From contig JALFPC010000023.1 of assembly GCA_022782305.1 (NCBI GenBank), positions 1 to 35,985 on the forward strand: a DNA stretch of 35,985 nucleotides, read 5' to 3'. Numbering within the stretch: the first letter of the stretch is position 1; every line of letters begins with the position of its first letter. Source of the stretch: Prevotella sp. Lineage in GTDB: Bacteria > Bacteroidota > Bacteroidia > Bacteroidales > Bacteroidaceae. The notes below the pieces were generated by a model. That model was not told where the DNA came from and did no database searches. It was given only the letters and a program-made list of their open reading frames with translations. Shown in pieces: positions 1 to 35,985 of this stretch. The translations under genes were made by a program, and so were the position numbers.

Positions 1-41
1 CCAGCCTTGCTGTTGTCAATCTGTGCTGTACTATCAACCAT
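1..41 (-). CDS. 5' end of an unidentified protein-coding gene leaving the window (partial)
   Basis: On the minus strand an ATG at 41-39 opens a frame that stays open to the window edge and reads MVDSTAQIDNSKAG. A good Bacteroidota -7 box (TAATTTTG, minus strand 61-68) lies about 20 bases upstream, which supports a real leftward gene start. Only 13 codons are visible, so no family can be assigned. The hydrophilic N-terminus shows no signal peptide, which hints at a cytoplasmic protein. Confidence 0.45.
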   Translation of the reverse strand, partial: MVDSTAQIDNSKA

Positions 42-60
42 ACTAATTTGTATATTGACA

Positions 61-68
61 CAAAATTA
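61..68 (-). promoter_or_regulatory. -7 promoter element for the leftward partial gene
   Basis: The minus strand reads TAATTTTG, matching the Bacteroidota sigma-70 -7 form TAnnTTTG. A candidate -33 TTTG lies at 83-86, but the spacer is only 14 bases, shorter than the usual 19-21, so the -33 call is weak. Confidence 0.4.
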
Positions 69-138
69 TAATAAAATTGGGACAAAACGATACTATTGTA
101 CCAAAAAGTTACTTGTTTTAATGCTTATTTAACAGAGT

Positions 139-178
139 CAAGAGTGTTCAAGAGTGTCCAAGAGTGTTCAAAAGTGTC
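139..178. repeat. Four-copy 10-bp tandem repeat (CAAGAGTGTT/C)
   Basis: Four consecutive 10-bp units read CAAGAGTGTT, CAAGAGTGTC, CAAGAGTGTT and CAAAAGTGTC, followed by a decayed fifth (CAAGATTACA). The last base alternates T and C, which suggests that a 20-bp dimer was the duplicated unit. It is noncoding and ends about 20 bp before the 23-bp palindromic array. Confidence 0.85.
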
Positions 179-196
179 CAAGATTACAAAGGGGGA

Positions 197-403
197 CTAA
201 CAACAGTTGTTATTACATCACAAGAATAACTGTTCTTGCATCACAAGAATAACTGTTCTTGCATCACAAGAATAACTGTTCTTGCATCACAAGAATAACG
301 GTTCTTGTACCACAAGAATAACTGTTCTTGCATCACAAGAATAACTGTTCTTGCATCACAAGAATAACTGTTCTTGTATCCTAAGAATAACTGTTATTAT
401 ATC
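197..403. repeat. Nine-unit array of 23-bp palindromic tandem repeats
   Basis: Nine head-to-tail 23-bp units run without spacers. The seven inner units contain CAAGAATAACTGTTCTTG, a hairpin with arms CAAGAA/TTCTTG. The first unit (TAACAACAGTTGTTA core) and last unit (AATAACTGTTATT core) differ in sequence but are themselves perfect palindromes around one central base. Inner units are almost identical; one has CGG for CTG and a GTACC junction. No ORF or cas gene is associated and there are no unique spacers, so this is not CRISPR. It could be a protein-binding array, an RNA multi-hairpin or a minisatellite. Confidence 0.9.
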
Positions 404-470
404 ATAGAAAAAATGATTGACTTTGACTTACAATTTGACCTCGATAATAACTCCAAAATCTGACAAAGCT

Positions 471-490
471 AATTTATAGAACCCACCTAA
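471..490 (-). repeat. Copy of the dispersed GGTGGGTTCTATAAAT motif
   Basis: On the minus strand this reads TTAGGTGGGTTCTATAAATT. Close matches lie at 11672-11688 and 23269-23290 on the plus strand, all in noncoding DNA. Its role is unknown. Confidence 0.6.
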
Positions 491-513
491 GATGGGGTAT
501 TTGATTATGATTA

Positions 514-558
514 AAACTTTCAAACTTTCAAACTTTCACTGGGGGTACTTTTCCACAT
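514..558 (+). repeat. Left arm of a coding-like inverted repeat
   Basis: Read on the plus strand this 45-bp stretch would translate as KLSNFQTFTGGTFPH. The inverted counterpart at 806-849 lies inside the minus-strand ORF 685-954 and translates as KLSNFQYFTRTTFPQ. A stop codon lies directly upstream (508-510) and there is no start, so this arm is not a gene. The similarity at peptide level suggests a duplicated and inverted fragment of a once-coding or mobile sequence. Confidence 0.6.
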
Positions 559-640
559 GTAGATACGTACATATTATATATAAGAGTCTTCATACGTTAT
601 GCCTACCTCGCGAGATGGTATAATATCGTCTCTTTTGTTT

Positions 641-680
641 TCTGCCGAGATATCGGCAGAGGGGTGGGATGATAACCCCT
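641..680. other. Two adjacent inverted repeats 3' of the leftward small ORF
   Basis: TCTGCCGA-GATA-TCGGCAGA (641-660) is a perfect 8-bp stem. It is followed by AGGGGT...ACCCCT (660-680). They sit just past the stop of the minus-strand ORF. On the minus strand the first hairpin is followed by an A-rich run, not a T tract, so a standard intrinsic terminator is not supported. Confidence 0.4.
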
Positions 681-684
681 ACCA

Positions 685-954
685 TCAGAGACTATCACCT
701 TTTGTGCAATACCCGTCGTCGTCATAGTCCATATTGGCGTTGCGGGTATTATTTGCACCATTGGAAGCATTTTCCCTATTATTATAATGTACGCGCGCCC
801 CCACCTGTGGAAAAGTGGTCCTAGTGAAATATTGAAAGTTTGAAAGTTTCTCTCTTTCTTTTCTTCTTTCTTCTGCTCTTTTTAGTCTTACCTCGTCGAT
901 GTTTTCCCCTGCCTGCTTTGCCAGATAGAAAGCCAATATCTCCCTCTTGCGCAA
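685..954 (-). CDS. Small charged hypothetical protein (doubtful, TTG start)
   Basis: This is an 89-residue frame with no recognised family. The first 36 residues are rich in Lys, Arg and Glu and probably helical (KRAEERRKEREK); the rest is polar and Asn-rich with an acidic DYDDD stretch near the end. There is no ATG: the first usable codon is TTG at 954, and an in-frame stop lies at 976-978. A promoter-like TATCTTTG on the minus strand (995-1002) supports leftward transcription. Part of the sequence recurs as an inverted, non-genic copy at 514-558. It may be a short lineage-specific protein, the remnant of a longer gene, or part of a repeat element. Coding status is uncertain. Confidence 0.35.
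   Translation of the reverse strand: MRKREILAFYLAKQAGENIDEVRLKRAEERRKEREKLSNFQYFTRTTFPQVGARVHYNNRENASNGANNTRNANMDYDDDGYCTKGDSL
806..849 (-). repeat. Right arm of the coding-like inverted repeat
   Basis: This arm is the inverted counterpart of 514-558. Both share TGTGGAAAAGT, then AGTGAAA, then a TGAAAGTTTGAAAGTTT block. Here it lies within the small minus-strand ORF. Confidence 0.6.
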
Positions 955-994
955 ATTGAAGCCTGAATCATAGGTTTAGGTCCATTATCTTATA

Positions 995-1002
995 CAAAGA
1001 TA
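995..1002 (-). promoter_or_regulatory. -7 promoter element facing left
   Basis: The minus strand reads TATCTTTG, an exact TAnnTTTG match, about 40 bp upstream of the TTG of the 685-954 ORF. It implies a leftward transcript through the repeat region whether or not the ORF is translated. Confidence 0.5.
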
Positions 1003-1179
1003 CACAAAATCTTTCATATAAGCATCAAAACAATTAGGAAATAATTCAATAATCTGACAATTTAACAATTACACACACTATTCCTCGCTATTCCGAGTGC
1101 AAAACGAAGCAATTCTGGCATACCAACACCCAACAACTGTAAAATCCCCCTCCATATCCACACTTTTGCATAAAAATCC

Positions 1180-1210
1180 TTGCACAATCCAAATAAATGC
1201 CTTACATTTG
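1180..1210 (+). promoter_or_regulatory. Promoter of the fetAB-like operon
   Basis: TTG at 1180-1182 and TACATTTG at 1203-1210 are separated by 20 bases, matching the Bacteroidota -33/-7 arrangement. The predicted transcript start, near 1217, lies downstream of the ORF track's ATG at 1197, which argues for the ATG at 1254. Confidence 0.65.
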
Positions 1211-1253
1211 CAGTTCAGGTGGTCAAAAGTATTGTGACCACAATGATAATAAG

Positions 1254-1904
1254 ATGATAGAAGTAAAAGACGCAACGATATGCAAGGGCGGAGAGCAACT
1301 CTTTGCCCACCTCTCATTCGTGGTAAACGATGGAGAGATGGTGGCGGTAACCGGTACGTCGGGCAGCGGAAAGACTACACTGGTGAAAGCCCTCATGGGA
1401 TTTGACAAACTGAAAACAGGACATATAAGCATTGACGGCGAACTGCTCACTCCAGCCTCGGCAGTAGAGTTCAGACGATTTATGTCGTATGTGCCCCAAG
1501 ACCTGGTGCTGACAGCAGAGACAGTAGAGGAGATGATGGCCATGCCCTTTGCACTAAAAGCAAACATGGCAGCCCGACGCTCACGAAAAACAATAGAAGA
1601 GGAATGGGCACAACTGGCACTGCCTGGAGCCATCTATGACAAGCGGGTGAGTGAACTCAGCGGAGGCGAAAAGCAGAGAGTGCTGCTCTCTATATGCAAA
1701 CTGCTGAAGAAACCAGTGGTGATATGCGACGAACCCACATCGGCTCTGGATGAAGACACCACAACACTTGTAATACATTATCTGCGCTCGATGGCTGATA
1801 ACGGGGCATCGGTGGTGGTGGTAACACACGACCATACACTGGCAGAAAAATGCGACAAGGTGATAGATATTACACATTATAATAATAATGATCAATCAAG
1901 ATAA
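1254..1904 (+). CDS. fetA: ABC transporter ATP-binding protein, FetA/YbbL type
   Basis: The product is a 216-residue ATPase that would power the adjacent FetB-like permease at the inner membrane. All ABC motifs are visible: Walker A GTSGSGKTT (about residues 34-42), Q-loop YVPQD, signature LSGGEKQRV, Walker B VVICDEPTSALDE and H-loop VVTHD. The start at 1254 is preferred over the track's 1197 because the promoter -7 box lies at 1203-1210 and IEVKDA is the normal first strand of such ATPases. The stop overlaps the fetB start by one base (TAATG), so the two are translationally coupled. In E. coli FetAB is reported to export iron and help resist peroxide; that role here is inferred from family and pairing. 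Substrate is not proven. Confidence 0.85.
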   Translation: MIEVKDATICKGGEQLFAHLSFVVNDGEMVAVTGTSGSGKTTLVKALMGFDKLKTGHISIDGELLTPASAVEFRRFMSYVPQDLVLTAETVEEMMAMPFALKANMAARRSRKTIEEEWAQLALPGAIYDKRVSELSGGEKQRVLLSICKLLKKPVVICDEPTSALDEDTTTLVIHYLRSMADNGASVVVVTHDHTLAEKCDKVIDITHYNNNDQSR

Positions 1905-2689
1905 TGACAACAGATATTACTACCATAGGCATGATTGTGGGCCTGATGCTCATGGCCGTGCCACTGTATGCCTTTCATAGACTGGGAGCCAAAATGATAA
2001 CAAGCACCATGACAGCCACAGCGCGCATGGTAGTGCAACTCTTTCTGATAGGACTATATCTGCGCTATCTCTTTGAATATAACAGTTCGCTGGTCAATAT
2101 TCTGTGGGTAGGGGTGATGGTGATAGTGGCTGCCTTTACGGCAGCACACCGCACTGGCATTAAACGCCAACTCATCGTGATGCCACTATGCGTGGGACTC
2201 ATGGCTTCTGCCATGGCCGTGGGAATGTATTTCCTTGTGCTCGTGCTCAGACTGGCTCATCCCTTTGATGCACGCTATTTTGTGCCCATCATGGGAATAC
2301 TCATGGGAAACATGCTGGGAGTGAACGTGATGGCGCTAAATACCTATTACGACAGCATGCACCGCGAACAATCGCTCTATTACTATCTGCTGGGCAATGG
2401 CGCCACACATTTTGAAGCCGTGAGACCCTTCGTGTCGAGAGCCATAGAGAAAGCATTTGCACCATGCGTGGCCAACATGGCCGTGATGGGAATAGTATCG
2501 CTGCCAGGCACGATGATAGGTCAACTGCTGGGAGGGTCGCTGCCAGGCATAGCCATCAAATATCAGATCATGATAATAGTGATAACCTTCACTGCATCTA
2601 TGCTCTCGCTGGTCATCACACTGATAATAGCAGACCGACGATCCTTCGACTCTTTCGGCAGAATTATAGACGTGATGAGACGAAAATGA
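1904..2689 (+). CDS. fetB: FetB/YbbM (UPF0014) family ABC permease
   Basis: This 261-residue integral membrane protein has about seven hydrophobic segments, starting with GMIVGLMLMAVPLYAFHRLG. The family is recognised from the TARMVVQLFLIGLYL segment near the N-terminus, GILMGNMLGVNVMALN in the middle, and LPGTMIGQLLGGSLP, which fits the UPF0014 coupling region. Length matches the family. It starts within the stop codon of fetA (TAATG). The pair probably forms a metal exporter, with iron the best-studied substrate for the E. coli homologue. No fused domain is present, and the stop overlaps a short palindrome (ATGACTAATTGTCAT, 2686-2700). Confidence 0.85.
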   Translation: MTTDITTIGMIVGLMLMAVPLYAFHRLGAKMITSTMTATARMVVQLFLIGLYLRYLFEYNSSLVNILWVGVMVIVAAFTAAHRTGIKRQLIVMPLCVGLMASAMAVGMYFLVLVLRLAHPFDARYFVPIMGILMGNMLGVNVMALNTYYDSMHREQSLYYYLLGNGATHFEAVRPFVSRAIEKAFAPCVANMAVMGIVSLPGTMIGQLLGGSLPGIAIKYQIMIIVITFTASMLSLVITLIIADRRSFDSFGRIIDVMRRK

Positions 2690-2708
2690 CTAATTGTCAT
2701 GACATATT

Positions 2709-2741
2709 TTGACCTGTGTCAATGGTGTTGACGCATGTCAA
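2709..2741 (+). terminator. Imperfect inverted repeat after fetB
   Basis: TTGACctGTGTCAA and TTGACGCatGTCAA form an imperfect 14-bp stem with a TGGTG loop, 20 bases past the fetB stop. The following run is A-rich on this strand, so termination is plausible but not classical. Confidence 0.35.
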
Positions 2742-2802
2742 TAAAAAACAAAATAACAACCGAAAAGTCTGCCAATATAGTGTGCCGATAGATTTTTAGC
2801 AC

Positions 2803-2810
2803 TATCTTTG
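2803..2810 (+). promoter_or_regulatory. -7 element for the 34-codon small gene
   Basis: TATCTTTG matches TAnnTTTG exactly. No good -33 is seen at the expected spacing. Transcription from here would leave an 80-base leader before the ATG at 2897. Confidence 0.5.
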
Positions 2811-2896
2811 CACCATCAAAAGTAAGGATAACAAATGATGCAGCGGCATCAAAACACAGACTAAAAAGATTGTTTAATTTAAAAGATTGAAAGATT

Positions 2897-3001
2897 ATGA
2901 AAAAGATTATCAACAAACTGACTGGCAGCAAGAAGTTTAACAAGTATTGCACCAACGTACTGAAAATGTACAACTATGGCCGGGTAAACCTGCCAATGTA
3001 A
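2897..3001 (+). CDS. Small basic protein of 34 residues, function unknown
   Basis: This ORF is too short for the supplied track. It begins MKKIINKLTGSKKFNKY and ends GRVNLPM before TAA. It is basic (nine Lys/Arg, no Asp or Glu), has one Cys and no transmembrane stretch; the N-terminal half could form a cationic helix. Evidence for a real gene is its context: an exact -7 box 87 bases upstream and a strong stem-loop terminator 35 bases downstream, giving a compact monocistronic unit between fetB and the pectin regulator. It could be a small regulatory or ribosome- or membrane-associated protein, or the transcript itself could be a regulatory RNA. I do not recognise a family. Confidence 0.6.
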   Translation: MKKIINKLTGSKKFNKYCTNVLKMYNYGRVNLPM

Positions 3002-3036
3002 TAAACAAGACATCTGATTGAATATTTATATCTCAG

Positions 3037-3081
3037 AGTAGAGCGTGTCAAGAGAATGATTGGCACGCTCTACTTTTTTTT
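3037..3081 (+). terminator. Strong intrinsic terminator
   Basis: GTAGAGCGTG and CACGCTCTAC form a perfect 10-bp stem, extended inward by TCAA/TTGG with one wobble pair, and followed by eight T residues. It closes the small-gene transcript. Confidence 0.9.
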
Positions 3082-3137
3082 GGGTGGATGATGGGAAAAA
3101 ATGGAGGATAATTGATGGTAATAATAATTTTTTTTTG

Positions 3138-3145
3138 TATATTTG
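3138..3145 (+). promoter_or_regulatory. -7 element for the pectin-locus regulator
   Basis: TATATTTG matches TAnnTTTG and lies 22 bases before the ATG at 3167. A possible -33 TTG at 3112-3114 is 23 bases upstream, slightly long. Confidence 0.5.
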
Positions 3146-3166
3146 CATGACTAAAACAACTAATAT

Positions 3167-5614
3167 ATGCATAAGATGTGGACCCTGATGATGATGATGA
3201 CAGTCATGCTTGTTGGCATGGCGCATGACACTATGGGGGCACAAAAGAAAAATGAAGACCATGGACAATGGCTGATGACCGAATATGACGATCATGGAGG
3301 CATGTCGCAATGGCATATCACCAAAATGCTGCAAGATAAAAACGGGTATATGTGGTTTGCAAGTTGGAACGGACTCAATAGATATGACGGGTATGAGTTC
3401 GCAACGTTTAAATCCACTCCCGGCGACGGAACAAACGTGGCATCAGACAGAATAAGAAACATAGTGATGGGCAAACATGATGACATCTTTTGCTATATAG
3501 ACCAGGAGATATGGCGATTTTCTACATTAAACCATACATTCAGCAAACCATCAGACAACGACTCTATAATCTATTACCACATGCTAACCAACGACCCAGA
3601 GGTGTGGCCCGAAAAAGATACTACAATATGCGGATATCACATTGAAAAGGTTAGACAGGTGATGGACGACAGACAAGGAAACAAATGGGTGATGGGGAGA
3701 TATGGAGTGAAAAAACTGGTGAAACAAAAAACGCCCTTCGCCACCATCGAAGCCGTGCCAAAGGATATCGTGAGGGCGCTCTTTGCAGATAACAAGGGGA
3801 GAATATGGATAGCATCCAGAAATACTGCCACTGTGACCATTGTGGACAAAAAACTAAAGCTGATAGGGTATCTCGGCAGCAACGGACGATTGCACTCAAC
3901 TCCACAGAACTTCGCACCAATCTATTCTATCATGCAACAACGAAATGGCAACATCTGGCTATGCTCAAAGCCACACGGACTGATCATGCTCAAAGAAACG
4001 ACAGATGGGGTGTTTGACATCAAAACCATGACCAAAGGTAGTAGACATGATATCAGACGGGGATTATGTATTAACAGTAATGATGTGTATGACATAAAAG
4101 AAGATAGGCACGGACGACTGTGGGTGGGCACTCTCGGAGGAGGTATCAATATGATGGTGCCAAAGGGAAATAATTACAGAGTGTATAACAAAGACAACGC
4201 ATATAAAAGTTATCCTTCTGCAGCTGTCAACGTGAGAAAGGTGATGATAGTGGGCGACAGCATGCTCATGGCTACTACCACGGGAGGACTCATAGCGGCA
4301 GACATACGGAAGAATAATATCGAATTCTGCCTGCATACACGACAGGGAACACGACAAAACAGCCTCTCATGTAATGCCACCATGGACATGGTGATGGATA
4401 GTAAAGGCAGACTCTTCGTGTCTACAGAGAGCGGAGGAATAAACATGCTGGTAACAAGAAACCTCAACAACAAAAGGTATGAATTCAAGCATTTCACTAC
4501 AGCACAGGGCATGGGCTCGGATGTGGTGATGGCCATGGCTCGCTCGGGTAACCAACTTATGGTGCAGAGCCTAAACCAACTGATCAGACTGGATGCCGAC
4601 AAGGGTAGGACCGACAACTATGGAGGACGATTCTTTGCCATGCCCATACGATTCTCAGATGCTGCACCATTATGCTTGGAAGACAGACGATGGATGCTGA
4701 CTCTCGAAACAGGTGTGATGGTGATGCCTGAAGATGAATTAGACAATAGAACATACTCGCCGCAAATTGCCATCACATATATCGAAATGCCAGGAGCACA
4801 GCGAACATTCTCGATTAGTCATAGCGACACCATACTACTAAATGATGAACAAAGGGATGTGACCATAGGATTTGCAGCTCTCGACTTTGCTGACAATAGC
4901 AACATAAAATATTCTACCAGACTGACCGAATTCGGAGAAGGTGAGTGGGCTCCATACAGCCATGCACGATCGGTGAGCCTCGTTAACCTCACTCCTGGCA
5001 CCTATAGGTTGGATATACGCTCCACTAATGCCGACGGACTGACCGTAGACAATACCAAATCTGTATATATCGTGGTGACGCCTACATTCTGGGAAACAAC
5101 ACTGGCAAAATGCATTTACCTGATGATGATGATGGCCATAATATATGCTGTTACCTATACCTTATTCTATATACGAACGCTCAAAAGGCAAAGAAAGGAA
5201 AACTATGACAAGTATATGAAACTGGTCAACGGAGGAGACGACAACGGACATGACGATGGCCAAATGACACAAACGGGCATGAGCGACGAAGATAGACAGT
5301 TTATGAAAAGACTAACCGATTTTGTGACCAATAATTTATCAAACAGCAATGCCTCTGTAGATGATATGGCTGCTGCCACAGCCACTTCGCGCTCAAGCCT
5401 AAACAGAAAAACAAAAAACCTGCTCGGAGTGACTCCTGCTGACTTCATGAAAGAGGCACGTATGAAAAGAGCATGCCAAATGCTCATGACCACCACTGAC
5501 AATATCAACGATATAGCATACGCATGCGGATTTGCTGATGCTAAGTATTTCTCTAAATGTTTCAAGGCATCATGGGGCATGTCGCCAAGCGAATATCGCA
5601 CAGCAGAGAAATAA
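3167..5614 (+). CDS. Membrane-spanning propeller regulator with AraC domain, lacking kinase and receiver
   Basis: This 815-residue protein has a signal-like N-terminus (LMMMMTVMLVGMAHDTMGA). A periplasmic two-component-regulator propeller follows at about residues 35-540, with repeats such as DKNGYMWFASWNGLNRYDG, DNKGRIWIAS and DRHGRLWVGTLGGGIN. Next come a Y_Y_Y domain (about 560-635, ending LTPGTYRLDIRSTNADG) and one transmembrane helix (about 645-668). The cytoplasmic C-terminus carries an AraC/HTH_18 domain (about 710-812; DINDIAYACGFADAKYFSKCFK type signature). Classical HTCS proteins of about 1300 residues place a histidine kinase and receiver between the membrane helix and the HTH; here only about 40 linker residues remain and no H-box or ATP-binding motif is present. 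It probably senses pectin fragments and binds DNA while tethered to the membrane. The gene directly downstream encodes a pectinase, its likely target. Confidence 0.88.
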   Translation: MHKMWTLMMMMTVMLVGMAHDTMGAQKKNEDHGQWLMTEYDDHGGMSQWHITKMLQDKNGYMWFASWNGLNRYDGYEFATFKSTPGDGTNVASDRIRNIVMGKHDDIFCYIDQEIWRFSTLNHTFSKPSDNDSIIYYHMLTNDPEVWPEKDTTICGYHIEKVRQVMDDRQGNKWVMGRYGVKKLVKQKTPFATIEAVPKDIVRALFADNKGRIWIASRNTATVTIVDKKLKLIGYLGSNGRLHSTPQNFAPIYSIMQQRNGNIWLCSKPHGLIMLKETTDGVFDIKTMTKGSRHDIRRGLCINSNDVYDIKEDRHGRLWVGTLGGGINMMVPKGNNYRVYNKDNAYKSYPSAAVNVRKVMIVGDSMLMATTTGGLIAADIRKNNIEFCLHTRQGTRQNSLSCNATMDMVMDSKGRLFVSTESGGINMLVTRNLNNKRYEFKHFTTAQGMGSDVVMAMARSGNQLMVQSLNQLIRLDADKGRTDNYGGRFFAMPIRFSDAAPLCLEDRRWMLTLETGVMVMPEDELDNRTYSPQIAITYIEMPGAQRTFSISHSDTILLNDEQRDVTIGFAALDFADNSNIKYSTRLTEFGEGEWAPYSHARSVSLVNLTPGTYRLDIRSTNADGLTVDNTKSVYIVVTPTFWETTLAKCIYLMMMMAIIYAVTYTLFYIRTLKRQRKENYDKYMKLVNGGDDNGHDDGQMTQTGMSDEDRQFMKRLTDFVTNNLSNSNASVDDMAAATATSRSSLNRKTKNLLGVTPADFMKEARMKRACQMLMTTTDNINDIAYACGFADAKYFSKCFKASWGMSPSEYRTAEK

Positions 5615-5644
5615 TATGAAAGTCTGAAAAGATGGGATGAGGGA

Positions 5645-5670
5645 ATAGGCATATATCGCCGTATGCCTAT
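5645..5670. other. Perfect 9-bp inverted repeat between regulator and pectinase
   Basis: ATAGGCATA and TATGCCTAT are separated by an 8-base loop. There is no T tract on the plus strand, so it is either weak termination or a binding site. A second small palindrome, GGTTTGAACC, lies at 5702-5711, upstream of the -7 box at 5765, and is a candidate operator. Confidence 0.4.
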
Positions 5671-5764
5671 GAAAAAAGGGGGATTTTCTGTTGCAACGGG
5701 TGGTTTGAACCGTTTTTACACCGCCTTTGGAGCTATTGTAACCCATGAAAACAGTATTTTGCAG

Positions 5765-5772
5765 TATCTTTG
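5765..5772 (+). promoter_or_regulatory. -7 element for the CE12-CE8 pectinase gene
   Basis: TATCTTTG is an exact match, 35 bases before the ATG at 5807. No well-spaced -33 is visible, which is common for activator-dependent promoters; AraC-type activation is inferred. Confidence 0.6.
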
Positions 5773-5806
5773 CGCAAAATTATTTATTTACCTAAAACTG
5801 TTTTTT

Positions 5807-8800
5807 ATGTACAACAAACTTCTTACACTTTTCAGAGTGATGGTATTGGCATCTATGGTGATGGCTGTACCTATGGAGGCAAAGAAGAAAGTCAACACCA
5901 TCGGCGACTCTACTATGGCAAACTATCCTACGGATGGGTCTACAGACAAAAGAGGATGGGCGCAGATGCTGCAGCAATTCTTCAATACCGACAATGTAAC
6001 GGTAAACAACCGAGGCAAGTCGGGAGCCTCAAGCAAATCTTTCTATCGTGAGTCTGCATATTGGCCCACTATGGTCACAGGCGGAAGCGACGCTATGCAG
6101 GCTGGAGATTTCCTAATTATCCAATTTGCACACAACGATGAAAAAAATGGTGGGGCTGATGGAGACGTGGTAAAACAATACTACAACAGCATTGGAGATG
6201 CAGCAACAGCATCTGCAACAGACTATAGAGGTACCACAGCATCGGGCACTTTTAAAGAATATATACGCAAGTATATCAATGAGGCTAAGGCCATGGGAGT
6301 AAAACCTATAGTGGTGGCTCCTATCTGCAGAAAATATTTTGCCACAGGAGGACAGAGCATTAGACGAAATGGTAAACATGACCTGGGTGACAATTTTACA
6401 AAATGCGACGGAACATCTCTCTCAACAGGTAATAAAGTGCCTGAGAGCGATAATACCTATGACTATGTGGAGCAGGCAAAGGCTGTGGCATACGAATATG
6501 ACGATGTGCCATTCATAGACCTCACTGCTCTGACAGAACAACTATATCTGAAATATGGTGAGGCGTATTGCACTCTGAACCTATTCTGCAACGACGACTC
6601 TACACACCCCTCAGCTCTCGGCGCTACACTCATAGCACGAGAGTTTGCACAGCAACTCAAACTGCAGGCTACTACAGAAACAGACCCAAAAAGAAAGCAA
6701 ATACTCGAAGAACTGGCACAGGATGTGGTGGTATCGGCAGAGATCACATTTAATCCTACATCTGGAGATATGGGAAAGGCGTATATGGGACAGAGCATTG
6801 TGAAAGAGTATAACGTGTCGGCTTTCGGAGTGGACAACGGCGCAAAAATGAATATCAGCGTTGACGGGGGATTTCTCATCTCTAACGACAAGGTTAACTA
6901 CAACAACTCACTCACACTGACTGCAGACGGCAACAATATAATATCGTCATTGTATGTAAAGGTAAACCTCAACGCTCCAGGAAAAGTAAACGGTACTCTC
7001 ACTGCTACAGTGGGACAGCAAACATCTACTCTGCAACTCACCGCAGAGGCCATAAACTTGAACGGTGGCACCGAAACGAATGCTGTGTGGCCTCTGACAG
7101 AATCAACTAAACCAAATGACAACGAATTGCTTACTCTGACAGAACAAACGCTATCTGAACTTTCTGTAAAACAGTATGCAAACATTGGTACTGACAATCC
7201 ACGAAAAATGCAACTGCTCACCACAACTACGGGAGAATGGGGAGTGGGAGAGATTGACGAGGTCTCTACAAGATATGCACAGTTTAAAATTACATGCCCA
7301 GCTGACTGCAATTTCGCTATCGACAAAATTACTTATTACATCTCGGGAAGGGGAGGATCGGCTGTTAGCTATCATGCTTACTATAGCGTAAACAGCGATT
7401 TCGCAAACCCTGTGCTCATCGACGAAAAAGTGAACATGGCTAAGGATGCTCCCACAATAATCGAATGCAATATTGCAGAACAAATAGAAGAGGGACAGAG
7501 CTTCTACGTGAGATTATATCCATGGTATAACGGACAAACAACCGCGGCTACAGGAAAATATTTGTGTATTTCTGATATGAACATTCACGGCAGCATAACA
7601 AAAGCCGGGGGACAGAGCATTGACATTAATGGAAGCGTGGCTTATCCGCTCGTAGACGCACAACCATCATTCGAACCTGAGGAGATGGCTGTAGGATTTG
7701 TGGGCAAAACTATGGACCACGGACAACTCTTGACCATAGGACAAAACGGGGGACTGACATGGAGCGGAACTACTGACAATGGTAAGGTGCAAACCATGGT
7801 GAGCAATGTAACTGGAGCATCACTGCCTACATCGGCTGTTGACGGAAACACTATAACATTTACACTCACACCTGAAGACGGCCTGGTGTTCTTGCCAAGC
7901 AAAGTGACTTTCCAGGCTGCAAGATATGGCACTGATGGTGGAAATATAACAGCATCGGTGGAAGCAAACGGTATGGCTGAAATATGCAATAATGAGGGCG
8001 TCAACCGCTCGGGTAAGGGACTGGCTCTCAAAACGATATCTTCAGAAATCAATGGCGTGTCGGCAGATGCTGCCAATCCTCTCAAACTGAAGATATCTGT
8101 GCTCGGACTGGGCAACAACAAAAGCGTGGGACTCAATGATATCGTGGTGGAAGGTAGACTGATGGGACAACTGCAGCAAACAGTGAAATATTCGCTCACT
8201 ACCGTGGTGACACCAGCAGGAGCTGGTTCTGTGCAGGCAGACCCCGAGATGGACGCATATAAAGAGGGTTCTATCGTAAATCTTAAAGCAACACGAAATT
8301 TCGGATATAAGTTTAAGGAATGGCAGATAGACGGCAACAAAGTGTCTACTAACGAATCATTCTCTGTAAAGATGGATGGCAACAAAATTCTGACTGCCGT
8401 GTTTGACGAAATACCAGTATATACCGTCACTGCTAAGTGTACTAATGATGCTGAGCGCACCATGGGCAACGTAACTCTAACACCAAACGAACATGATGGT
8501 AAGTATGAGGCTGGTACTACTGTGACTGCAGTGGCACAGGAGTCGAAGATTCTTAAATTCATGCAGTGGACTGATAAACACGAGAATGCGGGTACAGCGG
8601 CCACACGAACATTCACTGTGAATGAAGATATGCAACTGGTGGCTGACTATGAATTGCAGGATTTCGTGGCGGTGTTTGACGCATCCATGACTCAGGCATA
8701 CGCATATAACAATGCTGCCAATTACCCATTCACCGCTGACATCGCATGGGACGAACAAAGAAATGCTACTGCATCGGTGGTGAGAACTGACAACGGTGCT

Positions 8801-11086
8801 CTGCTCTATAGCCAAAACACTGGCACACCCGTGGTGAGAAACAGACAGGGGGTGGTGATCTCTGCAATCAACGGATTATATCAAAACGGATATGATACAA
8901 GGGAGATTGCATGGCAGTATCAATTCTCAACTAATGGGTTCACTAATGTGACCATCTCTGCTGATATGGCTGCTAAAAATGCTGCCGCAAAGAAATACAT
9001 AGCTAAATATTCTTTGGATGGAATTAATTTCTCTGATATTCCTGGTGCCGAATGGACAGTGACTGCTAATGTGCTGAACCCCATATCTATAGCTCTGCCA
9101 CAGAACGCAGACAACCAACCAATGGTTTACGTAAGGATTATGGGACAGGGGGATGATCTTCTGTCAACAGCGTATTCATTCGACAATACATTCGACGGCA
9201 TGGCATATACCTCACATTCTGAATCGGGAGTGGGAAACATGTATGTTATCGGAGTGGCTGAAGTGGCTGAGGATAACATAGCACCAGTGGTAATCTCTAC
9301 GCTACCTGCTAATGGGGATAATGGAGTGAGTGCCGCAGGAAGAATAACCATATCTTTCGATGAGAGAATACAGGCCGGAAATACTCAAAATCCTGCTACT
9401 CTCGGCGATAAATCTCTGCAACCAATATGGAACACTCGTAGCGTAAGCTTCAACTATAACTCGCTCAAATACGGACAGACTTATTCTTTCTCAATGCCAG
9501 AGGCTTATGTGAAAGATAGATCGGGAAACTCTTCGGCACCCGTCAATTTCTCATTCACCGTGATGGAGAAACAGAAACCTCAGCAGAGAATCTTTGATGC
9601 CATAGTAGACAAAAATCTTAAACTCGAACAAGGACAAAGCATTCCCGCTACTGAAAATATGCCAAAGCAGTATAGGTTTATTCAAGATGCTATTGATGAT
9701 GCTCCTGCTAACACTTCGCAGCCATACCTTATCTTTATTAAAGAGGGATACTATAACGATCCTAATACTACGTTCAATTCGGGATATGGCACAAGATTTA
9801 CTACATCGCAAACAGGTAGCGGAGCACCTACAGAACGTATTCCTGGTGGAATGAATGATTATGACGATTGCAGACTCGTGTATGTAAACAAACCGAATAT
9901 TCATCTCATCGGACAGGCCACAGACAAGGTGACTATTGCAACAGACAGACTGGACGGCGCAAGCAGCGACCCAAATAGAGTATGGTATCATGTGGACGCT
10001 GGTGCTGCTCTCGAGGTGCAATCTGCCGCTACTAACTTCTTTATGCAGGGAGTTACCATAGATAATGAAAACTGGACCATCAAACGCATGGAAGGACCAC
10101 AGGCCTTGTGTATGAATATCACATCTGATAAAGCCGTGTTTGATAATATCAGAGCTCGCTCATACCAAGATACATACAAAAGTAATGGTACTTACAACCG
10201 ACAGTTCTTCTACAACTCTATAATTGAGGGAGGCGTGGACTTTATATATGGTTCCGGAGATGTGTGGTTTGAAAACTGTACTCTCGACATCAATAGAAAG
10301 AAGGGGGGATTTATCGTGGCTCCTAACCATCCTGCAGACACAAGATGGGGATATGTGTTTAATAATACTACTATCACTACTTCCTATTCTACTATTCCAG
10401 AGGATTATCAAGTGTATCTCGGAAGACCATGGCACGACAACCCAATAACAGTGTTCCTGCATACCAAAATGGAGGTGAAACCATACGACGGATATTGGTA
10501 CCCAACGATGGGAGGACTGCCAAAACTGTGGGCTGTCTATGATATCGTTGACCGAAACGGATATGCTATGTCTGAATACTCCATAGAGGATTATTACTAT
10601 ACAGATAACGGAAATACTATCACTGGAAAAGCTAAAAACTATCTAACAGACGAAGAGGCCGCTATGTATACCGTGGCTAACGTGATGGCTGGAGATGGCT
10701 CCAATTCTGAAAAGGGAACATGGAATCCTCTCGAAGTGGTGGAGAAAACGGAAGTGCCTATGCTGACCATGCAAAACAATATGGTGACATGGCAGGCTGA
10801 CGACTATGCTATCTGTTACGTGGTTACCGTAAACGGAAAGGTAGAGGCTTTCACCACTACAACGGAATATTCTGCCAAACCTGGTGATAAAGTGACAGTG
10901 CAGTCGGTAAATGCTCATGGAGCACTGTCGGATATGTCGGCTCCTGTAAACATCACTACAGGTATACTCTCTGTGGATAACAATGATGACGATAATGGCA
11001 AGACATATAATATTATGGGTATGCCGGTAAGCTCAATGAAGCACGGAGTGTTTATACGAAACGGAAAAAAGGTGGTGGTGAAATAA
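5807..11086 (+). CDS. Secreted bifunctional pectin esterase (CE12-like SGNH esterase plus CE8 pectin methylesterase)
   Basis: This 1759-residue exported protein starts at 5807, not 5663, because the promoter lies at 5765 and MYNKLLTLFRVMVLASMVMA is the signal peptide. Residues about 25-285 form an SGNH hydrolase of rhamnogalacturonan acetylesterase type (GDSTMA block, NRGKSGASS, FAHND, DSTHPSALGA with the Asp-His pair). Ig-like segments follow. Two InlB-like repeats lie near 795-950 (EWQIDGNKVSTNESFSVKMDG) and a Big_5-type domain at about 1158-1250. Residues 1262-1580 are a pectin methylesterase with SYQDTY, GGVDFIYGSGD and LGRPW, the catalytic Asp and Arg motifs. The last 25 residues (MGMPVSS...IRNGKKVVVK) resemble a Bacteroidota C-terminal tail. 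It should remove acetyl and methyl esters from pectin, preparing it for the PL1 and PL9 lyases encoded nearby. Confidence 0.9.
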   Translation: MYNKLLTLFRVMVLASMVMAVPMEAKKKVNTIGDSTMANYPTDGSTDKRGWAQMLQQFFNTDNVTVNNRGKSGASSKSFYRESAYWPTMVTGGSDAMQAGDFLIIQFAHNDEKNGGADGDVVKQYYNSIGDAATASATDYRGTTASGTFKEYIRKYINEAKAMGVKPIVVAPICRKYFATGGQSIRRNGKHDLGDNFTKCDGTSLSTGNKVPESDNTYDYVEQAKAVAYEYDDVPFIDLTALTEQLYLKYGEAYCTLNLFCNDDSTHPSALGATLIAREFAQQLKLQATTETDPKRKQILEELAQDVVVSAEITFNPTSGDMGKAYMGQSIVKEYNVSAFGVDNGAKMNISVDGGFLISNDKVNYNNSLTLTADGNNIISSLYVKVNLNAPGKVNGTLTATVGQQTSTLQLTAEAINLNGGTETNAVWPLTESTKPNDNELLTLTEQTLSELSVKQYANIGTDNPRKMQLLTTTTGEWGVGEIDEVSTRYAQFKITCPADCNFAIDKITYYISGRGGSAVSYHAYYSVNSDFANPVLIDEKVNMAKDAPTIIECNIAEQIEEGQSFYVRLYPWYNGQTTAATGKYLCISDMNIHGSITKAGGQSIDINGSVAYPLVDAQPSFEPEEMAVGFVGKTMDHGQLLTIGQNGGLTWSGTTDNGKVQTMVSNVTGASLPTSAVDGNTITFTLTPEDGLVFLPSKVTFQAARYGTDGGNITASVEANGMAEICNNEGVNRSGKGLALKTISSEINGVSADAANPLKLKISVLGLGNNKSVGLNDIVVEGRLMGQLQQTVKYSLTTVVTPAGAGSVQADPEMDAYKEGSIVNLKATRNFGYKFKEWQIDGNKVSTNESFSVKMDGNKILTAVFDEIPVYTVTAKCTNDAERTMGNVTLTPNEHDGKYEAGTTVTAVAQESKILKFMQWTDKHENAGTAATRTFTVNEDMQLVADYELQDFVAVFDASMTQAYAYNNAANYPFTADIAWDEQRNATASVVRTDNGALLYSQNTGTPVVRNRQGVVISAINGLYQNGYDTREIAWQYQFSTNGFTNVTISADMAAKNAAAKKYIAKYSLDGINFSDIPGAEWTVTANVLNPISIALPQNADNQPMVYVRIMGQGDDLLSTAYSFDNTFDGMAYTSHSESGVGNMYVIGVAEVAEDNIAPVVISTLPANGDNGVSAAGRITISFDERIQAGNTQNPATLGDKSLQPIWNTRSVSFNYNSLKYGQTYSFSMPEAYVKDRSGNSSAPVNFSFTVMEKQKPQQRIFDAIVDKNLKLEQGQSIPATENMPKQYRFIQDAIDDAPANTSQPYLIFIKEGYYNDPNTTFNSGYGTRFTTSQTGSGAPTERIPGGMNDYDDCRLVYVNKPNIHLIGQATDKVTIATDRLDGASSDPNRVWYHVDAGAALEVQSAATNFFMQGVTIDNENWTIKRMEGPQALCMNITSDKAVFDNIRARSYQDTYKSNGTYNRQFFYNSIIEGGVDFIYGSGDVWFENCTLDINRKKGGFIVAPNHPADTRWGYVFNNTTITTSYSTIPEDYQVYLGRPWHDNPITVFLHTKMEVKPYDGYWYPTMGGLPKLWAVYDIVDRNGYAMSEYSIEDYYYTDNGNTITGKAKNYLTDEEAAMYTVANVMAGDGSNSEKGTWNPLEVVEKTEVPMLTMQNNMVTWQADDYAICYVVTVNGKVEAFTTTTEYSAKPGDKVTVQSVNAHGALSDMSAPVNITTGILSVDNNDDDNGKTYNIMGMPVSSMKHGVFIRNGKKVVVK

Positions 11087-11147
11087 ACACATAATGTTAT
11101 CATAATATCAAAATGAAGGGGCAATAATTCATTTTCTTGCCCACAAT

Positions 11148-11187
11148 ATGCAAAGGTATGAGTTTTTTTCATACCTTTGCATTTGTT
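11148..11187 (+). terminator. Perfect 14-bp stem-loop after the CE12-CE8 gene
   Basis: ATGCAAAGGTATGA and TCATACCTTTGCAT pair perfectly around a GTTTTTT loop and are followed by TTGTTTTA. It most likely terminates the pectinase transcript. The right arm contains TACCTTTG, an exact -7 box, and the left arm its mirror, so a promoter role is also possible. Confidence 0.65.
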
Positions 11188-11197
11188 TTATAATCAT

Positions 11198-11284
11198 CCG
11201 GCTTTATATTCTGGCTTTATATTCATCCAGTTTTATATTCCGGTTTTATATTCTCCGGTTTTATATTCTCCGGTTTTATACTCG
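11198..11284. repeat. 15-bp tandem repeat (CCGGTTTTATATTCT)
   Basis: Three units at 11240-11284 are near identical (the third ends ACTCG), preceded by three degenerate units (CCGGCTTTATATTCT, GGCTTTATATTCAT, CCAGTTTTATATT). It lies in the 20-105 bp upstream of yraN and is noncoding; copy number could alter spacing to the yraN start. Confidence 0.8.
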
Positions 11285-11304
11285 GATTGTTAACTTGATA
11301 TTTT

Positions 11305-11664
11305 ATGGCTATACACAACCAATTGGGGAAATGGGGCGAAGACGTGGCTGCTGACTTCCTGCAGCAAAAAGGCTACAGAATAGTGGCGCGCAACTGGAAA
11401 TATGGTAAGCGCGACCTGGATATCGTGGCCACAGATGGAGATACGCTCGTGGTGGTGGAGGTCAAAACACGTAGCGGCAATATCCTGATCCAACCAGAAA
11501 TGGCTGTTGACTATGCAAAACTGATGTCGCTGCGCAAGGCTGCCAACGCTTTTGTAAAGGCAAGGCTGATAGATGCTACCATAAGGTTCGATGTAGTCAG
11601 CATATCAGTGCAAACAGCACAACAATACAAAATTGTGCATTATCAGGATATATCCATGTATTGA
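11305..11664 (+). CDS. yraN: YraN family protein (UPF0102), endonuclease-like
   Basis: This 119-residue cytoplasmic protein belongs to a widely conserved, poorly characterised family with an endonuclease-like fold. It shows the family pattern: LGKWGEDVAADFLQQKGY at the N-terminus, ARNWKYGKRDLDIVATDG with the Asp expected in the active site, and VVVEVKTRSG with the E-x-K pair. Family members are thought to be linked to recombination or DNA repair, but no firm activity is established. It stands alone between the pectinase and a reverse-strand gene. The upstream 15-bp tandem repeats occupy the place where its promoter should be, and I could not identify a clear -7 box. Confidence 0.9.
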   Translation: MAIHNQLGKWGEDVAADFLQQKGYRIVARNWKYGKRDLDIVATDGDTLVVVEVKTRSGNILIQPEMAVDYAKLMSLRKAANAFVKARLIDATIRFDVVSISVQTAQQYKIVHYQDISMY

Positions 11665-11671
11665 TACTTAT

Positions 11672-11688
11672 CGTGGGTTCTATAAATT
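11672..11688 (+). repeat. Copy of the dispersed GTGGGTTCTATAAAT motif
   Basis: CGTGGGTTCTATAAATT starts 8 bases after the yraN stop. Related copies are at 471-490 (minus strand) and 23269-23290. It also sits in the intergenic space between convergent genes. Confidence 0.55.
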
Positions 11689-11748
11689 TCCACCTTATAA
11701 TAATGCATAAGCATGGAGATGAATATGATATTCTCCTTTTATGTATTA

Positions 11749-12237
11749 TTAAATATCTAATGGTGTTATCTCTGAGGCACTGGGAATATCGTGGATAAAC
11801 ACATATCCGCGACTCGCATAGTCCATACGGCAGCAATAATGGGTCATGCCATTGCTTACAATGAGATAATCCACATGCAATAGGTGGTTATAAACGGATA
11901 TCTGATCAAAAACCTTCTGGGTAATCTTTATACTGGGCTTCTTATATTCAATGATAATGCGAGGGCGCAATGAACGATCGTATACTACACTGTCGCAGCG
12001 CATCTTCTTATCGCCAGAAGACAACTCTACTTCGTTGCCGATAAGAGTAGGAGAAAATCCCTTATAGTGAACAAGAAAATGAATAAAATGCTGGCGCACC
12101 CACTCTTCAGGAGTAAGTGACACGTATTTGCATCGCAAAGGGTCGAGCACCGACATTTGTCCGCTGATATTTCTGATCTTTATGTCAAAAGCAGGAAGAT
12201 TGAGCCTGCAGAACGTTTGTTTATCGAAATTATTCAT
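11749..12237 (-). CDS. Stand-alone HsdR N-terminal-domain protein (PD-(D/E)XK nuclease-like)
   Basis: This 162-residue protein resembles the N-terminal nuclease domain of type I restriction R subunits (HSDR_N). It opens with NLPAFDIKIRN, then RCKYVSLTPEEWVRQHFIHFLV. The putative active site is RCDSVVYD followed by IIIEYKKP, giving Asp and E-x-K. No helicase domain, HsdM or HsdS is present, so it is not a restriction system. In Bacteroidota this small protein is commonly found beside holA, as here (divergent, 70 bp apart), which points to a core DNA-maintenance role. Its start lies under the plus-strand holA promoter, so the two promoters overlap. The nuclease role is inferred from the motif only. 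Confidence 0.8.
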   Translation of the reverse strand: MNNFDKQTFCRLNLPAFDIKIRNISGQMSVLDPLRCKYVSLTPEEWVRQHFIHFLVHYKGFSPTLIGNEVELSSGDKKMRCDSVVYDRSLRPRIIIEYKKPSIKITQKVFDQISVYNHLLHVDYLIVSNGMTHYCCRMDYASRGYVFIHDIPSASEITPLDI

Positions 12238-12245
12238 TATCTTTG
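12216..12245 (+). promoter_or_regulatory. holA promoter overlapping the start of the divergent gene
   Basis: TTTG at 12216-12219 and TATCTTTG at 12238-12245 are 18 bases apart. The promoter sits across the first codons of the leftward gene, so the two genes may interfere or be co-regulated. Confidence 0.6.
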
Positions 12246-12257
12246 CATTGTCATTTG

Positions 12258-12265
12258 CAAAATTA
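12258..12265 (-). promoter_or_regulatory. -7 element of the HsdR_N-like gene
   Basis: The minus strand reads TAATTTTG, 21 bases upstream of the ATG at 12237, giving a very short leader. Confidence 0.5.
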
Positions 12266-12307
12266 ATAATTATCGTCGGAAATAACGACCAATAATAGAA
12301 AAAATAT

Positions 12308-13333
12308 ATGGCAGAACCAAAAAATGTCTCTTTTGACGGGGTGATGAAAGAATTGAAGCAACGGATCTTTGCTCCAATTTATTACCTCATGGGAGACGAA
12401 GCGTATTATATAGACTTAATCGCTGACTATATAGCAGAAAACGTGCTCAACGATACAGAGAGAGATTTTAATCAAACCATACTTTATGGACCTGATGTAA
12501 CCATGGCGCAGGTGGTTGACATCGCAAGGAGATATCCCATGATGGCAGAACACCAGGTGATCATTGTTAAGGAAGCACAGGGACTAAATAACTATGAGGC
12601 GCTCGAGGCTTATCTAAATAATCCACAATCTTCAACCATTCTCGTGTTCTGTCATAAAAATGGATCTCTGGATAAAAGAAAAAGGGTGGCGGCAATGGTG
12701 GCTTCTGTGGGAGTGTTGTTTGAAAGCAAAAAACTTAGAGAACGTGACCTGCCAACTTTCATAGAACGATATCTCAGAGAGAGGGGAGTGGGAATAGAAA
12801 ATAAATCGCTACAACTCATCGCTGATGATATCGGACCTGACTTGCACCGACTGACAAGCGAACTGGATAAACTGGTGCTGGCTCTTGACAATGACAACAG
12901 AATGGTAACACCTGAGGTGGTGGAGAAACAGATTGGAGTGAGCAAGGACTTCAACGGCTTTGAACTTCGTGATGCCTTGGTTAACAAGAATATTTTTAAG
13001 GCTAACCAGATAGTAAAATACTTTGACGAAAATCCACGAAGCGGAGGGCTCTTCGCTCTCATGCCTCTAATATATAAATTTTTCCAGAATTTGCTCATCG
13101 CTCATTATTGTCCACAAAAAGATAGTCCAGAGGCTCTGGCTAAATGGTTGGAACTGAAAAATTCATGGGCTACAAAAGACTATCTCACGGGCATGAGAAA
13201 TTACAACGCTATGAAAGTGGTCCAGATAATTTCTAAAATAAGAGAAATTGATGCCAAAAGCAAAGGATTGGATAACCCAAATACACCGCAAGGGGAACTT
13301 TTAAGTGAGTTGATCTACTTCATCTTGCACTGA
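12308..13333 (+). CDS. holA: DNA polymerase III subunit delta
   Basis: This 341-residue protein is the clamp-loader delta subunit, which opens the sliding beta clamp for loading at primer ends. The sequence shows the family order: an N-terminal AAA+-like domain with PIYYLMGDEAYYIDLIADY, ILYGPDVTMAQVVDIARRYPMM and STILVFCHKN, then a helical region (LTSELDKLVLAL), and the VSKDFNGFELRDALVNKN segment leading to the C-terminal collar helices. As usual for delta, no functional Walker A is present. Length is normal. Its promoter is in the 5' region of the divergent gene, and a strong terminator overlaps its stop codon, so it is monocistronic. Confidence 0.92.
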   Translation: MAEPKNVSFDGVMKELKQRIFAPIYYLMGDEAYYIDLIADYIAENVLNDTERDFNQTILYGPDVTMAQVVDIARRYPMMAEHQVIIVKEAQGLNNYEALEAYLNNPQSSTILVFCHKNGSLDKRKRVAAMVASVGVLFESKKLRERDLPTFIERYLRERGVGIENKSLQLIADDIGPDLHRLTSELDKLVLALDNDNRMVTPEVVEKQIGVSKDFNGFELRDALVNKNIFKANQIVKYFDENPRSGGLFALMPLIYKFFQNLLIAHYCPQKDSPEALAKWLELKNSWATKDYLTGMRNYNAMKVVQIISKIREIDAKSKGLDNPNTPQGELLSELIYFILH

Positions 13334-13362
13334 AAACAGTCTGTTTTCAGTGCTTTTTTTTT
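13327..13362 (+). terminator. holA terminator overlapping the stop codon
   Basis: GCACTGAAAACA and TGTTTTCAGTGC form a perfect 12-bp stem with a 3-base loop, followed by nine T residues. The holA TGA (13331-13333) lies in the left arm. Confidence 0.92.
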
Positions 13363-14024
13363 CTATTTCGTACTTTTTCATATACAAGAAAAAATAGGCG
13401 CAAACACCGATAAATCCAAGGAAAAAGACCTTTTTAACCCCTCCATAATTCGCGTATTTTCTCGCGTCTTAAAAGTTGGCGGGAATATCGCAACCATTCA
13501 AAAATTTGACCCTGATGGGCTCCAGAAATTTAGTATTAAGGTTTTTTATCATTCATATTGCTGAATATTGATTTGTAAATCAATAAACAACAGTATTCAG
13601 ATATATATAACTCTGAACAGTTATTACAACAATAAACAGTGCTTTATAATTACAAATTCAAATACCTAAATTCAAAAACATAAATATTGAAATCTGAATA
13701 TCATAGATATGCACAATGTGGTTATTATGTTATGTGCCATAGAACCAGCCACTTATATGTTTTGACTATTAGAATTGACATAAAATAGTTCTCTATTTGC
13801 AGAAATATAATGCATAATCCACGTAAATGCGCAGTTGTACGCTTATTAACTACTACAAAGCCAGTTGGTTCTATATTTTTGTTCATAATTCTTAATTCCA
13901 CATTATAGTTGATATTATTTAGATTTATAAACCAAAACACATTTCTAAATACCTACCGTGTTCACATTTACATATTTAAATATCAAAATCTAATATTTAG
14001 AAATAAAAAATTGCTATACAAATG
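13363..14024. other. AT-rich intergenic region without a supported gene
   Basis: About 660 bases hold no convincing gene. A short GC-richer islet (about 13435-13530, containing TTCGCGTATTTTCTCGCG) is followed by strongly AT-rich sequence. The only sizeable ORF (13725-13940, minus strand, 71 codons) has no promoter, no recognisable family and a composition like random AT-rich DNA. Small inverted repeats are present near 13561-13600. Confidence 0.6.
13561..13600. repeat. Nested inverted repeat in AT-rich DNA
   Basis: ATTGATTT-GT-AAATCAAT is a perfect 8-bp palindrome. It lies inside an outer pair CTGAATATTG/CAGTATTCAG with one mismatch. It could be a binding site or the end of a small element. 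Confidence 0.5.
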
Positions 14025-14055
14025 TTGCACATTTCAAATTTTCTCTTTACCTTTG
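14025..14055 (+). promoter_or_regulatory. Promoter of the XRE regulator gene
   Basis: TTG at 14025-14027 and TACCTTTG at 14048-14055 are separated by 20 bases, an ideal Bacteroidota arrangement. A leader of about 85 bases follows. Confidence 0.65.
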
Positions 14056-14075
14056 TAAACGCTAAGGAAATTACA

Positions 14076-14096
14076 CCTAAAAGCCCGATTTTTAGG
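14076..14096 (+). promoter_or_regulatory. Inverted repeat in the XRE gene leader
   Basis: CCTAAAA and TTTTAGG are separated by GCCCGAT, just after the expected transcript start. It is a candidate autoregulatory operator or leader hairpin. Confidence 0.4.
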
Positions 14097-14146
14097 TTCA
14101 AAACCAGTAAGCACCCATTTTTGATAACTTATATATACGTGAAATA

Positions 14147-14653
14147 ATGAAAGAGAGAATAAAAAAAGTGATGGAGTCGCAACACATGACGCAACAGGTC
14201 TTCGCTCAATTTCTAGAGATCTCCCCTGCCTCATTGAGCAGCATCTTCAACGACAGAACAAAACCTACTCTACAAATAGTGGAAGCAATAAAAAGAAAAA
14301 TACCAACTATCAGCACTGAGTGGTTGCTTTTTGGACAGGGTGATATGTTTGGCAATCAGTATACCGCAAATGAAGTGGACCAGAATGGAGGCTATGAGCC
14401 TGAACAGTCTACCCTATCGCTAACATCTGATGCAAACATAGAACAGGACCTGTTTGCCCAAAATTCTAATCAGCAAAATAATAATAGACAGATGACGCAA
14501 TCTAACTACGGTGTAAGAGATACACGATTGGATAATCATCATTCTTCTTATGCTGTCGAGGTTAAAAAAACTGACAAAATCGAACGAAAGATAACCGAAA
14601 TAAGAGTCTACTTTGATGACCAAACCTTTGAAACATTCGTCCCGTCAAAATGA
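14147..14653 (+). CDS. XRE/HTH_3 family transcriptional regulator
   Basis: The protein has 168 residues. Residues about 1-65 form a Cro/C1-type helix-turn-helix (MTQQVFAQFLEISPASLSSI with the recognition helix, then FNDRTKPTLQIVEAIKRKIP), ending in TEWLLFGQGDMF, a sequence often seen in Bacteroidota members. Residues 70-130 are a low-complexity Gln/Asn-rich linker (NSNQQNNNRQ). The last 35 residues (KIERKITEIRVYFDDQTFETF) look like a short folded element, perhaps for dimerisation. No ligand domain is recognisable. It is monocistronic, with its own promoter and a leader palindrome; a large palindromic repeat starts at its stop codon. The target is unknown. This subtype occurs widely in Bacteroidales chromosomes, so a phage origin is not required. 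Confidence 0.85.
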   Translation: MKERIKKVMESQHMTQQVFAQFLEISPASLSSIFNDRTKPTLQIVEAIKRKIPTISTEWLLFGQGDMFGNQYTANEVDQNGGYEPEQSTLSLTSDANIEQDLFAQNSNQQNNNRQMTQSNYGVRDTRLDNHHSSYAVEVKKTDKIERKITEIRVYFDDQTFETFVPSK

Positions 14654-14793
14654 TTACTGATTATTGATTACTGATTACTGATATCCTTAATCAAAATCAA
14701 TAATCAATAATCAAAAACTTGCTTTAGCTTGATGAGCTTGCGAATAATCAATAATCAGTAATCAATAATCAATAATCAGTAATATTAAGGATA
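14652..14793. repeat. Large imperfect inverted repeat built of ATTGATTACTGATT-type units
   Basis: The left arm (14652-14692) is made of GATTACTGATTATT units ending ATATCCTTAAT. The right arm (14740-14793) contains the reverse-complement AATCAATAATCAGTAAT units and ends ATTAAGGATA. The centre holds CTTGCTTTAGCTTGATGAGCTTGCG. Together they could fold into one long AT-rich hairpin. It begins at the XRE stop codon, so it may act as a terminator, but it looks like an expanded or MITE-like intergenic element. Confidence 0.8.
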
Positions 14794-14882
14794 GGTTGGT
14801 ATTGTGCCCTAAATCGGTATATAATCAATACATGATAGAGGGATAATATCAACCTGTTTTGTTTTTTTTTATTCCTAAAGGG

Positions 14883-14913
14883 TTGGGATATATCATTTTT
14901 TTTATTACCTTTG
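14883..14913 (+). promoter_or_regulatory. pyrKD promoter
   Basis: TTG at 14883-14885 and TACCTTTG at 14906-14913 are 20 bases apart. The leader to the pyrK ATG is about 80 bases; I see no clear attenuator or PyrR-type structure in it. Confidence 0.7.
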
Positions 14914-14999
14914 CAGCGATATTCCTGTTAATTATATAAGTACGGGAACAATAGTAATACTCCAAAATAGATAATAGAGATAATTTATCCACTAAGATA

Positions 15000-15776
15000 A
15001 TGAAAAAATATATCCTTGACCTTAAGGTAAAATCAGTGGAGAAGATGGCTGGAAGATACTCATTGCTTAAGTTGACATCTGACCAACCTCTGCCCACTAT
15101 GATACCAGGACAGTTCGTTGAGGTAAGGGTGGACGGTAGTGCCGCAACCTATCTCAGACGTCCCATATCCATCAATTTCGTAGATAAAGACCATAATGAA
15201 ATGTGGTTGCTGGTGGCTGCCATAGGAGATGGCACTAAGCATATCACTAGTTTGGTAGAGGGAGACAACCTCAATTGTGTGCTACCGTTAGGACGGGGAT
15301 TCACACTGCCTGATAGTGCTTCTCAAAAGTTCCTACTCGTTGGTGGAGGTGTGGGCGTGGCACCACTACTCTATATGGGCAAGGTGATGGCAGACATGGG
15401 ATGCCAACCTACATTCCTGCTCGGAGCACGCTCTGACAAAGACCTGCTGATGATTGACGAGTTTGAAAAATATGGCAGGGTGATGGTAACCACTGAAGAT
15501 GGCTCACAAGGAGAGAAAGGGTTTGTGACAAACCATAGCATTTTGAGCAATGAGCATTTTGATTTTATCGCTACCTGCGGACCAAAGCCCATGATGATGG
15601 CTGTGGCTAAATATGCCCACAAGGCTGGCATAGAATGTGAGGTTTCCCTAGAGAATATGATGGCATGCGGATTGGGAGCATGCTTGTGCTGCGTGGAGAA
15701 AACCAACGAGGGAAACTTATGTGTGTGCAAAGAAGGACCTGTTTTTAATATCAAAAAACTGTTATGGCTAAATTAA
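15000..15776 (+). CDS. pyrK: Dihydroorotate dehydrogenase electron transfer subunit
   Basis: This 258-residue FAD and [2Fe-2S] protein passes electrons from the class 1B dihydroorotate dehydrogenase PyrD to NAD+ in pyrimidine synthesis. The FAD-binding motif YLRRPISI lies near residue 51, the nucleotide-binding glycine loop [16 protein letters not shown] near 120, and the iron-sulfur cysteines in [13 protein letters not shown] (C-x4-C-x2-C) followed by the fourth Cys in [11 protein letters not shown]. Length is typical. It overlaps pyrD by 13 bases, showing tight coupling for the obligate heterotetramer. Confidence 0.95.
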
Positions 15777-16672
15777 ATGTTTCTATAGGGGACCTCTCAA
15801 TGAAAAATCCGGTGATGACTGCTTCGGGCACCTTCGGATACGGATTGGAATATGCAGACTTTGTGCCTCTTGAACAAATAGGAGGCATCATCGTCAAAGG
15901 AACAACACTCAATCCGCGACAGGGTAACGACTATCCGCGTATGGCTGAAACACCATCGGGAATGCTTAACTGCGTGGGACTGCAAAACAAAGGGGTTGAT
16001 TATTTCTGCAACAACATATATCCACAAATAAAGGATATAGATACTAATATGATCGTTAACGTGAGCGGATCATCGCCAGAGGATTATGCAGAGTGTGCAG
16101 CGCGAATAGACCAACTGGAGGGAATACCAGCAATAGAACTCAATATCTCGTGCCCAAATGTCAAAGACGGAGGCATGGCTTTTGGTGTGACATGCGAGGG
16201 AGCTGCAAGCGTGGTCAGAGCAGTAAGACAGAGATATCATCGCACACTCATTGTTAAACTCTCGCCCAATGTGACAAGCATCTCTGATATTGCACGGGCC
16301 GTGGAGGATGAAGGGGCTGATGCGGTGTCGCTAATCAATACTCTTATGGGAATGTCGATAGACATAGAGAAAAGAAAACCAAGACTGAGCATCGGAACAG
16401 GAGGACTCAGCGGAGCATGCGTAAAACCCGTGGCTCTAAGAATGGTATGGCAGGTGGCAAAGGCTGTAAATATTCCCGTGGTAGGACTCGGGGGCATCTC
16501 TTCTGCAGAAGATGCTATTGAATTCTTCTTGGCAGGTGCAACAGCAATAGAGATTGGCACCGCTAACTTCATTGACCCTACCATCACAATCAAAGTTAAA
16601 GATGGTATCAATGAGTGGTTGGACAAACATGGGTGCGAGTCGCTGCATGATATCATCGGACAACTTGACTAA
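15764..16672 (+). CDS. pyrD: Dihydroorotate dehydrogenase, class 1B catalytic subunit
   Basis: This 302-residue FMN enzyme oxidises dihydroorotate to orotate in the cytoplasm. It has the TIM-barrel motifs [34 protein letters not shown], and [10 protein letters not shown] with the catalytic cysteine typical of class 1B (class 2 uses Ser). The C-terminal FMN phosphate site [21 protein letters not shown] is also present. The start lies within the pyrK 3' end. No terminator is seen before the PL1 pectate lyase 90 bases downstream, so limited read-through into that gene is possible. Confidence 0.96.
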
Positions 16673-16762
16673 TGATAGCTTATCACAACGAGGCTGATGA
16701 CGGAAACTAATGAATTACAATAACAGAATATATCAATACTAATTATAATCAAAAAGTAAAGT

Positions 16763-19700
16763 ATGAAAACTAAAGCTACTAAAATCTTAGTGGGAGCAAT
16801 GATGATGGGGTGCGTTTCTTTGGCGCATGCCCAGCAACTGGCATTCCCAGAAGCCCAGGGATGGGGGCGCTTTGCTACTGGTGGACGCACGGGTACCGTG
16901 TATCATGTCACTAATCTCAACGATAGTGGTTCAGGGTCGCTCAGAGATGCTGTCAGCCAGCCAAACAGAATTGTCGTTTTCGATGTGGCTGGTGTTATCC
17001 GCATCAATAGCCGCATCGTTTTCTCAAAGAATCTGTATGTGGCAGGACAAACAGCACCTGGTGAGGGTATCACCGTGTATGGAGACGGAGTATCATTCTC
17101 TGGTGCAGATGGCATCATCGTCAGATACATGAAATTCAGAATGGGTAGGGTAGGTTCTGATGGAAAGGACTGCGCTGGTATCGCAAATGGAAAAAACATG
17201 ATCTTTGACCACTGCTCCTTTGCATGGGGTAGAGATGAGACCTTCTCTATCAACTGGGACAGCAAAGGCACTGCTCCACAGGATATCACCATCTCAAACT
17301 GTATTGTTAGCCAGGGATTGCTTACTCACTCTGCAGGTGGACTTATGCAGGCTGACAATATCTCTCTATACAGAAACCTTTATGTAGACAACTCTACACG
17401 AAACAATAAAATAAAGGGCAAAAACCAGTATGTCAATAATGTGGTGTATAACTGGCAAAACGGTGCATATATCATGGGTGGCGACTCTGAGGGGGAGTCT
17501 TTCTGTAATATCGAAAGCAACCTCTTTATCAATGGTCCTGCAAAGGGCGGAGACGCTTTTACAGGTGGTAATGCTAACTTCCATTTCTATGGCGATGACA
17601 ACTGGCAGGATAAGAATATTGACGGAAAATATGACCCTGCGGTAGTCACATCTTATTCTGCTGCAGACCGAAAAACGACTCCTTATGACTATCCAGAACT
17701 GGAGAAATTTGACGGAAATACCCTTATTGATAATCTGCTGCCTACCGTGGGAGCATCGCTGCCTTACCGTGACCTTGCCGATTGCTATGTGGTAGATGAG
17801 GTGCTTTCTTTCGGTAAGAAAGGGGGTCTCATCTCAGATGAGGCCAACCTACCAATAGGAGCTCCCGATACATGGACTATGTGGAAGGGAAATGCAAGGG
17901 TCGACAGCGACAAGGATGGTATGCCAGACGAGTGGGAAAATGCTAATGGCACCAATCCAAATGTTAATGATGCTATGACGATTGCAGACAATGGATATGC
18001 AAATATCGAAAATTATATCAATAGCTTGACCATAGATAGCCGACAGTTCTTCCTTAGAGCTCCTATGCTCGTGGAAAGCTTGGCAGAAACTACATCTACA
18101 CTCAAAATAGGATGGAAAGACTATTCTGACAATGAAGAGGGTTTTGTGGTTGAGATGAAAAAAGAGGGAGATGCCGACTTTGTAGAGAAGGCTCGCACCG
18201 AGGCAAATGTTAACCAGATTACCGTGCAGGGACTGGAACCAGGCACAGCTTATATCTTCCGTGTAAAGGCCTTTGCAGGTGCGTCTTATTCTGATTATTC
18301 TAAAGAGGTGCGCATCACTACACGTCCGCTCGAGGTGGGTATCATTGATATAGATACCTATGAGGCTGACTATGTGTGGTGCGATAAGGTGACTAACTGG
18401 GATTTCACCTCACGGACATGGAACGAGGGAATAGATGTTTATCATGATGATGTAAACGTGCTCATACATTCTGATGCAGATGCAACCATAAGCGTGGATG
18501 CCGAGGTGGCTCCTGATGCTATCGTGGTGACGGGTAATGGAAATATTACACTCAACGGAGAAGGTAACATCGGTGGACTCACATCCATGAACAAGGCTGG
18601 AGAGGGTACTCTTGCCATCAATACAACTAATAAATATTCTGGAGCTACTGTGTTGCATGAGGGAACAATTGAGTTTAATTCACTCAAAAATGGTGGTGAG
18701 GCCAGCGCCATTGGCAGCAGCAAGGAATTTGCACAAAACTGGATCTTCGATGGAGGTACATATAAGTATACTGGTGCCACAACAGCCACAAACAGAAGCG
18801 CAAAACTTATGCGACCAACTGTTTTTAATATCGAACAGAGCAGTGCCGTGGTTACCATGAATGGAAACCTGGAGGGAAATAGCGACTTTATTCTCGACGG
18901 AAAAGGACAACTGAAGGTGGGAACAACCAAATTCTTTACCCATACAGGTGCTACACAACTCAATGGCGGTACACTATATCTCAGCACCGTAGACATTGCC
19001 AAGGCGGGAATAGGCTCGTCATCAAAACTTGTGCTCAATGGTGGTCACCTCAAAACAAAGGGTGAGAGTAGCGGATATGAGACTTATTCATTCCCCATTG
19101 AGGTCATTGGAGACGAAATCTCGCAGATTAGCTACAACAGAAACTGCTATATCAACAATAAAGTGACGGGCACGGGAGTTCTGCAGTTCAATATCCCTTA
19201 CCTCCGCGAGTATATAAAGGGTGACTTCTCTGAGTTTACAGGCCGAATCATCGCAAATGGTATCTCTTCTGAGTCTGCTGGTTCGCTGTTCCTTATCAAT
19301 AGCAATAGCGTAAACCTCAAAAACACGGTCATTCAGTGTAAGGGTAACGCACGTGTTTGTATTTGGGACACCAGTGGTTCTCAGACACTTGGAGGTTTGT
19401 CGGGTGTTTCGGGCACTTACCTCAGCGGTTCGAGCAAGAATACTGATGGATTCTCATGCAAATGGTCGGTAGGTTCTGCAAATACTGACGAGACCTTTGC
19501 TGGCAAGATCAATAACTGGTCATGCTCGGGTAGCGGCCATTCTGGCACTGTGTCTATTAATAAGGTGGGCACTGGATTGTGGCGTCTTACTGGCAGCAAT
19601 GACTATAAGGGTAACACTAATGTGAAGGCTGGTACCCTCGTGGTAAATGGTACAAATAGCGGCACAGGACCTGTAGCAGTATCCAAGGATGCTACACTCA

Positions 19701-20233
19701 AGGGCAAGGGTACCATCGCTGCTCGTGTATCTCTGCTTAGTGGTGCCACTGTATGCGCAGGAGATACACTCATCAACTCCAGCGTGCTGAAACTCAATGG
19801 TGGACTCACAGCAAATTATGGTTCAATTATTGAATTCCCTCTCAAGAGCCAAGACGGAATGAATACATCAAACCGTATCAAGGTAACGGGTGCATTAACT
19901 ATCAATGGTGCCACTTTGAGCCTCGATATCTCAAATGCTACATCCATTCAGGATGGTACACAGTTTACTCTTTTCGACCTGTCAGCAGCAAACGTAAGCG
20001 GCTCTGGTTTCGCAAACATCGTGCCTGAAGTGCCATCAGAGAATCAGGTTTGGGACACCAGCAATCTGCTCACCACCGGAATAATTAGCGTTAAGGCAAA
20101 AGGTGCCGACGGCATCAATGACGCTATCAACGATGGCAGCAATGATGCTCCTATCTACGATCTCAACGGAAAGCGCATACCAGAAGCCAAGGGTATGTAT
20201 ATCCGTGACGGCAAGAAATATTTTGGCAAATAA
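16763..20233 (+). CDS. Secreted pectate lyase (PL1-like) with FN3 and autotransporter-type beta-strand repeats
   Basis: This is a 1156-residue secreted protein with signal peptide KILVGAMMMGCVSLAHAQ. Residues about 28-430 form a parallel beta-helix pectate lyase of PL1 type: FPEAQGWGRFATGGR start, NDSGSGSLRDAV, FDHCSFAWGRDETFSI. A calcium-type loop, DSDKDGMPDEWENANGTNP, lies near 381-400. Residues 432-522 are a fibronectin III domain (LEPGTAYIFRVKAFAG). Residues about 535-1105 hold several autotransporter-associated beta-strand repeats (YSGATVLHEGTIEFNSL, HTGATQLNGGTLYLS, YKGNTNVKAGTLVVNGT), forming a long beta-helical stalk. The protein ends with YDLNGKRIPEAKGMYIRDGKK, close to the tail of the CE12-CE8 protein. 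It should cleave demethylated homogalacturonan by beta-elimination. The stalk may bind cell wall or extend the enzyme from the surface; this is inference. Confidence 0.88.
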   Translation: MKTKATKILVGAMMMGCVSLAHAQQLAFPEAQGWGRFATGGRTGTVYHVTNLNDSGSGSLRDAVSQPNRIVVFDVAGVIRINSRIVFSKNLYVAGQTAPGEGITVYGDGVSFSGADGIIVRYMKFRMGRVGSDGKDCAGIANGKNMIFDHCSFAWGRDETFSINWDSKGTAPQDITISNCIVSQGLLTHSAGGLMQADNISLYRNLYVDNSTRNNKIKGKNQYVNNVVYNWQNGAYIMGGDSEGESFCNIESNLFINGPAKGGDAFTGGNANFHFYGDDNWQDKNIDGKYDPAVVTSYSAADRKTTPYDYPELEKFDGNTLIDNLLPTVGASLPYRDLADCYVVDEVLSFGKKGGLISDEANLPIGAPDTWTMWKGNARVDSDKDGMPDEWENANGTNPNVNDAMTIADNGYANIENYINSLTIDSRQFFLRAPMLVESLAETTSTLKIGWKDYSDNEEGFVVEMKKEGDADFVEKARTEANVNQITVQGLEPGTAYIFRVKAFAGASYSDYSKEVRITTRPLEVGIIDIDTYEADYVWCDKVTNWDFTSRTWNEGIDVYHDDVNVLIHSDADATISVDAEVAPDAIVVTGNGNITLNGEGNIGGLTSMNKAGEGTLAINTTNKYSGATVLHEGTIEFNSLKNGGEASAIGSSKEFAQNWIFDGGTYKYTGATTATNRSAKLMRPTVFNIEQSSAVVTMNGNLEGNSDFILDGKGQLKVGTTKFFTHTGATQLNGGTLYLSTVDIAKAGIGSSSKLVLNGGHLKTKGESSGYETYSFPIEVIGDEISQISYNRNCYINNKVTGTGVLQFNIPYLREYIKGDFSEFTGRIIANGISSESAGSLFLINSNSVNLKNTVIQCKGNARVCIWDTSGSQTLGGLSGVSGTYLSGSSKNTDGFSCKWSVGSANTDETFAGKINNWSCSGSGHSGTVSINKVGTGLWRLTGSNDYKGNTNVKAGTLVVNGTNSGTGPVAVSKDATLKGKGTIAARVSLLSGATVCAGDTLINSSVLKLNGGLTANYGSIIEFPLKSQDGMNTSNRIKVTGALTINGATLSLDISNATSIQDGTQFTLFDLSAANVSGSGFANIVPEVPSENQVWDTSNLLTTGIISVKAKGADGINDAINDGSNDAPIYDLNGKRIPEAKGMYIRDGKKYFGK

Positions 20234-20251
20234 TCAAACACAATCATAATG

Positions 20252-20298
20252 GCCATGCTGCATGGGGGATTTCATTCCAACCGCAGCATGGCTTTTCT
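20252..20298 (+). terminator. Terminator after the PL1 gene
   Basis: GCCATGCTGC and GCAGCATGGC form a perfect 10-bp stem with a 21-base loop, followed by TTTTCT, 19 bases past the PL1 stop. Confidence 0.8.
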
Positions 20299-20321
20299 AT
20301 CATTACACTGAAGATATGTGT

Positions 20322-20340
20322 AGGTGGGTTCAACCCATCT
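20322..20340. promoter_or_regulatory. Palindrome TGGGTTCAACCCA upstream of the PL9 gene
   Basis: A 9-bp stem with one wobble pair is centred on a single C, followed six bases later by eight T residues. It could be a second terminator or, given its place 70 bases before the PL9 start, an operator. It shares GGTGGGTTC with the dispersed motif seen elsewhere. Confidence 0.45.
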
Positions 20341-20410
20341 GTACTGTTTTTTTTAGTATCTAATTTTTTCCAATTACCTAAATATCACTATTTCTCAAAA
20401 CAATCTAAAA

Positions 20411-22864
20411 ATGAAACAAATCAAAAACCTATTACTATGCATGATAACCTCGCTGTTGGCTATGGGGGCCAAGGCTGAAACGGTTACATACAATTTTGAA
20501 AATGGCCTGCCATCTGCATGGGCATGCTCTGGAGTGACCATAAAAAAAGATAACGGCAGCAATAGGGCTGCTATGTCGTCGGGAGCCACAATGGTAACGG
20601 ATGCCATGCCTAACCTCAAATTGGTTGAATATAAGCATCGAGGCAGCGGCAATGGCAAAAAACTTGTTGTGGAGAAATCAATAGATGGTGGGGCCACATG
20701 GACATCAATAGGCGAAACCACTGTGTCGTCGGCATCTGCATACGGAACGGCAAGCCATACCATAGGAGAAAACTCTACACCTGCCACCATCATAAGGTTT
20801 ACATGTATGAGTGCAACTATTTATTTGGACGACATCATTTTTACCACGGGTAGTGGTGACGATGTTGAACCCACAGAACCCACAGAACCTACCATCACCG
20901 CAGGTGCAGCCATGATCAGTTTCGGCAAGGTGAAAGTGGGGGAGGAGCGCACTAGAATAATCCCCCTGGCAGCCGCATGCCTGCAACCTGATGCGGGAGT
21001 GCTATTCATAGAATCATCATCTCCGACAGTAACCATAAGCACTGATGGGCAGACTTTTGACTCCAGTGTGCAGTTGACATATAGCGAGGGAATGGTTTCG
21101 GGAGCAGAACTTCATGTGAGATTTGCTCCTGCCGATTATATGCAATACGATGCACAGGTGCAGATATCTGGCGGAGCAGCCAAGCATACCATAACCATAA
21201 AGGGAGAAGGTTCCACAGTGTCGTGTAATGAGTATTATATCGCTCCCGACGGAAACGATGCCACTGGCGATGGAACCATATTGCATCCATGGATGAATCT
21301 TCAGAAGGTGGTAGACATTGCACAGCCAGGAGATGTGATCATCTGCCGAGGCGGACGGTATCTTTTCACCTCACGTGATAGCAGCAACAAACTAACAGTG
21401 AGAATAAAACGCTCTGGAACTGCCTCAGACCCCATCACCATACGAAACTATGATGGTGAGCAACCCATCTTCGACTTTGAACAGCAACTCATCGATTGCA
21501 ACCGCGACCGCAGTAAAGTGGGAGATAGGGGCATACATCTCACGGGCAACTATTGGGTGTTGTATGGCTTGCATATCACCCATGCCGCCGACAATGGAAT
21601 AAAACTCGAGGGTAGCCACAACAGAATAGAGAGATGCGAGTTCAGCTATAATCTCGACACGGGAATACAATTGGGCTTTGGACACAACTTCTCTGACTCG
21701 GGATTCGGTTCGCAAAACGATGGGTCTTATTGCGCATATAATGATATCATCGACTGCGACAGCCATCATAACTGCGATTTCGATACTAACTATGGAAGCG
21801 ATGCAGATGGGTTTGCCTGCAAAATGCACAATGGAAAGGGAAACAGGTTTATACGTTGCCGAGCATGGCGCAACAGTGATGATGCATGGGATTTGTTTGA
21901 AACAGATTTCAGTGTGACCCTCATAGAATGTTGGGCATGGGAGTCGGGCAAATCATCTGACCATACCTGGGTGTATGACTATTTTGACAAAGGACCAAAT
22001 TTCTCTGGAAATGGCAACGGAATCAAGTTGGGGGGCAACGGCACTGGTGGTTCGTCAAAGGGTGTGCACTATGCCTACAATTGTGTGGCCTTTGGAAACA
22101 ATGTGTCGGGTTCTGTCAAGGGTTTCGACTGCAATAATCATAAGGGAGGTCATGTGTTGGTTGGATGTCTCGGTTTCGACAATGGATATGATTTCATGTT
22201 TGAGTCTGGTGGAGGAGCCAATTCTGAGTTCTATAATAATGTATGCTTTGGTCGTCAGGAGATTCTTGTAGGTACTGAGAGCAACAATGGATTCCTTGGT
22301 AATGTGCAGGCTGGCAAGACATTCTGCAATAATGTGGTCAAGGGATTCAATCGTGCAGACTATGAAAGTCTTTCGGAGGAAGATGCCATGGCACCCAGAG
22401 GTATAGATGGTTCCATGCCTGCCAGATTCGCTCGCCTCAAATATGGTTCGGCACTTATAGATAAGGGATTGGACAAACCAGTGCCATACACTGATGAGTT
22501 TCCCTTCCTCTTGCAACCCATCATGGGGGCAGCCCGAGACCTGGGGCCATACGAGTATCTTTCTGATGCATCTTCAGCCCTACAGGCTATACTAAACCAC
22601 AAGTCTGTCAACTCCTTCCGCATTACTAATGGACGCACCTGTGGGGAGCGCATTGCTGTGGTGAGCAGTGATACAAGGTCAGACATCATCATCTGCCTCT
22701 ATAATGTAGGAGGGCAGTATATGGGCCAAATAGCCTCTGTCAAGGCAGAGAAAGGAGTTGACTATTACCTGCCTCTTGATATGTCGTCGCTCAAGCCGGG
22801 AGTGTATGTCTGTAAGGCTACTATTGCTGACCAGTCTTATTCTGCCAAGTTATCAATAAGATAA
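20411..22864 (+). CDS. Secreted pectate lyase, PL9 family, with C-terminal sorting-type tail
   Basis: This is an 817-residue secreted protein. Signal peptide (NLLLCMITSLLAMGAKA), a beta-sandwich (about 23-150), a PTEPTEPT linker, and an HYDIN/ASPM-like domain (about 163-268) precede the right-handed beta-helix (about 273-700; YYIAPDGNDATGDGT). Three features match the described PL9 calcium site and base. DADGF is followed 24 residues later by SDDAWD, which fits the Asp209, Asp233, Asp234 and Asp237 spacing of Pel9A. The candidate catalytic Lys lies in NGNGIKLGG. The last 80 residues (VGGQYMGQI...LKPGVYVCKATI...KLSIR) look like a type IX secretion (Por) tail. It should attack polygalacturonate, completing the esterase-PL1-PL9 series. 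It has a separate upstream region from PL1 because a terminator intervenes. Confidence 0.88.
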   Translation: MKQIKNLLLCMITSLLAMGAKAETVTYNFENGLPSAWACSGVTIKKDNGSNRAAMSSGATMVTDAMPNLKLVEYKHRGSGNGKKLVVEKSIDGGATWTSIGETTVSSASAYGTASHTIGENSTPATIIRFTCMSATIYLDDIIFTTGSGDDVEPTEPTEPTITAGAAMISFGKVKVGEERTRIIPLAAACLQPDAGVLFIESSSPTVTISTDGQTFDSSVQLTYSEGMVSGAELHVRFAPADYMQYDAQVQISGGAAKHTITIKGEGSTVSCNEYYIAPDGNDATGDGTILHPWMNLQKVVDIAQPGDVIICRGGRYLFTSRDSSNKLTVRIKRSGTASDPITIRNYDGEQPIFDFEQQLIDCNRDRSKVGDRGIHLTGNYWVLYGLHITHAADNGIKLEGSHNRIERCEFSYNLDTGIQLGFGHNFSDSGFGSQNDGSYCAYNDIIDCDSHHNCDFDTNYGSDADGFACKMHNGKGNRFIRCRAWRNSDDAWDLFETDFSVTLIECWAWESGKSSDHTWVYDYFDKGPNFSGNGNGIKLGGNGTGGSSKGVHYAYNCVAFGNNVSGSVKGFDCNNHKGGHVLVGCLGFDNGYDFMFESGGGANSEFYNNVCFGRQEILVGTESNNGFLGNVQAGKTFCNNVVKGFNRADYESLSEEDAMAPRGIDGSMPARFARLKYGSALIDKGLDKPVPYTDEFPFLLQPIMGAARDLGPYEYLSDASSALQAILNHKSVNSFRITNGRTCGERIAVVSSDTRSDIIICLYNVGGQYMGQIASVKAEKGVDYYLPLDMSSLKPGVYVCKATIADQSYSAKLSIR

Positions 22865-22931
22865 GCCATGGAAGCAATACATTATTTTTATAAGTAGGTA
22901 TCATTCATATAAAACAAAAAAGATAAGAAAT

Positions 22932-23237
22932 ATGGTAAAGCACATTATTTTATGGACCTTAGATCAGAAGTTGTCTGAGATACAGAAAGAAGAAGTAAAA
23001 AAGGGAATAAAGGAAGGGCTGGAGTCGCTTTGTGGGGTAGTGCCCGGTCTTTTGGATGTGAAGGTAATAATAGATGGTCGTTTGTCATCTTCTAATTGTG
23101 ATGTGATGCTCGACAGCACTCTTGAGAGTGAAGAGGCACTCAAAGGCTATGCTATCCATCCAGCACATGTAAAGGTGGCAGACACAAAGGTGCGCCCATA
23201 TACCATTGGCCGCACATGTCTCGACTATGAGATATAG
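22932..23237 (+). CDS. Dabb (stress-responsive A/B barrel) family protein
   Basis: This 101-residue protein starts MVKHIILWTLDQKL and continues with GLESLCGVVPGLLDVKV. It ends YAIHPAHVKVADTKVRPYTIGRTCLDYE. The buried His near the N-terminus, the VPG turn and the HPxH pattern are typical of the dimeric alpha-beta barrel Dabb fold. The family has no single known function in bacteria; some members are stress-induced and related folds bind haem or small hydrophobic molecules. It is alone on the plus strand, 67 bases after the PL9 gene, and converges with htpG across a shared hairpin. Confidence 0.88.
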   Translation: MVKHIILWTLDQKLSEIQKEEVKKGIKEGLESLCGVVPGLLDVKVIIDGRLSSSNCDVMLDSTLESEEALKGYAIHPAHVKVADTKVRPYTIGRTCLDYEI

Positions 23238-23268
23238 TTTTTTTACTTCAAATATGTATAACCATCAG

Positions 23269-23290
23269 TTAAGGTGGGTTCTATTAATAC
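23269..23290 (+). repeat. Copy of the dispersed GGTGGGTTCTATTAAT motif
   Basis: The plus strand reads TTAAGGTGGGTTCTATTAAT, between convergent Dabb and htpG genes, matching 471-490 (minus strand) and 11672-11688 (plus strand) with one or two differences. Confidence 0.55.
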
Positions 23291-23307
23291 ATTGCTGAAT
23301 AAAGATT

Positions 23308-23343
23308 ATGAGGGTGTGTCAGTTCTTTTTGACGCACCCTCAT
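23308..23343. terminator. Hairpin between convergent Dabb and htpG genes
   Basis: ATGAGGGTGTGTCA and TGACGCACCCTCAT pair over 14 positions with one wobble pair, and the loop is TTCTTTTT-like. Neither side has a strong T tract, so it probably serves both genes. Confidence 0.65.
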
Positions 23344-23371
23344 ACATTCTTAATGAGTATCTGATGATGTA

Positions 23372-25426
23372 TTATTTGATCAAGTCAACGGAGCGCTTGA
23401 GGAATGCGGCGAGGGCAGCACCCTTGAGCATACCATTTTGAAGCAGTGCCAGGTCGATGAGTTGATGTACGATGCTGTTGCCCTTGGCATAGCCAGTGAG
23501 GATCTCGGCCTTTTTGCTCTTCTGCTCGTCTATGGCCTTTTGAGTGTTTGCCATGTCGTCTTTCTCCTCCTGTGTGATCTCCTCGGGCTTCTTGCTGCTC
23601 TGCTGCTGGCGGAGTGCTGCCATCCTGGCCTCCTGGCCTTTAATCTCACTGAGCACTGGGGTGAGGGCTTCAGAGGTGCTGGCATTGCAGTCGTCAAGCA
23701 CTTTCTTCACCAGTGGATGGTCGGCATTGAGCACGAGGCTATAGCTGTCGGGCATCTCTGCATAGAAGTTCATGCCCTGCTGGAATCTGCTCATGTCTTT
23801 CATTCTTCTCATCCATTCGTTTTGGGTGATGATTACGGGTTGTGCCGATTCGCCGAGGTTCTGCACGTCTACCATAAACTCGCATTTGTCGAGATGAGGC
23901 ATCTGCGACTTAAACACGTCTGAGAGGCTGTTGCGGTCGTCGTCGGCTATTGTAGACTTGGCAGCATCTTCTTTTACTATCAGTCTGTCGATGATGTCGC
24001 TGTCAACACGTGTGAAATGCGACTTTTCGAATTTCTGCTCAAGCATTGATATGACAGGCACGTCGAGTTGTCCGTCGAGCATCAACACGCTATAGCCCTT
24101 GTCCTTGGCGGCCTCTATGTATGAATACTGCTCTTCCTTGTCGGTAGCATAGAGGTATACGAGTTGTCCCGACTTGTCTGTCTGGTTATCCTTGATGAGT
24201 GTCTGATATTCCTCGTAGGTGAAGAACTTGCCGTCGGAGTCGGTGAGCAGTGCGAAATCCTTTGCGCGGTCATAGAAACTTTCTTCAGACAGCATGCCAT
24301 AGTGGATAAAGAGTTTCAGGTCGTTCCACTTCTCCTCGTATGACTTGCGGTCTTCCTTGAAGATAGACTGTAGTCGGTCGCTCACTTTCTTGGTGATATA
24401 TGTGGAGATCTTCTTCACGTCGCGGTCGCTTTGAAGATAAGACCTGCTCACGTTGAGAGGAATATCGGGCGAATCAATCACACCATGGAGCAGGGTGAGA
24501 AACTCTGGCACGATGCCCTCTACTTGGTCGGTCACAAACACCTGATTGCAGTAGAGTTGTATCTTGTTGCGCTGGAGGTCGAGATTGGATTTGATCCTTG
24601 GGAAATAGAGAATACCCGTAAGGTTGAATGGGTAGTCTACATTGAGATGAATCCAAAACATCGGTTCATCGTGCATGGGATAGAGGGTCTGGTAGAACGA
24701 CTTGTAATCCTCGTCCTTAAGAGTGCTTGGAGTCTTGGTCCACAGAGGTTCCACACTGTTGATGATGTTATCCTCGTCTGTGTCTACCTCCTTGCCGTCT
24801 TTCCATTCTGTCTTCTTGCCGAAAGCCACGGGCACTGGCATAAACTTACAGTATTTGTTGAGCAGTTGCTGCAGTGTAGCCTTTTCGAGATACTCCTTGC
24901 AGTCATCATCGATATACAGGATGATGTCGGTGCCGCGCTCCTCTCTCTCTGCATCGTCGATCTCGTAGGCTGGACTTCCATCGCATGACCATTTAACGGC
25001 TTTTGCTCCATCCTGATAACTGCGTGTAATTATTTCCACTTTCTTGCTCACCATAAACGATGAGTAAAAACCGAGTCCGAAATGGCCTATGATGTTGTTT
25101 GCATTGTCTTTGTATTTCTCCAAGAAATCGTTGACGCCCGAGAATGCTATCTGGTTGATATACTTGTCTATCTCTCCTTCGGTCATGCCGAGTCCGTGGT
25201 CGGAGATGGTGATAGTGCCAGCCTCTGTGTCGAGAGCCACCCTTACAGTAAGGTCGCCCAGTTCACCTTTAAAGTCGCCCTTGTCGGCCAGGGTTTTGAT
25301 TTTCTGTGTTGCATCCACAGCGTTAGAAACCATTTCGCGGAGAAAGATCTCATGGTCAGAATAGAGAAACTTTTTTATTACGGGGAAGATGTTCTCTGTG
25401 GTAACCCCGATATTTCCTTTTTGCAT
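23372..25426 (-). CDS. htpG: Molecular chaperone HtpG (Hsp90)
   Basis: This 684-residue cytoplasmic ATP-driven chaperone is full length. The GHKL ATPase domain is visible at the N-terminus: FLREMVSNAVDATQK with the ATP-binding Asn, SDHGLGMT, and IIGHFGLGFYSSFMV. A middle domain follows (GILYFPRIKSNLDLQRNKIQLYCNQVFV; SPDIPLNVSRSYLQ with the catalytic Arg region). The C-terminal dimerisation domain ends LIDLALLQNGMLKGAALAAFLKRSVDLI. It lacks the eukaryotic charged linker and MEEVD tail. Gene and divergent map share a 297-base spacer with several palindromes. I saw no confident promoter for it, although heat-shock control would be expected. Confidence 0.96.
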   Translation of the reverse strand: MQKGNIGVTTENIFPVIKKFLYSDHEIFLREMVSNAVDATQKIKTLADKGDFKGELGDLTVRVALDTEAGTITISDHGLGMTEGEIDKYINQIAFSGVNDFLEKYKDNANNIIGHFGLGFYSSFMVSKKVEIITRSYQDGAKAVKWSCDGSPAYEIDDAEREERGTDIILYIDDDCKEYLEKATLQQLLNKYCKFMPVPVAFGKKTEWKDGKEVDTDEDNIINSVEPLWTKTPSTLKDEDYKSFYQTLYPMHDEPMFWIHLNVDYPFNLTGILYFPRIKSNLDLQRNKIQLYCNQVFVTDQVEGIVPEFLTLLHGVIDSPDIPLNVSRSYLQSDRDVKKISTYITKKVSDRLQSIFKEDRKSYEEKWNDLKLFIHYGMLSEESFYDRAKDFALLTDSDGKFFTYEEYQTLIKDNQTDKSGQLVYLYATDKEEQYSYIEAAKDKGYSVLMLDGQLDVPVISMLEQKFEKSHFTRVDSDIIDRLIVKEDAAKSTIADDDRNSLSDVFKSQMPHLDKCEFMVDVQNLGESAQPVIITQNEWMRRMKDMSRFQQGMNFYAEMPDSYSLVLNADHPLVKKVLDDCNASTSEALTPVLSEIKGQEARMAALRQQQSSKKPEEITQEEKDDMANTQKAIDEQKSKKAEILTGYAKGNSIVHQLIDLALLQNGMLKGAALAAFLKRSVDLIK

Positions 25427-25508
25427 GTCTTGAAATATTATGTTAGTTCAATTTTTATTTATGTAATAACTGCTGTTTTTGCAACAAATAATGTGCCATA
25501 ACGTCATA

Positions 25509-25523
25509 ATGACAAATTGTCAT
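25509..25523. promoter_or_regulatory. Perfect palindrome ATGACAAATTGTCAT upstream of htpG
   Basis: Two 7-bp arms flank a single central A, 83-97 bases upstream of the htpG start. A near copy (ATGACTAATTGTCAT) lies at the fetB stop codon. It is a candidate operator; no regulator is identified. Confidence 0.4.
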
Positions 25524-25568
25524 GCTGATATTATGCATTTTTTTTAGCCTAATAACAAGGCAAACAGA

Positions 25569-25614
25569 GCCTCCACATGCTTTTTTATGGCCACAAACCA
25601 TGAAAAGTGGAGGC
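25569..25614. other. Branched hairpin between htpG and map
   Basis: GCCTCCAC/GTGGAGGC is a perfect 8-bp outer stem that encloses an inner ATGG/CCAT pair. It lies upstream of the map -7 box, with no T tract. Function is unknown. Confidence 0.5.
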
Positions 25615-25643
25615 AATTATGACCAACTAAATGTTTTTTTTTG

Positions 25644-25651
25644 TAATTTTG
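25644..25651 (+). promoter_or_regulatory. -7 element for the map operon
   Basis: TAATTTTG matches TAnnTTTG. The leader of about 65 bases includes a 13-codon upstream ORF (25673-25714, MLNLRWAVLNGRL) and a GGCGG/CCGCC stem. Confidence 0.5.
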
Positions 25652-25723
25652 CAGCGGATAAGATATCCATTAATGTTAAACCTACGTTGGGCGGTGCTTA
25701 ATGGCCGCCTGTGATATGAGATT

Positions 25724-26587
25724 ATGATTGGAAGAAAGAAACGCTGGACACTATTGCCAGGTCAGGCTCCCACAGATATGGACCTAAAGATTATGGACAT
25801 GGAGAAGAGGGGCAAGATTGTGCCTACGAGAAGTTTGATTAAAACCCCAGAACAGATTGAGGGCATAAGGCGCAGCGGCGAATTGAACACGGCGGTGCTC
25901 GATGAGGTGGCGCGACTCATACATCCAGGCATGAACACCCTTGAGATTGATGAGATATGCAGCAGTTATTGCACTTCTCATGGAGGTGTGGCCGCCTGCC
26001 TCGGCTATGAGGGATATCCCAAGAGTGTGTGCACAAGCATTAATGAGGTGGTGTGCCATGGCATACCCAAAGAGACCGATGTGCTGCAGGAGGGCGACAT
26101 AGTGAATGTTGATTTCACCACCATTCTCGATGGCTATTATGCCGATGCCTCCAGAATGTTTGTCATTGGAGGCAAGACAACACCCGAAAAGGAGCAATTG
26201 GTGAGGGTGGCGCGAGAGTGCCTGGAGATAGGTGCCGAGGCTGCCAAACCTTACGGCTTTGTGGGCGACATTGGCCATGCCATCAAAAAGCATTGCAAGA
26301 AATACAATTATGGCATAGTAAAAGACCTGTGCGGCCATGGCGTGGGACTCGAATTCCACGAAGAACCCGAGGTGGTGCACGATGCATACCGCGGCACGGG
26401 CATGCTGCTGGTGCCCGGCATGGTGTTTACCATTGAACCCATGATCAACATGGGCACGAGTAAGGTGTTTATAGATGCTGACGACGAATACGGATGGGAG
26501 GTGATTACAGGCGACGAGAAGCCCAGCGCCCAGTGGGAGCACACATTCCTGATGACAGAGCATGGCGTGGAGATATTGTCATACTGA
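25724..26587 (+). CDS. map: Methionine aminopeptidase, type I
   Basis: This 287-residue enzyme removes the initiator methionine from nascent proteins. The metal-binding residues are in place: Asp in VDFTTILDGYYADASRMF, His in CGHGVGLEFHEEP, Glu in FTIEPMIN and the C-terminal Glu in WEHTFLMTEHG. CHGIPKETDVLQEGDIV gives the substrate-pocket His. It has about 30 extra N-terminal residues (MIGRKKRWTLLPGQ) relative to the short E. coli form. The start at 25724 is supported by the upstream -7 box. It is followed two bases later by tsaD, so map-tsaD-pncC likely form one operon with translational coupling. The type I class follows from the lack of the type II insert. Confidence 0.95.
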   Translation: MIGRKKRWTLLPGQAPTDMDLKIMDMEKRGKIVPTRSLIKTPEQIEGIRRSGELNTAVLDEVARLIHPGMNTLEIDEICSSYCTSHGGVAACLGYEGYPKSVCTSINEVVCHGIPKETDVLQEGDIVNVDFTTILDGYYADASRMFVIGGKTTPEKEQLVRVARECLEIGAEAAKPYGFVGDIGHAIKKHCKKYNYGIVKDLCGHGVGLEFHEEPEVVHDAYRGTGMLLVPGMVFTIEPMINMGTSKVFIDADDEYGWEVITGDEKPSAQWEHTFLMTEHGVEILSY

Positions 26588-26589
26588 TT

Positions 26590-27621
26590 ATGGAACGCAG
26601 AAATATATATATACTAGGTATCGAAAGCAGTTGCGACGACACGTCGGCGGCTGTAATCAGAGATGGTGTGCTGCTGAGCAATGTGACTGCCAGTCAGGAT
26701 GTGCACAAAGCCTATGGTGGAGTGGTGCCCGAACTGGCATCGAGGGCTCACCAGCAGAATGTTGTGCCAGTAGTTGACCAGGCTATCAAACGTGCGGGCA
26801 TAACCAAGGAGATGCTCTCTGCCGTGGCTTTCACCCGTGGACCCGGACTTATGGGGTCGCTCCTTGTGGGTGTGAGCTTTGCCAAGGGATTTGCTCGTTC
26901 GCTGGGCATTCCCATGATAGATGTAAACCATCTGCAGGGCCATGTGATGGCACACTTCATTAAGGAAAGTGATGATGACCACAAACAGCCACCCATGCCT
27001 TTCCTCTGCCTGCTCGTGAGTGGCGGCAACTCGCAGATTGTTAAGGTTAACGCATATAATGATATGGAGGTGCTGGGCCAGACCATTGACGATGCTGCCG
27101 GCGAAGCCATAGACAAATGCTCGAAGGTCATGGGATTGGGATATCCCGGCGGACCCATCATTGACCGCCTGGCCCGACAGGGAAACCCTCTGGCATACAA
27201 GTTCGCACAGCCTAACATAGAAGGGCTCAACTACAGTTTCAGCGGACTCAAAACATCATTCCTCTATAACCTGCGCGACTGGGTGGCAGAAGATGCCGAC
27301 TTCATAGAGAAACACAAGGAAGACATAGCCGCCAGCCTTGAGCACACCATAGTGGATATACTGATGAAGAAACTCAAAAAGGCTGTAAAACAGACTGGAA
27401 TCAAGCATGTGGCGGTGGCAGGAGGAGTGAGTGCCAACAACGGATTGCGCAATGCCTTCTATGACCATGCCAAGAGATATGGATGGACTGTCTATATACC
27501 CAAGTTCAGTTATACTACCGACAATGCGGCCATGATAGGCATAGTGGGATATTATAAGTATCTCGACAAGCAATTCTGTGATATCAGCGTGCCAGCATTC
27601 TCAAAGGTTACCTTTCAATGA
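26590..27621 (+). CDS. tsaD: tRNA N6-threonylcarbamoyladenosine synthase subunit TsaD
   Basis: This 343-residue ASKHA-fold protein completes t6A37 formation on tRNAs reading ANN codons, working with TsaB and TsaE. Motifs are ILGIESSCDDTSAAVI at the N-terminus, the metal-binding histidines in NHLQGHVMAH, LVSGGNSQIV, the DDAAGEAIDKC site and the GGVSANNGLR segment. Length fits the family. The track start (26494) lies inside map; the ATG at 26590, two bases after the map stop, gives the normal N-terminus MERRNIYILG and is preferred. Confidence 0.95.
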   Translation: MERRNIYILGIESSCDDTSAAVIRDGVLLSNVTASQDVHKAYGGVVPELASRAHQQNVVPVVDQAIKRAGITKEMLSAVAFTRGPGLMGSLLVGVSFAKGFARSLGIPMIDVNHLQGHVMAHFIKESDDDHKQPPMPFLCLLVSGGNSQIVKVNAYNDMEVLGQTIDDAAGEAIDKCSKVMGLGYPGGPIIDRLARQGNPLAYKFAQPNIEGLNYSFSGLKTSFLYNLRDWVAEDADFIEKHKEDIAASLEHTIVDILMKKLKKAVKQTGIKHVAVAGGVSANNGLRNAFYDHAKRYGWTVYIPKFSYTTDNAAMIGIVGYYKYLDKQFCDISVPAFSKVTFQ

Positions 27622-27678
27622 ATGGTATGCAAAAGGAGGCATCAAGACTATTTCTGACAATAAATAAACAAGGATATT

Positions 27679-28191
27679 ATGAATTTCGAAAACAAGATTA
27701 CAAGCAGGGAGATAAGCCAACTGCTTTGGGAGCGAGAGGAAACCCTCTCTACGGCTGAGAGTTGCACTGGCGGACGCATTGCCGAGGCTGTGATTGCAGT
27801 GCCTGGCGCATCCAAATATTTCAAGGGTGGCATCATCTCGTATGTTGACGAGATAAAGGAGCAACTGCTGGATGTAGACCACGATGTGATAGAAGCAAAT
27901 ACGGCTGTTTGCGAGGAGGTGGCCATACAGATGGTGAAAGGAGCATGCCACAAACTCAATACCACTTATGCCATTGCTGCCACTGGGTTTGCAGGTCCTG
28001 GCGGAGGCACCAAGGAAGTACCCGTTGGCACTATCTGGCTTGCCTGCGGCAACGAGTCAAAGGTGGTGACCATGCAGATGACAGAAGACGACGGACGCGA
28101 CAAAAACCTACAGAATGCCACCAATGCAGCGCTCCAGATGTTTCTCGACTACCTAAAGGCACTGGAAGAGCCATCAGAAGAGGATATTTAG
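27679..28191 (+). CDS. pncC: CinA-family nicotinamide-nucleotide amidohydrolase (PncC)
   Basis: This 170-residue protein corresponds to the C-terminal domain of CinA, which deamidates nicotinamide mononucleotide to nicotinate mononucleotide in the pyridine-nucleotide cycle. It carries the family motifs LSTAESCTGGRIAEAV (catalytic Ser), GGIISYVDEIK, AIAATGFAGPGGGT and VPVGTIWLAC. It lacks the N-terminal MoCF/COG1058 domain of full CinA and so is the stand-alone form. It is 57 bases after tsaD in the same direction; a separate ribosomal promoter follows it. Confidence 0.92.
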   Translation: MNFENKITSREISQLLWEREETLSTAESCTGGRIAEAVIAVPGASKYFKGGIISYVDEIKEQLLDVDHDVIEANTAVCEEVAIQMVKGACHKLNTTYAIAATGFAGPGGGTKEVPVGTIWLACGNESKVVTMQMTEDDGRDKNLQNATNAALQMFLDYLKALEEPSEEDI

Positions 28192-28261
28192 TGTGTGCAG
28201 GGGCAAAAGACACGGAAATAATCAAAATAATTCTTAATTTTGATATTTTTAGGTCAAATAT

Positions 28262-28292
28262 TTTGTTTATTCAAAATAATATCGTACCTTTG
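28262..28292 (+). promoter_or_regulatory. Promoter of the rpmB-rpmG-DUF4295 operon
   Basis: TTTG at 28262-28265 and TACCTTTG at 28285-28292 are 19 bases apart, a near-consensus arrangement expected for a highly expressed ribosomal operon. The leader is about 43 bases. Confidence 0.8.
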
Positions 28293-28341
28293 CACCCTGT
28301 TTGGAATAAGTTACAAAAAGAAAAGAAAATTTTAGATAGAA

Positions 28342-28605
28342 ATGTCGAAGGTTTGTCAAATTACAGGAAAGAAGGCACAGATAGGTTGCAATGTGTCTCA
28401 CTCAAAGCATCGCACCAAGCGCAGTTTTGATGTAAACCTCTTCAGCAAGAAATTCTACTATGTAGAGGAGGATTGCTGGATCAGCTTGAAGATCAGTGCT
28501 GCTGGTCTGCGATTGATTAATAAGGTAGGTCTCGACGCCGCCCTTAAGATGGCTGTCAACAAGGGATACTGCCAGTGGAAAGACATTAAAGTAATAGGAG
28601 ACTGA
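28342..28605 (+). CDS. rpmB: 50S ribosomal protein L28
   Basis: This 87-residue large-subunit protein begins [29 protein letters not shown] and continues with [19 protein letters not shown]. The paired zinc-binding CxxC motifs of some L28 proteins are absent, although single cysteines remain at the usual places. It is the first gene of a three-gene ribosomal unit, with rpmG 4 bases downstream. Confidence 0.96.
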
Positions 28606-28609
28606 TATT

Positions 28610-28798
28610 ATGGCAAAGAAAGCAAAAGGCAATAGAGTGCAGGTCATTCTCGAGTGCACTGAGATGAAGAACAGCGGACTGCCAGGTACAAGCCGTTACG
28701 TTACCACAAAGAATCGCAAGAACACTCCTGACAGAATGGAACTCAAGAAGTACAATCCTATCTTGAAGAAGATGACTGTACACAAGGAGATTAAATAA
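28610..28798 (+). CDS. rpmG: 50S ribosomal protein L33
   Basis: This 62-residue large-subunit protein is very basic, with [11 protein letters not shown] and the [22 protein letters not shown] core typical of L33. It has one cysteine only, so it is the zinc-free form. It lies 4 bases after rpmB and 24 bases before the DUF4295 gene. Confidence 0.95.
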
Positions 28799-28822
28799 TC
28801 TATTAAATAAGCATTTTATACA

Positions 28823-28981
28823 ATGGCAAAGAAAGTTGTTGCTACCCTCCGCGATGGTTCAAAGGATGGTAGAGCCTATTCAAAGGTTATTAAGATGGTT
28901 AAGAGCCCAAAGACTGGCGCTTACATTTTTGATGAGCGCATGGTTCCAAACGAGGAAGTAAAAGAATTCTTCAAGAACTAA
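28823..28981 (+). CDS. DUF4295 family small protein, probable Bacteroidota-specific ribosomal protein
   Basis: This 52-residue basic protein is too short for the supplied ORF track. It begins MAKKVVATLRDGSKDGRAY and continues KMVKSPKTGAYIFDERMV, the conserved DUF4295 core. The family is found next to L28 and L33 across Bacteroidota. From memory, a Flavobacterium ribosome structure reported a new large-subunit protein (bL38) that I believe corresponds to this family; that identity should be verified. Position as third gene in the ribosomal operon, with a terminator directly after it, agrees with a ribosomal role. Confidence 0.9.
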   Translation: MAKKVVATLRDGSKDGRAYSKVIKMVKSPKTGAYIFDERMVPNEEVKEFFKN

Positions 28982-29030
28982 TATTCAGTGGGTTCGGCAT
29001 TAGTTGAATCCGCATTGATACATACAGGCT

Positions 29031-29065
29031 AAAGGGCTGCGGCAGATGTGTTGTAGCCCTTTTTT
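29031..29065 (+). terminator. Terminator of the ribosomal operon
   Basis: AAAGGGCT and AGCCCTTT form a perfect 8-bp stem followed by a T-rich tract (TTTTTTCTTTTT). Confidence 0.85.
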
Positions 29066-29110
29066 CTTTTTCCCATATCCATTTCTCTATATCACGTAGT
29101 TGCACCCCTT

Positions 29111-30055
29111 ATGTTGTCTGTAGTAATACCAGTATACAATGTGTCTGCCACTCTCGACAGATGTCTTGAGTCGGTGGTATGCCAACTGCCCGCTGGGGCT
29201 GAGGTGATCATTGTTGACGATGGTTCCTGCGATGGTAGTGGTGCCATCTGCGACCGTTGGGCTGACAGCAACGAGTGTATACGTGTGGTTCATCAGACCA
29301 ATGGTGGCTTGAGTGCAGCACGCAATACCGGCATCAGTCTGGCTCGCCATCCCTTCATCACCTTTGTAGACTCGGATGATTATGTGGGGCAGGGGGTGTA
29401 TGCTAAGATTATGGCACTCATGACGTCAAATCCCAATATAGACATGGTGGAATATGGGATAGTGAAGCACCTGGCAGATGGCACTACCCAAACACTTGCG
29501 TTCGACGACCATGTGTATGACAACAGCGTGGAATATTGGTTGCAACTGGAGGCCTATAACCATACCTACGCATGGAACAAGGTATACAAGCGAAGCCTGT
29601 TTGACACGGTCAGATATCCCGAGGGTAAGCATTTCGAGGATATGTGTGTGATGCCGCAGTTGATAGGTATGATGCAACAAGTGGCCACCATTTCGGATGT
29701 CTGTTACCATTATGTGGTAAACCCCAATGGCATCAGTTGCAATGCCACGGCCGCCGATTATGCCACATTGCTCGAAGCCCATTGGCAGATGTGGCAGGGT
29801 ATTGACACTCCTGCACACAGCAAGGCCAACTATTATATGACCATGGTAAACATACAGATAACGCTGTGCTGCATGAAGTGGCAGAAACCCCTGATAAGCA
29901 CCTACAGACTGTGGCCTTGTGGCCTCAAAGGCATGGCAAAAATCAAATCGACAATGGTTAGTTTGCTGGGCATCAGACTGACCTGTGGTATTTTTGTACT
30001 GTTAAAAAAACTAATCTCTTTTGCTCGTAACGCTTTTTTCATTATCTTTGCATAA
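29111..30055 (+). CDS. Glycosyltransferase family 2 protein
   Basis: This 314-residue GT-A fold transferase has the GT2 signature MLSVVIPVYNVSATLDRCLESV. The acidic VDDGSCDGS, NGGLSAARNTG and the metal-binding FVDSDDY follow. After that come the acceptor-side segments YAWNKVYKRSLF and GKHFEDM. It probably adds a sugar to a surface polysaccharide or glycoprotein from a nucleotide-sugar donor; neither can be told from sequence. The C-terminus (GIRLTCGIFVLLKKLISFARNAFFIIFA) is hydrophobic and basic, suggesting membrane association. It is not within a polysaccharide cluster. The promoter of the next gene overlaps its 3' end. Confidence 0.88.
   Translation: MLSVVIPVYNVSATLDRCLESVVCQLPAGAEVIIVDDGSCDGSGAICDRWADSNECIRVVHQTNGGLSAARNTGISLARHPFITFVDSDDYVGQGVYAKIMALMTSNPNIDMVEYGIVKHLADGTTQTLAFDDHVYDNSVEYWLQLEAYNHTYAWNKVYKRSLFDTVRYPEGKHFEDMCVMPQLIGMMQQVATISDVCYHYVVNPNGISCNATAADYATLLEAHWQMWQGIDTPAHSKANYYMTMVNIQITLCCMKWQKPLISTYRLWPCGLKGMAKIKSTMVSLLGIRLTCGIFVLLKKLISFARNAFFIIFA
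30020..30050 (+). promoter_or_regulatory. Promoter of the MORN-repeat gene, inside the GT2 3' end
   Basis: TTTG at 30020-30023 and TATCTTTG at 30043-30050 are separated by 19 bases. Predicted initiation near 30057 falls right after the GT2 stop, making the earliest GTG (30062) an unlikely start. Confidence 0.65.
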
Positions 30056-30130
30056 TAGTAGGTGGAAAGTGTCTTTTTGCATGGCATGATACCACCAGCA
30101 GAGTATATTATTAATCAAAAAAGCAACGAC

Positions 30131-31243
30131 TTGAAAACAAGATATTTTTTATTGCTTATGGCTATGATACCACTGGCCATGAGCGCACAGAAGATACAAC
30201 TCGGATCGTGTGTAACCAAGGATGGCGGCGAGTATAAAGGTGAAATGGCTAGCGGCAAACCCCAAGGCAAAGGCAAGGCTGTGTATAAGAATGGCGATAC
30301 CTATGAGGGTAACTACGTGAAGGGCAAACGCCAAGGCTATGGCATCTATACCTTCCATGATGGTGAAAAATATGAGGGACAGTGGTTTCAGGACCAACAA
30401 CACGGACAGGGCACATTCTATTTCTCCAACAACAATAAGTATGTGGGACTCTGGTTTCGCGACTACCAGCAGGGACATGGCGTGATGTATTATTACAATG
30501 GCGACAAATATGACGGCAACTGGAAGTTAGACATGCGCGAGGGCAAGGGCACCTATACTTTTGCCGATGGAGCCTCATATCGTGGCGAGTGGTCGAAAGA
30601 CAAGAAAAACGGACAGGGTAGTTTCATCTGGAGTGACGGTACCTCGTATGATGGTCAGTGGGCAGACAACCAGCGCTCAGGCAAGGGCACATTCCGCTAT
30701 GCCAATGGCGACACCTATTCAGGCATGTGGAAGAATGATATCCAGCATGGCAAGGGCATATACAAGTTCAGCAATGGCGATGTGTATGAGGGCGATTATG
30801 TGGAAGGTGAGCGCACGGGCAACGGAATAGCCAAATATGCCAATGGCAACAAGTATATAGGTCAGTTCAAGGCAGGAGTCAAGCATGGCCAGGGCACATT
30901 GGTGGGCAAAAATGGCAATACCTATGTGGGACAATGGAAAGACGACAAACGCAATGGTCAGGGCAAGCTGACCACCAAGGGTGGCGACATATACGAGGGA
31001 TCCTTTCTCAACGACGAACTCGATGGACAGGTAATCATACACTTGGCTAATGGCACCAAGTTTAAGGGCATCTTCAAGGGCGGCAAACGAAACGGCAAGG
31101 CCATAGAAGAAGACAAAGACGGCAAACGTTTTGAAGGAACATACGTAGACGACCTCAGAGATGGCGACTATGTCATCAAAGACCGCAATGGTGCCGTGAT
31201 AGAGAGCGGCAGATACGAGCGCGGACAGGCAAGAAAGAAGTAG
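30131..31243 (+). CDS. Exported MORN-repeat protein (14 repeats)
   Basis: The mature protein is almost entirely MORN repeats. Fourteen can be counted by their YxGxW/F/Y pattern (YKGEM, YEGNY, YEGQW, YVGLW, YDGNW and so on to FEGTY). The N-terminus (KTRYFLLLMAMIPLAMSA before QKIQL) is a signal peptide with likely cleavage at SA-QK. The TTG at 30131 gives a normal-length signal peptide (370 residues total). The track's GTG at 30062 and the ATG at 30086 are alternatives but would place 15-23 odd residues before the hydrophobic core. MORN proteins often scaffold membranes or bind phospholipids in eukaryotes; bacterial secreted forms are uncharacterised. Start choice is uncertain; the family is clear. 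Confidence 0.8.
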   Translation: MKTRYFLLLMAMIPLAMSAQKIQLGSCVTKDGGEYKGEMASGKPQGKGKAVYKNGDTYEGNYVKGKRQGYGIYTFHDGEKYEGQWFQDQQHGQGTFYFSNNNKYVGLWFRDYQQGHGVMYYYNGDKYDGNWKLDMREGKGTYTFADGASYRGEWSKDKKNGQGSFIWSDGTSYDGQWADNQRSGKGTFRYANGDTYSGMWKNDIQHGKGIYKFSNGDVYEGDYVEGERTGNGIAKYANGNKYIGQFKAGVKHGQGTLVGKNGNTYVGQWKDDKRNGQGKLTTKGGDIYEGSFLNDELDGQVIIHLANGTKFKGIFKGGKRNGKAIEEDKDGKRFEGTYVDDLRDGDYVIKDRNGAVIESGRYERGQARKK

Positions 31244-31315
31244 CCATATCATGATATAAGGAAATGGAAATATCAAGAAACAATAAACATAATAACCCAT
31301 AAATACTTTCGCATT

Positions 31316-31765
31316 ATGATTATCGACAAAATTGTAAACCTCAGATGCTATGAAGATGTCAACCCTCTGTTTAAGGATGTGGCTGACTTTATCGAAGCTA
31401 ACGATCTCAATGCCCTTCCAGCAGGAAAGCACGAGATAAAGGGTGCCGACCTCTTTGTAAATGTGACCACAGCCAAAGGCAAGGCTCCAGAAGAGGCAGT
31501 GATGGAGACACACAAAAGGATGATAGACATACAGATACCCCTCGATACCGATGAGACATTCGGATATACTCCCACAGATAGTCTGCCCGATGTGGAATAC
31601 AACGATGCCAAGGACGTGTCAAAATATCCAGACCTGATGGCCGATAGTTATGTAACATGTCAGCCAGGCATGTTTGCTATCTTCTTTCCACAAGATGGAC
31701 ATGCTCCATGCATCTCTGCAGCACCAGAAATAAAAAAGGTGATATTCAAAGTGAAGTGCAAATAA
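31316..31765 (+). CDS. YhcH/YjgK/YiaL family protein
   Basis: This 149-residue protein belongs to the DUF386 cupin-like family (TIGR00022 type), with members associated with sugar and sialic-acid catabolism. Typical motifs are PAGKHEIKGADLFVNV, the ETHKRMIDIQIPL segment holding the conserved His, and PGMFAIFFPQDGHAPC near the end, where His ligands for a metal are expected. It may act on or bind a sugar, though no reaction is established. It precedes glgB by 61 bases in the same direction, so co-transcription is possible; no terminator is visible between them. Confidence 0.9.
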   Translation: MIIDKIVNLRCYEDVNPLFKDVADFIEANDLNALPAGKHEIKGADLFVNVTTAKGKAPEEAVMETHKRMIDIQIPLDTDETFGYTPTDSLPDVEYNDAKDVSKYPDLMADSYVTCQPGMFAIFFPQDGHAPCISAAPEIKKVIFKVKCK

Positions 31766-31826
31766 ACACATGGTGTTGATACCAGGCTTAACAAAAGAGT
31801 AACAGTTTAACTAACTCTATACAACT

Positions 31827-33950
31827 ATGGCAACAACAAAAAAAGAAGCCAAAGGCGCTAAGGCAGCCGAAGACAAGAGCGTGAAGAAGGCAAAAGCCAC
31901 AAAAACCGCAAAAGTATCCAAAACAGCAAAGGAGAAAGCACCAAAGCATATCGGACTTGTAAAAAACGACCCATGGCTCGAACCCTTTGAGGAGGCCATC
32001 AAGGGACGCCATAGCCATGCAGAGTGGAAGTTGGCGCAACTGACACGCAATGGCAAGAAGACACTCACCGATTTCGCATCAGGACATCTCTATTTCGGAC
32101 TACATAAGTTAGCCAAGGGATGGGTGTTCAGAGAGTGGGCGCCTAATGCCACAGAGATATACCTCATAGGCGATTTCAATAACTGGCAGGAAACAGACAA
32201 GTTCAAACTCAAGAGAATAGAAGGCACTGACAACTGGGAACTGAAGATTGCCGAGAAGGCTATCAAGCATGGCGACCTTTACAAGATGAAGGTGAGATGG
32301 AATGGTGGCGAAGGCGAGCGTATACCTGCATGGTGCCGCAGGGTTGTGCAGGATGAGCAGACCAAAATATTCTCTGCACAGGTTTGGAATCCAGAGTCAC
32401 AGTATGTATTCAAGAAAAAGAAATTCAAAGCCAACAAGTCGCCACTGCTCATCTATGAGTGCCATGTGGGCATGTCGCAAGATGCCGAGAAGGTGGGCAC
32501 CTATAAGGAGTTTACAGAAAATGTGCTGCCCAGGGTGGTGGCAGACGGATATAACTGCATACAGGTGATGGCCATACAGGAGCATCCTTACTATGGTTCG
32601 TTTGGCTATCATGTCAGTTCGTTCTTTGCCCCCTCGAGCCGTTTCGGTACACCTGAAGATCTTAAGGAGATGATAGACACCGCACATAAATATGGTGTGG
32701 CAGTAATCATGGACATCGTACATTCGCATGCCGTCAAGAATGAGGTGGAAGGATTGGGCAATCTCTGCGGCGATCCCAACCAGTTCTTCTATCCTGGTGA
32801 TAGGCACGAGCATCCAGCATGGGACAGCCTCTGCTTCGACTATGGCAAAGATCAGGTAATCCATTTCTTGCTCTCTAACTGTCGCTATTGGATGGAAGAG
32901 TATCATTTCGACGGATTCAGGTTTGATGGTGTAACATCAATGCTCTATTATAGTCATGGCCTGGGAGAGGCATTCTGTGGATATGGCGACTATTTCAATG
33001 GTCATGAGGACGACAATGCCATTTGCTATCTTACCCTTGCCAACAAACTCATTCACGAGATAAACCCCAATGCCATCACCATAGCTGAAGAGGTGAGCGG
33101 CATGCCTGGTCTGGCCGCCAAGTTTGAGGATGGTGGATATGGCTTCGATTACCGCATGGCCATGAACATTCCAGATTATTGGATTAAGACCATTAAGGAA
33201 CTGAGAGACGAGGACTGGAAGCCGAGCTCCATCTTCTGGGAGGTTAAGAATCGCCGTCCCGACGAGCGCACCATCAGTTATTGCGAGAGCCATGACCAAG
33301 CACTTGTGGGCGACAAGACCATAGTGTTCAGACTCATTGATGCTGATATGTATTGGCATTTCAAGAAGGGCGACGAAAATGGCACTGTGCACAGAGGTAT
33401 AGCCCTGCACAAGATGATACGCCTGGTGACAGCCTCTGCTATCAATGGTGGCTATCTCAATTTCATGGGCAATGAGTTTGGTCATCCCGAGTGGATAGAC
33501 TTCCCGAGAGAAGGCAACGGATGGAGTTACAAGTATGCACGCCGCCAGTGGAACCTCGTAGACAATAAAGAGTTAGACTATCATTATCTCGGCGATTTCG
33601 ACAAGGCGATGATAGAAGTGCTCAAGTCGGTAAAGAACATCCAGAATACCGAGGTGCGCGAGATATGGCATAATGATGGCGACCAGGTGCTGGCGTTCAT
33701 GCGTGGCGACCTGCTCTTCGTGTTTAATTTTAGTCCCACCCGCTCATTTACCGACTATGGCTTCCTTGTGCCCACAGGTTCGTATGATGTGGTGCTCAAT
33801 ACCGATGCTAAGGAGTTTGGAGGAAATGGTTTGGCCGACGACACCATCACACATACAACCAATTACGACCCACTCTATGTGGCCGACCATAAGGAGTGGC
33901 TCAAATTGTATATTCCAGCCCGCTCGGCTGTGGTATTGAAGAAAAACTGA
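31827..33950 (+). CDS. glgB: 1,4-alpha-glucan branching enzyme (GH13) with Lys/Ala-rich N-terminal tail
   Basis: This 707-residue cytoplasmic enzyme introduces alpha-1,6 branches into glycogen. After a 40-residue low-complexity tail (KKAKATKTAKVSKTAKEKA) come a CBM48-type domain (about 75-180; WVFREWAPNATEIYLIGDFN) and the GH13 barrel. The catalytic motifs are FDGFRFDGVTSM (nucleophile Asp, about residue 364), ITIAEEVSGMPG (acid Glu) and YCESHDQAL. The barrel resembles the eukaryotic-type GH13_8 branching enzymes seen in Bacteroidota (CHVGMSQDAEKVGTYKEF). The tail has no match to a signal peptide and recalls histone H1 or HU-type tails. The stop is two bases from the next start, which ties it to the downstream membrane protein. 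Confidence 0.94.
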   Translation: MATTKKEAKGAKAAEDKSVKKAKATKTAKVSKTAKEKAPKHIGLVKNDPWLEPFEEAIKGRHSHAEWKLAQLTRNGKKTLTDFASGHLYFGLHKLAKGWVFREWAPNATEIYLIGDFNNWQETDKFKLKRIEGTDNWELKIAEKAIKHGDLYKMKVRWNGGEGERIPAWCRRVVQDEQTKIFSAQVWNPESQYVFKKKKFKANKSPLLIYECHVGMSQDAEKVGTYKEFTENVLPRVVADGYNCIQVMAIQEHPYYGSFGYHVSSFFAPSSRFGTPEDLKEMIDTAHKYGVAVIMDIVHSHAVKNEVEGLGNLCGDPNQFFYPGDRHEHPAWDSLCFDYGKDQVIHFLLSNCRYWMEEYHFDGFRFDGVTSMLYYSHGLGEAFCGYGDYFNGHEDDNAICYLTLANKLIHEINPNAITIAEEVSGMPGLAAKFEDGGYGFDYRMAMNIPDYWIKTIKELRDEDWKPSSIFWEVKNRRPDERTISYCESHDQALVGDKTIVFRLIDADMYWHFKKGDENGTVHRGIALHKMIRLVTASAINGGYLNFMGNEFGHPEWIDFPREGNGWSYKYARRQWNLVDNKELDYHYLGDFDKAMIEVLKSVKNIQNTEVREIWHNDGDQVLAFMRGDLLFVFNFSPTRSFTDYGFLVPTGSYDVVLNTDAKEFGGNGLADDTITHTTNYDPLYVADHKEWLKLYIPARSAVVLKKN

Positions 33951-33952
33951 GG

Positions 33953-35116
33953 ATGAACAAAAGAAATCATTATCTGGATGGCAGCACACTGCTCATGAGA
34001 GTTGTGTGTGCTGTCATCTTTATACTTTTTTCCGTACTTTACTTGTGGCGCTTTCAGGCTAATACTCTTGCCTTTAGCCAACATGTGCTCAGCCGTGGAG
34101 CCACCCATTACCAGCCCGTGGTGGGCACTGTGGTGATCACCATCGTGCTACTGCTGGTGGCAACAGCCATGCAGCGGCTGTCACGCCTGTGGCGCAACTT
34201 CCACTGGCTCGTATACATGCCGTCGATGCTTCTGCTCGTAATGCTCACAGATGTCAGTGCTGATATGGACCTCCATTTCTCGTTGCTCAAATGGTGCTGG
34301 ATCATACCTCTGGTCATGACACTGTGGGGAGTGGGCGTGTTCTTTGCCCGCAATATCCAGGAGATTGAAGACCATGGTCATGTGGGACTCTTCGAACGCC
34401 CTATGTGGATCAACCTGCTCTGCATGTGCCTAATGATGATAGGCGTGGGATTGGCAGGCAATGGCAACAGCATTTTCCACTACACCATGGAGATAGAAAC
34501 CAATATTCAGCACGGACGCTACGATGAGGCCATGAGGGTGGGGCGACGCAATCCCCATGCTGATGCCAATCTGACCATGCTGCGAACATACGTGCTTGCT
34601 CATCAGGGGCAACTGGGCGAACGCATCTTCACATATCCATTGAAGGCCTCTTCCTCAGACCTCGTGCCCGTAACGGGTCAGACAAGATGCCGTATGATGC
34701 CCACCGATAGCATCTATAGACTGCTGGGCGCCAAACCACTGAAGGGCATGACCACCGAGGCTTATCTTAGGGCATTGCTCATCACAGGGCAGGCCACACC
34801 TGCCGTAGCAGACTATATACTTACGGGATATCTCATTGACCGCAAGATAGATGCATTTGCCAAGGAACTGCCTAAGCATTATGCCATCAACGATAGTCTG
34901 CCGCGCCACTACCGCGAGGCGCTCGTGCTGTATAATCATATAAGAAGCAATCCCGTAGTGGTCTACCATAATAGCGTAATGGATACCGACTTTGAGGATA
35001 TGCAGAAACTGGAGGCAAGATTCGAAAAGCGGTCTGCCAAAAACATTAATGTGTATGATAATTACGCAGGCACCTACTGGTGGTATTACGAATATGGGCA
35101 TGGCACAAAACAATAA
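33953..35116 (+). CDS. Membrane protein of unknown function (DUF6057-like), coupled to glgB
   Basis: This 387-residue protein has about four to five transmembrane segments in the first 180 residues (RVVCAVIFILFSVLYLW; VVGTVVITIVLLLVATAM; HWLVYMPSMLLLVMLTDV; WCWIIPLVMTLWGVGVFFA; WINLLCMCLMMIGVGLA). The rest is a soluble domain rich in helix-like segments, with TPR-like character (YDEAMRVGRRNPHADANLTMLRTYVLAHQGQLGE). I place it tentatively in the DUF6057 family from overall style, from memory. The ATG at 33953, two bases after the glgB stop, is preferred; the track start (33896) lies within glgB. Coupled translation with glgB suggests, but does not prove, a link to glycogen or sugar metabolism. 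The soluble domain probably faces the outside. Confidence 0.75.
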   Translation: MNKRNHYLDGSTLLMRVVCAVIFILFSVLYLWRFQANTLAFSQHVLSRGATHYQPVVGTVVITIVLLLVATAMQRLSRLWRNFHWLVYMPSMLLLVMLTDVSADMDLHFSLLKWCWIIPLVMTLWGVGVFFARNIQEIEDHGHVGLFERPMWINLLCMCLMMIGVGLAGNGNSIFHYTMEIETNIQHGRYDEAMRVGRRNPHADANLTMLRTYVLAHQGQLGERIFTYPLKASSSDLVPVTGQTRCRMMPTDSIYRLLGAKPLKGMTTEAYLRALLITGQATPAVADYILTGYLIDRKIDAFAKELPKHYAINDSLPRHYREALVLYNHIRSNPVVVYHNSVMDTDFEDMQKLEARFEKRSAKNINVYDNYAGTYWWYYEYGHGTKQ

Positions 35117-35157
35117 AACACTTGTGTGACCTATCTATACTGCTAACCTAATGAAAT

Positions 35158-35203
35158 AACAAACCGAATAACTAACATATAACAAACCTAATAACTAACA
35201 TAT
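35158..35203. repeat. Two tandem 23-bp repeats upstream of the GH35 gene
   Basis: Two adjacent units of AACAAACC(G/T)AATAACTAACATAT differ at one base. They lie 31-76 bases upstream of the GH35 start, where promoter or regulator sites would be. No good TAnnTTTG box is seen nearby. Confidence 0.85.
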
Positions 35204-35233
35204 ATCATAACGAAAAGGAATTGAATTACAAGT

Positions 35234-35985
35234 ATGAAGAAAATTATCGTTTCTGCCTTATTGGCATCCATGGGATTGCTGCCCGCAGCAGCCCAGATTC
35301 CCACCAAATCAATCAAGTGGGATGAGAAAAGCCTGATCTTCGATGGCAAGAGAGTAGTACCCGTGATGGGCGAGATACACTATTCGCGACTGCCCGAGAA
35401 TGAATGGAGCGAAGAGATAGAGAAGATGAAAGAGGGTGGCGTGACCATGATCGCCACCTATGTGTTTTGGAATCATATAGAAGAGCAAGAAGGTATCTTC
35501 GACTGGCACGGACAGCGAAACCTAAGGCTCTTCATTGAGAAATGCAAGCAGGCTGACATTCCTGTCATACTCCGCCTTGGTCCTTTCTGCCATGGCGAAG
35601 TGAGAAACGGAGGCATACCAGACTGGATGTTTTCCAAAGGATGCAAGATGAGAGAAGAAAACGAAACATTCATGTATTATGCCGAGCGACTATACCGACA
35701 GATCTTTACACAGGTGCAAGGACTGCAATGGAAAGATGGCGGCCCCGTGGTGGCAGTACAGTTTGACAATGAATATAGAGGCAAGGGATCATATCTCATG
35801 GCTCTCAAGAAGATAGCAAACAAGATTGGATTCGACCTTCCATTCTATACACGTACTGGATGGCCAGAACTGCGCACACCCGTTCCCTTTGGCGAGATGC
35901 TGCCACTGTATGGCGACTATGCCGACGGATTCTGGGACAGAAGCCTACAACCAACAGTGGGCAACTATTATAAGGCATTCAATTT
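35234..35985 (+). CDS. Secreted GH35 beta-galactosidase, N-terminal part (cut by window end)
   Basis: The first 250 residues are visible and are absent from the ORF track because no stop is reached. A signal peptide (KKIIVSALLASMGLLPAAAQ) precedes the GH35 barrel. Motifs are FDGKRVVPVMGEIHYSRLP, TYVFWNHIEEQEGIFDW, ILRLGPFCHGEVRNGG and the acid/base region VAVQFDNEYRG, where the usual QxENEY is QFDNEY. The enzyme would remove terminal beta-galactose from plant or host glycans; galactan side chains of pectin are a plausible substrate given the locus. It follows the DUF6057-like gene by 117 bases, which contain the 23-bp tandem repeat. Confidence 0.9.
   Translation, partial: MKKIIVSALLASMGLLPAAAQIPTKSIKWDEKSLIFDGKRVVPVMGEIHYSRLPENEWSEEIEKMKEGGVTMIATYVFWNHIEEQEGIFDWHGQRNLRLFIEKCKQADIPVILRLGPFCHGEVRNGGIPDWMFSKGCKMREENETFMYYAERLYRQIFTQVQGLQWKDGGPVVAVQFDNEYRGKGSYLMALKKIANKIGFDLPFYTRTGWPELRTPVPFGEMLPLYGDYADGFWDRSLQPTVGNYYKAFN

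Follow-up and report, generated by a model that had tools for sequence, protein, structure and literature searches.

A kinase-less, receiver-less HTCS-type membrane regulator and its predicted operator beside a CE12-CE8 gene in Prevotella sp.

The regulator described here is encoded in a stretch of 35,985 nucleotides of Prevotella sp. DNA (contig JALFPC010000023.1), referred to below as the window. The protein is probably a membrane-tethered one-component transcription activator of the adjacent CE12-CE8 gene, derived from an HTCS by deletion of the histidine kinase (HK) and the receiver (REC). It would sense a pectin-derived oligosaccharide and act through pairing of its AraC domains on a 21/22-bp repeat.

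The regulator protein, its family and its descent

The regulator gene and the parts of its product are as follows.

3167..5614, + strand: regulator ORF of 815 aa, frame intact, encoding a kinase-less, receiver-less HTCS-type membrane regulator
3167..3241, + strand: N-terminal signal peptide (residues 1-25), a hydrophobic N-terminus ending GA/AQ, present also in the family alignment
3284..4756, + strand: periplasmic propeller-type repeats (residues 40-530), about ten Reg_prop-like units, a predicted fold
4883..5077, + strand: Y_Y_Y domain (residues 573-637), from Pfam
5111..5167, + strand: single transmembrane (TM) helix (residues 649-667), from hydropathy and AF2
5168..5236, + strand: conserved basic juxtamembrane stalk helix with the family motif YIRxxKRQxxExxxxYLxLL, like the REC alpha5/linker of HTCSs
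5366..5602, + strand: C-terminal AraC-type DNA-binding domain (DBD), HTH_18 (residues 734-812), from Pfam

The protein matches Reg_prop (E-value 7e-21), Y_Y_Y (5e-7) and HTH_18 (2e-23), and its hydropathy profile contains one TM helix with a peak of 1.92 at residues 649-667. From this helix it is about 40 residues to the first helix of the DBD and 67 residues to the start of the HTH_18 profile; the earlier note, which had placed one membrane helix and about 40 residues before the AraC domain, was right in substance. In the AF2 model of residues 638-815 (mean pLDDT 63), a single helix (641-687) spans the membrane and the stalk. It is best supported over its first 30-40 residues, and after it come a linker modelled as disordered and the helices of the DBD. 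The full-length model, made from the single sequence, is poor (pLDDT 35) and leaves the propeller a putative fold.

No Pfam match to HisKA, HATPase_c or Response_reg was found in the 815 residues even at E<=1, nor was there a Pfam match to a winged-helix domain. When the whole assembly was searched in six frames, no HATPase_c was found near the regulator gene, which means that no frameshifted kinase is hidden there; the sole match on the contig, at 25 kb, is the Hsp90 gene. Neither at the protein level nor in six frames did profile searching for kinase motifs detect a divergent or frameshifted kinase. The Pfam result, the six-frame HATPase_c search and 33 relatives all agree with the initial description of a sensor that has neither histidine kinase nor receiver.

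These relatives belong to a family that is common in the genus. Matches to the regulator at E<1e-60 occur in 49 of 150 sampled congeners (about a third), mostly as frames of 770-880 aa, with a minority of longer ones. Thirty-three members align over their full length, with invariant residues in the sensor, the Y_Y_Y domain and the DBD, and in the domain scan all 33 share one set of four Pfam families, with a kinase or receiver in none (0/33). Full-length relatives are rare beyond the genus: they turn up in a few further genera of the same family and, among 247 sampled genomes of the order, in two from other families. The next-closest matches are the ectodomains of ordinary HTCSs of 1400-1500 aa, through the sensor part only. 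When genome contigs were searched with the single regulator protein, only an unrelated AraC protein was matched, and the same search of viral contigs returned nothing. As proteins of the same architecture are found in congeners, the regulator gene is not broken; the regulator is a member of a family of conserved architecture, not a damaged HTCS gene. An artefact of assembly or annotation, or a pseudogene made by one deletion in this strain, might be entertained for an assembly that is 82% complete and in 132 contigs. This reading has a negligible probability and is ruled out by the conserved family, in which intact frames of the same architecture recur in independent genomes. A description of such a kinase-less clade was not found in the literature; most subscription journals lay outside the scope of that search, which makes this weak evidence.

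The comparison with full-length HTCSs for deletion points, proposed in the earlier note, gave two results. Against one HTCS (L096), residue 37 of the regulator aligns to residue 27 and residues 162-655 align to 396-890, so that approximately 240 ectodomain residues are absent between the aligned blocks; the repeat region is shorter by this amount than the double propeller of HTCSs. The regulator has about ten repeat units and full HTCSs have 12-13 detected ones, a rough count, since family members were the training set of the profile. A deletion running from just after the TM helix into REC alpha5 is also suggested. The stalk and DBD match PDB 12aw, with the stalk aligned to its REC-linker segment. 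In all seven HTCSs, the best stalk match lies just before the HTH, with weak scores. A profile comparison, of modest significance, fits the first 14 stalk residues to the HTCS segment that follows the TM helix and the rest to REC alpha5 and the linker.

In HTCSs, the DBD touches the receiver through an aspartate in alpha6 and a lysine in alpha8, which are conserved in 95% and 96% of Bacteroides HTCSs, respectively (PMC11253607). Both are kept in the regulator, as D709, just upstream of HTH_18, and K748. Among the short kinase-less proteins, 38 of 47 have the aspartate and 43 of 47 the lysine, compared with two and one of the nine other AraC domains of the genome. Since the receiver surface is gone, the two residues look inherited from an HTCS, or they may serve a second role. 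The sensor match, the match of stalk and DBD to PDB 12aw and the retained contact residues together suggest HTCS ancestry by internal deletion.

Predicted operator and target gene

The following elements surround the regulator gene.

3138..3145, + strand: TAnnTTTG element (Bacteroidota -7 type) of the regulator's own promoter, read from TATATTTG by consensus match only
5647..5668, + strand: inverted repeat AGGCATA-TATCGCCG-TATGCCT, a possible terminator of the regulator gene, by direct reading
5704..5745, + strand: predicted operator upstream of the CE12-CE8 gene, direct repeat TTTGAACCGTTTTTACACCG / TTTGGAGCTATTGTAACCCA with a 22-bp period
5765..5772, + strand: TAnnTTTG element in the promoter of the CE12-CE8 gene, 19 bp downstream of the predicted operator
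5807..11086, + strand: predicted target, a secreted CE12 (GDSL)-CE8 (pectinesterase) fusion, from Pfam; homologues occupy this position in relatives

The CE12-CE8 reading frame is listed as 5663-11086, and its probable start is Met49 of that frame. A CE12 and/or CE8 homologue is present in the fetched neighbourhood of 28 of the 44 main-clade loci, and in 20 of them it is the first gene after the regulator, in the same orientation. Other main-clade regulators precede SusC/SusD PULs. There are only three pectinesterase-family genes in the regulator's own genome.

Across the clade, the predicted operator is a 21/22-bp direct repeat of approximately TTTGACGCnnTTTTCACCC that ends 18-20 bp before a TAnnTTTG element. 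This element occurs in 33 of 40 downstream intergenic regions, with 4.5 expected from shuffles. When these regions are anchored on it, self-identity is highest at 22 bp (48%), and helical echoes show up at 11 and 33. Half-sites of one locus resemble each other more than those of different loci, to a degree reached in 9 of 2000 permutations. When the window was left out of training, the resulting matrix placed its best site in these 36 kb at 5704-5745, with a score of 26.9 against 11.9 for the next. In a scan of 1.13 Mb of loci, a score of at least 15 together with a correctly spaced promoter was found in 21 of the 24 training loci. Thirteen non-training loci were also matched, all of the main clade, a few of which nearly duplicate training loci or one another. 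Among the thirteen are L058, whose arrangement is divergent, long kinase-less forms from this clade (L062, L108 and L120) and L134, from another family, where CE12 and CE8 follow as the next two genes. The same scan found no operator with promoter in the HTCS loci, in the loci of HTCSs that lack the CA domain or in five shuffled passes. A clear site and/or pectin esterase genes are absent at some main-clade loci, among them L034, L036, L055, L059 and L094. In its own genome, the strict operator pattern occurs once, at the CE12-CE8 promoter, and it yielded no further regulon members there.

The repeat at 5704-5745 is thus likely to be the operator of the regulator clade. By its distribution among these sequences, the operator is tied to the clade; it says nothing on the sign of regulation or on inducibility. 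Studies have reported that the operators of HTCSs are direct repeats averaging 21 bp (PMC3878776), and their output logic would therefore be preserved in the kinase-less regulator. The proposal that the adjacent CE12-CE8 gene is the target has gained strong support from conserved synteny and the conserved operator, and this gene is probably switched on by the regulator.

Several other features were recorded nearby. At four other loci (L049, L042, L032 and L033), inverted operator-like half-sites form a hairpin just after the regulator gene, which may be a terminator and an extra operator. A Pel9A-like beta-helix protein, possibly a pectate lyase, is encoded at window positions 20411-22864, 15 kb from the regulator, and no operator site was found at its gene in the window scan. 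A FetA/FetB-like ABC pair (window 1197-2689, same strand) ends 477 bp upstream of the regulator and gives no sign of membership in the system. An intergenic 23-bp tandem repeat of 8.2 copies (TGTTCTTGCATCACAAGAATAAC) occupies window positions 208-395.

Signalling without a kinase: proposed mechanism and alternatives

Judged by its domains, phosphotransfer within the regulator is impossible, as the phosphodonor and the acceptor are both absent. This supports the earlier suggestion that signalling proceeds without it. The periplasmic propeller/Y_Y_Y sensor would bind a pectin-derived oligosaccharide, a ligand suggested by the target genes. The ligand-driven change may then travel through the one TM helix and the short, continuous helical stalk, and the AraC-type domains would pair on the 21/22-bp direct repeat, a site predicted from comparative genomics. 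This site abuts the -33 region of the TAnnTTTG promoter, and from its position and the synteny it is predicted that the CE12-CE8 gene would be turned on. The simplest switch would be one in which the ligand dimerises or re-orients the Y_Y_Y domains. It has been shown that REC inhibits the HTCS DBD, and that the DBD binds without phosphorylation once the contact is disrupted (PMC11253607). Gao et al. argued that the HK dimer would pair the DBDs of an HTCS, which makes their suppression by REC necessary (PMC11253607). In the regulator, the HK dimer and the inhibiting REC have disappeared together, and this would free a simple monomer-to-dimer or scissor switch.

This same loss could be read differently. 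With REC missing, the DBD might always be on and the sensor a relic, since disruption of the contact frees the DBD in HTCSs (PMC11253607). Such a constitutive activator is quite unlikely: an ectodomain of about 600 residues is conserved genus-wide with invariant residues and no decay, and occupancy of the tandem site by the DBD probably requires pairing. Another reading is regulated intramembrane proteolysis, in which ligand binding would lead to cleavage close to the TM helix and release the AraC domain to the operator. A single TM helix and a flexible linker ahead of the DBD suit this route, which fits all of the sequence data; however, the 21/22-bp site would still require paired DBDs, and the conserved stalk residues Y683, L684 and L686 suggest mechanical coupling. 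Proteolysis is considered unlikely.

Two further readings are very unlikely. The regulator could act in trans with a partner, either a full HTCS or a separate kinase, e.g., as a heterodimer through the Y_Y_Y domain or the TM helix, and the genome does hold two HTCSs with HATPase_c as well as other kinases. However, the regulator has neither receiver nor HisKA to accept the phosphate, and the operator is found only at genes of its own clade and not at HTCS loci. Alternatively, it could repress the esterase gene until a ligand lifts the repression. The second half-site does overlap the expected -33 region (18-20 bp to TAnnTTTG), but the repeat leaves the -7 element and the start uncovered. It is also general knowledge that HTCS and AraC-type proteins bound to same-face direct repeats beside a -35/-33 element are usually activators.

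The preferred reading, a tethered activator of the CE12-CE8 gene, has partial counterparts among known systems. ToxR and CadC carry an N-terminal cytoplasmic winged helix. The earlier comparison with them holds for the working principle and fails for the build, as their DNA-binding domain is different and lies at the opposite end of the protein; in the regulator, an AraC domain forms the C-terminus and the sensor derives from HTCSs. Like the transmembrane transcription regulators (TTRs), which include the ToxR/CadC type, it unites a TM helix and a DNA-binding domain in one polypeptide without a phosphorelay (PMC10269533). Y_Y_Y is among the common TTR domains (Demey et al. 2023, PMC10269533), and that survey stresses hybrid TTRs that retain two-component domains. 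SusR of Bacteroides thetaiotaomicron is likewise a membrane-anchored, kinase-less, glycan-responsive activator of polysaccharide genes. Its DBD resembles no known transcription factor and the tandem sites predicted for it lie 67 or 77 bp from each other (PMC3878776), whereas the regulator has HTH_18 and a 21/22-bp repeat. With the Bacteroides HTCSs of the BT4663 and BT4124 type, the regulator shares the Reg_prop and Y_Y_Y sensor, the TM helix, an HTH_18 domain with the REC-contact D/K, a tandem operator of about 21 bp (predicted here) and adjoining glycan-degrading genes. It differs in the absence of HisKA, HATPase_c and REC and in the shorter ectodomain.

Graded kinase loss and its meaning for the genus

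Intermediate forms are present as well. Five HTCSs (L066, from the same genome, L100, L101, L121 and L122) retain HisKA and the receiver without HATPase_c, and in all five the H-box reads HKLRTPL instead of the usual HELRTPL. The group also holds long forms of about 985-1127 aa with neither kinase nor receiver. On the sensor tree, the short clade and four long forms are well supported together, and other kinase-less forms lie among the CA-less HTCSs. A single origin of all kinase-less forms was rejected on this tree (AU test, p=1.5e-7, from a quick tree search and with the tested group chosen after the tree was seen).

Seven Y_Y_Y proteins exceed the cut-off in the regulator's own genome (82% complete), and HATPase_c is present in two. 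Four HTCS-like proteins without HATPase_c lie on other contigs of this genome. L066 (contig C83) is the HTCS at 6666-10502 with HK for HE in its H-box. On contig C14, L071 (5250-8357) encodes a 1035-aa Reg_prop/Y_Y_Y/AraC protein with no CA domain and no receiver, whose HisKA-like remnant TMSDELRQPF seemingly has an aspartate in place of the phosphoacceptor histidine. L068 (contig C113, 4288-8031) is HTCS-like with a receiver only and no kinase, and L133 (contig C87, 283-2742) is an HTCS-like protein of 819 aa with neither; by sequence similarity, both fall outside the regulator's clade.

On these sequences, kinase loss has happened more than once. A wider proposal is put forward tentatively, at a little short of an even chance: that the genus dismantles its HTCS sensors repeatedly and stepwise, with HATPase_c lost along with the change of HE to HK, then HisKA and then the receiver. 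Most of these sensors (five of seven here) would then signal without a complete kinase, as a kinase-independent class of PUL regulators that keeps HTCS-type operators.

HTCSs are a major class of glycan sensors in gut Bacteroidota. The prevailing view is that their output needs phosphorylation, which lifts the inhibition of the DBD by REC. A clade that keeps the sensor, the DBD and the operator without kinase or receiver raises the question of whether the sensor can drive the DBD mechanically. HTCS calls made by sensor similarity overestimate the phosphorelays of the genus, and the regulator offers a minimal, predicted switch for pectin sensing that consists of one gene and has a defined target promoter.
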